Positions 1 through 64,000 of a stretch of 64,000 nt of DNA are shown here, piece by piece. Position numbers and translations under genes: made by a program. The DNA lies in NCBI GenBank assembly GCA_030148805.1, contig JASBSS010000018.1, positions 1 to 64,000 of the forward strand, in the 5' to 3' direction. The DNA comes from Thiogranum sp. Lineage in GTDB: Bacteria; Pseudomonadota; Gammaproteobacteria; DSM-19610. The notes beneath the pieces are model-generated. The model ran no database searches and was not told the origin of the DNA. It saw only the letters and a list, made by a program, of their open reading frames with translations. Each line of letters starts with the position of its first letter. The first letter of the stretch is position 1.

Positions 1-1669
1 CACCGCGATCCGCAAAGTAAGTGGGCCCACGCACCCGTTCGACTCCGTTGAACCTTACATCAAACCCGCCGATACTGATGTCAGCGCCGGGCTGGACAAA
101 CATAATTTCCTCGGATTTCCAAACTGTTGAGCCAATGAATCCGAACATGGCAACAGCAAGACCTGCGTGAGCCAACGTCATGCCATGCGCAGATCTGGGC
201 AGATTTGAAGCCCGGCGCCAGGATGTTGAAACCGGGCCCTCAAACAGCTTGATCCGCATCGTCCATTCCCGCACCGTCGCCATGAACAGCCAAAAGGCGA
301 GCATCAGAGACAGATAGCCCAACACCGGGCCACCTTCCGCCAAATACCAGACCGCAAGCGTCCCCAGAACGGCAAGAAGGGCGACAAAGCGCAGACGTTG
401 CAGGACGCCCGGCAAATCCGCGCGCTTCCACGACAAGAAGGGTCCACACCCCATTGCAAAGACAAGCGGCAACATGACCGGAATGAACGCAGCATTGAAA
501 AATGGCGGGCCTACCGACAGTTTTTCGCCGCCTGTCATTGCTTCGTAGAACAGAGGGTACAATGTACCAAAAAGGACGACGCCAGTGGCCGTTGTCAGAA
601 TCAGATTGTTTACCAACAGGCCCGCTTCACGGCTGATCGGTTTGAACAGCCCACCCGGTTCCATCATCGGCGCGCGCCATGCAAATAGCGCGAGCGAGCC
701 ACCGATTGACACCGCCAGCAGTCCCAGAATGTAGAGGCCTCTTTCGGGATCAACCGCAAATGCATGCACAGAGGTCAGCAGCCCCGACCTGACGACAAAT
801 GTTCCCAAGAGGGACAGGGAAAAGGTCAGGATCGCGAGGAGAATTGTCCAGCTTTTGAAGGCGTCTCTTTTTTCCGTCACGATTGCGGAATGCAGCAGTG
901 CCGTGCCCATCAGCCAGGGCATGAAACTGACGTTTTCGACAGGATCCCAGAACCACCAGCCGCCCCAGCCGAGTTCGGCGTAGGCCCACCAGCTGCCGAG
1001 GACGATACCCACCGTCAGGAACACCCAGGCGACCAGTGTCCAGGGACGCGACCAGCGGGCCCAGGCCGCGTCCAGGCGCCCGCCGATGAGCGCGGCGATG
1101 GCAAAGGCAAACGCCACCGACATCCCGACATAGCCCATGTAGAGCATGGGCGGATGAATCGCCAGGCCGGGATCCTGCAACAGCGGATTGAGCTCACCAC
1201 CCTCCACGGGCACCGGGAACACCCGTTCGAAGGGGTTCGAGGTGAACAGCAGGAAAGAGAGAAAGCCGATACTCACCATGCCCATCACGGCGAGCACGCG
1301 CGCCAGGACTTCATCGGGAAGGTTGCGCGCAAACAGCGACACCGCCATCGTCCAGCCACCGAGAATCAGCGCCCACAACAGCAGGGATCCCTCGTGGGCG
1401 CCCCATACCGCGGAAATCTTATAGATCTCGGGCAACTTGGTATTGCCGTGATTGGCGACGTAGAGCACGGAAAAATCGTCCACCAGAAACGCGTGCGTCA
1501 GCGCCGCGAAGGCAAGCGCCAGAAACAGGAACTGGGCCCACGCCAGCGGCCGCGCCAGCGCCACCCAGCTCGGCGTGCGGGTGAAGGTACCGAGCAGCGG
1601 CACCACCGCCAGCACCAGCGCCATACACAAGGCCAGAATCAGCGCGAAATGACCGAGTTCGGGGATCAT
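1..1669 (-). CDS. ccmF: cytochrome c heme lyase subunit CcmF (partial, C-terminus outside window)
   Basis: CcmF is an inner-membrane protein that, with CcmH, transfers heme from CcmE to apocytochromes c. About 556 codons are visible, running off the window at base 1. Seen: start [12 protein letters not shown], the motif AHEGSLLLW near residue 91, and the heme-handling [16 protein letters not shown] around residues 238-253, then multiple membrane helices. The ATG overlaps the ccmE stop (ATGA). Odd: the part encoded from about 960 to 1669 is GC-rich and gammaproteobacterial in character, whereas 1 to about 930 has many A/T third positions and reads like alphaproteobacterial CcmF (for example [13 protein letters not shown] and FLSWKRADL). 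The reading frame is continuous across the change. The gene identity is certain; the origin of the 3' part is not. Confidence 0.95.
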
Positions 1670-2130
1670 GAGCCGGATTCCCGCGCCGCCTCGGTGACGC
1701 CCTTTTCGTGCGAGGCCTTCAGCGCCGCGGCCACCTCCGGCGGCATGTATTTCTCATCGTGCTTGGCCAGTACTTCGTCGGCGACAAAGACGCCGTCTGG
1801 GCGCAGCTTGCCGTGGGCGACAATGCCCTGCCCCTCGCGAAACAGGTCCGGCAGAATGCCCGTGTATTCGATGCTGACCGTTTTATCCATGTCGGTGACA
1901 TCAAAACGCGTCGTCAGGCCGTTGGCCAGTCGCTTGACACTACCATCGGTGACCAGCCCGCCCAGGCGGAAAGGATAGTCGCTCGGGGCCTTCCCGGCGC
2001 TGACCTCGCTGGGCGAGTAGAAGAACATCAGATTCTGGTTGAAGGCATTGAGCGCTAGCGCGGCGGCCACGCCCACGCCGGTGACGATCAGCAATATCAG
2101 GTACAGACGTTTCTTGCGTGCCGCTTTCAC
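1666..2130 (-). CDS. ccmE: cytochrome c-type biogenesis heme chaperone CcmE
   Basis: Periplasmic heme chaperone, anchored by one N-terminal helix (about residues 9-28), that binds heme covalently and hands it to CcmF/CcmH. The 154-residue length is normal. The heme-attachment His is visible as H124 in [11 protein letters not shown], with the conserved Tyr at 128 (HxxxY), so this is the standard His-type protein. The start is a GTG whose last bases form the ccmD stop (GTGA), and its own stop overlaps the ccmF start, so translation of D, E and F is likely coupled. Confidence 0.97.
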
Positions 2131-2300
2131 GGTTGTCTCCTCTCACGTCGTTGACGCCGTGCCAGCCGCGCCAGCAGCTTGCGGCGCTGAAAGACCGGTA
2201 CCAGGATGTTGGCCACCAGAACCACCAGCGCAATGGCGTAGGAACTCCAGACGTAGACGGCGTAGCCGCCCATATGAAAAAACTCCTGCACACCGCTCAT
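2127..2300 (-). CDS. ccmD: heme exporter protein CcmD
   Basis: Small 57-residue single-span membrane protein that helps release holo-CcmE from the CcmABC complex. Seen: [21 protein letters not shown], with the GGYAxYVWxSY pattern typical of CcmD, one hydrophobic helix (about residues 13-36) and a strongly basic cytoplasmic tail. The ATG overlaps the end of ccmC (stop at 2297-2299). Too short for many gene callers but clearly real from motif, position and overlapping junctions. Confidence 0.95.
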
Positions 2301-3034
2301 GGGGCTTCCACCAGCTCGCGCACCCAGCGGGCGTTGCGTTCGCGCTCCAGCACTTCGACCCGCGCGCGCATCAGCACCACCAGTAGATAAAACAGCTTGA
2401 AGGCCACCGCCATCACCAACAGGGGGATCAGCATGCGGATATCGATCGAGGGGGCGCCGAATTTGGTCACCGTCGGCCCCTGGTGGAGCGTGTTCCACCA
2501 TTCCACCGAATAATGGATGATGGGGATGTTGACCACGCCGACAATGGCGAGAATGGCGGTGGCGCGCGCCGCGGTGCGCTTGTCGTCGATGGCGCCGTAC
2601 AAGGCCATCACCCCAAGATACAGAAACAGCAGAATCAGCTCGGAAGTCAGGCGCGCATCCCAGACCCACCAGGTGCCCCACATCGGTTTGCCCCAGATCG
2701 AGCCGGTAACCAGCGCCAGAAAGGTGAACGAGGCGCCGATCGGCGCGCTGCTGATGGCGATGACCTCGGCCAGCTTCATGTGCCAGATCAGCCCGATGGC
2801 GCCGGCCGCGGCCATCACCACATAGATGAACAACGACATCCAGGCGCTGGGCACGTGGATGAACATAATGCGGTAGCTGTCGCCCTGCTGGTAATCGGTG
2901 GGGGCGACCACCATGCCCTGATACAGGCCGTAGAGCATCAGCAATCCGCAGACCGCGGCCAACCACGGAATCCAGCTGCCGGCGATGCGGTAAAAATGTT
3001 TGGGCGACCCTAATTGGTGGAAAAAACGCAGCAT
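2297..3034 (-). CDS. ccmC: heme ABC transporter permease CcmC
   Basis: Six-helix inner-membrane protein of the heme-handling family that loads heme onto CcmE. 245 residues. Seen: the tryptophan-rich heme-binding segment WGTWWVWDARLTS (about residues 119-131), flanked by the external-loop histidines expected as heme ligands (H60 in FIHVPSAW and H174 in IIHYSVEWW). Lies 3 bases after ccmB in the operon and overlaps ccmD by 4 bases. Confidence 0.97.
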   Translation of the reverse strand: MLRFFHQLGSPKHFYRIAGSWIPWLAAVCGLLMLYGLYQGMVVAPTDYQQGDSYRIMFIHVPSAWMSLFIYVVMAAAGAIGLIWHMKLAEVIAISSAPIGASFTFLALVTGSIWGKPMWGTWWVWDARLTSELILLFLYLGVMALYGAIDDKRTAARATAILAIVGVVNIPIIHYSVEWWNTLHQGPTVTKFGAPSIDIRMLIPLLVMAVAFKLFYLLVVLMRARVEVLERERNARWVRELVEAP

Positions 3035-3037
3035 CGA

Positions 3038-3721
3038 TCAACTCAGACTGATTTTAAGCGCCGCGGCCGTAGCCAGGGGCGACAAACTTAGTGCCAACAC
3101 CAGCAGCGCTGCCAACAGCGACAGATGGGCCGTGATCGGCAGGCCGGCGCCCGAACTTGCCACCGCGTCGGCGGCAAAAATGAGTACCGGAATATAAAGC
3201 GGCAACACCAGCAGCGAAAGAATAACACCCCCGCGGCGCAGGCCCACGGTCAGGGCCACGCCGATGGCGCCGATCAGGCTCAACACCGGAGTACCCAGCA
3301 ACAGAGTCAGCAGCAACGCGCCGATACTGGCGCCGGACAGGTGCAGCAGCAGCCCCAGCAAGGGGGCCACGATCAGTAGCGGCAGGCCCGTGATCAGCCA
3401 ATGAGCGACCACTTTGGCCAGCACCAGCACCGACAGGGGCTGGGCGCTGATCAGGAACTGTTCCAGCGAACCATCCTCGAAATCGGAACGAAACACGCTG
3501 TCGAGCGACAGCATGGCCGCCAACAGCGCCGCCACCCAGATGATCCCCGGGGCGATGGCGCTGAGCAACGCGGGGTCGGCGCCGATGCCGAGCGGAAAGA
3601 GCGTCGTCACCAGGACGAAAAACAGCAGCGGATTGAGCAGCTCGGTACGCCGGCGCAGGGCCAGCACCAGGTCTCGCCACAGCAGCAGGGCGAAGGCGCG
3701 ATTGAGGGACGCGGTACTCAT
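3038..3721 (-). CDS. ccmB: heme exporter ABC permease CcmB
   Basis: Membrane subunit of the CcmAB ABC transporter that, with CcmA ATPase activity, frees heme-loaded CcmE from CcmC. 227 residues with six hydrophobic segments; the N-terminal LLWRDLVLALRRRTELLNPL and the segment DGSLEQFLISAQPLSVLVLA are family hallmarks. Its ATG overlaps the ccmA stop by 4 bases, so A and B are probably translationally coupled. Confidence 0.96.
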   Translation of the reverse strand: MSTASLNRAFALLLWRDLVLALRRRTELLNPLLFFVLVTTLFPLGIGADPALLSAIAPGIIWVAALLAAMLSLDSVFRSDFEDGSLEQFLISAQPLSVLVLAKVVAHWLITGLPLLIVAPLLGLLLHLSGASIGALLLTLLLGTPVLSLIGAIGVALTVGLRRGGVILSLLVLPLYIPVLIFAADAVASSGAGLPITAHLSLLAALLVLALSLSPLATAAALKISLS

Positions 3722-4356
3722 GTCGACAGATTAATACGAATAATATCAGCGTCATTCAGACTGACAGGATGATGCGAGGTGACCGCTAGCATACCACCGC
3801 CGGCCAGGTGATTGGCGAACAGACTCTCGACGATACCGATACCCAGACTGTCGAGAGACGTAAAAGGTTCATCCAGAATCCATAATTTCGCCCATGTAAC
3901 CAACAACCTGGCGAGCGCCAGACGGCGTTGCTGGCCGGCCGACAGGTTGCGTGCCAGGCTGTCGGCGTGCTCCCAGAGTTCCACCTGGTCGAGGGCCGCG
4001 TCGATGCCGAAGGCCGGATTGGGCGCGCCCAGACCGCGGGCCAGGCGCAGATTCTCGGTCGCGGTCAGATCCTGCTTGACGCCGTCGCGATGCCCGACGT
4101 AGGCGATTTGGGCGTGGTACTCGGGGCCGAGACGAAAAATGTCCTCGCCGTTCCAGCACAACTGGCCGTCGTCGGGCTGGCGCATGCCACAGAGAATGCG
4201 CAGCAGCGAGGTTTTCCCGCTGCCGTTGCGCCCTTCGAGGATCAACGCCTGCCCCGGACACAGGCAAAACGACAGGTCGGCGAACAACTGGCGATCATTA
4301 CGCACACACCCCAGGCCCCTGGCCTCCAGGCCATGATCCATGACTTCGGCGGTCAT
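3718..4356 (-). CDS. ccmA: heme ABC exporter ATP-binding protein CcmA
   Basis: Cytoplasmic ATPase of the CcmAB complex. 212 residues with Walker A GRNGSGKTS (42-50), ABC signature LSAGQQRRLALARL (138-151) and Walker B LWILDEPFTSLD (158-169). First gene of the ccm operon. The stop codon of the upstream same-strand ygiQ-like gene directly abuts this ATG with no spacer, so transcription, and possibly translation, may continue from that gene. Confidence 0.96.
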   Translation of the reverse strand: MTAEVMDHGLEARGLGCVRNDRQLFADLSFCLCPGQALILEGRNGSGKTSLLRILCGMRQPDDGQLCWNGEDIFRLGPEYHAQIAYVGHRDGVKQDLTATENLRLARGLGAPNPAFGIDAALDQVELWEHADSLARNLSAGQQRRLALARLLVTWAKLWILDEPFTSLDSLGIGIVESLFANHLAGGGMLAVTSHHPVSLNDADIIRINLST

Positions 4357-6513
<2,157 letters not shown>

Positions 6514-6711
6514 AAACCCTTCGCCTGGCGGGAATTAAAGCGGCCATTATAACAGTATGTGTGCCCGCTTACCGAACCGACCCAGTTCTGCTATAGAACT
6601 GATGTCACATAGCTTCGAGCGCGCGACCTCGGGTAGGGCTTGGGCCTGGGCAACCTGGCGTGCCCAGGGATTCCGTGTATATTACGAACGCAACAGCTGG
6701 AGGACACCTGG

Positions 6712-8250
6712 ATGGAGATACTGTTGTGCGCCAGCGAGGCCTATCCGCTGATCAAAACCGGTGGTCTGGCGGAAGTCTGCGGCAGCCTGCCCGCCGCGCT
6801 CGCGCGCCTGGGGCACGATGTGCGCCTGGCCCTGCCGGCCTACCCCGCGGCCCTGGAAGGCGCCGGCGCCCTGCATGAAGTCTCCCGGCTGCGGCTGCGC
6901 GCGAGCGACCCGCCGGTGCGGGTGTTGCGCGGCACCCTGCCGGGCAGTCGGACCGGGCTCTATCTGATCGACGCCCCGGCTTATTTCAACCGCCCCGGCA
7001 ATCCCTACCTCCAACCCGACGGTCGTGATTGGCCGGATAACGCCGCGCGCTTTGCCCTGTTCGCCCGCGCCTGCGCCGCGCTTGGCCTGGGCACGGCCGA
7101 TTCCAACTGGCGACCGCGGCTGCTGCATTGCAACGATTGGCAGACCGGGTTGGTGCCGGCGCTGCTCAGCCGTCAGTCGCCGCGCCCGGCGACCCTGTTC
7201 AGCATCCACAATCTCGCCTACCAGGGTCTGTTCCCGGCCGCCACCTTTCAGGCGCTCGAACTGCCGGACGCGCTTTGGTCCATCGACGGCCTGGAATTCC
7301 ACAATCAGCTGTCCTTCATCAAAGGCGGCATTGCCAATGCCGACCACATCGCCACCGTCAGTCCGAGCTATGCCCGCGAGATCCGCGATGAAGCCTTCGG
7401 CTATGGTCTGGACGGGTTGTTGCGCCACCGCTCGGCGCACCTCAGCGGCATTCTCAATGGCGTCGACGTCGAGCGCTGGAACCCCGCCAGCGACCCCCTG
7501 ATTGCACGCCGCTACGATGTCCACCGCCTGCAGCACAAATTGTTCAACAAATTCACCCTGCAACGCGACCACGCATTACCGGTGAATTCACAGCCCCTGC
7601 TGCTGAGCTACGTCGGCCGACTGGTGGACCAAAAGGGCGTGGACATGCTCTTGGAGATCGTCGACCAACTGGTGCGCCACCCCATCCAGCTGGTGGTGCT
7701 CGGCAACGGCGAACGCCGGTTGGAAGAACAGTTGCTGGCGGCCGCCCACCGGTATCCGCGTCAGATAGCGGTCACGATCGGTTACGATGAACGGCTGGCG
7801 CACCGTATCGCCGCCGGCAGTGACGCCTTGTTGATGCCCTCGCGCTATGAGCCCTGCGGGCTGAGTCAGATGTATGCTCAGCTCTACGGTACCGTGCCGA
7901 TCGCACGCCGCACCGGCGGGCTGCGCGACACCATCGTCGATTACAACCAGACGACGCTGGCAGCGCGCACCGCCACCGGCCTGTGTTTCGATGACGACAG
8001 CCCGCAAGCGCTGCTGGCGACCTGTCTCGGCGCGCTCCGGTTGTACCGCGACCACCGGGTCGACTGGTGGAAGCTGGTCATCGCCGGCATGCAGCAGGAT
8101 TTCTCCTGGACCCGCGGCGCGGCCCGCTACAGCGCGCTGTATGCCGCGCTGGTGCGCGGGGAAACGCCGCACGCCGATACCGTCCCAACCCAGCGACACG
8201 CCGACGGCGCCCCCGAGCCGCTGCGCCGTGCCGGACAGCCGTTGCATTGA
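6712..8250 (+). CDS. glgA: glycogen synthase GlgA
   Basis: ADP-glucose:alpha-1,4-glucan glucosyltransferase (GT5) that elongates glycogen. 512 residues from the chosen ATG, which follows GGAGG at 6699-6703; the upstream in-frame extension lacks family similarity. Seen: the N-terminal substrate motif KTGGLAEVCGSLP (about residues 15-27), HNLAYQG, and the C-terminal donor-site region SRYEPCGLSQMYAQLYGTVP followed by RTGGLRDT. The other glycogen gene in the window is the phosphoglucomutase at 52589; no glgB, glgC or glgP is adjacent. Confidence 0.96.
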   Translation: MEILLCASEAYPLIKTGGLAEVCGSLPAALARLGHDVRLALPAYPAALEGAGALHEVSRLRLRASDPPVRVLRGTLPGSRTGLYLIDAPAYFNRPGNPYLQPDGRDWPDNAARFALFARACAALGLGTADSNWRPRLLHCNDWQTGLVPALLSRQSPRPATLFSIHNLAYQGLFPAATFQALELPDALWSIDGLEFHNQLSFIKGGIANADHIATVSPSYAREIRDEAFGYGLDGLLRHRSAHLSGILNGVDVERWNPASDPLIARRYDVHRLQHKLFNKFTLQRDHALPVNSQPLLLSYVGRLVDQKGVDMLLEIVDQLVRHPIQLVVLGNGERRLEEQLLAAAHRYPRQIAVTIGYDERLAHRIAAGSDALLMPSRYEPCGLSQMYAQLYGTVPIARRTGGLRDTIVDYNQTTLAARTATGLCFDDDSPQALLATCLGALRLYRDHRVDWWKLVIAGMQQDFSWTRGAARYSALYAALVRGETPHADTVPTQRHADGAPEPLRRAGQPLH

Positions 8251-8291
8251 CTCTCGCCGTGCAGCGACCTGATACGCGCTGAGCGCCGCGC

Positions 8292-9476
8292 ATGTCACTC
8301 CCCGACTACGGTGGCGGCAGTATCGTCAATCTCATGGCCTCGCTCCAACGGGGCTTGGGCGGAGAAGAGCACGACTATGCGCCCCTGCGCCTGCTGCCGC
8401 CGCCGACCGTCGCCGCCCACCGCCAGGTGGTGTTGTGGATCATCGACGGACTGGGTTTCCATCACCTGTGCCGGCGGCGCGACGCCACCGCCCTGCACCG
8501 CCACTTGCTGGGCGGGATCGATTCGGTCTACCCGCCGACCACCGCCGCGGCGATCACCACTTTTCTTACCGGCGACGCACCGCAGCAACACGGCCTGACC
8601 GGGTGGCATCTGTATTTGCGCGAACTCGGCGCGGTGCTTGCCGTGCTGCCCGGACGTCCCCGCTATGGCGGCGGCACGCTGGCCCAGGCGGGTATCGATC
8701 CGGGCGCGCTGTTCGCCCACCGGCCGTTCGCCGCGCGTATTACTGTCGAGACCTATCACGTGGCGCCCTACAGCATCGCCGATTCGGATTTCAACCGGGC
8801 CCATCTCGGCGGCGCGCGGCTGCGCCGGTATCGGGACCTGGACGGCCTGCTCGCCCGGTGCAGCGAGCTGCTGGAGGACGGCAAACCCAAGTTCGTCTAT
8901 GCCTACTGGCCGGAGCTGGACAGTATCGGCCATCGCGAAGGCATCGACAGCGACGCCGCCCACGCCCATCTGCTGCAACTGGACCGCGCCTTCGCCCGTC
9001 TGGCCGGACAGATCCAGGGGAGCGACACCCTGCTGCTGGTCTGCGCCGATCACGGCCAGATCGACACCACCGCCGCGACGCGCCTGCAATTGCAGGACCA
9101 TCCGCAGCTCGGCGACATGCTCGCGTTGCCGTTGTGCGGCGAGCCGCGCTCGACGTACTGTTATCTGCGTGCCGGCTGTAGCGAGGCGTTCGACGCGTAT
9201 GTTTCGCGGGCATTCGCCGGCAAGGCGCGCAATTTCGACAGCCGCGCACTGCTCGAAGGCGGCTGGTTCGGCCTCGGCGAGCCGCACCCGGAACTGCGCT
9301 GGCGCATCGGCGACCGGGTGTTGCTGTGGCAGGACAATTATTCGTTCAAGGACTGGCTGGCGCAGGAAGAACGTCATGAGCTCGTCGGCGTGCACGGCGG
9401 CCTGAGCGAAGCCGAGCGGCGCGTGCCGCTGCTGCTCAGCAGCGGTCGCGGGGCGCCGGGGACAGCGCCGGGATGA
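8292..9476 (+). CDS. alkaline phosphatase family protein (phosphodiesterase/pyrophosphatase fold)
   Basis: 394-residue hydrolase of the alkaline-phosphatase superfamily. Seen: metal-site start VVLWIIDGLGFHHLC (about residues 47-61), nucleophile region YPPTTAAAITTFLTGDAPQQH with the catalytic Thr, YWPELDSIGHREG and the second metal site VCADHGQID. No signal peptide, so probably cytoplasmic. It lies 41 bases after glgA and may be cotranscribed. Substrate not predictable from sequence; phosphodiester or nucleotide-sugar substrates are possible. Confidence 0.85.
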   Translation: MSLPDYGGGSIVNLMASLQRGLGGEEHDYAPLRLLPPPTVAAHRQVVLWIIDGLGFHHLCRRRDATALHRHLLGGIDSVYPPTTAAAITTFLTGDAPQQHGLTGWHLYLRELGAVLAVLPGRPRYGGGTLAQAGIDPGALFAHRPFAARITVETYHVAPYSIADSDFNRAHLGGARLRRYRDLDGLLARCSELLEDGKPKFVYAYWPELDSIGHREGIDSDAAHAHLLQLDRAFARLAGQIQGSDTLLLVCADHGQIDTTAATRLQLQDHPQLGDMLALPLCGEPRSTYCYLRAGCSEAFDAYVSRAFAGKARNFDSRALLEGGWFGLGEPHPELRWRIGDRVLLWQDNYSFKDWLAQEERHELVGVHGGLSEAERRVPLLLSSGRGAPGTAPG

Positions 9477-9535
9477 CTTTGTGATATTCCCGTGCTTTGC
9501 TTGACGGCACGCGAGCCACCCCAGGAGGTAGCAAC

Positions 9536-10240
9536 GTGACCCGGCGCATTCTGCTGGTGGAAGACAATCAGGAGCTCGCGCAACTGCTGCTGATGCACCT
9601 GCGCGACACCGGCTACACGGTGACCCACGCCGCCGACGGCCAGACGGCGCTGCGCCAGGCCGCCGAGCCGATCGATCTGGTGATCCTCGACCTGATGCTG
9701 CCGGGCATGGACGGCCTGGAGATCTGCCGGCGCCTGCGCGCGCGCCCCGATTATCTGCCCATACTGATGCTCACGGCCAAATCGAGCGAACTCGATCGGG
9801 TGCTGGGACTCGAGGTCGGGGCCGACGACTATGTCACCAAACCCTTCAGCATTCGTGAGCTGCTGGCCCGGGTGCGGGCGCTGTTGCGACGCGCCGAAGC
9901 GATGGGCGAGGTCTCCCGCGAAGCCGACGGTCCGCTGCGGATCGCGGCGCTGAGCATCGACCCGCTGCGACGCCAGGTGCGACTGGATGACCGCGAGGTG
10001 CATCTGACCGGGAGGGAGTTCGACCTGCTGTTGCATTTCGCCCGTCACCCGGGCCGCGTCTACAGCCGTGCCCAGCTGCTGGACCTGGTGTGGGGCTACG
10101 GCCACGACGGGTACGAGCACACGGTGAACTCACACATCAACCGCCTGCGGGCGAAAATCGAGCAACAACCGGCGCAACCGCGCTACATCCTGACCGTGTG
10201 GGGGGTCGGCTATAAATTCGCCGAGGCCGCCGATGGCTGA
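9536..10240 (+). CDS. OmpR-family response regulator
   Basis: 234 residues from a GTG start preceded by AGGAGGT at 9522-9528; an upstream in-frame start would add a tail before the receiver domain. Seen: receiver domain MTRRILLVEDNQELAQLL, phosphoacceptor D52 in LVILDLMLPGMDG, conserved K in YVTKPFSIRELLARV, then a winged-helix domain with LTGREFDLLLHFARHPGRVYS. Overlaps the histidine kinase by 8 bases, giving a cognate pair. Target unknown; the spondin/bufferin genes 130 bp downstream are the nearest candidates. Confidence 0.95.
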   Translation: MTRRILLVEDNQELAQLLLMHLRDTGYTVTHAADGQTALRQAAEPIDLVILDLMLPGMDGLEICRRLRARPDYLPILMLTAKSSELDRVLGLEVGADDYVTKPFSIRELLARVRALLRRAEAMGEVSREADGPLRIAALSIDPLRRQVRLDDREVHLTGREFDLLLHFARHPGRVYSRAQLLDLVWGYGHDGYEHTVNSHINRLRAKIEQQPAQPRYILTVWGVGYKFAEAADG

Positions 10241-11732
10241 GACCGTGTCGCGACGCCGGCCGTTCAACAGTCTCTACGCCCGGCTGGCGCTGGGGGTGGT
10301 GGTGCTGGTGACCGTGCTGGGGGCGCTCTATCTGGGAGTGATGCTGCACGCCGGGCGGCTGTATCTACAGGAACTCAACCAACAACTGAACCAGACCCTG
10401 GCGGCCAATCTGATCGCCGAGAACCGTCTGCGGCTCGACCACGGACAGTTCGACCCGGCGGCACTGGAGCCGATCTTCCACACCTACATGGTGATCAACC
10501 CCAGCATCGAGGTCTATCTGCTGGACACCGACGGGCGCATCCTGGCCTATTCCGCTCCCCCGGGGAAAGTCAAGCGGGAACAGGTGGATCTGATGCCCGT
10601 GCGCAGCTTCCTGCGGGGTACCGCCCGCACCCCCCTGCTGGGGGACGACCCGCGCGAGCCCGGCGCTCGCAAGGTGTTCTCCGCCGCCGCGATCGGCGCT
10701 GCGGCCGCACCTCAGGGCTATCTGTATGTCGTCCTGGCAGGCGAGCAGTGGGCTTCGGTGGCGGCGATGCTGCAAAGCAGCTATATCCTGCGCCTGGCCT
10801 TGTATCTGCTGGGCGCCGCGGCGGTGGCCGGCGTGGTGGCCTCGTTGTGGCTGTTGCGGCGACTCACCCGGCGCCTGCGCCGGCTGGACCGCGCCATGAG
10901 CCGCTTCGAGGCCGGCGGCTTCGCGCAGCTGCCGCCCCTGGACGCTATCGATACCCGCTCGAGCGACGAACTCGGCCGTCTCGGCCATAGCTTCAGCCGT
11001 ATGGCCGAACGCATCAGCGCCCAGATGCACGCGCTCAGGCAAACCGACAGCCTGCGACGCGAACTGGTGGCCAATGTATCGCATGACTTGCGCACCCCGC
11101 TGGCGTCCCTGCAGGGTTATCTGGAAACGCTGCTGATGAAGGCCGACAGCTTGAGCGAGGCGCAACGCCAGGAATATCTGCAGATCGCGCTGGGGCAGAG
11201 CGAACGACTGGGCAAACTGGTGAGCGAGCTGTTCGAGCTGGCGAAACTCGATTCGGGCCACATGGAACTGAACCGCGAACCCTTCGCCCCGGGCGAACTG
11301 GTCCAGGACGTGGTTTTGAAATACCGCCTGCGGGCACGCGCGGAAGGGATCGACCTGGCCGCGGACATCCCGCCGGATCTGCCCTTTGTCAGCGCGGACA
11401 TCGGTCTGATCGAGCGGGTCCTGGAGAACCTGTTGGACAATGCCCTGCGGCACACGCCCGCCGGTGGCCGGGTGGCGGTAGCGCTGGCGGCCCAGACCGG
11501 ACAGGTCAGCGTGCGCGTCACGGATACCGGTTGCGGCATCCCGAGGCACGAGCTGGAACATGTTTTCGATCGCTTTTACCAGATAAAACAGAGCGCTCGC
11601 GGAGCCGGCGGCATCGGCCTGGGCCTGGCCATCGCCAAACGGATCCTCGATCTGCACGCCAGTTCGATCGTCGTCGCCAGTTCGCCCGACAACGGCACGC
11701 GCTTCGATTTCAGTCTTCCGGCCCAGGCCTGA
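10233..11732 (+). CDS. membrane sensor histidine kinase
   Basis: 499-residue kinase. Seen: two membrane helices (about residues 17-38 and 186-207) enclosing a periplasmic sensor of roughly 145 residues, a HAMP linker, the phosphoacceptor H284 in NVSHDLRTPLASLQGY, and HATPase boxes (ENLLDNALRHTP, VTDTGCGIP, GIGLGLAIAKRI). The periplasmic domain has no motif I recognise, so the signal is unknown. Partner of the overlapping response regulator. Confidence 0.95.
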   Translation: MAETVSRRRPFNSLYARLALGVVVLVTVLGALYLGVMLHAGRLYLQELNQQLNQTLAANLIAENRLRLDHGQFDPAALEPIFHTYMVINPSIEVYLLDTDGRILAYSAPPGKVKREQVDLMPVRSFLRGTARTPLLGDDPREPGARKVFSAAAIGAAAAPQGYLYVVLAGEQWASVAAMLQSSYILRLALYLLGAAAVAGVVASLWLLRRLTRRLRRLDRAMSRFEAGGFAQLPPLDAIDTRSSDELGRLGHSFSRMAERISAQMHALRQTDSLRRELVANVSHDLRTPLASLQGYLETLLMKADSLSEAQRQEYLQIALGQSERLGKLVSELFELAKLDSGHMELNREPFAPGELVQDVVLKYRLRARAEGIDLAADIPPDLPFVSADIGLIERVLENLLDNALRHTPAGGRVAVALAAQTGQVSVRVTDTGCGIPRHELEHVFDRFYQIKQSARGAGGIGLGLAIAKRILDLHASSIVVASSPDNGTRFDFSLPAQA

Positions 11733-11860
11733 AAAGATTCGCCGACGTGATAAAAACGTGATCCTTCCGGGACACGTCCGTGAAACCTGAGCGCCATGCT
11801 GGGCGCGGTTTCCACAACCACTGACAACGTTCCGAAAATCTGCCAAAGGGAGAAACGCCG

Positions 11861-12529
11861 ATGTCTACCCGATTCCATTGTCTGCTGGCCGTCGCCGTGC
11901 TGGCGATCGCCAGCACGGCGGTCCGCGCCGCCGACGACCAGCCCCCCCGTTACCAGGTCACCATCACCAATCTGACCGTGGGCCAGAGCTTCACCCCCTT
12001 TCTGCTGACCAGCCACCGCAACGCGCCGGCGCTTCTGTTCGCCCCTGGCGCGCCGGCGAGCGACGCGCTGGCCGCGTTGGCCGAAGGCGGGGACACGGCT
12101 CCCCTGCAGGCTCTGCTCGACGCCGATCCCCGGGTTGGCGCCAGCGTCGCCGGCAACACGCTGCTCGATCCCGGGCAGTCGCTCAGCCTCAGCATCGCCG
12201 CCCGCCCGGGCCGCGACCGTCTCTCGCTGGCGGCCATGCTGATCCCCACCAACGACGCTTTTGTGGCGCTGCAGAACGTGGCCTTGCCGCGCGGGCATCA
12301 CAGCCGCACCCTCTACGCCCCGGCCTATGACGCCGGCAGTGAACCGAACGACGAACTGTGTGTCTCAATACCCGGGCCCGTCTGCCAGGGTGCCGGTGGC
12401 TCACCGGGGGTGAGCGGAGAAGGGTTCGTGCACATCCATTCCGGGATCCACGGCATCGGCGACCTGCTCCCGTCACAGCGTGACTGGCGCAATCCGGTCG
12501 CCCGGATCGTCATCCGGCGCGCCGACTGA
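11861..12529 (+). CDS. secreted spondin-domain protein
   Basis: 222-residue exported protein: signal peptide of about 24 residues (cleavage near VRA/ADD), then a spondin_N-like domain beginning [19 protein letters not shown] and ending [20 protein letters not shown]. Two cysteines in the C-terminal loop ([13 protein letters not shown]) could form a disulfide. A purine-rich GGGAGAAACGCCG precedes the ATG. It sits between a two-component system and the bufferin precursor, all on the plus strand. Function of bacterial spondin-domain proteins is poorly known; extracellular adhesion or binding is a guess. Confidence 0.85.
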
Positions 12530-12602
12530 CCGCTGCTCCGATCGGCGGCCCACCCCGGTGGGTGGCCGATCCATCCTGTTCACCAACAACGAGGACTCAT
12601 GT

Positions 12603-12863
12603 ATGAACACAACACGTAAACTGACCGGCGTTGCGCTGGCCACCGCCGCTGCGGCAATGTTCGCCGCCGCGCCCATGACGGCCAGCGCCGGCTCCAGCGC
12701 CGCGGGCCATTGTGTCGGCGTCAACGCCTGCAAGGGCAAGAGCAGCTGCGCCACCGCCGAGAACCAGTGCAAAGGCCAGAATGCCTGCAAGGGCAAGGGC
12801 TTCGTGGCGGTCGACAAGGCCACCTGCGAGCAACTGGGCGGCAAGTTCGAAGCAGAGAAATAG
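12603..12863 (+). CDS. bufferin-type RiPP metallophore precursor (BufA2-like)
   Basis: 86-residue exported Cys-rich peptide. The signal peptide ends near ASA/GS (residues 29/30). The mature part holds six cysteines (37, 43, 49, 56, 62, 75) and two copies of NACKGK. Followed within 80 bp by an MNIO (DUF692) gene and then a DUF2063 gene, the diagnostic bufferin arrangement. Known of the family: the MNIO enzyme modifies precursor cysteines and the product binds copper or related metals in the periplasm. The exact subfamily (BufA2) is my judgement from Cys spacing. RBS GAGGAC lies just upstream of the ATG. Confidence 0.88.
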
Positions 12864-12940
12864 CGCTTCCAGCGGTCGCTTCATCCATGACCGGCATCCG
12901 TGGCAACGGGTGTCGGTCGATCACCGGCAGGGACGGATTC

Positions 12941-13795
12941 ATGCGCACCACGACGGCGGCCACGAGCAGGCCTTACCTTGGCTACGGGCTGGGGCTGAGA
13001 ACCGAACACTACGAGAGCGTGTTGCGACAGCGCCCCGCCGTGGATTGGTTCGAGATCATCAGCGAAAACTACATGGTCGGCGGCGGCAAGGCGCTGCACT
13101 TTCTGGAGCGCATCCGCGCCGACTACCCGATGGTGATGCACGGGGTGTCGCTGTCGATCGGCGGCAGCGATACGTTGAACGAGGACTATTTGCGCGAACT
13201 CAAGACACTCGCCGCGAGAGTCGAACCCGAATGGATTTCCGATCACCTGTGCTGGACCGGGGTGGAAGGCTACAACATGCATGATCTGCTCCCGCTTCCG
13301 TATACCGAGGAGGCGGTGCGCCACGTCGCCGAACGGGTCTGCCGGGTACAGGATTTTCTCGGCCGCCAGATCCTGCTGGAAAACGTTTCCAGCTACCTGA
13401 GCTACGACTGTTCGCACATGCCGGAGTGGGAGTTTCTCGCCGCCGTGGCCCGGCGGGCCGATTGCCTGATTCTGCTCGACATCAACAACGTGTACGTCAG
13501 CAGCCACAACCATCGCTTCGATCCCCACGACTATCTCAATGCCCTGCCGGCGGAACGGGTACGACAATTTCATCTGGCCGGACACACCCATAGCGGCGAA
13601 ATCATCGTCGACACCCACGACCAGGCTGTCATCGATCCGGTGTGGAAACTCTATGCGAGCGCGGTACGCCGCTTCGGCATGGTCTCGACGATGATCGAAC
13701 GCGACGACAACATCCCTCCCCTGGACGATCTGCTCGCCGAGCTCGAACAGGCGCGCACCATCGCCGCGCCCATCCTCAAATCCCTGGTGGCTTGA
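12941..13795 (+). CDS. bufB: MNIO family (DUF692) bufferin maturase BufB
   Basis: 284-residue TIM-barrel multinuclear non-heme iron oxidase. Candidate metal ligands visible in order: H67 (VMHGVSLS), D101/H102 (WISDHLCW), E147 (LLENVSS), D180 and N182-N183 (LLDINNVY), H211/H215 (FHLAGHTH), D224/H226 and E253 ([10 protein letters not shown]). The start was chosen at the ATG before [15 protein letters not shown]; an in-frame ATG at 12887 has no better RBS. The stop overlaps the bufC start by one base. It should oxidise cysteines of the adjacent Cys-rich precursor; the product chemistry cannot be read from sequence. Confidence 0.93.
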
Positions 13796-14574
13796 TGAGG
13801 CTGCGCGTCCTGCAACGCCAATTCCAGAACGCCTTGCTCGGAGGCGACCGGCAGTTGCTCACGCACGTCGCCCCGACCCCGGGCGCCGACGCCGAGCAGC
13901 GGATCGACATCTATGCCCAGGCTTACCGGCTGCGCTTGCAGGAAGCGCTGGAAGTCGATTTTCCCAAACTGCGCACCCTGTTGGGTACGGACCCGTTTGA
14001 CGAGCTGGCACAGGCCTACATCGAGCGCCACCCGTCGCAGCAGCCGTCGCTGCGCTGGTTCGGGCGGCACATGGCCGCGTTTCTGACCCAGGCCGCCCCC
14101 TGGTCGGCCCAACCCGCACTCGGCGAATTGGCCGCCTTCGAGTGGGCCCAGGGTGAGGTCTTCGACGCTCCCGACGCCGACACGGTGGCCGTGGCCGAAA
14201 TCGCCGAGATCTCGCCCCAGGAGTGGCCGCGGTTGCATTTTCAGCCCCATCCGTCGCTGCGACGCCTCGATCTGTACTGGAACGTCGTCGCCGTCTGGCA
14301 GGCGCTGGACAACGGTGAAGCGCCCCCGCCGCTGCTGGCCGCCACGAAGGCGCAAGCCTGGCTGCTGTGGCGGCGGCAGCTCAGTATCCACTGGCGTTCG
14401 CTCGGCGTCGAGGAATGCTGGGCGCTGGATGCCTGGCGCCGGGGGGCGAGCTTCGGCGAGATCTGCGAGGGACTGTGCGAGTGGGTGGCGCCCGAACAGG
14501 TCCCCGTACACGCGGCCAGTTTGCTCAAATCCTGGGTCGATGCCCGCCTGATCAGCGTGCTCGTCGGCGGTTGA
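13795..14574 (+). CDS. bufC: DUF2063 protein, bufferin maturation partner BufC
   Basis: 259 residues. The N-terminal DUF2063 domain is visible as RIDIYAQAYRLRLQEALEVD then FPKLRTLLG. The family is annotated as putative DNA-binding but acts as the partner of MNIO enzymes in RiPP pathways, probably presenting the precursor. The ATG overlaps the bufB stop (TGATG), so the two are translationally coupled. Residues 95-259 form an alpha-helical second half with no motif I know. No DoxX-type bufD gene follows. Confidence 0.9.
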   Translation: MRLRVLQRQFQNALLGGDRQLLTHVAPTPGADAEQRIDIYAQAYRLRLQEALEVDFPKLRTLLGTDPFDELAQAYIERHPSQQPSLRWFGRHMAAFLTQAAPWSAQPALGELAAFEWAQGEVFDAPDADTVAVAEIAEISPQEWPRLHFQPHPSLRRLDLYWNVVAVWQALDNGEAPPPLLAATKAQAWLLWRRQLSIHWRSLGVEECWALDAWRRGASFGEICEGLCEWVAPEQVPVHAASLLKSWVDARLISVLVGG

Positions 14575-14713
14575 TCCGGTAGCGGCGGCGCTCGCGTCCC
14601 CGGGCCCCGGTGGGGCGCGCCGCGGCACCCCCCGGCGCCACAGCGCCCGTCTGGTTTCGCGGCCGCCTGGGCGTGTACACTGGCGCGAGTCAATAACCCT
14701 CCAGGTGCAATCC

Positions 14714-15412
14714 ATGAAGCCGCTGATCCTCGCAACCCTGTTGGGCGCCGGCGCGGCCAACGCCGCCGGCGACTGCGCGCGCACCGACCGCGAGCTCTAT
14801 GTCAATGGCTGGCCGGAAGTCCGCACCCACGAACGCATGGGTGCCGTCACCCCCGGGGCACAGATCGAATGCAAATTCTTTCCCGACCAGCAGCAACGCG
14901 AAAATCTGCTCGCGCGTTACGAACGCGGCGACCTGGACGGCGTGAATTACCGGCTGAGCTACGCCGATGGCGGCGCGCTGGTCCAGGGCCGCCGCGCCAG
15001 CCGCTGGGATCCCGCCGACGCTCACAACTGGCGCCTCAATTGCAGCACCGATGAGCAGGCCACGTATCACTGTGTATTGCGCAAAGGCCTTTTGCGCCTG
15101 GAGCAGGACGCCGCGGGCCGACGACGACTGACGGTCGGCGACCATCACCGCCCCGGCTCGGAAGTCTTACTGCGCGTGGACAGCCACATGGGGATCACGG
15201 CGTTGGCGGCCAGCGGATTTTCACCGACGCAGATCGAACGGCTGCTCGGACAGATGCGCGCCGGCACCAAACTGAATGTCGGCTATCATCGCAGCGACTT
15301 GCAAAACGCGAGTGAAGACACCCTCAGCCTCTACGGCTTTGAACCGGCGTTGGCGCTCATGCAGGAGGTGCTGCGCCAGCTGAACGCCACCGCTCAACCT
15401 CGCGGGGATTGA
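14714..15412 (+). CDS. secreted protein of unknown function
   Basis: 232 residues with signal peptide MKPLILATLLGAGAANAAG. The mature part has paired cysteines (DCARTD, IECKFF, LNCSTDE, YHCVLR) suggesting disulfides. The C-terminal part (LLRVDSHMGITALAASGFSP followed by QIERLLGQMRAG) vaguely resembles the IalB-type fold, but I would not assign it. ATG chosen over an in-frame GTG 9 bases upstream because AGGTG at 14703-14707 is well placed. It follows bufC after 139 bp on the same strand with a possible -10-like TACACT just upstream, so it may be separately transcribed. Confidence 0.75.
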   Translation: MKPLILATLLGAGAANAAGDCARTDRELYVNGWPEVRTHERMGAVTPGAQIECKFFPDQQQRENLLARYERGDLDGVNYRLSYADGGALVQGRRASRWDPADAHNWRLNCSTDEQATYHCVLRKGLLRLEQDAAGRRRLTVGDHHRPGSEVLLRVDSHMGITALAASGFSPTQIERLLGQMRAGTKLNVGYHRSDLQNASEDTLSLYGFEPALALMQEVLRQLNATAQPRGD

Positions 15413-15449
15413 GGCACGCCGCCGCGCGGACACGATCGCGCGCGGAGGC

Positions 15450-16013
15450 TCAGGCGCGCGAAATGAACGCCCGGGTTTCGGTATTCACCTTGATCCGCTC
15501 ACCCGGGGCCAGGTACTCCGGCACCTGCACCACCAGCCCCGTGTTCAGCGTCGCCGGTTTGGTGCGGGCCGAGGAGGAAGCGGCCTTCATGCCCGGGGCG
15601 GTATCCACGATTTCCAGGGTCACGGTGGCCGGTAATTCGATCCCCAACAACCGGCCTTCGGTGATCAGCGCGGTGATACCTTCCAGACCGTCGTACAGAA
15701 ACGCCAACTCCTCGGACAGCGTCTCGTCGGACAGGGTGTACTGCTCATAGCTCTCCACGTCCATGAAGTTGCAGCCGTCGGCGTCGCGATACAGCAGTTG
15801 CGCCGGCCGGCGGGCGATTGCCACCGGACTGAGCGACTCCTCGCCCTTGAAGCTGCGCTCGAACTTCTGGCCGCCGGTCACCTCGTGACCCCGCACTTTG
15901 TAAAGCGTATTGCCGCTGCGCGACGAGGGCGCCTGAACCTGCACCTGTCGGACCACGATATTCTGGCCCTCGTATTCGAAAACCATGCCTTTTTTCAGTT
16001 CGTTCGCTTTCAT
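15450..16013 (-). CDS. yeiP: elongation factor P-like protein YeiP/EfpL
   Basis: 187-residue paralogue of EF-P that relieves ribosome stalling at proline-rich and related motifs. Seen: MKANELKKGMVFEYEGQNIV, the domain I tip QAPSSRSGNTLYKVRGHEV with Arg/Ser where EF-P carries its modified Lys/Arg, and the C-terminal ETRAFISRA. Start placed at MKANEL; a longer in-frame extension upstream is low-complexity shadow of the divergent gene. Divergent from rapA across 124 bp. Confidence 0.95.
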   Translation of the reverse strand: MKANELKKGMVFEYEGQNIVVRQVQVQAPSSRSGNTLYKVRGHEVTGGQKFERSFKGEESLSPVAIARRPAQLLYRDADGCNFMDVESYEQYTLSDETLSEELAFLYDGLEGITALITEGRLLGIELPATVTLEIVDTAPGMKAASSSARTKPATLNTGLVVQVPEYLAPGERIKVNTETRAFISRA

Positions 16014-16137
16014 CGGGTATCCATCGTCTGCGCTTTGGCGACACAATTGCACGCCGGGCGATTCTAACAACAAACGTTTCCCGCGCCCACGCTTTGCACT
16101 AACATGACGGCCCGTTATCGTGACGCGGAGGTGACAG

Positions 16138-19008
16138 TTGCAGGAGTTTCTCCCCGGCCAGCGTTGGGTCAGCGGGGCCGAACCGGACCTTGGGCTGGGC
16201 GTCGTGCTGGAAGTACAGACGCGCACCGTCACGCTCTTCTTCCCGGCCTGCGGCGAAACCCGGCTCTACTCGCAACAGAGCGCGCCGCTGTCGCGGGTGC
16301 GTTTCGCGCCGGGGGATGAAGTCAGGGACGAGGACGACGATCCCCTCGTCATAGAATCGGTAACAGAATCGAACGGACGGCTGGCTTACCGCGTTCGCGA
16401 CGCCAGCGGCGGCGAGCGAGCGCTCGACGAAGCCGAGCTGAATGCGGCGATACAACTCAATCGGCCGGGAGAAAGGCTCTTTGGCCGCCAGTTCGACACG
16501 CTCGACCTGTTCGAGCTGCGCCGGCGCTCCTGGGAGGAGCGTTTCCGCCTGGCGAGTTCTCCCCTTTACGGTCTGACGGGCTGCCGTACCAGCCTGCTGG
16601 CGCATCAGTTGTACATCGCCCACGAAGTGGCCGGGCGTTATGCCCCGAGGGTGCTGTTGGCCGACGAGGTGGGGCTGGGCAAGACCATCGAGGCCGGACT
16701 GATCGTGCATCAACAGCTGCTGACCGAGCGCGCGCGGCGGGTCTTGATCGTGGTGCCCGAGAGCCTGGTGCATCAATGGCTGTTGGAGATGCTGCGCCGC
16801 TTCAATCTGATGTTCCGGGTGTTCGACGCACCGCGCTGCCGCGCCCTGGAGGAAACCGGCGGCCAGGAAAACGTGTTTCTGAGCGAGCAGTTGGTCCTGT
16901 GCAGCCTGGAATTTCTCAGCGCTGCACACGGCTACGGCGAGTCGGCCGTACAGGGGGATTGGGATCTGCTGGTGGTCGATGAGGCCCATCACCTGCAGTG
17001 GAGTGAGCAACACGCCAGTCCCGCCTACCGGCGGGTGGAGCAACTCGCCGCCGTCACGCCCGGCGTGCTCTTGCTCACCGCAACCCCCGAACAGCTCGGC
17101 CACAGTGGCCACTTTGCCCGCCTGCGTCTACTCGACCCCCACCGCTTCCCTGAGCTGGCGCGGCTGCGGCGCGAGGAGGCCCAGTATGCGCCGCTGGCCC
17201 GAGCGGTCGAATCGCTGCTGGGACGGCAGCCGCTCAGCGCGCCGGCACCAGAGATCCTGGCGGAGTTTTTCCGCGATGACGCCGTTGGGCAGGAACTGCT
17301 GAACGCCTTGCGCACCGCCACGGGGGCAGACGAGGAGGAGGCCCGGTTGCGCTTGATCGACCGGCTGGTCGATCGGCATGGCACCGGGCGCCTGCTGTTT
17401 CGCAACACCCGCGCCGCGGTACCGGGTTTCCCCGAACGCGCGCTGGAAGCCTGTCCCCTGCCGTTGCCCGCGGCCTATGGAGAGAACCTTGAACACCGGG
17501 GCGAAAACGCCGAAGCCGAGCAGCTGATCACCCCAGAGCGTCTGTACAGCGACCGGCGGACAGCCGACTGGACGCAGGTCGATCCGCGGGTTCCCTGGTT
17601 GCACCAACGGCTACGCGCATTGAAACCCGACAAGGTGTTGATCATCGCCGCCCAGGCGCAGACCGTAGTCGAGCTGGCCGAGACGCTGCATCGTCGCTAT
17701 GCCATTCATGCCGCGGTGTTTCATGAAGGACTCAGCCTGGTCGAGCGGGACCGGGCCGCGGCTTTTTTCGCCGACAGCGAAGCCGGCACCCAGGTGATGA
17801 TCTGTTCGGAGATCGGCAGCGAGGGGCGCAATTTCCAGTTCGCTCGTCATCTGGTGCTGTTCGATCTGCCGCTGCATCCCGACTTGCTGGAACAGCGTAT
17901 CGGACGCCTGGATCGGATCGGACAACGGCAAACGGTGAACATCCTGGTGCCTTATATGAACGACAGCGCCCAGGCGACGCTGTTTCACTGGTATGACAGC
18001 GCATTGCGGGCTTTCACCCATCCCTGTCCGGCCGGGGCGCAGGTTTACGCCGAACTGGGGGCGTCCCTGTTGGCGCTGTGCCGCGCGCCGACGACCGATC
18101 CCACGCCGCTGCTGACAGCCGCGGCCGCCCGCCGGGAGGCGCTTGAACAGGCACTGCGAGAGGGGCGGGATCGTCTGCTGGAATACAACTCCTGTCGCCA
18201 GCCACAAGCCGATCTGTTATGTCGCCAGGCCCGCGAACTGGAGAGCGCCGAGCCTCTGCGCGGCTATCTCGAGGCACTACTCGACACCCTCGGCGTGGAA
18301 ATGCGTCATCTCGGCGCCGGCTGCTTCCATGCCCGGGCCGGGGAGCATCTGCTCTTGCCGCTCCCCGGCCTGGGTGATTCCGGGATGAATTTCACCTGTG
18401 ACCGGGAGACCGCGCTGGCGCGGGAAGACGTGCAGTACTTGAGCTGGGAGCACCCGCTGGTGCGCAACAGCATGGACATGCTCCTGACCGGTGAATTGGG
18501 CAACTGCGCGGTATCCGCGGCGAAGTGCCCCGGCATTCAGGCGGGTACGCTGTTGATCGAGTGTCTCTATGTCATCGAGGGCGGGCATCGGGAACTGAAC
18601 CGTCCTTTCCATCTGGCACCGATACTACTGCCCCTGCTGTTGGACGAGAAGGGTCGGCTCCAGGATGCGCAGACGCTATCCCGGGGACTGCGCAACACGG
18701 CCAGCGGTCTGGACAATCCGACCGCCGCGCGGGTGATCCAGGCCCGTGAATCCCTACTGCGCGAACTGCTGCGTCAAGGCGAGGCCTTGGCCCACGAACG
18801 CGCCCCTGCACTTATCGAGGCCGCCAGCCGGTCCAGGCGTCAACTCCTGCTGGGCGAAATCGAGCGGCTGGAGGCACTGTCTCGGGTCAATCCCGCGGTA
18901 CGCGCCGAGGAAACGGAATATTTCCGCCGGCAGTTGCACCTATTAGATAGGGTGCTGCCAACGATCAGTCCGCGGCTGGATGCCGTACGCGTGATCGTCG
19001 CCACCTGA
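16138..19008 (+). CDS. rapA: RNA polymerase-associated ATPase RapA
   Basis: 956-residue Swi2/Snf2 ATPase that recycles stalled RNA polymerase. The start is a TTG preceded by GGAGG at 16127-16131. Seen: two N-terminal Tudor-like segments beginning FLPGQRWVSGAEPDLGLG, Walker A LADEVGLGKTIEAG (about residues 174-187), DEAHH at 281-285, and helicase motif VI DLLEQRIGRLDRIGQRQ near residue 585. Length matches the E. coli protein (968). Confidence 0.96.
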   Translation: MQEFLPGQRWVSGAEPDLGLGVVLEVQTRTVTLFFPACGETRLYSQQSAPLSRVRFAPGDEVRDEDDDPLVIESVTESNGRLAYRVRDASGGERALDEAELNAAIQLNRPGERLFGRQFDTLDLFELRRRSWEERFRLASSPLYGLTGCRTSLLAHQLYIAHEVAGRYAPRVLLADEVGLGKTIEAGLIVHQQLLTERARRVLIVVPESLVHQWLLEMLRRFNLMFRVFDAPRCRALEETGGQENVFLSEQLVLCSLEFLSAAHGYGESAVQGDWDLLVVDEAHHLQWSEQHASPAYRRVEQLAAVTPGVLLLTATPEQLGHSGHFARLRLLDPHRFPELARLRREEAQYAPLARAVESLLGRQPLSAPAPEILAEFFRDDAVGQELLNALRTATGADEEEARLRLIDRLVDRHGTGRLLFRNTRAAVPGFPERALEACPLPLPAAYGENLEHRGENAEAEQLITPERLYSDRRTADWTQVDPRVPWLHQRLRALKPDKVLIIAAQAQTVVELAETLHRRYAIHAAVFHEGLSLVERDRAAAFFADSEAGTQVMICSEIGSEGRNFQFARHLVLFDLPLHPDLLEQRIGRLDRIGQRQTVNILVPYMNDSAQATLFHWYDSALRAFTHPCPAGAQVYAELGASLLALCRAPTTDPTPLLTAAAARREALEQALREGRDRLLEYNSCRQPQADLLCRQARELESAEPLRGYLEALLDTLGVEMRHLGAGCFHARAGEHLLLPLPGLGDSGMNFTCDRETALAREDVQYLSWEHPLVRNSMDMLLTGELGNCAVSAAKCPGIQAGTLLIECLYVIEGGHRELNRPFHLAPILLPLLLDEKGRLQDAQTLSRGLRNTASGLDNPTAARVIQARESLLRELLRQGEALAHERAPALIEAASRSRRQLLLGEIERLEALSRVNPAVRAEETEYFRRQLHLLDRVLPTISPRLDAVRVIVAT

Positions 19009-19074
19009 AAGCGGCACCGGTTGCGCAAGAACATGAATTAACCTTCACAACGGTGTTTTTTTTGAAATTTCATA

Positions 19075-19261
19075 TATACTAAGAGCTGTTAGTCCGTCCC
19101 ACCGGTGAAAGCCAGCGCCCGCCGGCGACGGAGTAATGGGAAAATTTGGTTGCACGTTCTATTAGGTCGCCTCAGAAGAACCTCTAGGTAACTCCTGAAC
19201 ATTACCTTTAACGATCGGCAATTGAACAAGCACCTTTTAATACTTGATTGAGGTAATCTTC
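19075..19261 (+). promoter_or_regulatory. promoter and long 5' leader of cold-shock gene
   Basis: A -10 element TATACT at 19075-19080 lies in an AT-rich block (19059-19080) with no strong -35. From there to the csp ATG is about 175 bases without an ORF, close to the leader length of cspA-type mRNAs, whose structure controls cold induction. The RBS GAGGTAA precedes the ATG. I saw no sequence matching the E. coli cold box, so thermoregulation is inferred from leader length and gene type only. Confidence 0.5.
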
Positions 19262-19465
19262 ATGACAACTGGTACCGTCAAATGGTTTAACGAATCCAAA
19301 GGCTTCGGTTTTATTGCTCCCTCTGACGGCGGCGATGATGTGTTCGTACACTTCTCTGCCATTCAGGGCAACGGTTTCAAAACGCTGACCGAAGGCCAGA
19401 CGGTTGAATTCGAGATCGAACAGGGTCCGAAAGGTCTACAGGCCGCAAAAGTACAGCCGCAGTAA
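19262..19465 (+). CDS. cold-shock domain protein
   Basis: 67-residue single-domain CSD RNA chaperone. Seen: RNP1 KGFGFIAP and RNP2 VFVHFSAI, starting [18 protein letters not shown]. Start at 19262 is supported by GAGGTAA seven bases upstream; an upstream in-frame ATG would add six residues unlike the family. Followed 25 bases later by a strong intrinsic terminator. Which csp paralogue it is (cspA, C, D or E) cannot be decided. Confidence 0.96.
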
Positions 19466-19489
19466 GAGTATCCAAACCGACTTATCCGC

Positions 19490-19516
19490 AACCCCGCCTC
19501 GGCGGGGTTCTTTTTC
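19490..19516 (+). terminator. intrinsic terminator of csp gene
   Basis: AACCCCGCC / GGCGGGGTT inverted repeat (19490-19498 with 19501-19509), followed by CTTTTTCT. A classic GC stem with U tract. It ends only 8 bases before the arfB ATG, so arfB must use read-through or a promoter inside or near csp. Confidence 0.9.
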
Positions 19517-19523
19517 TCCGCCC

Positions 19524-19937
19524 ATGTTACGCGTCAACGCTCATTTGCGTATCCCCGAAGAGGAGATCGAGCTGCGCGCGATGCGCGCCCAGGGACCCGG
19601 CGGCCAGAACATCAACAAGGTGGCCAGCGCGATCCACTTGCGCTATGACATCCCGGCATCCTCGCTGCCCGAACCGGTGAAGCAGCGCCTGTTGGCGCTG
19701 GCCGATCGGCGGGTGAGCAAGGAGGGGGTGCTGATCATCAAGGCCGGAGAATTCCGCAGCCAGGAGAAAAACCGCGCCGCGGCGCGGCAACGCCTGCTGG
19801 AGTTCGTGCGCATCGCGACGGCCAGTCGCAAACCGCGCATCGCCACCAAACCCTCGCGCAGCGCGCGCAACAAACGTCTTGACAGCAAGACCCGCCGCGG
19901 TCGTACCAAGCAGCTGCGCTCCAAGATCGTCGAATAG
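19524..19937 (+). CDS. arfB: alternative ribosome-rescue factor ArfB (peptidyl-tRNA hydrolase)
   Basis: 137-residue ICT1/YaeJ-type release factor that hydrolyses peptidyl-tRNA on non-stop ribosomes. Seen: catalytic GGQ at 26-28 in QGPGGQNINKVAS and the Lys/Arg-rich C-terminal tail (TKPSRSARNKRLDSKTRRGR) that enters the mRNA channel. The ATG lies immediately downstream of the csp terminator; no good Shine-Dalgarno is visible because the hairpin T-tract occupies that position. Confidence 0.95.
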   Translation: MLRVNAHLRIPEEEIELRAMRAQGPGGQNINKVASAIHLRYDIPASSLPEPVKQRLLALADRRVSKEGVLIIKAGEFRSQEKNRAAARQRLLEFVRIATASRKPRIATKPSRSARNKRLDSKTRRGRTKQLRSKIVE

Positions 19938-20088
19938 CGGCCGGACCGCGGCCCAGCCTGGCGCAGGGAGAGGCAACCCCCGGAAAATCCACGACATCTT
20001 CCGTGGTCACCGCGGCCATGGGTTAAAGCTGAGCGAATCAGCGACGATAACAAGCGGACAAGGACACGCTTTACCCATCCGCCGAGGC

Positions 20089-21453
20089 ATGCACCGCGAC
20101 CCCAAATCTGATGAACGACGCCAAGGACATCCGGCCCCCTCCGATGCGCGCAAGCGCCGCGTACTCAGTCTCAATCAGGTGATCATGTTACTCACCGCGT
20201 CGATAGCGCTCGTCGTGCTGGTATTCGCCGCCATCAGTTTCCGCCTGTCACAGCAACAGCTGGAGGCGCTGCGAGCCGCCGAGAAGCACGAGCAACTCGC
20301 CATCGCCCAGGAAACCCTCGCTCAGCCGCTGAAATTCTATGGCGACCTGGTTCAGTCCTATGCCCGCAATCCGGGAGTCAAGGATATAATCAGTTTCGAG
20401 GACACCGCCGAGGCCCTCGAGTGGTCCCGACACGTGCGCGACGCCCTGCCGCAGGCGATAGGCGTGGCGCTGTTCAGTAGGAATGGCGAGGTCCTCGGCG
20501 ACCCCCTGGCGCAACGCGTTGGCAAGAGCTGTATCGACGACCTCCACCAGCGGCTGGAGAGCCACCCGTCCGCGGCGATCCCCGTGCACAGCACGGTCCC
20601 GGCGCTGGCCCATTTCGACGTGACCGCGCCGGTCGAGGATGAAGACGGCAACACCCTCGGCCTGGTGTTCGTCAGTTTTTCCATCAATGAGTTGAAAAAC
20701 GCCCTCGATCGTCTCGCGGGAGAAGGCGGTGGTGCCGCGCTGCTCGACACTCACGACGGAAAAATATTCGTCGCCAGCCGCGACTGGAGCGACGCGGACT
20801 TCCCCCTCGCCTCCAGGATCCCGGTGGACGGGAGCGACTGGGTGCTCAAGGTGCGCGGCGAGACCCGCCCGCTCACCCTCGCGCTCCCGACCCTGGGCAT
20901 CGTCATTTTCGCCGGCGCCGGACTGATTATCGTCCTGATGCTGATTTTCAACCGGATCCTCACCCGAAACTACTTCCAGGACGTGGAGGATATCCGCAGC
21001 GCGCTGCGTCGCATCCTCGACGGCGAGCCGGTGGACGCCTCCGAGTTCGCCGAACGCCGCTCCTTCCTCCCCCTGGGCGGCAAGTTCAGCCAGGACCTGG
21101 CCGATCTCGGCAATCGCCACAAAGACCTGCAACTTGAGAGCCGCACCGACGCCTTGACCGGCCTGGCAAACCGGCGGGTGTTCGATGAGCGGCTCGACGC
21201 GCTGCTGGCCCGGCTCCCGCACGCCGACCAGGGCTTGTGCGTGCTGCTGCTGGATCTCGACGGATTCAAAGGCGTGAACGATAATTTCGGTCACCCCGCC
21301 GGCGATCTCGTATTGCGCGCCATGGGCAAGGCGTTGCGACGCTCGGTCCGCGCCACCGACCTGGTATCGCGCTGGGGCGGCGACGAATTTGCCGCCATCC
21401 TGGTCGGCCTGCAGGACGAACACGCCAAAAACTGGATCGCGCGGCTACCCTAG
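20089..21453 (+). CDS. membrane diguanylate cyclase, truncated by in-frame amber codon
   Basis: 454 residues to a TAG at 21451-21453. Seen: helix 1 (about residues 32-52), a periplasmic Cache-like sensor, helix 2 (about 265-285), then GGDEF domain with TDALTGLANRRVFDERL, an inhibitory I-site RATD and an intact RWGGDEF (GGDEF at 430-434). The same frame continues after TAG for 64 codons with typical GGDEF C-terminal sequence before TGA at 21646-21648. So the protein is a recent pseudogene, a readthrough product, or a sequencing error. Start is uncertain: ATG at 20089 has GAGG almost touching it. Confidence 0.8.
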   Translation: MHRDPKSDERRQGHPAPSDARKRRVLSLNQVIMLLTASIALVVLVFAAISFRLSQQQLEALRAAEKHEQLAIAQETLAQPLKFYGDLVQSYARNPGVKDIISFEDTAEALEWSRHVRDALPQAIGVALFSRNGEVLGDPLAQRVGKSCIDDLHQRLESHPSAAIPVHSTVPALAHFDVTAPVEDEDGNTLGLVFVSFSINELKNALDRLAGEGGGAALLDTHDGKIFVASRDWSDADFPLASRIPVDGSDWVLKVRGETRPLTLALPTLGIVIFAGAGLIIVLMLIFNRILTRNYFQDVEDIRSALRRILDGEPVDASEFAERRSFLPLGGKFSQDLADLGNRHKDLQLESRTDALTGLANRRVFDERLDALLARLPHADQGLCVLLLDLDGFKGVNDNFGHPAGDLVLRAMGKALRRSVRATDLVSRWGGDEFAAILVGLQDEHAKNWIARLP

Positions 21454-21648
21454 GCCTTCGCGAGCGCGCAACAGGAGCTGACGGAACTGCCACCTGGGGC
21501 TCGCTGCGAGGTCAGCTGCGGTTATCTCTACGTCCGCGACGACGACCGGCGGGACGCCAAAACGCTGCTCGCCGAGGTCGACAAGCGGCTCTATCTCAAC
21601 AAACAGCGCAGAAAGGCGCGACGACAACGACGGGCACGCACCATCTGA
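21454..21648 (+). pseudogene. detached C-terminus of the GGDEF domain
   Basis: 64 codons directly in frame after the amber codon, encoding RCEVSCGYLYVRDDDRRDAK then TLLAEVDKRLYLNKQRRKARR, which is the last strand and helix of a GGDEF domain (the DxxLYxxK-like end). No start codon or RBS of its own, so it would only be made by readthrough of the TAG. Confidence 0.8.
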
Positions 21649-21674
21649 TGCCATCCCCGTGGCACGGCCACGGC

Positions 21675-23576
21675 TCAGGTCGCGCGCTGTTGCAGGGCCT
21701 CCAAAGAGGCGTTGGCGTCGAACCAACGCTGTTCCAATTCCCGGCAGCGATGATCCAGCTGCCCTTTGTGCTGCAACAACGCCTGCAGGCGCGCTTTGTT
21801 GGCCGGGGTATACAGCTCGCCATCGGCCAGCTGGGCCTCCAGGCTCGCCTGCTCGGCAAGCACCTGTTCGAGCTCCTGCTCGGCCTGTCTGACGCGCTCG
21901 CGCAACGGCTGTTCGCGGCGGCGCTGCTCGGCCTGTTCGCGCTTCTCCTGTTTGCGCGCGGTGGCGCCACGCGCGCCGCTCGCCACGGCCTCCTCTCCTG
22001 ACGGGCGTTGCTGCGCCGCCAACCATTGGGGGTACTGTTCGAGCGTGAGCGCGAAAGGTTCCACCTTACGCTCGTGTACCAGCCAGAGCTCGTCGCAACA
22101 AACCTGCAGCAAATGCCGATCGTGCGAGACCAGCACCATGGCGCCAGCGAAATCCTGCAGGGCCTGCGCCAGCGCCTGACGCATTTCCAGATCGAGATGG
22201 TTGGTAGGCTCGTCGAGCAGCAGCAGATTGGGTCCGCGATAAACCAGCAGGGCCAATGCGAGGCGCGATTTCTCGCCGCCGGAAAACGGCTTGGTGGGAC
22301 CCTCGGCCTGACCCCCGCTGAATCCGAACCCCCCCAGGTAGTCGCGCAAATCCTGCTCGCGGGCCCGCGGGTCGATTTGTTGCAGGTGCTCGAGCGGCGA
22401 ATGTGCCGGGTGCAATTGCTCCACCTGGTGCTGGGCGAAATAGCCGATGGCGAGATCCCGAGCCGCCAGGCACTCGCCGGCCGACGGCGACAGCTCTCCC
22501 GCCAGCAGGCGGATCAGGGTGGACTTGCCGGCGCCGTTTCGACCCAGCAGGCCGATACGATCCCCCGGCGACAGACTCAGGCGGACCTGCTCCAGCACCG
22601 GGGTGGCGCCGTAGCCGGCGCCGACATCCTCCAGTTGCAAGAATTGCGGCGGCAGTCGCGGCGGCGTACGCAGACTGAAGCGGAACGGCGAATCCACGTG
22701 CGCCGGGGCAATCTCACGCAGGCGCTGCAGCGCCTTGAGCCGGCTCTGCGCCTGTCGGGCCTTGCTGGCCTTGGCGCGGAAGCGATCGATATACGACTGC
22801 ACATGGGCGATTTCACGTTGTTGTTTACGGTATTCGGCTTGTTGGCCGGCGAGACGCTCGCGGCGCAGCGCCTCGAACGCACTGTAGTTGCCGCCGTAGA
22901 GCTTCACTTCCTGGTTCTCGAGGTGAAGCATTTTCCCCACCACCCGGTCGAGAAACTCGCGATCGTGAGAGATCAGCAACAAGGTGCCGGGGTAATCGCG
23001 CAACCAGTTTTCCAGCCAGATGACCGCATCCAGGTCCAGATGGTTGGTGGGCTCGTCCAACAACAGCAGATCCGAGCGGCGCATCAGGGCGCGGCCCAGG
23101 TTCAGGCGCATCCGCCAGCCGCCGGAGAAAGCACTCACCGGCCGGCGCAGGTCCTCCTGGGTGAAGCCCAGTCCCTGCAACAGCCGTGCTGCCCGGCTGT
23201 TGGCCGCATAACCGTCTATCGCCTCGAGTTGCGCGTGCAACTCGCCCAGGCGCTCGCCCTCGCCGCGCTGCTCGGCCTGGGCCAGCAGGCCGAGCAGCGC
23301 GCGCAATTCCAGGTCACCGTCGAGAACGAACTCGACCGCGGCGCGGTCACTGGCGGCCAGTTGCTGGGCAACATGCGCAACGCGCCAGTGCGGGGGTATC
23401 AGCAGCTCGCCGCTGTCGGCGTGGATTTCCCCCAGCAAGAGAGAAAACAGGCTCGACTTGCCGCTGCCGTTGGCGCCGGTGATTCCGACCTTGTCCCCGG
23501 GGTTTATCTGCACGCTCGCGCCGGCGAACAACAGGCTCGTGCCCCGGCGCAGGCTGACATCGAGTAATTGCAACAT
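21675..23576 (-). CDS. yheS: ABC-F family ATPase YheS
   Basis: 633-residue soluble protein with two ABC domains and no membrane domain; ABC-F proteins act on the ribosome. Seen: first Walker A GITGANGSGKSS (about residue 31-42), signature FSGGWRMRLNLGRAL, Walker B LLLLDEPTNHLDLD; second Walker A GRNGAGKST, FSGGEKSRLALALL and LLLLDEPTNHLDLE. The C-terminal 100 residues are a Glu/Gln/Arg-rich coiled coil, as in YheS (637 in E. coli). Divergent from rluA across 110 bp. Confidence 0.92.
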   Translation of the reverse strand: MLQLLDVSLRRGTSLLFAGASVQINPGDKVGITGANGSGKSSLFSLLLGEIHADSGELLIPPHWRVAHVAQQLAASDRAAVEFVLDGDLELRALLGLLAQAEQRGEGERLGELHAQLEAIDGYAANSRAARLLQGLGFTQEDLRRPVSAFSGGWRMRLNLGRALMRRSDLLLLDEPTNHLDLDAVIWLENWLRDYPGTLLLISHDREFLDRVVGKMLHLENQEVKLYGGNYSAFEALRRERLAGQQAEYRKQQREIAHVQSYIDRFRAKASKARQAQSRLKALQRLREIAPAHVDSPFRFSLRTPPRLPPQFLQLEDVGAGYGATPVLEQVRLSLSPGDRIGLLGRNGAGKSTLIRLLAGELSPSAGECLAARDLAIGYFAQHQVEQLHPAHSPLEHLQQIDPRAREQDLRDYLGGFGFSGGQAEGPTKPFSGGEKSRLALALLVYRGPNLLLLDEPTNHLDLEMRQALAQALQDFAGAMVLVSHDRHLLQVCCDELWLVHERKVEPFALTLEQYPQWLAAQQRPSGEEAVASGARGATARKQEKREQAEQRRREQPLRERVRQAEQELEQVLAEQASLEAQLADGELYTPANKARLQALLQHKGQLDHRCRELEQRWFDANASLEALQQRAT

Positions 23577-23686
23577 GGCGGTTAGTTTACCCGTTGCCCC
23601 GCCCCTGGCCTACGCGCTGTGCCCGCACTGGAGAAACCCCGGCCGGAGGACTACACTGACGCATTTGGGACACTCGGGTCAAACTG

Positions 23687-24343
23687 GTGCAGGACTACAA
23701 TCCGCCGGCCGATGACGGACTGGCCGTGATCTATCATGACGCTGCGCTGCTGGTGCTCGACAAGCCCAGCGGGCTGTTGTCCGTGCCCGGCCGCGGCGAA
23801 CACAAACAGGACTCGTTGTTGACCCGCGCGCGCCGGCACTTTCCGGACCTCGAATGTGTCCACCGTCTGGACATGGAGACCTCAGGACTCATGCTGCTGG
23901 CACACGGCAAACCCATGCAGCGCCTGCTCAACGGTCTGTTCGCCCGGCGCCGGGTGCACAAGCAATACATCGCGCAGGTCGCCGGGTACCTCGACCCCGC
24001 CTGCGGCGAAGTCGATCTGCCGCTGATCTGCGACTGGCCCAACCGCCCGCGCCAGCGGGTCGACCGGCTGGCCGGCAAACCCAGCCGCACCCGCTATCGC
24101 GTGCTCTCTCGCGACCGGGCCGCCAATACCAGCCGGGTCTCGCTGCTGCCGATCACCGGTCGCAGCCATCAGCTACGCGTCCACATGCAGAGTCTGGGAC
24201 ACAGTATTCTCGGCGACCGGCTCTACACCCCCGCGGGCACCCAACCCGGTGCCCCGCGCCTGCTACTGCACGCCTGCGCGCTTGCCTTGCGGCATCCGGT
24301 GCATGGGGATTCCCGCCATTTCATCAGCCGCGCGCCGTTTTGA
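23687..24343 (+). CDS. rluA: bifunctional tRNA/23S rRNA pseudouridine synthase RluA
   Basis: 218 residues. RluA makes pseudouridine at U746 of 23S rRNA and U32 of several tRNAs. Seen: KPSGLLSVPGRGEHKQDS, catalytic HRLDMETSG with the nucleophile Asp, KQYIAQVAG, DLPLICDWPNRP and PITGRSHQLRVHMQSLGH, all close to E. coli RluA. Start is GTG at 23687; no strong RBS was seen. The next gene follows 20 bases later. Confidence 0.94.
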   Translation: MQDYNPPADDGLAVIYHDAALLVLDKPSGLLSVPGRGEHKQDSLLTRARRHFPDLECVHRLDMETSGLMLLAHGKPMQRLLNGLFARRRVHKQYIAQVAGYLDPACGEVDLPLICDWPNRPRQRVDRLAGKPSRTRYRVLSRDRAANTSRVSLLPITGRSHQLRVHMQSLGHSILGDRLYTPAGTQPGAPRLLLHACALALRHPVHGDSRHFISRAPF

Positions 24344-24363
24344 GCCGCGACCGGAACAGGACC

Positions 24364-25077
24364 ATGCATCTCGAAGACTATTATTGCCGCGACGGCAACC
24401 AGATTCGTTTCACCCGTCGCCAGGCCAGCGACTTCGCCAAGGGCGTCGCGGGTGACTTCAACCCGATTCACAATGTGGACGCGAAACGTTTCTGCGTGCC
24501 CGGCGATCTGTTGTTCGCCGTCGCACTACAACGTTACGGATTGAGCGAAAAAATGCGCGTGGTGTTCTCCGGGATGGTCGGCGATGGCGTCAGCCTGGAG
24601 TTTCCCGAGTCCGCAGAGGCCTCCATTGCGGTTCGCGATTCGCACGGCAAAACCTGTCTCGACCTGCAGCGCTCCGGCACCACGACCACCGAGGGCGAAA
24701 GCGTGTGTGGCATTATCGGCTGCTATGTCCGGTTTTCGGGCCAGGCGTTTCCGCATATCCTGGTGCCGTTGATGGCCGAGCACGGACTGATGATCAACCC
24801 GGAACGTCCGTTGATCATCTACGAGAGCATGAGCATCGAACTCGACCGCCTGAACTTCGAGGCCCCGAGCCTGGAACTGACCGACGCACGGCTGGAAATC
24901 CATGGCAAACGCGGCGACACCCACTTGCAGTTCGCGGTGAAAGCCGGCGACCAGGTGATCGGCCGCGGCGCCAAGAGCATGGTGCTGAGCGGCTTGCGCC
25001 CCTACCAGCCCGATCAGATCGAAGAACTGGTCAACGATTACATGGCGCGCAAAAACGGCTTTTTAGCGCAAGCCTGA
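24364..25077 (+). CDS. DUF3581 family protein
   Basis: 237-residue conserved gammaproteobacterial protein of unknown function. Seen: VAGDFNPIHNVDAKRFCVPG, reminiscent of the catalytic segment of MaoC/hot-dog hydratases (D-x4-H), and a second, similar half starting near MINPERPLIIYESMSIELD; this suggests a hot-dog-like fold, but the enzymatic role is not established. Follows rluA by 20 bases and precedes another uncharacterised gene by 15 bases, probably one transcript. Confidence 0.85.
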   Translation: MHLEDYYCRDGNQIRFTRRQASDFAKGVAGDFNPIHNVDAKRFCVPGDLLFAVALQRYGLSEKMRVVFSGMVGDGVSLEFPESAEASIAVRDSHGKTCLDLQRSGTTTTEGESVCGIIGCYVRFSGQAFPHILVPLMAEHGLMINPERPLIIYESMSIELDRLNFEAPSLELTDARLEIHGKRGDTHLQFAVKAGDQVIGRGAKSMVLSGLRPYQPDQIEELVNDYMARKNGFLAQA

Positions 25078-25092
25078 TCGGCGCCCGGGCTC

Positions 25093-26070
25093 ATGTCACC
25101 TGCCTGCTACGGTCAGCGGCTGCTCAATCCCTTTCGCGGAGTGATGAACTGCATCGAGTATCAGGGCGCCGAGGCGGTCACCACCGATGGCCTGCGCTGG
25201 GATATCTATGTGCGCGACACCGATCTGGTGGAGGATCTGGACAACCCGCACCGGGTGCAGACCAGCGACATCCGCTACGGCAGCTGGTCGCCCCGACAGG
25301 GACTGAAACGCGGCGCCATCTACCCCTCGGATGACTTCAAGCTGCTCGAGGAACGCGGAGCGGTGGTCTACGAATATCTGCTGACCCACCACGATGCCAT
25401 TCCCTTCCCGTTACGCGATGTCTACGAATGGTGGCTGCTCGATGCAGCGGGCGCGCCGATGGCCCTGCTCGACAGCGCCGTCGGCGCGCAGGCTATCGAA
25501 CCGGATGGCCGGATCGAGTGGCGCGCCGGCAGGGAATGCGCCCAGCAGTTCCGCTCAGACGCTGCCGCCGGCACAGCCGATGCCGCAACCGCCGCCGAAC
25601 GGCTGAGCGCCCTGGTCAATGCCTATGCCGGCCCGCAACCCGTGGCCCAGTGGTTTCAACGCCACGCAGACGGCTCCGGGACCCTGTTGAACCTGCGTCA
25701 GGGCGAGCCCGAAGCCTCGGCGCGGCGCTTGCCGGCCAGCGCTTTCGACGCGTTCCTTCTCCGCCTGCCCGGTGCGGCTCCACCCGAACACCAGCGCCTG
25801 ATCGCCGACTTTCATGCCTGGCAATCGCCCTGCCTGTTGTTGCTGCCGACCCTGAGCGAGCGCACGCGCGCGCACCTGGAACAGCAGGCGCTGACGCGCG
25901 CCCCGGCGCTCGAGCGCCACCACCGGCTGTATCCGCAGATCATCGACCAGGAGGCGATCCGCGGGGCGCGGGTCGAGGCGTTGCTGCGCGCCGGCGGCGA
26001 CGCGGGCGACGACGAGGACGAAACCATGGCCACCTACTACATAGAGCTGAACGTGACCCGGACCAATTGA
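25093..26070 (+). CDS. conserved protein of unknown function
   Basis: 325-residue cytoplasmic protein. Distinctive N-terminus with CYGQRLLNPFRGVMNCIEYQ, DGLRWDIYVRD and SDIRYGSWSPRQGLKRG, which I associate with uncharacterised proteins in pseudomonads and relatives; no catalytic motif recognised. The C-terminal half is Ala/Arg-rich and helical, ending with an acidic GDDEDE stretch. Probably cotranscribed with rluA and the DUF3581 gene. Confidence 0.75.
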   Translation: MSPACYGQRLLNPFRGVMNCIEYQGAEAVTTDGLRWDIYVRDTDLVEDLDNPHRVQTSDIRYGSWSPRQGLKRGAIYPSDDFKLLEERGAVVYEYLLTHHDAIPFPLRDVYEWWLLDAAGAPMALLDSAVGAQAIEPDGRIEWRAGRECAQQFRSDAAAGTADAATAAERLSALVNAYAGPQPVAQWFQRHADGSGTLLNLRQGEPEASARRLPASAFDAFLLRLPGAAPPEHQRLIADFHAWQSPCLLLLPTLSERTRAHLEQQALTRAPALERHHRLYPQIIDQEAIRGARVEALLRAGGDAGDDEDETMATYYIELNVTRTN

Positions 26071-26086
26071 TGCCGCGGCGCTGGCA

Positions 26087-26341
26087 TCAGACGAATTTCA
26101 ACGCGACACCCAGCGCTTCCACGCGCACGACCTGCGCCGACAACAGCGGCGCGTCCGCCACGTCCAGGGCCTGTATCTGCACCTGGTCGCCGACGATAAT
26201 GCCGGTATGATTGCCACCATACACAAACACGCCGCCATCCGAGAGATCGCGCATCTGCACCCGCCGCTCTCCCACCGAGGGGTGGATCAATTTCACGTCC
26301 GCCAGAAAGGTGGTCCGCGAATGCTGACGTTTTTCGTTCAT
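26087..26341 (-). CDS. PilZ domain protein (c-di-GMP receptor)
   Basis: 84-residue stand-alone PilZ domain. Seen: RQHSR near the N-terminus (RxxxR motif) and DLSDGG (D/NxSxxG motif) about 25 residues later, the two halves of the c-di-GMP site. Ends with ALGVALKF. It is convergent with the uncharacterised gene to its left. A c-di-GMP reader in the same window as the interrupted diguanylate cyclase is notable, but no functional link is shown. Confidence 0.9.
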   Translation of the reverse strand: MNEKRQHSRTTFLADVKLIHPSVGERRVQMRDLSDGGVFVYGGNHTGIIVGDQVQIQALDVADAPLLSAQVVRVEALGVALKFV

Positions 26342-26354
26342 GGTCTCTCGTCCC

Positions 26355-27029
26355 TCAGTTGTCTTGCGCGGCCCCGAACAGAACCGCTTCCTGCCCCGGC
26401 CGCCACACGGGGTATTTTTCCATTACTGCCCTAAACAGCGGATCATCGAGCAAATTATTTAGCCATTGGCGCAGCCGTGGGTAAGGCGCGCGCTCAAACC
26501 AGCCCCGATCCACATGGGCGAACTGGCGGATGAACGGGAAGATGCCGACGTCGGCAACCGTTAACCGCGGCCCAAGCAGATAGGGGCTCGCCCGCAGTTG
26601 CGCCTCCAGCTGGCGCAAAAAAACCTCCCCCTCACGCCGATAGTGCTCTGGCGGGTGGGCGGGAAAACGGCTCGCGTACTTGTAATGATCGAGCGCCGTT
26701 TTGAAGGAAAAGTCATTGATTTCAATCCATTGCCCGGCACGCTCCAGATCGCTCGCCGGCTCGCCCAGCCAACCGTCCGGATCGTTTCGGCGCAACGCCC
26801 ACAGGAGAATCTCCCAGCTTTGCGCGATCACTTCGCCGTCGCCGAGCTGCAACACCGGCACGCGGGGCTGTCGCGGCACGAGCGCCAGCAGGGCCGCGGG
26901 CATGGCGGTCAGTTTCACCTCGCGCAACTCCACCCGGATCCCGGCCCGATACAGGCCCATCCTGGCCCGCATGGCGTAGGGACACCGGCGGAAGCTGTAA
27001 AGAATCGGCAGATGGGTCGGATTTTCCAC
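26355..27029 (-). CDS. glutathione S-transferase family protein
   Basis: 224 residues. N-terminal thioredoxin-like domain with SFRRCPYAMRARMGL (glutaredoxin-like CPYA), cis-Pro region RVPVLQLGDGEVIAQSWEIL, then an all-helical C-terminal domain. The CPYA cysteine suggests Cys-type (omega/beta-like) chemistry such as deglutathionylation rather than classical conjugation. It precedes the PilZ gene on the same strand with a 13-base gap. Confidence 0.88.
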   Translation of the reverse strand: MENPTHLPILYSFRRCPYAMRARMGLYRAGIRVELREVKLTAMPAALLALVPRQPRVPVLQLGDGEVIAQSWEILLWALRRNDPDGWLGEPASDLERAGQWIEINDFSFKTALDHYKYASRFPAHPPEHYRREGEVFLRQLEAQLRASPYLLGPRLTVADVGIFPFIRQFAHVDRGWFERAPYPRLRQWLNNLLDDPLFRAVMEKYPVWRPGQEAVLFGAAQDN

Positions 27030-27070
27030 CTTAATAGTCCCCCCGGTCGAAAGCGCCGCCTGATAGGGCG

Positions 27071-29572
27071 CTATCGCGGCGAACCCTTTTCCGCCTGGCG
27101 GGTCCGCTTACGCGTCGCAGGAGATGCGCGCAACGGATCCTCCGGCCATGCGTGTTTGGGGTAGCGACCGCGCAACTCCTTTCTTACCGCTTGGTAACTA
27201 CCGCTCCAAAAACCGGACAGATCCCGCGTCACCTGCACCGGGCGCTGCGCCGGCGACAGCAAGTGCAACAGCAGCGGGACTTGCCCGCCGGCCACGCAGG
27301 GCGTGTGCGCCAGACCGAACATTTCCTGCAAACGTACCGCCAGGACCGGAATCTCCCCGCTGTAATCGACCCGCAAGCGGGATCCGCTGGGCACTTGCAG
27401 ATACGTCGGCGCCCACTCGTCCAGCCGTTGCAGCTGACGCCAGTCGAGGCGCGCGCGCAGCAGCGCGGGCAGGTCCAGGGTCTTGAGCTGGGCCAGGCGG
27501 TGCAGGCCGTGCAAGTGAGGCATGAGCCAGGTCTCAGCGTCCGCCAGCAATGCCTGCGCGGAGAAATCCGGCCATTCGGCCGGTGCCAACGCGCGCAGGA
27601 AATTCACCCGGTCCTGAAGCTGGCGCGCCTGCGTATCCCAGGGCAAACAGCCTAAACCGCGATCACGAATGCCGGCGAGCAACGCGCGCGCCACCGCAGT
27701 GGGGTCGGCAGCGGACAAAGGTCGCTCAGAGAGCACCAACTGGCCCAGGACGCGGCGATGCGTGGCCTGCACGCAGCCGGCCCGCGCATCCCAGACGATC
27801 TGCTCGGTCTCGCGCATCAGATCCCTGTGCCAGGCGTTCAACAGGCCGCCATCCAGCGCCGCGGCGAGAAAGACGCGCGCTTCGCGGCCCCCGGCCAGGT
27901 CAGCGGCCACGATCAGCTCCTGCGCGGCCAAGGGCTCGGTGGCACTGAAACAGGCCCCGCGACCGTTGCTCAGCAAGAACCGGTTGCCATCCCCGGGCCG
28001 GCGCTGGGCGATGCGATCGGGATAGGCGAACGCGAGCAGGGCACCGCATAAACGGTCATCGTCCCTAGCCGGCGGCCGCCGCTGCACGCCCAATTGACGA
28101 CCCCAACGATCCGCCAGGGCCTGAATCCGTCGCCGTTTGGCGTTGTCCGCGACCGGCTCGGCGGCGTGCAACCACCCCAGACGCGACTCCAGGTCGCAGC
28201 CCCCGCCGCCAGCGCCCGGCTCGCTCAACAGCGCCGCCAACTCGCAGGCCAGAGGGACACAGTCATGCTCGCGGGCGCACAGCATCATGTGCGCCAGGCG
28301 CGGATGCACGCCCAGCGCCAGCATGGCGCGACCGTGGGCGGTCACCAGCCCGCGCTCATCGAGTGCCCGCAGGGCGCCGAGCAGCTCGCGCGCCTGCGCC
28401 ACATGCGCCGCCGGGGGCGCGTCGAGCCAGCACAGCCGCTGGTAGTCCGTCTCACCCCAGTGCGCCAACTCCAGCACCAGCGGCGCCAGATCCGCGCGCA
28501 GGATTTCGGCGTCCGGCCGGGGCACCAGGGACCGCGTTTGCGGCCACAGCCGGTAACAGACCCCGGGTTCGAGCCGACCGGCCCGACCGGCCCGTTGACG
28601 GGCGCTGGCCTGCGAGACGGGCACCGTCACCAGGCGATCCAGTCCACTGTTGGCGTCGAAGCGCAGCTCGCGCGCCAGCCCCGCGTCGACGACGACGCGC
28701 ACGCCTTCGATAGTGAGGCTGGTCTCGGCGATGGAAGTCGCCAGCACCAGTTTACGCCGCCCCGCCGGCGCCGGCTGGATCGCCGCGTCCTGGGCCTGGG
28801 CCTCCAACCGCCCATAGAGCGCGACCACCTGCACGTCGCCAGGCAGTTCCCGCTGGCGCAAAGCCTGTTGCAATTGGCGGATCTCCCCCTCTCCGGGGAG
28901 AAACACCAGCAGACTGCCGCTTTCACGGTCACAGATATCGGCCAGTCGGGTCGCCACCTCGGCGCACCAGGCGAGGCGTTGCCGCTCGTAGGAATGGCGC
29001 AACGCCCGATAGTGCAGGGTCACCGGGTAGCTGCGGCCCTCGCTGGCCAACACCGGTGCGCCATCCAACAGCGCGGCCACGGCCTGATCGTCCAGGGTGG
29101 CAGACATCACCAGCAGGCGCAAATCCGGACGCAGCGCGCGCTGACTGTCGCGGCACAGCGCCAAACCCAGATCCGCAGCCAGGCTGCGCTCGTGGAACTC
29201 GTCGAAAATGACGGCACCGACACCCGCTAGCGTCGGATCCTGTTGCACCAGACGTACCAGGATCCCCTCGCTCACCACTTCGATCCGGGTCCGCTCGCCG
29301 ATCTGGCGGTCGTGGCGCACCCGGTAGCCCACCGTCTGACCCACCGCCTCGCCCAGACTCGCCGCCATAAAGCGCGCCGCCGCGCGAACCGCCACCCGGC
29401 GGGGCTCCAACATCAGGATGCGGCCACCCCCGAGCCAGGCGCTGTCGAGCAACGCCAGGGGTACCCGCGTCGTCTTGCCGGCGCCGGGGGCGGCCTGCAA
29501 CACCAGGCTGGCGTGGCGCTCCAGCGCCTGGCGCAACCGCGGCAGCAGTGCGTCGATCGGCAACGTGGCCAT
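27071..29572 (-). CDS. hrpB: ATP-dependent RNA helicase HrpB
   Basis: 833-residue DEAH-type helicase. Seen: Walker A QAAPGAGKTTRVPLALL, DEFHERSLAADLGLALC (motif II DEFH), SAT motif VMSATLD, motif VI QRAGRAGRLEPG, then the HrpB-specific C-terminal region ending GRYPKHAWPEDP. The start was set at MATLPIDALLPRL: it sits one base after the ybaN-like stop (TAA-G-ATG) and has no Shine-Dalgarno of its own, suggesting translational coupling. Cellular role of HrpB is not well defined. Confidence 0.95.
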   Translation of the reverse strand: MATLPIDALLPRLRQALERHASLVLQAAPGAGKTTRVPLALLDSAWLGGGRILMLEPRRVAVRAAARFMAASLGEAVGQTVGYRVRHDRQIGERTRIEVVSEGILVRLVQQDPTLAGVGAVIFDEFHERSLAADLGLALCRDSQRALRPDLRLLVMSATLDDQAVAALLDGAPVLASEGRSYPVTLHYRALRHSYERQRLAWCAEVATRLADICDRESGSLLVFLPGEGEIRQLQQALRQRELPGDVQVVALYGRLEAQAQDAAIQPAPAGRRKLVLATSIAETSLTIEGVRVVVDAGLARELRFDANSGLDRLVTVPVSQASARQRAGRAGRLEPGVCYRLWPQTRSLVPRPDAEILRADLAPLVLELAHWGETDYQRLCWLDAPPAAHVAQARELLGALRALDERGLVTAHGRAMLALGVHPRLAHMMLCAREHDCVPLACELAALLSEPGAGGGGCDLESRLGWLHAAEPVADNAKRRRIQALADRWGRQLGVQRRPPARDDDRLCGALLAFAYPDRIAQRRPGDGNRFLLSNGRGACFSATEPLAAQELIVAADLAGGREARVFLAAALDGGLLNAWHRDLMRETEQIVWDARAGCVQATHRRVLGQLVLSERPLSAADPTAVARALLAGIRDRGLGCLPWDTQARQLQDRVNFLRALAPAEWPDFSAQALLADAETWLMPHLHGLHRLAQLKTLDLPALLRARLDWRQLQRLDEWAPTYLQVPSGSRLRVDYSGEIPVLAVRLQEMFGLAHTPCVAGGQVPLLLHLLSPAQRPVQVTRDLSGFWSGSYQAVRKELRGRYPKHAWPEDPLRASPATRKRTRQAEKGSPR

Positions 29573-29573
29573 C

Positions 29574-29954
29574 TTAAGGGGGAGTCTCGCCGGCGGGCTT
29601 GACCGAGGGTTTGGTGAGGATGAACCAGGCGCCATAGGCCATCAGCAACAGGGTGGCCAGTTTCAACCAGATCAGAACATGGGTGAAGAACAGCAGATAC
29701 GCCAGGCTGATCGCCATGGTGACCAACGCCAGCAGCTTGGCGCGTCGGGGAATGACCCGGTAGCGGTGCCAGGCCTGCAGCGGTGGACCGAAGGTGCGAT
29801 GGTGGTAGAGCCAGGCGTGGAAGCGGTCGGAACTGCGCGCGAACGCCCACAACGCCAGCAACATGAAAACCGTGGTGGGCAGTCCGGGCACCACGACGCC
29901 CACCGCTCCGAGGCCAAAAAACAGGAAACCGAGAACCAGATAAAGCGCTTTCAT
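29574..29954 (-). CDS. YbaN family (DUF454) inner-membrane protein
   Basis: 126 residues. Seen: LGFLFFGLGAVGVVVPGLPT and FMLLALWAFARSSDRFHAWL, the DUF454 hallmark, with three or four hydrophobic segments; function unknown. The start at MKALYLVLGF is supported by GAGG upstream; an in-frame extension of 13 residues looks spurious. Upstream partner of hrpB with a one-base gap. Confidence 0.88.
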   Translation of the reverse strand: MKALYLVLGFLFFGLGAVGVVVPGLPTTVFMLLALWAFARSSDRFHAWLYHHRTFGPPLQAWHRYRVIPRRAKLLALVTMAISLAYLLFFTHVLIWLKLATLLLMAYGAWFILTKPSVKPAGETPP

Positions 29955-30005
29955 TGAGCCTCGTCCACGGCGCCAGTCTAGCACAGACGCCACGACCTCC
30001 GGCGG

Positions 30006-30398
30006 CTAGCCGGTCTTCTGGTACTTCTGTTTCTCGGGGATGACGCCGCGCACCCCGCCCTTGGGGTTTTCCATGTCGCCCCGGTAGCGCGGAATCAGGT
30101 GGATATGGATATGCGGCACCGACTGCCCGGCGGCGACGCCCACGTTGACCCCGACGTTGTAGCCGTCGGGATTGAACTCGGCGTCCAGCCTTTCCTTCAT
30201 CGCATCCACCAACGACCAGATGGCGGCCTTCTCCTCGGCCGTGGCCTGAAAGTATTCGGCGACGTGCCGGCGCGGCACCACCAGACAATGCCCGGGGTTC
30301 ACGGGGTACTGATCGTAGCGCACGAAAGCCAGATCATTCTCGAGCACCGCACGGGGTTCGCGGCAAAAAGGGCAGGAGACGGCACCAGAGGAACTCAT
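30006..30398 (-). CDS. HIT family protein
   Basis: 130-residue histidine-triad nucleotide hydrolase. Seen: CPFCREPRAVLENDLAFV at the N-terminus, GHCLVVPRRHV, and the triad SVPHIHIHLIPRY (HxHxH). The start at MSSSGAVSCPFC avoids a Cys-rich upstream extension. Second HIT protein in the window, distinct from the HinT-type gene at 58587; the CPFC pair resembles zinc-binding HIT proteins. Confidence 0.92.
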   Translation of the reverse strand: MSSSGAVSCPFCREPRAVLENDLAFVRYDQYPVNPGHCLVVPRRHVAEYFQATAEEKAAIWSLVDAMKERLDAEFNPDGYNVGVNVGVAAGQSVPHIHIHLIPRYRGDMENPKGGVRGVIPEKQKYQKTG

Positions 30399-30475
30399 AG
30401 CAAGGCATCCACAGCAACAGAAAAACACCAGACAGTTTAGCGCGACTGCGCCGCCGCTGGCCAATCAGGCGGCCG

Positions 30476-30949
30476 CTAGCCCCGTGCCCCCAGCGGCAAG
30501 GCGGTCTTGTCCACCACATGCCGCAAGACAAAACTGGTATGCACGCCGGTCACCCCTTCGATGCGGGTGATTTTCTCGAGCAGCAATGCCTGATAGGCGT
30601 CCATGTCCTTCACCGCCACCTTGAGCTGATAGTCGGCGTCCTGCCCGGTAATCAGCAGACATTCCAGAATCTCGGGCAGTTGCGCGATGCGCTGTTCAAA
30701 TTTCTCGAAGCGCTCCGGCGTGTGCCGGTCCATGCTGATATGCACCAGCGCGAACAGGGAGAGGCCGAGTTTTTTCGCGTCCAAGCGCGCGTGATAACCG
30801 GCTATCAAGCCGGCTTGCTCGAGCGCGCGCAGGCGGCGCAGGCACGGTGATGGCGACAGCCCGACCCGATCGGCGAGATCCTGGTTGCTGATGCGACCCT
30901 GCGTTTGCAGCACTCCCAGGATCGCGTAGTCGTGGCTGTCCAGTTTCAT
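30476..30949 (-). CDS. Lrp/AsnC family transcriptional regulator
   Basis: 157 residues from the second of two ATGs (the first, at 30955, adds two residues); GAGGT is better spaced for the second. Seen: N-terminal helix-turn-helix GRISNQDLADRVGLSPSPC followed by LRRLRALEQAGLI, then the RAM ligand-binding domain (ILECLLITGQDADYQLKVAV). Divergent from leuA across an AT-rich region with palindromic sites, so it probably autoregulates and controls leuA in response to an amino acid, leucine being the obvious candidate. Confidence 0.93.
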   Translation of the reverse strand: MKLDSHDYAILGVLQTQGRISNQDLADRVGLSPSPCLRRLRALEQAGLIAGYHARLDAKKLGLSLFALVHISMDRHTPERFEKFEQRIAQLPEILECLLITGQDADYQLKVAVKDMDAYQALLLEKITRIEGVTGVHTSFVLRHVVDKTALPLGARG

Positions 30950-30964
30950 CGTCATCGACCTCTA

Positions 30965-31050
30965 TGAAATATTATTTCATATAGTATTATTTTTTTGAAA
31001 TAATATTTCAATTTAATCGAACATAAAGCATACTTTGCAAGATAATTTCA
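30965..31050. promoter_or_regulatory. Lrp-type operator array between regulator and leuA
   Basis: Two perfect 15-bp palindromes, TGAAATATTATTTCA (30965-30979) and TGAAATAATATTTCA (30996-31010), whose centres are 31 bp apart, about three helical turns. A degraded third copy TGCAAGATAATTTCA (31036-31050) lies 40 bp further. Lrp/AsnC proteins bind such phased palindromes cooperatively. The first site is just upstream of the regulator's RBS, and the set covers the leuA promoter region, so dual control is inferred. The tract is about 85% A+T, unlike its surroundings. Confidence 0.8.
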
Positions 31051-31110
31051 TTGTCTTTGGCTTAATATTCCCACTGTTTCCCGCAACAGCAACAGGCCCG
31101 AGGCAATCCC

Positions 31111-32802
31111 ATGATCCACGCCCCATCCGAAAAATACGCCGCTTTTGAACCTATCGACTTGCCGGATCGCCAGTGGCCCCAGCGCCGTATCACGGCCCCT
31201 CCGATCTGGCTGAGCACCGATTTGCGCGACGGCAACCAGGCGCTGATCGAACCGATGTCGCTCGACCAGAAGCTGAAATTCTTCCGCCTGCTGACCAGGA
31301 TCGGGCTGAAGGAGATCGAAGTGGCCTTTCCCAGCGCGTCGCAGACGGATTTCGCCTTCGTGCGCCACCTGATCGATAACCAGCTGATCCCGGAGGACGT
31401 GACCATCGGCGTGCTGACACCGGCGCGGGACGATCTGATCAGACGCACCATCGCCTCAGTGGAGGGCGCGCCGCGCGCGATCGTGCATCTGTATCTGCCG
31501 CTCGCGCCCAGTTTCCGTCGCCTCGTGTTCACTGCCGACAAGCCGCAGATGAAAGCCGTCGCGCTTTCGGGTGCCCGGCTTATCAAGACCTTGACCGACG
31601 CGCGGCCGCAGACCAACTGGGTGTTTCAATTCTCGCCGGAGACTTTCTCGGCCATGGAGCTGGACTATGCCCGGGAGGTCTGCGACGCGGTCTCCGCTCT
31701 CTGGGAGCCGTCGCGGGAGAAGAAAATGATTGTCAATCTGCCCGCCACGGTGGAAATGTCCACACCAAACTGTTTTGCCGATCAGGTGGAATGGATGAGC
31801 CGCCACCTGCAACGGCGCGAGGGCATCACCTTGAGCGTGCATCCGCACAATGACCGGGGCACCGCGGTCGCCGCCGCCGAGCTCGCCGTCATGGCCGGGG
31901 CCGACCGGGTGGAAGGCTGTCTGTTCGGCAACGGGGAAAGAACCGGCAATGTGGATTTAGTCACACTCGCCCTGAATCTCTATACCCAGGGCATTCATCC
32001 GGGCATCGATCTGTCCGATATCGACCAGGTGCGGCAAGTGGTCGAACAGTGCAACCGGCTGCCGATCCACCCGCGCCACCCTTACGCCGGGGACCTGGTC
32101 TACACCGCGTTTTCCGGGTCGCACCAGGACGCGATCAAAAAAGGCTTTGCCGCCCAACAAAGCGACCGTCCCTGGGAGGTCCCCTATCTGCCGATCGATC
32201 CGGCCGACCTCAAGCGCAGCTACGATGCGGTCATCCGCGTCAACAGTCAGTCCGGCAAAGGCGGTGTGAGCTATCTGCTCCAGCAGGAGTACGGCCTGGA
32301 TCTGCCGCGCCGGTTGCAGATCGAGTTCAGTCGCCTCATCAAGCGCGCCACCGACGCCAGCGGGAAGGAAATCGACGCCGCGGGCATCTATGCCCTGTTA
32401 CGGCGCGAATACCTGGAACGTAGCTCCCCCTATCGCTATATCAGCCACAGCTTGTCCGAAGGAGACGCGGCGGGCGTTGGCGGCGTCACGGTGCGTGCGC
32501 AGATCAGCCATGACGGCACCGCCCACTCGGTGTCTGGCAGCGGCAACGGCCCGCTCGATGCCTTCCTCCAGGCGCTCGCCGTGCCGGCGGAAGTGGTCGA
32601 CTACCACGAACACGCCATCGGCCGCGGCGCGAGCGCCGAGGCAGCCTGTTATATCGAAATGAAAGTCGCCGGCCTGCCCCCTTTGCATGGGATTGGCGTG
32701 GACAGGAATATCGTCGCCGCGGCGATCAAGGCCCTGCTGTGCGGCCTGAACCGCGCCGCCGATCAGCAGCGTGGCGCACCGGCGCTGGCGAGTGCCGTTT
32801 GA
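31111..32802 (+). CDS. leuA: 2-isopropylmalate synthase (LeuA type 2)
   Basis: 563-residue enzyme condensing acetyl-CoA with 2-ketoisovalerate, the first step of leucine synthesis. Seen: [16 protein letters not shown] (metal/substrate loop), [20 protein letters not shown] with the HPHND metal ligands, [19 protein letters not shown], then the C-terminal regulatory domain ([12 protein letters not shown]). The N-terminus and the ~560-residue length are those of the type found in actinobacteria and yeast rather than the E. coli ~520-residue form. GAGG upstream of the ATG. No leuBCD nearby. Confidence 0.95.
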
Positions 32803-33004
32803 GACTCGCGCCCGGCCCCCCGCCGGGGTCCCGGGCGCCCCGCCTCTATTCCCTTCAAGTATCCCGACACCCGGCCGATCTTCCACCTAGCGTTTACTCT
32901 GGCAGATGCCCCTTGTCTGTCATCCGGTCACCGTCAGCGGCCAGTCGCAGCACCGAAAGCGAGCAGTTCCCGTCGACGTACTGAGTAATCAAAGGAGATG
33001 GATT

Positions 33005-33895
33005 GTGAAGAGAATCACCTGGGTACTACCGCTGTTGGCGCTTGTGCTGCTCCCGCTCGAACCCCTCATCGCGGCCGAATCGGTCACCCTGCGCTGGGTC
33101 GGTTGCGGAATTTCCAAAAAAGCCTATATGACTTCGCTGGCCAAAGCCTACACCGCCAAGACCGGTGTCAAGATCGACATCCAGGGTGGCGGCGCGACGC
33201 GTGGCATCCGCGAGGTGGCCGCGGACACGGCCGATATCGGTGGCAGTTGTCGTCGTTTCATGTGGGGCGCCAGCGAGGAACGCGGCGTGACCATGATCCC
33301 GGTGGCCTGGGACGCGCTGGTGGTGATCGTGAACAAGGACAACCCGATCGACAACATCAGCATCGACGATCTGCGCAAGATCTATCTCGGCGAGATCACC
33401 AACTGGAAGGAAGTCGGTGGCGCCGACCAGCCGATCAAGCTGTTCGCGCGCAAAGGGAAAATCTCGGGGGTCGGACGCACCGCGCGCAAACTGCTGTTCG
33501 ACAACTACGATCAGGAGTTCGCGGCCACCGAATTGTTTCCCTCCAGTGGCCCCCTGGAACAGGGGATCGAAACCGACGTCGCCGCCGTCGGCATCACCGG
33601 CGTGAGCAGCGCGCGCAAACGCAACGTCAAGATCCTCGACCTGAACGACAAGTCGCCCAGTTACGAGAATGTGAAAACCGGTAACTATCTGCTCTACCGC
33701 CCGCTCTACCTGGCCTACAACAAAGACAATCCGAACGCGGAGATCATCAAGGACTTCATCCGCTTCACCGACACTCCGGAAGGACGCGAAGTGATCCGCT
33801 CCAACGGCACGGTACCTTATCTGGAAGGGCTCAACCTGCTGAAGAAAAAATTGCAGGAATCGCGTCAGGCGCAACGCAACAACGGGCTGCAATAA
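33005..33895 (+). CDS. periplasmic substrate-binding protein (PstS-like), orphan
   Basis: 296 residues from a GTG preceded by GGAG at 32994-32997; an ATG at 32998 is out of frame. Signal peptide MKRITWVLPLLALVLLPL to about residue 23. PBP-like domain with LRWVGCGISKKAYMTSLAKA, GGGATRGIREVAADTADIGG and a Pst-type IYLGEITNWKEVGG. No ABC permease or ATPase gene is adjacent, so it is an orphan binding protein, perhaps for phosphate or another oxyanion. A single CTGTCAT half-site upstream is not enough to call a Pho box. Confidence 0.85.
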   Translation: MKRITWVLPLLALVLLPLEPLIAAESVTLRWVGCGISKKAYMTSLAKAYTAKTGVKIDIQGGGATRGIREVAADTADIGGSCRRFMWGASEERGVTMIPVAWDALVVIVNKDNPIDNISIDDLRKIYLGEITNWKEVGGADQPIKLFARKGKISGVGRTARKLLFDNYDQEFAATELFPSSGPLEQGIETDVAAVGITGVSSARKRNVKILDLNDKSPSYENVKTGNYLLYRPLYLAYNKDNPNAEIIKDFIRFTDTPEGREVIRSNGTVPYLEGLNLLKKKLQESRQAQRNNGLQ

Positions 33896-33922
33896 GCCAC
33901 CGAGGGGTGTCGCGGTTTGACG

Positions 33923-35383
33923 TCACCCTTTGCCGAACAACGAGCCGAGCAGCCCGCGGGCGATACGTCGTCCGATCTGGCTGCCCACGCTGCGCAATGC
34001 GCTTTTGGTAAAGGCCTCGAACGCCGATTGCCGCGAGCGGCCGCGGGTACGGGAAGCGGGCGCAGCGGCGGCCTGCTCCTGCGCCGCCTCGCTGGCGGCG
34101 ACCTGGGCGCGCTTTTGCAGCAGTTCGTAAGCGGACTCCCGGTCGACCGGCTGCTCATAACGGCCCTTGAACGGCGAACGCGCCATTTGTTCCTTGCGTT
34201 GTTGTGGGTCCAGCGGGCCGATCTGTGACAGGGGTGGGTGGACCAGCGCGCGGGCGACCGGTGACGGCCGTCCCTTGGCGTCGAGAAAAGACACCAGCGC
34301 TTCGCCGACCCCCAGTTCCGTGATCACCTGCGCGGTATCCAGCGACGGATTGGGTCGGAAGGTCTGCGCGGCGACGCGCACCGCCTTCTGGTCCCGCGGG
34401 GTGAATGCCCGCAGGGCGTGCTGCACCCGGTTTCCCAGCTGACCGAGCACCGAGTCCGGCAAATCGGCCGGATTCTGGGTGACAAAATAAATTCCGATGC
34501 CTTTGGAACGGATCAGCCGGACCACCTGTTCGATTTTCTCGATCAGCGCCTCGTTGGCGTCGTCGAACAGCAGGTGCGCCTCGTCGAAAAAGAACACCAG
34601 TCGCGGCTTGTCGGGGTCGCCCACCTCGGGCAGGTTCTCGAACAACTCGGCGATCAGCCACAGCAGGAACATGGCGTAAAGTCGCGGCTCGCGCATCAAG
34701 CGGGTGGCATCCAGAATACTGATCACGCCATTGCCGGAGAAATCCACCTGCATGAGGTCGCTGAGGCTGACCGCCGGTTCGCCGAAAAACTCGGCGCCGC
34801 CCTGGTCCTCCAACATCAGCAGTCGGCGCTGAATGGCGTCGATGCTGGCAGCGGCCAGATTGCCGTAGTCACGGCTCAGCTCGCCGCGGTTTTCGCGTAT
34901 CCAGACGAGCAGACTGCGCAGATCCTTCATATCCAGCAACAGCAAACCCTGATCGTCGGCCAGCCGGAAGGCGGCGTACAGGACGCCGGTCTGGGTGTCG
35001 TTCAATCCCAACAGGGAGGCCAACAGCAACGGCCCCATATCCGAAATCGTGGTCCGCATCGGGTGGCCCTGCTGACCGTAGAGATCCCAGAACACGACGG
35101 GAAAGGGGCGGTTGGCGTAATCGTGCAGACCGAGTTGCTCGATACGCGCTTGGATTTTTTCGTTTACGGTCCCGGCGGTGGCCAGCCCCGACAGATCGCC
35201 CTTGACGTCGGCGAGAAACACCGGCACTCCGAGGGCGGAAAAGCGTTCCGCCAGCACCTGTAAGGTGACGGTTTTCCCCGTTCCGGTGGCCCCCGCCACC
35301 AGACCGTGACGGTTCGCCATGCGCGTCAACAGGCCCAACCCATCCTCGCCGGCGCCGGCGATTTTCACCCAGCCTTCACCCAC
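33923..35383 (-). CDS. HerA-like ATPase (DUF853 family, YjgR)
   Basis: 486 residues. Seen: Walker [31 protein letters not shown], Walker [17 protein letters not shown], arginine-rich [20 protein letters not shown]. Family members are HerA/FtsK-type ATPases of unproven cellular role. The C-terminal 70 residues are Ala/Arg-rich. It converges on the binding-protein gene and is divergent from the FG-GAP gene. Confidence 0.92.
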
Positions 35384-35477
35384 TCTGACCTCCCTCGCGT
35401 TAATTAAGCGTTATAATCGACAGCAAGCAAATTCACCCCGGCCGGGCAGGCCGGGCATCCCGAGGCGGCGCCTGGCA

Positions 35478-36839
35478 ATGAAAATCCCGTACTTCCTCTC
35501 GAGTATCGCCATCCTATACCTGTTGCTTACGGGATCCCAGTGCACGGAAGTCACCGAATCCAGCCAGGTGGCCTCGGCGCAGAAGGTCTCGGCGCAGAAA
35601 GGCAACTTCAACGGCGGCCTCAACGACGGCGACAACTGGGGCGCGGCGCTGAGCAATATCGGCGATCTCGAAGGCGACGGCGTCATCGATCTGGCCGTCG
35701 GCGCGCCCGGCGACGATGACAACGGCGACAACCGCGGCGCGGTGTGGATCCTGTTTCTCAATGCCGACGGCAGCGTCGACATCTCGAGCAAGATCGCCGA
35801 CAACACTGGCGGTTTCAGCGGCAACCTGGACGACAACGATCGTTTCGGCAGCGCCCTGGCCGGCATCGGCGATCTCAACGGCGACGGCGCGCGGGACCTG
35901 GCGGTGGGCGCCCCCATGGACGATGACGGCGGGGACGATCGCGGTGCGCTCTGGATACTGTTTCTCGATGCCAACGGCAAGGTCACGGCCAGCAGCAAAA
36001 TCTCCCATCAACGCGGCGGACTGCCGAGCAAACTCGACGACGGCGACCAGTTCGGCGCGGCGGTGGCCGACCTGGGCGATCTGGACGGCGACGGCGTGCG
36101 CGATCTGGCGGTGGGCGCTCCCCTCAGGCAGCAAAACGCGGCGGCCAAGGGCAGCGTGTGGATTTTGTTCATGAACACCAACGGGACGGTGCGCGCGGCC
36201 AACGAAATCGGCGATGGCGAGGGCAAATTCAAGGATAGCCTGAACGCCGACGACCGCTTCGGCGCCGCCGTGGCCGGCCTGGGCGATCTGGACGGCGACG
36301 GCATCCCCGATCTGGCCGTGGGCGCGCCGCAACACGACGCCGGCGGCGCCAACCGGGGCGCGCTCTGGATACTGTTCATGAATCGCGACGGCACGGTCAA
36401 AGACCAGCGCATGATCGCCCAAAGCGAAGGCGGTTTTTCCGGCCGGCTGAGCGACAACGACCGCTTCGGCAGCGCGCTGAGCCGCAGCGGGGATCTCGAC
36501 GGCGACGGGGTGCGCGATCTTGCCGTCGGCGCACCGATGAGTGACGACGGCGCCACCGACAGTGGCGCGATCTGGCTGCTTTTCCTGAAGCCCAACGGCA
36601 AGGTCAAGGGCGAAGCGAAGATTTCGCAACGCGACGGCAAATTCAAGGAGAACCTCAACGGCGGCGACAACTTCGGCGCCGCCCTGGCCGAGCTGGGCAA
36701 TCTCAACAATGACCGCAGTGACGATATCGCCGTCGGCGCGCCGTTCGACGACGACGACCAGAGCGACGCCGGCGCGATCTACCTGTTGTTCATGGAACGC
36801 ACCCGCGACGAAAAGCGGGTGAGCCTCTTCTCCAACTGA
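35478..36839 (+). CDS. secreted FG-GAP (integrin-type) beta-propeller protein
   Basis: 453 residues. Hydrophobic signal sequence MKIPYFLSSIAILYLLLTGS followed by QC; the lipobox is non-canonical (Gln before Cys), so a lipoprotein is possible but not assured. The rest is six FG-GAP repeats with Asp-rich Ca-binding loops such as GDLDGDGVRDLAVGAP and alternating GALWILFL strands, starting at residues 54, 123, 192, 261, 330 and 399. It probably forms an exported, calcium-stabilised propeller; ligand unknown. Stop lies 3 bases from the convergent RND gene's stop. Confidence 0.9.
   Translation: MKIPYFLSSIAILYLLLTGSQCTEVTESSQVASAQKVSAQKGNFNGGLNDGDNWGAALSNIGDLEGDGVIDLAVGAPGDDDNGDNRGAVWILFLNADGSVDISSKIADNTGGFSGNLDDNDRFGSALAGIGDLNGDGARDLAVGAPMDDDGGDDRGALWILFLDANGKVTASSKISHQRGGLPSKLDDGDQFGAAVADLGDLDGDGVRDLAVGAPLRQQNAAAKGSVWILFMNTNGTVRAANEIGDGEGKFKDSLNADDRFGAAVAGLGDLDGDGIPDLAVGAPQHDAGGANRGALWILFMNRDGTVKDQRMIAQSEGGFSGRLSDNDRFGSALSRSGDLDGDGVRDLAVGAPMSDDGATDSGAIWLLFLKPNGKVKGEAKISQRDGKFKENLNGGDNFGAALAELGNLNNDRSDDIAVGAPFDDDDQSDAGAIYLLFMERTRDEKRVSLFSN
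35637..36839 (+). repeat. six tandem 207-bp coding repeats (FG-GAP)
   Basis: Equivalent W/F-G-(A/S)-A codons begin at 35637, 35844, 36051, 36258, 36465 and 36672, each exactly 207 bp (69 codons) apart; the last unit is shortened. The units have diverged in sequence but have no insertion or deletion relative to each other, pointing to strict length constraint or fairly recent amplification. Confidence 0.92.
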
Positions 36840-36842
36840 GTC

Positions 36843-39800
36843 CTAGGCCGGGTTTCCTTCGGGATCCCGTGACGCGGCCGCCGACCGCGCGCGGCGGTGA
36901 TCCCGGCCGAGCAGCAGGTAGACTGCCGGGACCACGAACAGGGTGAACAGGGTACCGATGCCCAGGCCGGTGGCGATGGTCAGGCCGATGTGGAAACGAC
37001 TCACCGCCCCCGGACCGGTCGCCAGCAACAGCGGCACCATGGCGACGATCATCGACACGGTCGTCATCAGAATGGGGCGCAGGCGAATCGCGGCGGCACG
37101 CTCGACGGCGGCGCGTTTATCCAGTCCTTCGGTCAACTGCAGCTGGTTGGCAAATTCCACGATCAGGATCCCGTTCTTGGCGATCAGCCCGATCAGCGTG
37201 ATCAGTCCCACCTGGGTATAGATGTTGACGGTGGCGAATCCCAGGGTGATGAACGCCAGCGCGCCGGCAATCGACATCGGCACGGAAACGAGGATGGTCA
37301 ACGGGTCGCGCCAGCTTTCGAACTGTGCCGCCAGCACCAGATAGATCACCAGGATCGACAGGAAGAAGGTCACCACCAGCGCACTGCCCTGCTGCGCGAA
37401 CTGCCGCGACTGACCGGAAAAATCCCAGGTGTAGCCGCGTGGAAACAGCTCCCGCGCCGTGTTTTCCAGGTAACCCAGCGCATCCCCGAGGCTGACACCC
37501 GGCGCCATCACACCCTGGAGCGTCAAGGCGTTCAACTGCTGGAACTGAGTGCGTTGGTTCGGCTCGACACTGTCTTTGAAGTGGACGAACGACTCCAGCG
37601 GAACCAGCGCGGGGCCGTTGGCGGCGCGCGCGGCGTCGGCCGCCGCCGGCGTCAGCCGGATCAGGTCGCCCGAACCGGGACGGATATAGTAATTCTTCAG
37701 CGCCTCGGGCTGGAGGCGGAACTCGCGATCCACCTGCGCGATGACCCGATAGCTGCGGCCTTCCAGGCTGAAGCGATTGATGTAATTGCCGCCCAGCAAG
37801 GTCGCCAGATTGCGACCGATATCGGCCATGCTGATGCCCAGATCGCCGGCGCGGTCGCGGTCGATCTCCAGCGTCGTGCGCGGCCGGGAATACTGCAGAT
37901 CCTTCATCAGGAACATGAACCGACCGCTAGCCATGGCCTTGCCGAGCAACTGATCGGCCACGTCGTTGAGATCCCGGTAATCGGCGTCGGCGGTGATGAC
38001 GAACTGGACGGGAAGGCCGCCGCCGGATCCGGGCAGGCTCGGACGGGGGAAGACGGCGGTCTGGAACCCGGCGATATTGGCCAGCTTGGCCTGAATTTCC
38101 GGTTGCACGTCCATTTGCGAACGCGCGCGCTTGGACGGCTGTTCCATTTTGAAACCGCCGAAGGTGGTAGTGGGCTCGCCCCGCCCCAACAGGAAGAAGC
38201 TTTCGTGATACTCCGGCACGCTGGTGAACGCCGCCTGAATCTGGCGGGTGTAGGCCTCGTTGTAGTCCAGCGTCGCCGTCTGCGGCGCGGTGGCCTGGAA
38301 GAACAGGATGCTCTGGTCCTCCACCGGCGCCAGCTCGTGCTTGCTGGAGACGAACATGAAAAAGATCGATACCAGCACCACCGTCGCGAACACCAGCGTC
38401 ACCGGCAACGCATCCAGGGTCCCGTGCAAGCGCCGCTGATAGGCGACCGACAGGCGTTCGAAGCGCCCCTCCACCCATTGCTCGAACCGGCCTTGCTGGC
38501 CATGCGGCTTGAGCACCCGCGAGGCGAGCATGGGCGAGAGCGTCAACGCCACCACCCCCGAGATCAGCACCGCGCCGGCCAAGGCGAAAGCGAACTCGGT
38601 GAACAGCGTGCCCACCAAGCCGCCCATGAAACCGATCGGCGCGTAAACCGCGATCAGGGTGGTGGTCATGGCAATGACCGGTAGGGCCAGTTCGCGCGCG
38701 CCGATCAGCGCCGCCTGCATCCGGCTCTGGCCGGCCTCGATATGGCGGTGCACGTTTTCAACGATGATGATGGCATCGTCCACCACCAGGCCGATGGCTA
38801 GCACCATCGCCAGCAGGGTCAGCAGGTTGATGGAAAAACCCATCAACAGCATCAGAAAAGCGCCACCGACCAACGACAGCGGCACCGCCACGGCCGGAAT
38901 CAGCGCGGCGCGCACCGAACCCAGCGACAGATAGACCACCACCAGCACGATGCCGACCGCTTCCAGCAGCGTGCTGAACACCTCGTCGATGGAGTCCTCG
39001 ATGAACACGCTGGCGTCGTAGGGAATATGCACCTGCAAGCCCTCGGGCAGCTGGGAGCGAATATCCGGTATCAGCGCGCGCACCCGCTTGGCCACCTCCA
39101 GCGGATTGGCGCCGGGTGCCTGCTTGATGCCGACGAAAATCGCCGGCTTGCCCTTGTACCAACTGGTGGAATCGTAATCCTCGGCACCCAGTTCCGGGCG
39201 GGAGATATCGGCCAGCCGCACCAGGGTACCGTCGGTGGAGCTGACCACCAGATTACGGAAATCCTCCACCGTGGCCAGATCCGTGGTCGCGCTCAGGGTG
39301 ATGGCCGTGTAGGCGCCCTTGGTTTCGCCGATACCGGCCAGATAATTGTTGGCCTGCAGCACCGCGCGCACGTCGTTGGCGGTGACGCCGAGCGCGGCCA
39401 TGCGCTGCGGATCGAGCCAGATGCGCATGGCGAAAGTCTTGTTGCCGATCAGCTCGGCCTTGGCCACGCCCGGCACCGCCTGCAGTTTCGGTTGCGCCAC
39501 CCGCAACAGATAGTCGGTGATCTGCGACGGCTTCATGCTGTCGCTGTAGAAAGCGAGATACATCAGGGCGGTGGTCTCGCCGGTGGTCGAATCGATCACC
39601 GGGTCTTCGGCTTCCGCCGGCAATACATTTCGCTGACTGGCGACCTTGGCCTGGATCTCGGCAACGGCGGCATTGGAATCGTAATTGAGTTCCATGTGCG
39701 CCTCGATGGTCGAGCGCCCCTGGGTGGAGCGCGCGAACAGATAATCGATGCCGTCGGCCTCGGCGATCGCCTGCTGCAACGGCGTGGTGATGAAGCCCTT

Positions 39801-39977
39801 GATCAGATCACTGCTGGCCCCGGGATAGGACGTGGTGACGGTGACCACCGTGTTCTTGGTCTCGGGATACTGGCGCACCTCGAGGGAAAAGATCGCCCGC
39901 AGACCGACCAGCAGGATCAGCAGACTGACCACGCTGGCCAGCACCGGCCGGCGTACGAACAGATCGGTGAAGTTCAT
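36843..39977 (-). CDS. RND multidrug efflux permease
   Basis: 1044-residue inner-membrane proton-driven pump of the AcrB/MexF (HAE1) superfamily. Seen: N-terminal MNFTDLFVRRPVLASVVSLL, proton-relay aspartates in GLVVDDAIIIVENVHRHIEA (TM4), and the TM10 lysine in GLIAKNGILIVEFANQL; two large periplasmic loops. Overlaps its membrane-fusion partner by 4 bases (ATGA). No TolC-like gene nearby, so it must borrow a channel encoded elsewhere. Substrates cannot be predicted. Confidence 0.95.
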   Translation of the reverse strand: MNFTDLFVRRPVLASVVSLLILLVGLRAIFSLEVRQYPETKNTVVTVTTSYPGASSDLIKGFITTPLQQAIAEADGIDYLFARSTQGRSTIEAHMELNYDSNAAVAEIQAKVASQRNVLPAEAEDPVIDSTTGETTALMYLAFYSDSMKPSQITDYLLRVAQPKLQAVPGVAKAELIGNKTFAMRIWLDPQRMAALGVTANDVRAVLQANNYLAGIGETKGAYTAITLSATTDLATVEDFRNLVVSSTDGTLVRLADISRPELGAEDYDSTSWYKGKPAIFVGIKQAPGANPLEVAKRVRALIPDIRSQLPEGLQVHIPYDASVFIEDSIDEVFSTLLEAVGIVLVVVYLSLGSVRAALIPAVAVPLSLVGGAFLMLLMGFSINLLTLLAMVLAIGLVVDDAIIIVENVHRHIEAGQSRMQAALIGARELALPVIAMTTTLIAVYAPIGFMGGLVGTLFTEFAFALAGAVLISGVVALTLSPMLASRVLKPHGQQGRFEQWVEGRFERLSVAYQRRLHGTLDALPVTLVFATVVLVSIFFMFVSSKHELAPVEDQSILFFQATAPQTATLDYNEAYTRQIQAAFTSVPEYHESFFLLGRGEPTTTFGGFKMEQPSKRARSQMDVQPEIQAKLANIAGFQTAVFPRPSLPGSGGGLPVQFVITADADYRDLNDVADQLLGKAMASGRFMFLMKDLQYSRPRTTLEIDRDRAGDLGISMADIGRNLATLLGGNYINRFSLEGRSYRVIAQVDREFRLQPEALKNYYIRPGSGDLIRLTPAAADAARAANGPALVPLESFVHFKDSVEPNQRTQFQQLNALTLQGVMAPGVSLGDALGYLENTARELFPRGYTWDFSGQSRQFAQQGSALVVTFFLSILVIYLVLAAQFESWRDPLTILVSVPMSIAGALAFITLGFATVNIYTQVGLITLIGLIAKNGILIVEFANQLQLTEGLDKRAAVERAAAIRLRPILMTTVSMIVAMVPLLLATGPGAVSRFHIGLTIATGLGIGTLFTLFVVPAVYLLLGRDHRRARSAAASRDPEGNPA

Positions 39978-41071
39978 CCGCCGTCGACCTTGCCGTCCAG
40001 TTCCACGCTGTTGTCGATCTTCACCGCCTGACCATTGCGCAGCTTGTTCTGACCGGCGGCCACCACGCGTTCCCCGGCTTGCAGTCCACTGGTGATTTCC
40101 ACCCGGCCAGCGCGCACGGCACCGGTGGTTACCGGGCGGTTGCGCACCACATCGCCGTTGTCCCCCTGCTCGATGACGAACACCGACTCGCCATAAGGGT
40201 TATAGGTCACCGCGGTGCGCGGCAAGGTCAGCACATGGTCGCGTTGCGCCAACACGGTGCTGACCTCGGCGAACATGCCGGGGCGTAACAGGCGCTCGGG
40301 ATTGTCCAGGGTCGCCCGCAGCCGCAACGTGCGGGTGGCGCGGTCGATGCTCGGATTGATGGCGCTGATGCTGCCCTTGAAAACCCGCCCGGGCCAGGCC
40401 TGAACCCTGACCTCCACCGCCTGCCCCAGGTGGACGTCGGCGAAATGACGCTCGGGCAGCGTGTAATCGACGAAAACCGGTTCCAGCGATTGTAGCGAGA
40501 CGATGGCGTCGCCCGGCGACAGATATTGCCCGAGGTTGATATCGACGATTCCCAGCTGCCCGCCGAACGGCGCGCGAATGGCCTTCTTGCGGATCACCGC
40601 CTCCTTGGCCGCCACCGCGGCCTCGGCGCTATCCAGGCTGGCACGCGACTGATCGAAGTCCGAGCGCGACACGGAGCGGTCCTTGAGCAGCTTGCTGTTG
40701 CGCTCGTATTGCAGTTGCGCCAGTTTTCGCTGGGCGATGAGTCCCTTGAGATCGGCCTGATCGACGCTGTCATCCAGGCGCAGGAGCAGGTCTCCGGCCT
40801 TGACCACCTGAGCTGACGTGGCCAGGATCTGGTCGACCTTGCCGGCCAACTCGGTGGTGACGAAAATCCCCTCCACCGCCTCCACGCTGCCGACGGCCTG
40901 CAGATAGGGCTGCCAGCGCTGCGCCACGACCTCGGCCGAGGCGATCACCGCCGGCGGCGGCGGGGCCGACATCTGGGCCGCCATCTGCATGCCGGCGTAG
41001 TATTTCCAGCCGAAGATCCCCCCAAAGACCAGCAACAGAATGAGGCTGACCAGAAGCAGTCGTTTGATCAC
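39974..41071 (-). CDS. RND efflux periplasmic adaptor (membrane fusion protein)
   Basis: 365 residues. One N-terminal membrane anchor (about residues 4-26), lipoyl halves (GSVEAVEGIFVTTELAGKVD and RAPFGGQLGIVDINLGQYLS), a coiled-coil hairpin between them, and a beta-barrel domain. The start is GTG at 41071 with AAGGTAAC upstream. First gene of the efflux operon, divergent from lon. No adjacent local regulator; the nearest TetR gene at 44596 has its own operator elsewhere. Confidence 0.93.
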   Translation of the reverse strand: MIKRLLLVSLILLLVFGGIFGWKYYAGMQMAAQMSAPPPPAVIASAEVVAQRWQPYLQAVGSVEAVEGIFVTTELAGKVDQILATSAQVVKAGDLLLRLDDSVDQADLKGLIAQRKLAQLQYERNSKLLKDRSVSRSDFDQSRASLDSAEAAVAAKEAVIRKKAIRAPFGGQLGIVDINLGQYLSPGDAIVSLQSLEPVFVDYTLPERHFADVHLGQAVEVRVQAWPGRVFKGSISAINPSIDRATRTLRLRATLDNPERLLRPGMFAEVSTVLAQRDHVLTLPRTAVTYNPYGESVFVIEQGDNGDVVRNRPVTTGAVRAGRVEITSGLQAGERVVAAGQNKLRNGQAVKIDNSVELDGKVDGG

Positions 41072-41523
41072 TTTGTTGTTACCTTATCGCGTGGGATCCA
41101 AACTACGAGTAGACAGCGAACTGTAACACAAATTCGTTAAATCTGAATGCGTCGAACAGGACCCGTCGGGAGAAATTCCTGCGCCGCCACCACCCGCCGC
41201 GCCGACCGGTTCGCGGATTGCCCCAGACGCGCGGTCGCGGTTGCAGGGATTTTTTGCCCCTAGCATCTCGTCCCTGCGCGTTTATTCACACAACGCGCCA
41301 GACCCCGCGAAAGATGAGACGAAGCTCACCTCAGCTTATATTTTATTGAATTAAAATCCATATCTTATTGTTTATTAACATATAGATTTTCGATCAAAAA
41401 ATGATCAATTTAACCGTCCGCCGGCGTTTCCCGGCCCGCGAGACGCTTTCACCCCGCTAATCCACATACTTATCCACAGTAACCGTGGATATCTTTATTT
41501 AATGCGCGGGCCGGATTTTGGCG
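41072..41523. other. intergenic region with DnaA-box-like nonamers and AT-rich tract
   Basis: No convincing gene lies between the efflux operon and the lon promoter. The region holds TTATTCACA (41282-41290) and TTATCCACA (41470-41478), both perfect to the DnaA-box consensus TTATNCACA; a one-mismatch TAATCCACA (41458-41466); and a weaker inverted copy at 41483-41491. Between them is an extremely AT-rich tract (41336-41413) containing two GATC sites. This resembles an origin or DnaA-binding element, but none of the usual origin neighbours (dnaA, mnmG, rpmH) is here, so DnaA-dependent regulation or chance remain open. Confidence 0.4.
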
Positions 41524-41549
41524 TTGAAATACCCACCGACCAACCCCAT
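41524..41549 (+). promoter_or_regulatory. sigma-32 (RpoH) heat-shock promoter of lon
   Basis: TTGAAA at 41524-41529, a 14-bp spacer, then CCCCAT at 41544-41549, matching the RpoH consensus (CTTGAAA, 13-15 bp, CCCCATNT). Placed about 50 bp before the lon ATG. lon is a known heat-shock gene in proteobacteria, so position and gene agree. Confidence 0.85.
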
Positions 41550-41598
41550 CTGAGCGCAATGAAGCCATTGGGCCCTAACCACTAATAAGATCGAGCTA

Positions 41599-43995
41599 AT
41601 GGAAATCGAGTCCCCCGAAAGTCAGTCTACGAGTCACTCCCAGGCCCCCAACAGCGAACTGGTGCGCGCACGCGATATTCTCCCGGGCGCCATCCCCCTA
41701 CTGCCGGTCTCGGAACGCCCCTTTTTCCCTGGCCAGGCCATACCGCTGTTGGTCGACCCCGAACCCTGGGACGCCACCATCCGCGCGGCCCAGGAGAACG
41801 CCCATAACATTGTCGGCCTGGTGCTGGTGAAAACCGATCGCGCCGAGCAGGCCGGGGTGAAGGATTTCCATCGCATGGGCACCGCCTGTCGCATCCACCG
41901 CGTCGCCCGCCAGGACGGCCGCATGCAGGTGCTGCTCGAAGGCGTGGAGCGGTTCCGGATCGTCGACTGGCTGAATCGTCAGCCGCCGTTCAGCGCGCGC
42001 GTGGAATATTTTCCCGAGGCACGTTACGAGGAAATTCCGGAAATCAAGGCCTACGCCATCGCGGTGATCAACACCATCAAGGAACTGATACCGCTCAATC
42101 CCCTGTATGGCGAGGAATTCAAACTGTTTCTCGACAACTTCCACCCCAACGACCCGTCGCACCTGGCCGATTTCGCCGCCAGCCTGACCACCTCGGCGCG
42201 CCAGGAGCAGCAGGAAGTGCTGGAGGCGGTCGATCTGTTGACCCGCCTGGAACGCGTCCATGTGCTGATCAACAAAGAACTCGAAGTCGCCAAGGCGCAG
42301 GCGCACATCCGCAAGCAGGTCGAGCAGGAGATGCAGGCGCATCAGCGCGAGCATATCCTGCGCGAGCAGATGAAGGTGATCCAGAAGGAACTGGGCATCT
42401 CGAAGGACGACCGCACCGCCGAAATCGACAAATTCCGCGAACGCATCGAGGCACTCAGGCTGTCGGCGCCGGCCAAGGCCCGCCTGGATGACGAAATGCA
42501 GAAGTTCTCGGTGCTCGAAACCGGGTCGCCGGAGTACGCCACCACGCGCAACTATCTCGACTGGCTGACCTTGTTGCCCTGGGGCAGGTACACGGAGGAT
42601 CAACTCGACCTGGAACGCGCCCAGGAGATCCTCGACGCCGACCACGACGGCCTGAACGATATCAAGCAGCGGATTCTCGAATTCATCGGTGTCGGCATCA
42701 TGAAAGGCGAGGTCTCGGGCTCGATCATTCTGTTCGTCGGCCCGCCCGGGGTCGGCAAAACCTCCCTGGGGCGCTCGATCGCGCGCGCCCTGGGACGGAA
42801 ATTCTTCCGTTTTTCGCTCGGCGGCATGCGCGACGAAGCCGAAATCAAGGGCCATCGGCGCACCTACGTCGGCGCCATGCCCGGCAAGTTCATCCAGGCG
42901 TTCAAGGACACGCAGTCGGCCAATCCCGTGATCATGCTCGATGAAATCGACAAGGTCGGCGCCTCTTACCACGGCGATCCGGCCTCGGCGCTGCTGGAGG
43001 TACTCGACCCGGAGCAGAACAGCGATTTCCTGGATCACTATCTCGATGTTCCCTTCGACCTGTCCAAGGCCCTGTTCATCTGCACGGCCAACCAGCTCGA
43101 TACCATTCCCGGCCCGTTACTCGACCGCATGGAAGTCATCCAGCTTTCCGGCTATCTGGCCAGCGAGAAGGTGGATATCGCGCGCAACCACCTGTTGCCG
43201 CGACTGCTGACGCGCAACGGCCTGAAAAAACGCGGTCAACTGCGCCTCGACAAAGCGGCGCTGCGCAAAATCATCGAGCAATACGCGCGCGAGGCCGGTG
43301 TTCGCCGGCTGGAAAAGCTGCTCGGTCAGATCGCGCGCAAGGCGGTGGTGAAAATCCTCGGCGGCGCCAAGCAGCCGGTGCACGTGCGGGTGGGCGACGT
43401 CGAGGAGTATCTGGGCAAGCCGGTCTTCGTCAAGGACAAACCGCTCAGCGGCGTGGGTCTGATCAGCGGCCTGGCCTGGACCGCCATGGGCGGCGCCACG
43501 CTGACCATCGAAGCCACCCGCATTCACAGTTTCAGTCGCGGCTTCAAACTCACCGGCCAATTGGGCGACGTGATGAAAGAGTCCGCCGAAATCGCCTACA
43601 GCTACGTGCTGGCCAACGCCGAACGCTTCGGTGCCTCGCCGGACTTTTTCGAAAAGTCCCTGGTACACCTGCACGTGCCCGCCGGCGCCACCCCGAAAGA
43701 CGGCCCCAGCGCCGGCATCACCATGGCAAGCGCCCTGCTGTCGCTGGCGAAGCGGCGCAAACCGGTACGCAACATCGCCATGACCGGCGAACTGACGCTC
43801 ACCGGTCAGGTGCTGCCGGTCGGCGGGATTCGCGAAAAGGTCATCGCCGCGCGGCGCGCGGGCATCAAGGAGCTGATTCTGCCGGCGGCGAACAAAGGCG
43901 ATTTCGAGGAAATCCCCGACTACATCCGCAGCGGCCTGAAGGTGCATTTCGCCGCTCAGTATCCCGAGGTCGCGCAGCTGCTGTTTGAGCGTTGA
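41599..43995 (+). CDS. lon: ATP-dependent protease La (LonA)
   Basis: 798-residue AAA+ serine protease for misfolded and regulatory proteins. Seen: N-terminal substrate domain from [15 protein letters not shown] (read as [14 protein letters not shown]), Walker [15 protein letters not shown] (near residue 380), Walker [11 protein letters not shown], and the Ser-Lys dyad S704 in [11 protein letters not shown] and K747 in [14 protein letters not shown], 43 residues apart as in E. coli Lon. The N-terminus has a short Ser/Gln-rich extension. clpX, usually next to lon, is absent, consistent with a second lon-type gene or altered order. Confidence 0.96.
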
Positions 43996-44008
43996 ACGCG
44001 CTCGGGCC

Positions 44009-44539
44009 ATGATCGTACTGTTCAACAAGCCGTTCCGTGTGCTCTCCCAGTTCACCACGGACGGCGACAAGCGCACGCTCGCCGATTATCTCGACATTCC
44101 CGGCGTCTACTGCGCCGGGCGCCTGGATTACGACAGCGAGGGCCTGTTGGTTCTCACCGACGACGGCAGATTGCAAAATCGCATCGCCAATCCCAGACAT
44201 GGCAAGGCCAAGCACTACTGGGCACAGGTCGAAGGCCTCCCGAGCGAAGCCGATCTGCAACCGCTGCGCCAGGGCGTCAGACTGAAAGACGGGATGACAC
44301 AGCCGGCGCAGGTCTCGCTCATCGCGCCCCCGGCGGTCTGGGAACGGCAGCCGCCGATACGCGAGCGCAAGAACATCCCCACCAGCTGGCTGCAACTTGT
44401 CATTCGCGAAGGGCGCAATCGACAGGTGCGACGCATGACCGCGCATATCGGCTACCCCACGTTGCGACTGATCCGCTATCAGGTGGGACCCTGGCGGCTC
44501 GACTCCCTGCCGCCGGGAGCTTATACCATCGACCGCTGA
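44009..44539 (+). CDS. rluE: 23S rRNA pseudouridine synthase, RluE-like
   Basis: 176-residue RsuA-family pseudouridine synthase without an S4 domain. Seen: LFNKPFRVLSQFTTDGDKRT, catalytic AGRLDYDSEGLLVLTDDG, GREGRNRQVRRMTAHIGYPT-like segment (REGRNRQVRRMTAHIG) and LRLIRYQVGPWRL. Small size and these motifs fit RluE (U2457 of 23S rRNA). The start is 13 bases after lon, so cotranscription with lon is likely. Confidence 0.88.
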   Translation: MIVLFNKPFRVLSQFTTDGDKRTLADYLDIPGVYCAGRLDYDSEGLLVLTDDGRLQNRIANPRHGKAKHYWAQVEGLPSEADLQPLRQGVRLKDGMTQPAQVSLIAPPAVWERQPPIRERKNIPTSWLQLVIREGRNRQVRRMTAHIGYPTLRLIRYQVGPWRLDSLPPGAYTIDR

Positions 44540-44595
44540 GCGCTCGCCCCTTTGCGCCGCCGGTGTAAAACGGTGGCCGCCGCAGGCACCGCGCC

Positions 44596-45243
44596 TCAGC
44601 GGGCCTGACCCGCCGGGTTTGTCGTGTCCGCGCGCGCAGTCACGCCATAACCGATCGATTGCAAAAACAAGTCGACCAGCAAGTCACACAGTTCCGGCAA
44701 TGGCATGTCGACATAGCGCGAGGAGCGATAGATGCATTTGGCGTACAGCGCTTCGCGTATCATGCCCTGGAAAGCCAGCGCCGCCACTCTCGGCTCCACC
44801 GGCGCGATATCCCTGCGCGTCGACATTTCACCGAGGCTGAACTCGATATAGTCGGTGAAAGGTTTCCAACGGTTCTCGAAAAACTGGCGGGTGGCGTCGC
44901 TGCCTTCCAGGGCGCTGTGCAACTCCATGCGCAGATAGTCGGGATCGCGCGACACGCTGTCGACATAGATCCGCGTGATTCTGCGCAATACATCGTCGAA
45001 GCTGCCGTCGCTGTCGACCACGACGCCGACGTAACTCTCGCGTTTGCAGGCGATCTCGTTCAGAACCGCTTCGTACAACTCTTCCTTGGAGGCGAAATGC
45101 CGGTACAAGATGGCGGGGCTGACCCCCAGACGGGTGGCGATCTCGTCGACCGAAACGCCGTGATAGCCTTTATCGGAAAACAGGACCTTGGCTACCGCCA
45201 GAATGGTTGCGCGCCGTTCGCTGGCCTTGAGCCGTTTCGCCAT
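44596..45243 (-). CDS. TetR family transcriptional regulator
   Basis: 215 residues. N-terminal HTH with RRATILAVAKVLFSDKGYHG, VSVDEIATRLGVSPAILYRH and FASKEELYEAVL; the C-terminal ligand domain is divergent. Lies 58 bp downstream of the tusA-like gene on the same strand with no evident promoter of its own, so it is likely expressed from the promoter/operator at 45552-45593, giving a self-repressed tusA-tetR operon. Inducer unknown. Confidence 0.92.
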   Translation of the reverse strand: MAKRLKASERRATILAVAKVLFSDKGYHGVSVDEIATRLGVSPAILYRHFASKEELYEAVLNEIACKRESYVGVVVDSDGSFDDVLRRITRIYVDSVSRDPDYLRMELHSALEGSDATRQFFENRWKPFTDYIEFSLGEMSTRRDIAPVEPRVAALAFQGMIREALYAKCIYRSSRYVDMPLPELCDLLVDLFLQSIGYGVTARADTTNPAGQAR

Positions 45244-45301
45244 GAAAATAACCTGTCGGCCGCCGCCCACCAGCCGCCCGCGGCGAACGGCGGCCTGGGG
45301 G

Positions 45302-45532
45302 TCAGCCCTTGCGGATATTGAAGTGGTATTCGCCGTTGTTCTGACTGGCTTCCAGCATCTCGTTGCCGGTCTGCTTGCAAAACGCCTCCATATCCTTGAC
45401 CGAACCCGGGTCGGTCGCCACGACTTTCATCACCTGACCGCTGGCGAGACTGTTGATCCCCTTTTTGGCGCGCAGAATCGGCAGGGGACAGTTCAGGCCA
45501 CGGGCATCGACTTCAAGATCAGCGTTCAACAT
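45302..45532 (-). CDS. TusA-like sulfur carrier protein
   Basis: 76-residue SirA/TusA/YedF-family protein. Seen: DARGLNCPLPILRAKKGINS with the persulfide-carrying Cys15 in the CPxP motif. The family shuttles sulfane sulfur for tRNA thiolation, molybdenum cofactor or sulfur oxidation. GAGGAGG RBS. Its unusual partner is the TetR gene downstream. TusA, YedF and related paralogues cannot be told apart by eye. Confidence 0.9.
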   Translation of the reverse strand: MLNADLEVDARGLNCPLPILRAKKGINSLASGQVMKVVATDPGSVKDMEAFCKQTGNEMLEASQNNGEYHFNIRKG

Positions 45533-45551
45533 GGAGCACCTCCTCTAAGTT

Positions 45552-45593
45552 AGTGAACGTTTACTTTATAGTACCTTCCGGTCGGTCTGTCAA
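45552..45593 (-). promoter_or_regulatory. consensus sigma-70 promoter with TetR-type operator
   Basis: On the minus strand TTGACA (45588-45593), a 17-bp spacer, and TATAAA (45565-45570) form a near-perfect promoter. Abutting the -10 on its downstream side is the palindrome AGTGAACGTTTACT (45552-45565; one mismatched pair around AACGTT), where a repressor would block initiation. The regulator encoded at 44596 is the obvious candidate. Confidence 0.82.
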
Positions 45594-45650
45594 CAGTCGC
45601 TCCATGACGTGCTCCCACAAACTATCAACTCATTGATTTTCATTGATATA

Positions 45651-46508
45651 TCATTTTTCGGCGCTCACCATGGCGATCCAGCTCGGATCCGCATCCCCGC
45701 GGGTGGCCGGCTGAAAATTGCCATCCGGCTCGTCATCCTCGTCCCAGCCCTGCCAGTAGAAGGTGACATGGGCGAAACCGGCATCCAGCAGGATGTCATG
45801 CAGCTCGGCCAGCCCATAGAGACGCCAGTCGTAGCTGAAGGCCTGTTTCAGGCGCGAGCCATCGTTGAAGTTGAAATGGATGTGACACTGCATGCGCCCG
45901 CTGATCGGGTCATAGCTCGCCTGATCCCAGACATAGGTGAAACCCTTGTGCTTGGTTTTTTCCTGATATTCCCGATAGGCGTCGTAACCGCCGAAGCAGT
46001 CCAGGAACAAAATACCGTCGTCGGCCAGGGCGGCGTGAACGCTGGCAAAGTAATCCCGCAGGAGCGCCCGCTGCTGAAACACCTGCCAGCTGAAATTCAT
46101 CGCCATCACCACGTCCACCGGCTCGGTGTGCACCGTGAGCACGTTCTCGTTCAGGAGTGTCACCCGCGCCTGCTCGGATGCCTCCAGGGCGGCGATATGG
46201 CGCTCCCGCCCCCATTGCAGTACCTCGGCGTCAAGATCGACGCCGATGGCCCGATTGGTCTTGCGCGCCCGCACCCATTCGCAACACATCTGCGCCGTAC
46301 CGCAGAAATCCTCGCGCAGCAGTTGCGGCTCGCGCTTGCGAATGCGGCGAAAGTTGCTGTCCACGAATTCGTATTCAAACTCGGTCGATTGCACCGATTG
46401 TTCGTAAAGTTCGTGCCGATCGGCTCTGTCGGCCTTGGAAGGTTTCCCGGACTTGGACGCCTTGGCGGATTTTCCAGCATTTTTGTGCCGGCTTTTCTTG
46501 ATGTTCAT
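45651..46508 (-). CDS. class I SAM-dependent methyltransferase
   Basis: 285 residues with a Lys/Ser-rich N-terminal tail (about 28 residues) and a Rossmann methyltransferase core: LLREDFCGTAQMCCEWVRA (motif I variant), AIGVDLDAEVLQWGRERH (motif II) and DDGILFLDCFGGYDAYREYQ. Substrate unknown. It is divergent from the inositol-monophosphatase gene. The lysine-rich tail could bind nucleic acid, but that is speculative. Confidence 0.82.
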   Translation of the reverse strand: MNIKKSRHKNAGKSAKASKSGKPSKADRADRHELYEQSVQSTEFEYEFVDSNFRRIRKREPQLLREDFCGTAQMCCEWVRARKTNRAIGVDLDAEVLQWGRERHIAALEASEQARVTLLNENVLTVHTEPVDVVMAMNFSWQVFQQRALLRDYFASVHAALADDGILFLDCFGGYDAYREYQEKTKHKGFTYVWDQASYDPISGRMQCHIHFNFNDGSRLKQAFSYDWRLYGLAELHDILLDAGFAHVTFYWQGWDEDDEPDGNFQPATRGDADPSWIAMVSAEK

Positions 46509-46570
46509 GGACAGCCTTTGTGCGACAATAAAAATAACGATGGATCATACCAAGTAAAAGCTGTCATTCA

Positions 46571-47380
46571 ATGTTTCCCCAGACCCTACAGCGGCTCTCC
46601 CGGCTGGTGATGGAAGTTGCCGACCGCGAGCTGCCGCCGCGCTTCAACCGTTGTGACAGCGAACGCAAGAGCGATGGCAGTCTGGTGACCGAAGCCGACC
46701 TCGTGGTACAGCAACAACTCGCCGAAGCCCTGCTGCAAGCCTGGCCCGGGAGCGCGCTATTGGGCGAGGAGATGCGCACCCAAGAGCAACAGCAGGCGCT
46801 GGAGCGGGCCGGCGAGGGCGTCTGGTGCATAGATCCGCTGGATGGCACCAGCAACTTTGCCGTCGGCGTGCCCTATTACGCGGTCTCCGTGGCGCTGATC
46901 CGGGAACATCGGCCGCAGCTGGCGGTGGTCTACGATCCGGCGCGCAGGGAATGCTTCAGCGCGGCGCACGGACAGGGCGCGTGGCTCAATGCAACGCCCC
47001 TGCGCGCCAGCCACGCCGGCACGCCTTTGCGCGACTGCATGGCGATGATCGACTTCAAACGCCTGTCCGCGGCGCTGGCCGGACGCCTGGCGGCGGAGCC
47101 CCCCTACAAGTCGCAACGCAGTTTCGGTGCCGTGGCCCTCGATTGGTGCTGGCTAGCCGCGGGACGCTGTCATCTCTATCTGCACGGGCGGCAGAAGCTC
47201 TGGGATTACGCGGCCGGCTGGTTGATCCTGCATGAGTGCGGCGGACGGGCGCTGACGCTCAACGGCGAGGACGTATTCATAGCGTCGCTCGAGCCGCGTT
47301 CGGCCGCCGCCGCGCTCGATCCCGAGCTGTTCGCCCGTTGGAGCGAGTGGTTGCGGATTCCGACGACTAGCCGCCGCTGA
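46571..47380 (+). CDS. inositol monophosphatase family protein
   Basis: 269 residues of the Mg-dependent, Li-sensitive phosphatase family. Seen: LLGEEM (metal Glu), the signature WCIDPLDGTSNFAVGVPYYA, and KLWDYAAGWLILHECGGRA near the C-terminus. Could be a 3'(2'),5'-bisphosphate nucleotidase (CysQ-like) or a sugar phosphatase. The 3' end overlaps the convergent HDOD gene by 14 bases. Confidence 0.9.
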   Translation: MFPQTLQRLSRLVMEVADRELPPRFNRCDSERKSDGSLVTEADLVVQQQLAEALLQAWPGSALLGEEMRTQEQQQALERAGEGVWCIDPLDGTSNFAVGVPYYAVSVALIREHRPQLAVVYDPARRECFSAAHGQGAWLNATPLRASHAGTPLRDCMAMIDFKRLSAALAGRLAAEPPYKSQRSFGAVALDWCWLAAGRCHLYLHGRQKLWDYAAGWLILHECGGRALTLNGEDVFIASLEPRSAAAALDPELFARWSEWLRIPTTSRR

Positions 47381-48872
47381 GATAGGTCAGCGCCAGGTTG
47401 CCCTGATGGGCAAAATGCTTGAAGCTGGAAAAACTTTCCTCGTCCAACTCCCGCCCGCTCGGTTGCCGGTCGGCGTAAAACACGCCGATAACGCGGCCGC
47501 GGATTTCGATCGGCGTGACAAAGAAATCCGCGCCGTGGGTGACCTCCTCCAGCCGCGGTGTCATCAGGCGGCGGAGATGGCTGCTGTCGCTTTCGCGCAG
47601 CCACACCGGCTCGCGGCGCTCGATCACCTGGGTGATCAACGACGGCTCGCGCTCGGTGGTCTCGAACTGGAAGGTGCGGCGTAATTTTTCGTTGTCCACC
47701 CCCAGGGCGTAACGCCCCATGAGGAAGCGCTGATCGGGGGAGCGCAGCGCGAACAGGGTACGGTCCATGCCGATGCCGCGATACATCCCCTCGAGGACCA
47801 TCTCCAGCACCATATTGATATCCGGACTGCCTTCCATCAGGGTCGACAGCTCGCGCAGGATGGTCAGTTGCAGCATCGGATCGGGTTGCAGGAACTCGAC
47901 CGCCGTTTCCTCCTCGCGCTCGTTGTCGGCGCCCTGGCTGCGCTTTTCGCCGGGCACCGGTATCAGACCGCTGGCCGCCTCGGCACCGTAGAACGAAGCG
48001 GCATCGGCCGCCTCCTCGGCATTGGCGCGTACCTGTCGGCTCACTTCTTCCACCGGCTGGTAGAGATTCTCCGCGATCCGTTCCACCAGTTTCCTGACCT
48101 GCGGCGTCTCCCAGCCCTTCTCGCTGGCCACCGCCAGTTCGTGCCCCAGGGCCACGTTGCCGGCGCGCGGGTTTTTGTCGACCCGGCCCTCGAGGGATTG
48201 TTCCAACAGCTCGCCGAGTTTCCACTCCTTGCTCAAGCTCAGTGTCAGATCGCGAAACACGAAGCCCAACACGTCCCGCTGCACCTTATCGGGATCGTCG
48301 TCGGGACGCTGATTGAGCGCGGCGTCCATCTCCGCGGCCGACTCGCCGGCAAACGCCCAGAAAGCCATATCGCCCAGACGGAACAACAAGGTGGCGATGA
48401 ACACCTCTTCGGGCGACTTGTCTTTACGCTTGCGTGCCAGCGAGCGCGCCTGTACCGCGGCATGGAAGGAGCGCGCCATTTCCTCGATCACCCGCTGCTT
48501 CTGCTTGCCCTTGAGCATCGATTCCACAATCGCGATGGACAGGCAGATACTGCGCACTTCCTGAAACCCCAACAACACCACCGCGCGACTGACCGTGCTG
48601 ATGGGCTTGCCGCCGGGATTGAATACCGGGCTGTTGGCCACGCGCAGGAGTTTGGCGGTCATGGCGGCATCCTGCAGGACCACCCGCGCCAGCTCCGCGG
48701 CGTTGCTCTCCCGACTGCCGGAAACCTGGGAGATATCGCGCGCGGTATGGGCGAACACGGGCATACCCGATTCGCCGAGCTTTTCCACCCACGCCGCCAG
48801 CCCCCTGGGGTCGGTCGGCGCGGACGCGGTGGATTCGGTGGTGCCTTCCCCGTCAGTGTGCGCTACGTCCAT
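47367..48872 (-). CDS. HDOD domain protein with C-terminal GAF-like domain
   Basis: 501 residues from the ATG preceded by AGGGA; a GTG 48 bases upstream lacks an RBS. Seen: HDOD domain (about residues 25-215) with LARVVLQDAAMTAKLLRVAN and SRAVVLLGFQEVRSICLSIA, then a variable linker, then a GAF-like domain from DPMLQLTILRELSTLMEGSP to the end (including IEIRGRVIGVFYADR). HDOD proteins are output/scaffold components in signalling and motility. Possibly a cyclic-nucleotide or redox sensor through the GAF part, unproven. Confidence 0.87.
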   Translation of the reverse strand: MDVAHTDGEGTTESTASAPTDPRGLAAWVEKLGESGMPVFAHTARDISQVSGSRESNAAELARVVLQDAAMTAKLLRVANSPVFNPGGKPISTVSRAVVLLGFQEVRSICLSIAIVESMLKGKQKQRVIEEMARSFHAAVQARSLARKRKDKSPEEVFIATLLFRLGDMAFWAFAGESAAEMDAALNQRPDDDPDKVQRDVLGFVFRDLTLSLSKEWKLGELLEQSLEGRVDKNPRAGNVALGHELAVASEKGWETPQVRKLVERIAENLYQPVEEVSRQVRANAEEAADAASFYGAEAASGLIPVPGEKRSQGADNEREEETAVEFLQPDPMLQLTILRELSTLMEGSPDINMVLEMVLEGMYRGIGMDRTLFALRSPDQRFLMGRYALGVDNEKLRRTFQFETTEREPSLITQVIERREPVWLRESDSSHLRRLMTPRLEEVTHGADFFVTPIEIRGRVIGVFYADRQPSGRELDEESFSSFKHFAHQGNLALTYLSGG

Positions 48873-48977
48873 GGCTTCCCTGAATACTGTGTCTGTTTTC
48901 AGGCTTTCGGCAGAAACCACAAGAGGTTAAGCTTGGCCTGCTGAAATCCCGTCTGGCGCGCACCGGAGGTAGAGACC

Positions 48978-49277
48978 ATGCACGTGACATTGGTGGAAGT
49001 CCATGTGATCCCTGAGTTCCGGGAAGACTTTATCGCCGCTTCCAGGCTCAACCACGAGGCGTCCGTGCGCGAGCCCGGCAATCTGCGCTTCGATATCCTG
49101 CAATCCCCGCAAGACCCCAATCACTTTTTCTTCTACGAAGCCTACCGCAGCGAGCAGGAGGCCCTGGCGCACAAACAGACCCCACACTACCAGAGCTGGC
49201 GCGCCACGGTCGCCGACTGGATGGCCAGCCCTCGCCAGGGCACGCCCATGCTGGGGCTGTTTCCCCAAACGCGCTGA
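48978..49277 (+). CDS. antibiotic biosynthesis monooxygenase domain protein
   Basis: 99-residue ABM ferredoxin-like fold protein. Seen: MHVTLVEVHVIPEFREDFIA, NHEASVREPGNLRFDILQSP and FFFYEAYRSEQEALAHKQT, close to the LsrG/YgiN type of cofactor-free oxygenase or isomerase. GGAGGTAGAGACC precedes the ATG. The stop overlaps the alcohol dehydrogenase start (TGATG); LsrG-type and Fe-ADH genes together suggest processing of a small carbonyl compound. Confidence 0.88.
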   Translation: MHVTLVEVHVIPEFREDFIAASRLNHEASVREPGNLRFDILQSPQDPNHFFFYEAYRSEQEALAHKQTPHYQSWRATVADWMASPRQGTPMLGLFPQTR

Positions 49278-50506
49278 TGTTCAACCCGAACTTTTCCCTC
49301 GCCCGGCTGCCGAGAATCGAATTCGGCAGCGGTAGCATCGAGCGGTTACCGGCGCTGGCCGCTGGTTATGGCGACGTCGCGCTGCTGGTCACCGGTGTCG
49401 CCTCATTGCAACGCCACCCGGCGTGGGAGCGACTGCAGCGCGCACTGGGCGAGGCCGGGATCACCCTCCATCACGTGATCATCGATGGCGAACCGGCCCC
49501 GCAACGCATTGACGAAATCTGCCGCGACCACCGCGGCATCCCCGTTGACCTGGTCATCGGTATCGGCGGCGGCAGCGTACTGGATGCGGCCAAGGCCATC
49601 GCCGGGCTGTTGCGCGTCGAGCACTCGGTCATGGATTTCCTCGAAGGCGTCGGCCCGCAACTGCCCTATCCCGGTCCGGCGGTGCCGTTTATCGCCGTGC
49701 CGACCACGGCCGGGACCGGCAGCGAAGCGACCAAGAACGCCGTGCTCAGCGTCGCCGGTCCGCGGGGTTTTAAAAAATCCTTTCGCGACGAGCAGCTGGT
49801 ACCGGCTTACGCCCTGGTCGATCCGGACCTGTTATCCGGCTGTCCGCCGGCGTTGATCGCCGCCGACGGCATGGATGCGCTGACACAACTGCTGGAAGCC
49901 TACGTCTCCAGTCGTGCCGGCCCCTTGACCGACGCCCTCGCCCTGAGCGGACTGCGCGCGGCGCGCGACAGTCTGCTGCCCTGGTATCGGCAACGCGGCG
50001 ATCTCGCCGCGGCGCGCAGTGGCATGGCCTACGCCGCCCTGCTCTCGGGCATCTGCCTGGCACAGACCGGCCTGGGATCCGTACACGGGCTGGCCTCGCC
50101 CCTGGGGGCGTTTTTCCCCATCCCGCACGGCGTGGTCTGCGGTACGCTGGTGGGCGCCGCCACACGCGTGAATATCGAGGCCATGCGGCAACGCGAGCCG
50201 CGCAATCCGGCCCTGGACAAATACGTCACCGCCGCCGAGCTGCTGTGTCGATGCCGCTTCGACTCACGCGAACAAGCCTGGGAAGCCTTGGTGGATCTAC
50301 TGGACCACTGGGTCGAGCAACTGCGGTTGCCGACCCTGGATCATTACGGTGTCGGCGGCGACGACTTCGCCCACATCGTGGCCCACGCCCGGGGCAGCAG
50401 CATGCAGACCAACCCCATCGTGCTGAGCGACGAGGAAATCCAGGCGATCGTGCACCAGCGCTGCGCTGCCGCGCCGACGCCGGACCGCGTCCCGGAGGGG
50501 CGATGA
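49277..50506 (+). CDS. iron-containing alcohol dehydrogenase family protein
   Basis: 409 residues. Seen: GIGGGSVLDAAKAIAGLL (NAD-binding), PTTAGTGSEATKNAVLSV, and the metal region GMDALTQLLEAYVS then GSVHGLASPLGAFFPIPHG. Relative to the family's D-H-H-H ligands, the Asp and the two later His are present, but the first His (DALTH) is Gln here. Such a change occurs in some subfamilies and may alter the metal used. The stop overlaps the downstream methyltransferase start by 4 bases. Confidence 0.9.
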   Translation: MFNPNFSLARLPRIEFGSGSIERLPALAAGYGDVALLVTGVASLQRHPAWERLQRALGEAGITLHHVIIDGEPAPQRIDEICRDHRGIPVDLVIGIGGGSVLDAAKAIAGLLRVEHSVMDFLEGVGPQLPYPGPAVPFIAVPTTAGTGSEATKNAVLSVAGPRGFKKSFRDEQLVPAYALVDPDLLSGCPPALIAADGMDALTQLLEAYVSSRAGPLTDALALSGLRAARDSLLPWYRQRGDLAAARSGMAYAALLSGICLAQTGLGSVHGLASPLGAFFPIPHGVVCGTLVGAATRVNIEAMRQREPRNPALDKYVTAAELLCRCRFDSREQAWEALVDLLDHWVEQLRLPTLDHYGVGGDDFAHIVAHARGSSMQTNPIVLSDEEIQAIVHQRCAAAPTPDRVPEGR

Positions 50507-51105
50507 AACCCTATTCCGAATCCTGCGAAGAAAACCGCGCCCCGATTCTGGAGGTGTTGCGGGTGGAACTGAAAGACCGCAAGCGTCTGCTTGAGATCGG
50601 CAGCGGCACCGGCCAGCACGCCGTCTATTTTGCGCCCCAGTTTCCCGATCTGCTCTGGCAGACCAGCGACAGGGTGTCCATGCACGCCGGGATACGGCAG
50701 TGGCTCGCCGAAAGCACGGCGCCGAACATCCTGCCACCGCTGCCGTTGGACGTGTGTCGCGACACCTGGCCGCAGGCAGGCTATGACGCCGTGTTCAGCG
50801 CCAACACCGCCCACATCATGAGCTGGCCGCAAGTGGAATGTCTGTTCGCGGGAATCGCCCGGGTGCTCGAACCCGAGGGGGTCTTCTGTCTTTACGGCCC
50901 TTTCAACTACGCCGGCCGTTATACCAGCGAAAGCAACCAACGCTTCGACGGCTGGCTGAAATCCCGCGATCCCCACAGCGGTATCCGCGATTTCGAGGCT
51001 CTGTGTTCCCTGGCCGAGCAAACCGGCATGCGGCTGCAAAGCGACTACGAAATGCCGGCCAACAACCGCACGCTGGTATGGCGCATGCGGCAGCCGCCGC
51101 AATAG
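50503..51105 (+). CDS. DUF938 family methyltransferase
   Basis: 200-residue class I methyltransferase-fold protein. Seen: SCEENRAPILEVLRVEL, LLEIGSGTGQHAVYFAP (SAM motif I), ANTAHIMSWPQVECLFAGIA and LYGPFNYAGRYTSESNQRFD, hallmarks of DUF938. The ATG overlaps the upstream stop (ATGA) after a GGAGGGG RBS. Third gene of a compact operon with the ABM and Fe-ADH genes; substrate unknown. Confidence 0.9.
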   Translation: MKPYSESCEENRAPILEVLRVELKDRKRLLEIGSGTGQHAVYFAPQFPDLLWQTSDRVSMHAGIRQWLAESTAPNILPPLPLDVCRDTWPQAGYDAVFSANTAHIMSWPQVECLFAGIARVLEPEGVFCLYGPFNYAGRYTSESNQRFDGWLKSRDPHSGIRDFEALCSLAEQTGMRLQSDYEMPANNRTLVWRMRQPPQ

Positions 51106-51111
51106 CCCCGG

Positions 51112-51267
51112 TTATTCGAAATGCGCCTCCAGCCAGGGCTTCAGCATCAACGCCACGGCTACCGCCAGGACATAATCCAGGGTGGAACCGGAGGCGGCCA
51201 GGGATTCCAGCCAGCTCACGTTCATCACCGTCAAAGCCGCCAGGCCCAATAACAAATACTGCAACAT
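51112..51267 (-). CDS. 51-residue predicted membrane protein
   Basis: Short ORF opposite to its left neighbour, starting MLQYLLLGLAALTVMNVSWL and ending MLKPWLEAHFE. Two hydrophobic segments (residues 2-17 and about 31-42) are separated by ESLAASGSTLDY, so it could be a hairpin micro-membrane protein. GAGAG sits about 8 bases before the ATG. Fills the gap between the DUF938 gene and iscR on the same strand as iscR. No family recognised; coding status rests on hydrophobic pattern, RBS and otherwise empty position. Confidence 0.6.
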   Translation of the reverse strand: MLQYLLLGLAALTVMNVSWLESLAASGSTLDYVLAVAVALMLKPWLEAHFE

Positions 51268-51390
51268 CTGTGTACTCTCGTTTGCGCTGAATGTCGGGAT
51301 TCGACGAGCGCACTATGCCCAAACGGTGAGCGGCATTCTGTGAATCGGTCAGCCAAATCGCTGGACCGGGTTCACAAACCGAGAGATCCG

Positions 51391-51861
51391 CTAGCGGATG
51401 GTGATGGCGCCGATACTCGAGCGGTTGTGCAGGGCGTCCTGGCGCCGGATTACCGCCTGAATCGACGGCCGACCGAGAAACTCCTCGAGGGAAATGCCGT
51501 CGAGAAATTCGTAGATGCGCTTTGACAGACCACACCACAAATCGTGGGTGAGGCAGGGTGAATCCTCGTCACAATCCTTGTCGCCGCCGCAGGTGGCGTC
51601 GACCTTTTCGTCGACCGCGGCGATGATCGCGGCAATGCTGATGTCGCTGGCCGCGCGCGCCAGCAGGTAACCGCCGCCGGGACCGCGCACCCCGCGCACC
51701 AGATTCTCGCGGCGTAAACGGGAAAACAGCTGTTCCAGATAGGACAGGGAGATGCTCTGACAGCGGGAAATGTCCGCCAGGGTCACCGGACCGGCAGGAG
51801 CGTGAATCGCCAGATCCATCATCGCGGTCACCGCGTAACGGCCTTTGGTGGAAAGTCTCAT
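51391..51861 (-). CDS. iscR: IscR-like Rrf2 family regulator
   Basis: 156-residue winged-helix regulator. Seen: MRLSTKGRYAVTAMMDLAIH, GVRGPGGGYLLARAASDISI and the Fe-S-binding triad C-x5-C-x5-C in TCGGDKDCDEDSPCLTHDLW, the His following the third Cys being the expected fourth ligand. This is the arrangement of IscR. No iscSUA genes are next to it, so it acts in trans, and on its own promoter through the box at 51909-51934. Confidence 0.9.
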   Translation of the reverse strand: MRLSTKGRYAVTAMMDLAIHAPAGPVTLADISRCQSISLSYLEQLFSRLRRENLVRGVRGPGGGYLLARAASDISIAAIIAAVDEKVDATCGGDKDCDEDSPCLTHDLWCGLSKRIYEFLDGISLEEFLGRPSIQAVIRRQDALHNRSSIGAITIR

Positions 51862-51908
51862 CGGGGACGCACGCCTCGAACAGTCTGCCTCTGTTCAGGG
51901 CACACTAA

Positions 51909-51934
51909 ATTAACCCAGTGCGGTAGTCAAGTAT
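51909..51934 (-). promoter_or_regulatory. type 1 IscR binding site over the iscR promoter
   Basis: Minus strand: ATACTTGACT followed by ACCGCACTGGGTTAAT. The left half matches the type 1 consensus perfectly (ATACTTGACT) and the right half approximates it. TTGACT doubles as a -35, with TAGTGT 17 bp downstream as the -10, so bound [2Fe-2S]-IscR would repress its own gene, as in E. coli. Confidence 0.78.
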
Positions 51935-52449
51935 TATCCGGGGATCAGGGTCGTCTGGTTTTCCAGCGTTTCCAGGGCTTCGGCCACCTGCTCTCGCGCC
52001 GGGGAGAACGCATGCCCCTGGCGCAGGCAATAACCCAGCCATTTATGCAGAAACCGGTTCACCCGCCATTTCTCGGCCAGGGAGTGGCGCTGCTGGAAGC
52101 GATCGTACTCGGCCTCGCGGCGCCCCCGATGGCGACCACGGGAAATAACCTCCGCGACTTGTGCATCATGATACAGACGGACCACGATATCCGGCGCCGC
52201 GAACGCCCCCTCGCGGTCCTCGAACTGATAGGTGAGGTGTAGGGTGGTGGTGTATTTACACCGCTCGAGCAGGCTCAGATACAATCGCAGCGCACCGTCC
52301 ACCCGTGAGATGCTGTGCTCCTGGATGGCGCTCAAATCAGGCACCAGCTGGCGCAGCTGGATGTAGTTCAACTCGTACAATTCCATCAGCGCCGGCAGAT
52401 CACGGGCCCGCACACCAGGGTGTAAACTGTTGTCAGTCGTGTAACGCAT
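51934..52449 (-). CDS. DUF1249 family protein (YqiB-like)
   Basis: 171 residues. Seen: MRYTTDNSLHPGVRARDLPA, LMELYELNYIQLRQLVPDL, HLTYQFEDREG and APDIVVRLYHDAQVAEVISR, the DUF1249 pattern; function unknown. Reads toward iscR; its TAA stop (51934-51936) touches the IscR box, leaving almost no space, so iscR may also be reached by read-through from this gene. Divergent from the pgm gene. Confidence 0.87.
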   Translation of the reverse strand: MRYTTDNSLHPGVRARDLPALMELYELNYIQLRQLVPDLSAIQEHSISRVDGALRLYLSLLERCKYTTTLHLTYQFEDREGAFAAPDIVVRLYHDAQVAEVISRGRHRGRREAEYDRFQQRHSLAEKWRVNRFLHKWLGYCLRQGHAFSPAREQVAEALETLENQTTLIPG

Positions 52450-52462
52450 GTGCCGATATTAA

Positions 52463-54223
<1,761 letters not shown>

Positions 54224-54271
54224 GAGGCGGCGCTACCCGCCCGCGAACGGCTGCCTGCCGTGGCCCACGCG

Positions 54272-55117
54272 CTAGCGCCGCATCGCCAGGATGCCCGCCA
54301 GCGCCACCAGCGCCGCGCCGCCGGCGGTGGCCCAACCGGGAATCTCCGCCCAGAACATCCAGCCGTAGACGGCGGCAAACACCACTGACGTATAGGTGAA
54401 CGGGGCGATCTGCGCGGCCGGCGCGCAGCCGTATCCGCGTGACAGCAGATATTGCCCCAGGGTGGCGAACATGCCGGCGCCGGCGAGCGCCAGCAATTGA
54501 TGGCGATTCACCGGTTGCCAGGCCCAGAGCGCGGGGGCCAAGGAGACCAGGGTGCAGATGACGCCGTAATACACCACCACCCGAAAGGCCGGCTCGGTCG
54601 CCGAAAGCCTGCGCAGACTGACCATCGCCACGGCGGCGAAGGCACCCGAGGCCAGACCGACCAGCGCGCCGCGGGTATACAGACCCTCACCGGGCCGGAG
54701 AATCAGCAGGATCCCCAGGAAACCGATCGCTATCGCCGTCCAGATTCGCGCCCCCACCCGCTCGCCGAGCCACAGCATGGCCACCCAGGGAATGAACAAG
54801 GGAGCGGTGAAATTGAGCAACACCGCGTCGGCCAGCGGCAGGACGCTGAGGGCGTAGAAAAAACAGTACATGGCGGCGAGACCGAACAGGCTGCGCAACA
54901 GGTGCAAGCCGGGGTGCTCGGTGCGCAGGTCGAGGCGTGCGCCTCGCTGCCACAGGATAGGCACCAGCACCAACAGCCCGAACAAGTTGCGAAAGAACAC
55001 CACTTGCTCGTTGGGCAGATGCAGCGCGGCCACCCGTATCAGGCCGCCCATGGAGGCGAACATCAGCGCCGCGGCGCTGACCAGCATCGCGCCGCGCAAC
55101 GGGTTATCGGTGTTCAT
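54272..55117 (-). CDS. EamA/DMT family transporter
   Basis: 281 residues with ten hydrophobic helices in two EamA halves ([35 protein letters not shown]; second half [20 protein letters not shown]). Metabolite exporter family of broad specificity; substrate unknown. The start overlaps the orn stop by 4 bases on the same strand, so it is translated in tandem with orn. Confidence 0.9.
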
Positions 55118-55668
55118 ACCTCGAAGGGTTTGAACAGATGCTCGCGGTAATAGCGCAGTTCGTCGACCGAATCACGGATATCGTCCATGGCAAGGTGGCT
55201 GGAGGTCCTCTGGAAGCCCGCGACCACGCCGGGCGCCCAGCGCCGCGCCAGCTCCTTGAGCGTACTGACGTCCAGATTCCGATAGTGGAAAAAAGCCTCC
55301 AGCTCGGGCATCAGCCGGGCCAGGAAGCGTCGGTCCTGGCAGATGGAATTACCACACATCGGCGAGGCCTTGGCCTCGACATGTTCGGCCAGAAAGGCCA
55401 GCGTCTGGGTTTCCGCCTCGCGCCTACTGAGCCTGCTGGCGCGCACCCGCTCGGTCAGGCCCGACTGACCGTGTTGCCGGGTGTTCCACTCGTCCATCGC
55501 CGCGAGCACTCCGTCGGGCTGGTGGATCGCCAGCGAGGGCCCTTCGGCCACGAGGTTGAGCTGTGCATCCGTGACCAGCGTGGCGATTTCGATGATCTCG
55601 TCGGAAAAGGTGTCGAGCCCCGTCATTTCCAGATCGATCCAGATGAGATTACTGCTCTTTTCAGACAT
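55114..55668 (-). CDS. orn: oligoribonuclease Orn
   Basis: 184-residue 3'-5' exonuclease that degrades di- and short oligoribonucleotides, including pGpG from c-di-GMP turnover. Seen: DEDDh residues in [40 protein letters not shown] and [20 protein letters not shown]. The start at MSEKSSNL fits E. coli Orn; the upstream in-frame extension is unlikely. Divergent from the M48 protease gene. Confidence 0.96.
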
Positions 55669-55764
55669 GCCGCTTGAGTCCCGAGGGTTCCTGAGGTTGT
55701 GTTGCATTGTAACAGAGGCTAACCTGCTATCAGGTTAATCTGGATTGGAATCGCCCGCCAAGCA

Positions 55765-57009
55765 ATGAACACCTTTTCCTGGATATTCCTCGCCGCGCTC
55801 GGGGCTTCCCTGGTGCTGAGACTCTGGCTCGCCGGGCGCCAGATACGCAACGTGCGGCGCCACCGGGCGCAGGTCCCCGCGGCTTTCAGCGACAAGATCT
55901 CGGTCGAAGCGCACCAGCGCGCCGCCGACTATACGCTGGGGAAAACCCGCCTGGCCCGCGTCGAACTGGTGTATGACAGCCTGCTGCTGCTGGGCTGGAC
56001 CCTCGGCGGGGGCCTGAACTGGCTCGATGGCCTGTGGCAGAGCGCCGGTTGGGGGCCGCTCGCCGGCGGCGTGGCGCTGATTCTGAGTGCATTCGCCATC
56101 ATGGCCCTGCTGGAACTTCCCTTCTCGCTGTATCACACCTTTGTCATCGAGGCGCGCTTCGGCTTCAACAAGACCACCGCCGCGACCTTCGTCGGCGACC
56201 TGCTCAAGCAGGCGCTGCTGCTGCTGGCGCTGGGCGTGCCGCTGGCGGCCGCGGCCCTGTGGCTGATGCAGGGTTCGGGCGGCCTGTGGTGGTTGTATCT
56301 GTGGCTGCTGTGGGCCGGCTTCAGCCTGCTGATGCTGTGGGCCTACCCGGCGCTGATCGCGCCGCTGTTCAACAAGTTCACGCTGCTCGATGACGAACAA
56401 CTGAAACAGCGTATCCAGACCCTGCTGGATCGCTGCGGCTTCAAGAGCAGAGGCATCTACGTCATGGACGGGTCGCGTCGATCCGGTCACGGCAACGCCT
56501 ATTTCACCGGGATGGGCCGCAACAAACGCATCGTGTTTTTCGACACCCTGCTGGGAAGCCTCGAAGCGGACGAAATCGAAGCCGTGTTGGCGCACGAACT
56601 TGGCCACTTCAAGCGCCGCCATATCCAGAAGCGTATTCTCGTCATGATGCTGAGCAGCCTGGCCGGACTGGCTTTGCTGGGCTGGCTGATCCAGCAACCC
56701 TGGTTTTTCCTCGGCCTGGGCGTGGAGCGTCCCGGAAACGCCACGGCGCTGCTGCTGTTTCTCATGGTGGTACCGGTATTCACCCTGTTCCTGCAACCAT
56801 TGTCGGCGTGGTTTTCGCGCAAGCACGAGTTCGAGGCCGACGAGTACGCCGCCGCTCAGGCCAGCGCCGCCGATCTGGTGCGCGCGCTGGTGAAAATGTA
56901 TCGGGAAAACGCCAGCACCTTGACTCCCGATCCACTCTATTCGGCTTTTTACGACTCGCATCCGCCCGCCCCGGTGCGCGTGGCACACCTGTCGGCTAAA
57001 CTGGGATAA
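55765..57009 (+). CDS. M48 family membrane metallopeptidase (Ste24/CAAX-protease-like)
   Basis: 414-residue integral membrane zinc protease. Seen: HEXXH as HELGH at 277-281 (VLAHELGHFKRRHIQKRI), third ligand in KHEFEADEYAAAQASAADL, MDGSRRSGHGNAYFTGMGRN preceding it, and several N-terminal helices. Domain layout resembles Ste24 prenyl endopeptidases. Followed 16 bases later by a cytochrome c gene in a conserved-looking cluster with phhB, rsgA and divergent orn. Confidence 0.93.
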   Translation: MNTFSWIFLAALGASLVLRLWLAGRQIRNVRRHRAQVPAAFSDKISVEAHQRAADYTLGKTRLARVELVYDSLLLLGWTLGGGLNWLDGLWQSAGWGPLAGGVALILSAFAIMALLELPFSLYHTFVIEARFGFNKTTAATFVGDLLKQALLLLALGVPLAAAALWLMQGSGGLWWLYLWLLWAGFSLLMLWAYPALIAPLFNKFTLLDDEQLKQRIQTLLDRCGFKSRGIYVMDGSRRSGHGNAYFTGMGRNKRIVFFDTLLGSLEADEIEAVLAHELGHFKRRHIQKRILVMMLSSLAGLALLGWLIQQPWFFLGLGVERPGNATALLLFLMVVPVFTLFLQPLSAWFSRKHEFEADEYAAAQASAADLVRALVKMYRENASTLTPDPLYSAFYDSHPPAPVRVAHLSAKLG

Positions 57010-57025
57010 CATAGGAGGTCATCCG

Positions 57026-57298
57026 ATGAAAGCTGTCGCACTGTTAATACTGGCGCTGGCACTCAATGGCAACGCACTTGCCGGAGACATGGCGCACGGC
57101 AAGCAACTGCTGGAGAAAAATTGCACGGGCTGTCATGACGACAGTGTCTACACCCGCAAGGACCGCTTCATCTCCAGCAAAGAGGCGCTGACCAAGCAGG
57201 TCCGCCGCTGTAGCGCCAATACCGGGGTGCAATGGTTCGACGAGGACGTGGCCGCCGTGGTGGATTATCTCAACGCCACCTACTACAAGTTCAAGTAA
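57026..57298 (+). CDS. small secreted c-type cytochrome
   Basis: 90 residues. Signal peptide to about LAG/DM (residues 20/21), one heme site CTGCH (C33, C36, H37). No Met follows the heme motif, so the usual sixth ligand is missing; C62 (VRRCSANTG) and Y/F-rich YYKFK end are conserved-looking features. Electron partner unknown. AGGAGG RBS. Maturation would need the Ccm proteins encoded at the window start. Confidence 0.9.
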   Translation: MKAVALLILALALNGNALAGDMAHGKQLLEKNCTGCHDDSVYTRKDRFISSKEALTKQVRRCSANTGVQWFDEDVAAVVDYLNATYYKFK

Positions 57299-57300
57299 GC

Positions 57301-57639
57301 ATGGCCGGGTCCCTGCGCGAGCGTCGGTGTCAGCGCACGGTGTCATTGCTCGACACCGACAAGCTGGAGGACTGGCTGAGGCGGGTTGATGCGGCCTGGT
57401 CCTTGACCGGGGATGGGCGCGGCATCCGGCGCGATTTCAAGTTCAAGAATTATTATCACACCATGGCGTTCGTCAACGCACTCGCCTGGATCGCTCACCG
57501 CCAGGACCACCACCCCGATCTTTCCGTCAGCTACAATCACTGTAGCGTGACCTTCTCCACCCATTCGCTCGGTGGGCTTTCGGAAAACGACTTCATCTGC
57601 GCGGCCCATGTCGACGCCCTGCAGGCGGACCCAGACTGA
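57301..57639 (+). CDS. phhB: 4a-hydroxytetrahydrobiopterin dehydratase (PhhB/PCD)
   Basis: 112 residues. Pterin-4a-carbinolamine dehydratase. Seen: RRDFKFKNYYHTMAFVNALA and AHRQDHHPDLSVSYNHCSVT, with the His triad region HHPD typical of the family. Starts two bases after the cytochrome stop. phhA (phenylalanine hydroxylase) is not in the window; family members also occur in molybdopterin contexts. Confidence 0.93.
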   Translation: MAGSLRERRCQRTVSLLDTDKLEDWLRRVDAAWSLTGDGRGIRRDFKFKNYYHTMAFVNALAWIAHRQDHHPDLSVSYNHCSVTFSTHSLGGLSENDFICAAHVDALQADPD

Positions 57640-57642
57640 TCC

Positions 57643-58590
57643 GTGGCGAAACGACAACGCCGGAACCCCGACGCCGCGTCCGCCAGCTCCCACGATCGCG
57701 ATTCCGAACCGGTCCGTGAAGGACTGGTATTGGCCCACTACGGCCGCGCCAGTCTGGTGGAAGGCGAAGACGGTAGCCTCGTGCGCTGCGCGACGCGCAA
57801 AAATCTCCCGCGCACCGTCAGTGGCGACCGCGTGCACTGGCTACCGACGGGAGCGCGGGAGGGCATCATCTGCACGGTGCTTGCCCGTCGCACCAGTCTG
57901 TGCCGCCCCGACGCCCAGGGGAAAATTCGAACCGTGGCGGCCAACATCGATCAGATCATTGTCGTCATCGCCAGTCGGCCCAGCTTCGAATACGCCATGC
58001 TCGACCGTTATCTGGTGGCCGCCGAACTGACCGGCGCACACCCGCTGATCCTGGTCAACAAAGCCGACCTGCTCGATAGCGAAAGCCGGGCGCGGCTGGA
58101 AGAACGCCTCGCGGTCTATCCGCAAATCGGCTATCCCCTGGTGTTCACCAGCAACCGCCGTGCCGACGGCCTGAAAGCGCTGCACGACCACCTGCGCCAC
58201 CACACCAGCGTGCTCGTGGGGCAATCGGGGGTGGGCAAGTCATCGCTGGTGCAATCGCTGCTGCCCGATACCGATATCCGCACCGGCAGCCTCTCGCAGG
58301 TCACCGGTCTGGGCCGGCACACCACCACCGTGGCCATGCTCTATCACGTACCGGGCGGCGGCCATCTGATCGATTCTCCGGGCGTGCGCGATTTCTTCCT
58401 CGGTAAAGTCGCGCCGGAAGAGTTACAGAAGGGATTCCGCGAATTCGCGCCTTTTCTCGGGCAGTGCCGCTTTCACAATTGCCGCCACCTCAGCGAACCC
58501 GGTTGTGCGCTGCACAAATCCGCGCGCGACGGCACCATCAACCCCCGGCGCCTCGCCAACTACCGCGCCATGCTCGAAACCATGAGTTAG
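57643..58590 (+). CDS. rsgA: small ribosomal subunit biogenesis GTPase RsgA
   Basis: 315-residue circularly permuted GTPase that tests maturing 30S subunits. Seen: N-terminal OB fold (GLVLAHYGRASLVEGEDG), G4 LILVNKADLLDSESR, G1 VLVGQSGVGKSSLVQSL, G3 DSPGVRDF, and the zinc knuckle C-x4-C-x-H-x5-C in CRFHNCRHLSEPGC. GTG start three bases after phhB. Its stop overlaps the convergent hinT stop. Confidence 0.96.
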   Translation: MAKRQRRNPDAASASSHDRDSEPVREGLVLAHYGRASLVEGEDGSLVRCATRKNLPRTVSGDRVHWLPTGAREGIICTVLARRTSLCRPDAQGKIRTVAANIDQIIVVIASRPSFEYAMLDRYLVAAELTGAHPLILVNKADLLDSESRARLEERLAVYPQIGYPLVFTSNRRADGLKALHDHLRHHTSVLVGQSGVGKSSLVQSLLPDTDIRTGSLSQVTGLGRHTTTVAMLYHVPGGGHLIDSPGVRDFFLGKVAPEELQKGFREFAPFLGQCRFHNCRHLSEPGCALHKSARDGTINPRRLANYRAMLETMS

Positions 58591-58931
58591 CCCGGCGGCC
58601 AATGCATGGGTCTTCCGGCCAGCAGATGCAGATGGATATGGAACACGCTTTGACCCGCTTCGGCGTTGCAGTTGATCACGCAGCGATACCCGCGTTCGTC
58701 GTAACCTTCCTGCGCGGCCAGTTTGACGGCCGTATGCATCATCCGGCCAAGCAGCGGAGCCTGTTCCTGGGTCACGTCGTTCAGCGTTGAGAGGTGCGTC
58801 TTGGGGATGATCAGCGCGTGCAGGGGTGCCTGCGGATTGATGTCGCGAAAGGCGAGTACCTGCTCGTCTTCGTACAAGGTGTCGACGTTGATCTCGCCCG
58901 ACACCATCTTACAGAAAGGGCAATCGGTCAT
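58587..58931 (-). CDS. hinT: HinT-type purine nucleoside phosphoramidase
   Basis: 114-residue histidine triad protein. Seen: DCPFCKMVSGEINVDTLYED, HALIIPKTHLSTLND and the triad QSVFHIHLHLLAGRPMHWPP. Length and HIHLHLL sequence fit HinT (hydrolysis of AMP-lysine and aminoacyl adenylates). Convergent with rsgA with a 4-base overlap. Confidence 0.95.
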   Translation of the reverse strand: MTDCPFCKMVSGEINVDTLYEDEQVLAFRDINPQAPLHALIIPKTHLSTLNDVTQEQAPLLGRMMHTAVKLAAQEGYDERGYRCVINCNAEAGQSVFHIHLHLLAGRPMHWPPG

Positions 58932-59002
58932 AAGGGCTCCGCGGTTGGCGAGGAATCGGCTGACAGCTTAAAACCCGTCGCCGCCGAGTTCAACGCGGCG
59001 CT

Positions 59003-59368
59003 TCAGACGAAATAATTGACCGACCGCCCCTGCAGGCGATCACTCAGCGACTCGACCTGGGCATGATTCAAATAACGCGCGAGCGCCGCGCGGCCGCCGG
59101 AAGCGATCCGGGAGTGGCCTGCCGCGTCGCCCGCCTGGGCGAACTCCAGCCCGCGCTCGTCGATATAGGCCCGGGTGGACTGGTAGGCGCCACGCTCGCG
59201 CTGCAGCAGCTCGCCCTGCACGACACGCTCGCGCTCGCTCGCCGGCGCGACGGCGGCAGGCCCGCGCCCGCCCGCCGGCGCCGCGGTCGCGATCGACGCG
59301 GTGCGCGCGGGTGCCCTGTAGATACCGCCGCTGGCGTGTCCCGCCGCCGGCAGTCTGCTGATGTCCAT
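59003..59368 (-). CDS. hypothetical protein, Ala/Gly/Arg-rich
   Basis: 121 residues, no signal peptide or membrane segment. The N-terminal half (SGGIYRAPARTASIATAAPA) is low-complexity; the C-terminal half has a more regular helical part with QSTRAYIDERGLEFAQAGDA and ends QGRSVNYFV. No family recognised, though short C-terminal patterns of this kind occur in uncharacterised gammaproteobacterial proteins. Located between hinT and recR; the recR terminator separates it from the recR transcript. Confidence 0.6.
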   Translation of the reverse strand: MDISRLPAAGHASGGIYRAPARTASIATAAPAGGRGPAAVAPASERERVVQGELLQRERGAYQSTRAYIDERGLEFAQAGDAAGHSRIASGGRAALARYLNHAQVESLSDRLQGRSVNYFV

Positions 59369-59457
59369 GGCCGACCGACCCCTTACGGTGTCTTCCCGTG
59401 TAGTGAAGCGTACTTGGCGGAAAAAAGTTTACCGGTTTTTTTTGACTTTGCACCGTG

Positions 59458-59484
59458 ACAAAAAACCGGCGAAAACAGCGCCGG
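59458..59484 (-). terminator. intrinsic terminator downstream of recR
   Basis: On the minus strand CCGGCG (59479-59484), a 7-base loop, CGCCGG (59466-59471), then six or more T. It closes the dnaX-ybaB-recR transcript 70 bases after the recR stop. Nearby CCGGTTTTTT and AAAAAACCGG at 59432-59470 form an additional inverted repeat with a long loop. Confidence 0.85.
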
Positions 59485-59556
59485 ACGAAACTTTTTTTGT
59501 CAGTGGGAACAAGGCGCTGGAAATCCAACACCAGACCTGAGGAAAAGGCTGTAGGA

Positions 59557-60150
59557 CTAAAAATCGCGCCGCCCGGAAAACGCGTGCGACAAGGTGCCGC
59601 TGTCGATGTACTCCAGTTCGCCCCCCATGGGCACGCCGTGGGCGATACGGGTGGTCCGCAAACCGTGCTGATGGGCCAGGTCGCTGATGTATTGTGCGGT
59701 AGCCTCGCCCTCGGCGGTCGGATTGGTCGCCAGGATCACTTCGGCCAGTTGCGGCTGCGCCAGTCGTTGTGCCAGGTGGTCCAGACCCAATTGCGCCGGC
59801 CCGATACCATCAAGCGGTGACAGGTGGCCCATGAGCACGAAGTAGTGTCCGCGATAATCGGTTGCCTGTTCGATGACTTCAACGTCGACGGGCGATTCCA
59901 CCACACACAGCTGAGTAGCGTCGCGCGTTGCATCGGCACACACAGCGCAACGTTCTGTCTCACACAGATTGCGACACTCACTACACCGGCCAATCGCGCT
60001 CATCGCGCGCTCGAGCATCTGGGCCAGCACGCGGCCGCCTTCGCGGTCGCGCTCCAACAGGTGATAAGCCATGCGCTGTGCGCTCTTGTTGCCGACCCCT
60101 GGCAGACAACGCAAGGCATCGATCAACTGACGGATCAAGGGAGAAGGCAT
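59557..60150 (-). CDS. recR: recombination mediator RecR
   Basis: 197 residues. Acts with RecO/RecF in loading RecA at gaps. Seen: N-terminal Hh[21 protein letters not shown], zinc finger [16 protein letters not shown], and Toprim [20 protein letters not shown] with [12 protein letters not shown]. Last gene of the dnaX-ybaB-recR operon; 4 bases after ybaB. Confidence 0.97.
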
Positions 60151-60154
60151 GAAT

Positions 60155-60481
60155 TCAGAACGGCAGTTTCATCCCCGGCGGCAGATTCATGCCGGCGGTC
60201 ATGCCCGCCATACGTTCCTGGGTCGCTGTCTCGATACGGTGGGCGGCATCGTTGATCGCCGCGGCGATCAGGTCTTCGAGCATTTCCTTGTCCTCGCCCA
60301 CCAGCGTGTCGTCGATACTCACGCGCCGGACCTCGTGACGTCCGCTCATGGTGATTTTCACCAGTCCGCCGCCGGATTCGCCCGTCACTTCCATGCTGGC
60401 GAGTTCTTCCTGCGCCTTCTGCATATTGGCCTGCATCTGCTGGGCCTGCTTCATCAGATTGCCAAGTCCACCTTTCATCAT
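60155..60481 (-). CDS. ybaB: nucleoid-associated protein YbaB/EbfC
   Basis: 108 residues. Seen: [40 protein letters not shown] and [20 protein letters not shown], then the Met-rich end [16 protein letters not shown]. Two adjacent ATGs (60481 and 60478) are possible starts. Lies between dnaX and recR as in E. coli and most bacteria. Confidence 0.96.
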
Positions 60482-60506
60482 CGCGTTCCTTAGGTTTAAA
60501 TCAGCG

Positions 60507-62114
60507 TTAACTATCCAACGGCCGTATCGTGTCCACGTGCAGCGTCGCGTCGAAGGCCTCCTGTATCGCCTTGACATTGGGGTCGGATTCTATGGTATCG
60601 ATCGCCGCGGCCTGGCGCCGCTCGGCCGCGGCGCGTTGTTCCACCGCCGGGGTAAGCTGCGCCTCGCCGGCAATTTCTATTTCCAGAGACACGGGGCTGT
60701 TCAAACTGGCGCTCAGCGCCTCTTGCAGGCGCGACTGACGTTGTTTGTTCAGCAACTGGCGGCAGGCGGGATCCAGCACCATCGACCAGCGATCGTCGCT
60801 GCGCGCTTTCAACGCACAGTTCATCGCCAGTTCCCTCACCACGCCTTTGAGCTGCAAGCCCTCTATCAACTCGTTCCAGAACTGCTCCAATGACTCGGCC
60901 GACGCGTCCGCGCAGGGACGCGATACCGGCGGCGGCGACGTTTCCTGCGCCGCCTTCATGCCTTTTGCCGCGGGCGTGATATCGGCGGCGCGCCCGACGG
61001 CCGGCTGTTCGCGGGAGTCCGACTCGCCCTGAACGGGCCGAAAGGCGAGCATGCGCAGCAAGACCATTTCAAGTCCGGCACGCGGATCCGGCGCCAGGGG
61101 CAGGTCACGCCGCCCGATCAGGCCGATCTGGTAGTACAACTGCACGTCCTCGGCGCTCATTTCCCCGGCCAGCGACAAGATCGCCTCCCGCTCGTCGAGA
61201 TGCTCATCGACCGCCGCGGGCACCGCCTGGGCGACGGCGATCTGCTGCAACGCCGAAAGCAATTGCGCCAGCAGGTCCTGGTAGTCCGGCGCCTGCTGGG
61301 CCAGTTCCGCCACCGACGCCAGCAGGCCGGCGGCGTCGGCCGCGGCCAACGACCTGAGCATGGAGACCACGCGAGCGCGTTCGATGGTGCCGAGCATGCT
61401 GCGCACGTCGCTCTCCGAGACCGCCCCGCCGCCAAAGGCGATCGCCTGATCGAGCAGACTGAGCGCGTCGCGCATGCTGCCGTCGGCGGCACGCGCCAGC
61501 AGTCGCAGCGCGGGCGCCTCGGCCGTGAGTCGCTCCGCTTCCAGCAACTGGCGCAGATGGCCCTCGATCAAAGGCGGCGGCAGGCGCTTGAGGCTGAACT
61601 GCAGACAACGCGAAAGCACGGTGGCGGGCAGCTTCTGCGGATCGGTGGTGGCCAGCAGGAACTTGACGTGCGGCGGCGGCTCTTCCAGCGTCTTCAACAG
61701 CGCATTGAAACTATGGGCGGAGAGCATGTGGACTTCGTCGATCAGATAGATCTTGTAACGCCCGCGGGTCGGCGCATATTGCACGTTGTCCAGCAGTTCC
61801 CGGGTATCCTCGACCTTGGTGCGCGAAGCGGCGTCGACCTCGATCAGGTCGACAAAACGCCCCTCGTCGATTTCCAGGCAGGTGCCGCATTGACTGCAAG
61901 GCTCGGCACTGACCCCGCTCTCGCAGTTCAACGACTTGGCGAAAATACGCGCCACCGTGGTCTTGCCCACGCCCCGGGTACCGGTGAACAGGTAGGCATG
62001 GTGCAGGCGGTCGTTGTCGAGCGCGTTGATCAACGCGCGCAGGACATGCTCCTGGCCGACCATTTCGGCGAATTTACGCGGACGCCACTTGCGCGCCAGA
62101 ACCTGGTAGCTCAT
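60507..62114 (-). CDS. dnaX: DNA polymerase III subunits tau/gamma
   Basis: 535-residue clamp-loader ATPase. Seen: [20 protein letters not shown], Walker [21 protein letters not shown], zinc site [23 protein letters not shown] and [18 protein letters not shown]. Shorter than E. coli tau (643), the linker between domains III and V being reduced. I saw no AAAAAAG slippery heptamer on the coding strand, so a frameshifted gamma form is not evident. Confidence 0.96.
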
Positions 62115-62180
62115 AAACTATGATTCAGAAATCGGACTTGTCGGATCACAGGCCCCAGTATAACAGCCGGGCTGAAAGGA

Positions 62181-62292
62181 GGTGACCCGCACCAGCCACA
62201 CCCCGGCGCCCAAATCCACTGCTGCGGCTGCTCCCTTCCGGGCCTGACCGGGTTCACAGCTTATTGTCGCGGGGGGACCGATGCGGGCCACC
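62181..62292 (-). ncRNA. ffs: signal recognition particle RNA (4.5S, small bacterial type)
   Basis: On the minus strand the conserved SRP apical core GGTCAGGCCCGGAAGGGAGC is followed by AGCC, giving the symmetric/asymmetric-loop core bound by Ffh. The 5' end GGTGGCCCGCA (62292-62282) pairs with the 3' TGCGGGTCACC (62191-62181) to form the closing helix. Length about 112 nt fits the small bacterial SRP RNA. Ends within a few bases are approximate. It lies upstream of dnaX on the same strand. Confidence 0.95.
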
Positions 62293-62516
62293 ATAACCGG
62301 GATTGCTGGCACGGCCATTGCCGCAAAGAGCGGCATTGTACCCTGCGCGGGGCCGGCGGTCATCCGCCGTGGAAAGGCACCGGGAACCAGGCCCGCGGCG
62401 GCGGCATTCACCCCAGAAGCTGCGTGTGTTTAAACCTTTGGGTTCCCGGAATAATTCCTGATAAAATCACTCAACTATTTTCTGGCAGATGCGGACAAGC
62501 ATCAGGAGTGATTCAC

Positions 62517-62852
62517 ATGCAGGCAGAAGTCAACGGCAAAACCATTGAACTGAGCGAGGCCGGGTGGTTGGTCAACCTGGACGAGTGGAGCGAGGAACTG
62601 GCGGTCGAAATCGCCAAGAATGAAAAAATCCCCCAGCTGACCCAGGAACATTGGGACATCATCAACACGGCGCGCGAATACTTTCTGGACAATGGGACCG
62701 TGTGCGAGCCGCGGCAGTTCTCGAAAATCATGAAAACCCGCTATGGCAAGGACCGCAGCGACCAGAAGTACATCTATTCGCTGTTCCCGACCGGTCTGAT
62801 CAAGTGCGCCAACAAGGTCGCCGGACTGCCCCGCCCGAAAGGCTGTAGTTGA
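62517..62852 (+). CDS. DsrC/TusE family sulfur-relay protein
   Basis: 111 residues from ATG with AGGAG 8 bases upstream. Seen: MQAEVNGKTIELSEAGWLVN and the C-terminal arm LIKCANKVAGLPRPKGCS. The penultimate Cys (CysA) is present. The second arm Cys of DsrC normally lies 10 residues before it; here that position is Asn and a Cys occurs two residues earlier. So it is neither a textbook DsrC nor a single-Cys TusE. Followed by a strong terminator, so it is monocistronic. Confidence 0.92.
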   Translation: MQAEVNGKTIELSEAGWLVNLDEWSEELAVEIAKNEKIPQLTQEHWDIINTAREYFLDNGTVCEPRQFSKIMKTRYGKDRSDQKYIYSLFPTGLIKCANKVAGLPRPKGCS

Positions 62853-62876
62853 TCCCCGAGGGCCCACATCCCGGCG

Positions 62877-62903
62877 AAAAAGCCCCTTTCCGGGGCTTTT
62901 TTT
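62877..62903 (+). terminator. intrinsic terminator after dsrC/tusE-like gene
   Basis: AAAAAGCCCC (62877-62886), a five-base loop, GGGGCTTTTTTT (62892-62903). Symmetric A/T flanks mean it could also act for transcription from the right. Confidence 0.92.
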
Positions 62904-62950
62904 ATGGCGGATACTTGAGAGCCTGATTTCGCGACGAGCCCATCAATACC

Positions 62951-63937
62951 GTGGACAGCGACTCGACGTTGCCGCCCGTGTTTGCGCGCCCCACGCTGGC
63001 GGTCAGCGCCTGCCTGCTGGGACAACCGGTGCGCTACGACGGCGGCCACAAACGGCTTGCCTACCTCACCGACACCTTGGCCGCGCAGGTCGAGCTGGTC
63101 GCGCTGTGCCCGGAGGCCGGCAGCGGTCTGGGCGTGCCCCGCGCGCCGATTCAGCTGATCGGGGATGCCGCGCATCCCCGCGCCCTGGCCGTACACGACC
63201 CCACGCAGGATGTCACCGCCCCCCTGCAACGCTACGCCCGCGAGCGGCTCGCCGAGCTGCGCCAGGCCAGCGGCTGCCTGCTCAAGCGCGACTCGCCCAG
63301 TTGCGGTTTGCGCGGCGTCAAGCTGCGTGCCAGCCCCACGGCGCGCGCGCGACGCCGCGCCACCGGTATCTTCGCCGCGGCGGTGCAGGCGCAGCTGCCT
63401 TGGTTGCCGCTGGAACAGGAAGACGTGCTGGACGTCCCCTGGCGGCGCGACAGTTTTCTGCTGCGGCTTTACACCTACAGCCGTTGGCAAGAGCTGCTGC
63501 GGGAGGCGTCGGAACGAACCGCGCTGGAACGCTTTCATCGCCTGCACCTTCCCCTGGTCATGGCGCGCTCGCAGGCGGCCGGCCGCCGCCTCACGCGCTA
63601 TGTGCAATCGAGCCGGCATCCCTGGCACCACGCCGGCACCCCCTACATCCAGGCGCTGCTTGACGTGTTGCGTCGCCCGGCGACGCGCGCGCGTCACCAC
63701 CGGGTCTTGCGCAGTCTCGCGGACTCGTTGCAGCCGCGAGTCGCAGCCCCCGTTTTGCGCCAACTGCACGCGCAGCTCCAGGCCTACGAGAACGGTTCCC
63801 TCCCCTTTTCCAGCGTCCACGCAGCCTTACGCCGGTGCGCCCACCAGGCGACCGCTGCCGATTTTTGCGGCTGGCTCTACCTTGACCCGTATCCTCCCAG
63901 TCTGCGGGACACGAAGCCCGAAACCGCCGCGGAATAA
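62951..63937 (+). CDS. DUF523 and DUF1722 domain protein
   Basis: 328 residues. N-terminal DUF523: SACLLGQPVRYDGGHKRLAY, ALCPEAGSGLGVPRAPIQLI and KRDSPSCGLRGVKL, with several cysteines likely binding a metal cluster; C-terminal DUF1722 with FHRLHLPLVMARSQAAGRRL and LHAQLQAYENGSLPF. Similar two-domain proteins (YbgA-like) are often near photolyase or genes for 2-thiouracil or cobalamin, but none is adjacent here. GTG start with weak RBS. Function unknown. Confidence 0.87.
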   Translation: MDSDSTLPPVFARPTLAVSACLLGQPVRYDGGHKRLAYLTDTLAAQVELVALCPEAGSGLGVPRAPIQLIGDAAHPRALAVHDPTQDVTAPLQRYARERLAELRQASGCLLKRDSPSCGLRGVKLRASPTARARRRATGIFAAAVQAQLPWLPLEQEDVLDVPWRRDSFLLRLYTYSRWQELLREASERTALERFHRLHLPLVMARSQAAGRRLTRYVQSSRHPWHHAGTPYIQALLDVLRRPATRARHHRVLRSLADSLQPRVAAPVLRQLHAQLQAYENGSLPFSSVHAALRRCAHQATAADFCGWLYLDPYPPSLRDTKPETAAE

Positions 63938-64000
63938 AGCGGGCCACTGCAGGGTCTCTCCTTCGGGTGTCGCCGCAAGCCTTCACCAAATGGGGGCGTA

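Follow-up and report, generated by a model that had tools for sequence, protein, structure and literature searches.

A gene for a secreted spondin-domain protein stands directly in front of a bufferin cassette in a marine sulfur-oxidising bacterium, and this arrangement raises the question of whether the two belong together. The locus lies in a window (the whole stretch of DNA that was analysed) of 64,000 nt from Thiogranum sp. (GCA_030148805.1, JASBSS010000018.1, positions 1-64,000, forward strand). An earlier note had described four genes in series on one strand (11861-14574), encoding the spondin, a Cys-rich precursor, an MNIO and a DUF2063 partner, the last two overlapping. It held that the spondin lies outside the usual cassette and could be a co-regulated component of the same metal response. 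The gene series is as described, and the overlap amounts to one base shared by bufB and bufC (TGATG). The boundaries drawn for the unit do not hold, because a regulator pair and a repeat array directly upstream were missed.

Organization of the locus

The unit is larger than first described, and its first two genes encode a regulator of the OmpR type and a sensor kinase. Its features are the following.

9470-9495, + strand: partial array GGGA-N7-GTGA-N7-GTGC, possible autoregulation site (by sequence; similar in L119 and L120)
9536-10240, + strand: OmpR/PhoB-type response regulator (RR), GTG start after AGGAGG (Pfam Response_reg and Trans_reg_C)
10233-11732, + strand: membrane histidine kinase (HK) with periplasmic sensor domain (Pfam HAMP, HisKA and HATPase_c)
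11745-11784, + strand: four-unit 11-bp direct-repeat array, proposed regulator binding site (shuffle test, cross-phylum conservation)
11795-11800, + strand: -10-like hexamer CATGCT, 11 nt past the last GTGA (offset recurs at other array loci)
11861-12529, + strand: exported spondin-domain protein, C2-like fold, 222 aa (NF038123; fold match)
12603-12863, + strand: bufA2, Buf2 bufferin precursor, 86 aa, signal peptide, six Cys (NF050166)
12941-13795, + strand: bufB, MNIO maturase (NF050167, PF05114)
13795-14574, + strand: bufC, DUF2063 partner (PF09836)
14714-15412, + strand: exported protein (ORF5), not assigned to the system (kept after bufC, in Thiogranum only)

The RR and HK genes directly precede the spondin gene on the same strand, and the array lies in the 128-bp gap between kinase and spondin. 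The order RR-HK-spondin-bufA2-bufB-bufC-ORF5 is kept in two other Thiogranum MAGs, with spondin identities of 76-84%, and is therefore more than chance. Orthologues of bufC follow bufB in L119, L120 and L386. In scans that count as weak evidence, a terminator-like hairpin appears at 14634, 3' of bufC and ahead of 14714-15412, and no promoter-like or terminator-like site was found in the 73-bp gap between spondin and bufA2. The exported protein at 14714-15412 (+), which follows bufC in three Thiogranum genomes only (L119 and L120 included), has no Pfam or NCBIfam family above cut-off.

The bufferin and spondin proteins

The cassette adds a member to a known family, and the identity proposed for it was correct. 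It is of the Buf2 kind, with all three products above the cut-offs of their models: the 86-aa precursor scores 86.8 bits against the BufA2 model NF050166 (cut-off 60), BufB scores 397 bits against NF050167 (cut-off 310) and 384 bits against Pfam PF05114, and the bufC product scores 84.4 bits against DUF2063 (PF09836, cut-off 27.2). A comparison of the DUF2063 protein with PDB sequences gave no match. The precursor starts with a signal-like segment, judged by eye, and has six Cys in its exported part, three of them within Cys-Lys-Gly motifs. Asp in place of Phe at the FonB-Phe250 site is reported to mark Cys-Lys-type (Buf2) maturases (Gadgil et al., PMC13097082). The window BufB has Asp at this site, as in the Cys-Lys class: it reads Asp255-Asp256 (ERD-D256-N), where the genome's two HvfB-type MNIO copies have Asp-Phe in the alignment. 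These two genes lie outside the window (G000:C17:27530-28312 and G000:C5:105843-106610), and no GTGA pair or array was found in the 1.5 kb upstream of them.

The window cassette thus resembles Buf2 clusters in its family models, its gene order and the Asp at the Cys-Lys specificity position. Unlike those clusters, it lies behind a spondin gene and a two-component system (TCS) with a putative operator array, and a DoxX gene was not seen among the genes adjoining it.

The spondin scores 155.6 bits against NCBIfam NF038123 (cut-off 40) and 20.2 bits against Pfam Spond_N, below the cut-off of 24; a search of the genome with the Spond_N profile gave no match, domain scores being below that model's threshold. 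The protein has an N-terminal signal-like segment and conserved Cys167/Cys175 and His residues. Its predicted fold matches the mindin F-spondin domain (3d34; Z 18.3, 173 residues aligned) and F-spondin (3q13; Z 16.1), and the next match has Z 6.4. Mean pLDDT of this prediction is 77.8, and a strongly conserved C-terminal loop region is of low confidence. Although the F-spondin fold appears to be common to these proteins, the window spondin has 18% identity over the aligned part, is a single domain made for bacterial export, and lacks thrombospondin repeats. No link between bacterial spondins and bufferins/DUF692, copper, SigF-NrsF or MsrP was found in open-licence papers.

Spondin neighbourhoods across genomes

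If the spondin itself took part in bufferin function, for instance as a carrier, an anchor or a second substrate of BufB/BufC, the two should be found together elsewhere. The earlier note had suggested a genome search for their co-occurrence. We used the window spondin to scan a single genome from each species and obtained 80 named loci, of which the two most similar are those of the Thiogranum MAGs with the complete gene order. Adjacency holds in three Thiogranum genomes and fails in nearly all other loci, as befits a gene outside the conserved cassette. Within the fetched flanks the only other case is Candidatus Contendobacter, where an MNIO bufferin cassette lies ~5 kb before the spondin gene. 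Among 369 class genomes, inspection of contig positions found no adjacent spondin-BufA2 pair outside the window's own genome. Other Thiogranum carry bufferin genes elsewhere in the genome. The spondin as a regular bufferin cassette gene was rejected, since nearly all other spondins have no nearby MNIO.

A functional role within the bufferin system is accordingly very improbable. The fixed order spondin-bufA2-bufB-bufC in three genomes, the predicted export of both products and the conserved Cys and His residues of the spondin would suit it, but most spondin genes have no MNIO within ~8 kb, and 43 of 62 spondin genomes have no BufA2, while BufA2 without spondin also occurs. Spondin and BufA2 co-occur in 19 of the 369 class genomes, where 11.3 are expected.

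Kinase and spondin are found together in 46 genomes, against 11.4 expected. Kinase orthologues occur in 68 of 369 class genomes. Genes for MsrP, MsrQ and a TlpA/ResA-like thiol protein recur beside the TCS-linked spondin genes. A second group of nine spondin genes adjoins an ECF sigma factor and NrsF (Pfam PF06532; L148, L154, L165, L173, L177, L183, L188, L190 and L194). None of these nine loci has a GTGA array or a nearby MNIO, which again speaks against the spondin as a bufferin part. The two kinds of regulator are together at no spondin locus. SigF-NrsF was not found beside the window cluster, where the adjoining regulator genes are RR and HK according to Pfam.

A repeat array in front of spondin genes

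The window array reads ACGTGAT-AAAA-ACGTGAT-CCTT-CCGGGAC-ACGT-CCGTGAA, that is, four units with an 11-bp period (nCGTGAn-N4). Its shuffle p-value is 0.005, the floor of the test, and it is the only site in the 3.78-Mb genome without a mismatch to the window-type pattern. Sites in the same genome with up to 2 mismatches were considered as further arrays and set aside, as they had no clear gene context. An element resembling the partial array at 9470-9495 occupies the corresponding position in L119 and L120; a four-unit pattern with 3 mismatches, as here, is near chance level in this window.

Each of 79 testable spondin loci was compared with shuffles of its own upstream sequence; 38 of them have an array at p<0.01, and so do 26 of the 30 loci with an adjacent RR or HK. 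Four TCS-adjacent spondins are thus without a clear array, and some spondin genes have an array though no TCS adjoins. With a stricter gene caller, the counts are 22/26 for TCS-linked and 0/9 for SigF-linked loci (p=1e-5). Of 28 array-bearing spondin loci, 8 have a -10-like hexamer at the window offset, and the next commonest offset has 2. Array-bearing loci span Nitrospirota, Desulfobacterota, Betaproteobacteria and Gammaproteobacteria. By these sequence comparisons, the kinase-regulator pair, the putative operator array and the spondin are a combination conserved across phyla.

The DNA-recognition region of the regulator (GYEHTVNSHINRLRAKIE, at the recognition helix) is nearly invariant in 63 orthologues. 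In the periplasmic domain of the kinase, Met86 is invariant (65/65) and no Cys is conserved; at a guess, Met86 could serve in sensing oxidation or Cu(I).

Arrays before bufA2 genes follow the kinase

Control of the cassette by the same regulator predicts arrays before bufA2 genes that are not linked to spondin. We examined 90 upstream regions of bufA2 in Gammaproteobacteria with a matrix built from spondin arrays only. The four-unit array is not a general mark of bufA2 genes, reaching p<0.01 in only 4 of 89 upstream regions; the signal emerged with two-unit sites and kinase presence. The best matrix sites belong to genomes that possess the kinase, including the spondin-less G009, G142, G247, G334 and G344. 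All four spondin-negative class genomes with the exact pair, and also Thiogranum G009, possess the kinase.

A YGTGA pair with an 11-bp period precedes bufA2 in 12 of 31 places in kinase-positive genomes and in 0 of 59 in kinase-negative genomes (p=5e-7), or 9/15 vs 0/32 by family (p=3.7e-6). These p-values are somewhat optimistic, since the exact-pair form was set after the matrix scores had been seen; the period scan serves as an internal control, and periods 7-10 and 12-16 gave at most 1/31 kinase-positive and 0/59 kinase-negative places. The genomes are partly related, an effect that the family-level count only reduces, and the kinase-negative calls may include assembly gaps. Many of the genomes are draft MAGs. 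The exact pair is absent in 11 of 23 kinase-positive bufA2 genomes. Spondin presence was also tried as a predictor of a bufA2 site (10/27 vs 6/63) and is weaker than kinase presence.

Individual loci illustrate the pattern. G009, a Thiogranum without spondin, has the array TTGTGAC-ACAA-ATGTGAT-CTTT-TCGGGAC-GACC-TTGTGAA directly before bufA2, and its third unit is weak, as in the array before the spondin. In G142, RR-HK are divergent from bufA2-bufB-bufC with a GTGA pair between them. In G257, RR-HK, a perfect array, an EGKCG-type precursor, an MNIO and a DUF2063-like protein are in series (L380:1537-2866 (-)). In the window genome no separate array precedes bufA2, and control of this gene would thus rest on read-through.

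These observations suggest that the spondin gene and the bufferin cassette answer to one envelope two-component system, a reading to which we assign a probability of about 0.7. The co-regulation that the earlier note had proposed is supported by the common TCS and putative operator, also where the genes lie far apart; the spondin may in addition have a role in a metal response. Alternatively, an ancestor of Thiogranum could have acquired the cassette behind a TCS-spondin unit unrelated to it, with the cassette transcribed on its own. Chance neighbours of this kind would account for an adjacency limited to three Thiogranum genomes and for the bufferin genes that other Thiogranum have elsewhere. 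They would not explain why 12 kinase-positive genomes, from 9 families, have the putative operator before an unlinked bufA2 when all 59 kinase-negative places lack it, nor would they explain the G009 array directly before bufA2 or the 73-bp gap without a promoter-like site of the scanned type. We consider this explanation unlikely.

The arrays might also belong to another PhoB-like regulator, of phosphate or general envelope stress, with only an indirect link to the kinase. Direct repeats of 11 bp are a general style of OmpR/PhoB-type sites, and, as noted, some spondin genes have an array with no adjacent TCS. However, arrays directly adjoin RR-HK genes in many genomes and track the presence of this kinase, and the GTGA repeat differs from the pho box unit, CTGTCAT. 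This alternative is very improbable.

Separately, G112 (L115), which lacks the kinase, has a TGTAA repeat of three units with an 11-bp period (TTGTAAGGATCCTGTAAAGATTTTGTAAAG) ~81 bases upstream of the bufA2 reading frame; the repeat perhaps belongs to another OmpR-type regulator.

Other genes behind arrays

In a whole-genome operator search, four-unit sites with at most one mismatch occur in 51 of 77 kinase-positive and 14 of 77 kinase-negative genomes, and most of the matches in the latter look like chance. Sites away from spondin and bufA2 precede genes for a thiol protein with MsrP and MsrQ, an MsrAB fusion and an SBP56 protein. Beside the same RR-HK pair, a perfect GTGA array is followed by a Met-rich, MxKDx-like small protein (L376:2185-2525 (+)), which is below the MxKDx model cut-off and resembles MrpX/BcrX. 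Two small exported families stand directly behind GTGA arrays (L369:2704-3222 (-) and L374:1158-1616 (+); L371:3092-3448 (-) and L381:2439-2846 (+)). Both end in a YF(Q/L)CPLL motif, neither has a Pfam or NCBIfam match, and they are likely further members of the regulon.

Proposed mechanism and signal

In the mechanism that we propose for joint control by the two-component system, the kinase would respond to a signal in the periplasm; copper, oxidants attacking methionine and thiols, or both are the likeliest candidates. The phosphorylated regulator would bind the 11-bp-spaced GTGA repeats across the -35 position, much as at a pho box, and activate transcription of the spondin gene. In Thiogranum, bufA2-bufB-bufC, 73 bp downstream, would be read from the spondin promoter; elsewhere, this regulator would act on spondin and bufA2 genes that lie apart in the genome. 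By analogy with the known family, BufB and BufC would modify Cys residues of BufA2, and the exported BufA2 would chelate copper. The spondin, an exported protein with a C2-like domain, would be produced as part of this response, and the likeliest guesses for its action are envelope protection or metal/calcium-dependent surface binding.

The proposed regulon would bring together MsrPQ, MsrAB, Met-rich peptides and bufferins, and the signal may be combined copper and oxidant damage to the envelope; the array-linked MsrPQ, MsrAB, Met-rich peptide and EGKCG-type precursor point, by analogy, to such stress. Reactive chlorine or methionine-sulfoxide stress could instead be the only signal to the same regulon, with the bufferin as a thiol/oxazole sink. 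This variant would fit the genes for MsrPQ, MsrAB, thiol-redox proteins and a Met-rich MxKDx-type peptide that lie behind arrays or next to spondin, since MsrPQ, MsrAB and Met-rich peptides respond to reactive chlorine. It would also fit the analogy with BcrS-BcrXQP: in Brucella, BcrS is induced by HOCl and has a Met-rich peptide and an Msr system under its control (PMC8315932). Nevertheless, bufferins are reported to raise growth under copper stress (PMC12452194), and E. coli MsrPQ is induced by copper via CusSR as well as by HOCl via HprSR (PMC9302797). We regard a signal without metal as possible but doubtful.

Relation to known regulators

SigF-NrsF regulons of Buf1 or HOCl response (Caulobacter-type SigF, Azospira MrpX/YedY1 and Brucella BcrS-BcrXQP) have the same kinds of targets, namely a bufferin-like RiPP, MsrPQ and a Met-rich peptide, and some spondin genes adjoin SigF-NrsF. 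In our loci, however, a kinase-regulator pair and GTGA repeats stand in place of the sigma/anti-sigma pair. In their survey of MNIO clusters, Antoine et al. report sigma factor and NrsF genes in Buf1 clusters and not in Buf2 clusters, and name no histidine kinase or response regulator; Buf2 is therefore left without a known regulator.

E. coli HprSR and CusSR are OmpR-type systems like the window pair, and each induces MsrPQ, one for HOCl and one for copper. The window regulator is nevertheless far below the curated cut-offs of both the HprR model (165 vs 353) and the heavy-metal regulator model cztR_silR_copR (186 vs 279). Also, the proposed operator in the window is a four-unit direct repeat, whereas the published CusR/HprR box is palindromic.

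As far as the searched literature shows, the kinase-regulator pair is probably new as a Buf2 regulator; we found no published description of it in the open-licence literature, where absence is no proof. If the proposal is true, this pair, with its readable DNA signature, supplies the missing Buf2 regulator, new bufferins and copper/oxidant defence genes could be found by operator rather than by neighbourhood, and bacterial spondin-domain proteins gain a testable function. A broader claim, to which we give slightly better than even odds, is that a widespread GTGA-array two-component regulon in Gammaproteobacteria and some other phyla joins Buf2/EGKCG-type copper peptides, spondins and methionine-sulfoxide repair, that it replaces SigF-NrsF, and that it gives bacterial spondins a first physiological setting, in envelope copper/reactive-chlorine stress.

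One further observation concerns BufA2 architecture. A MerC-like membrane domain is fused to a BufA2 domain at L101:9903-10625 (-) and in L264, L262, L266, L269 and L273, and these fusions resemble those described for mercury clusters.
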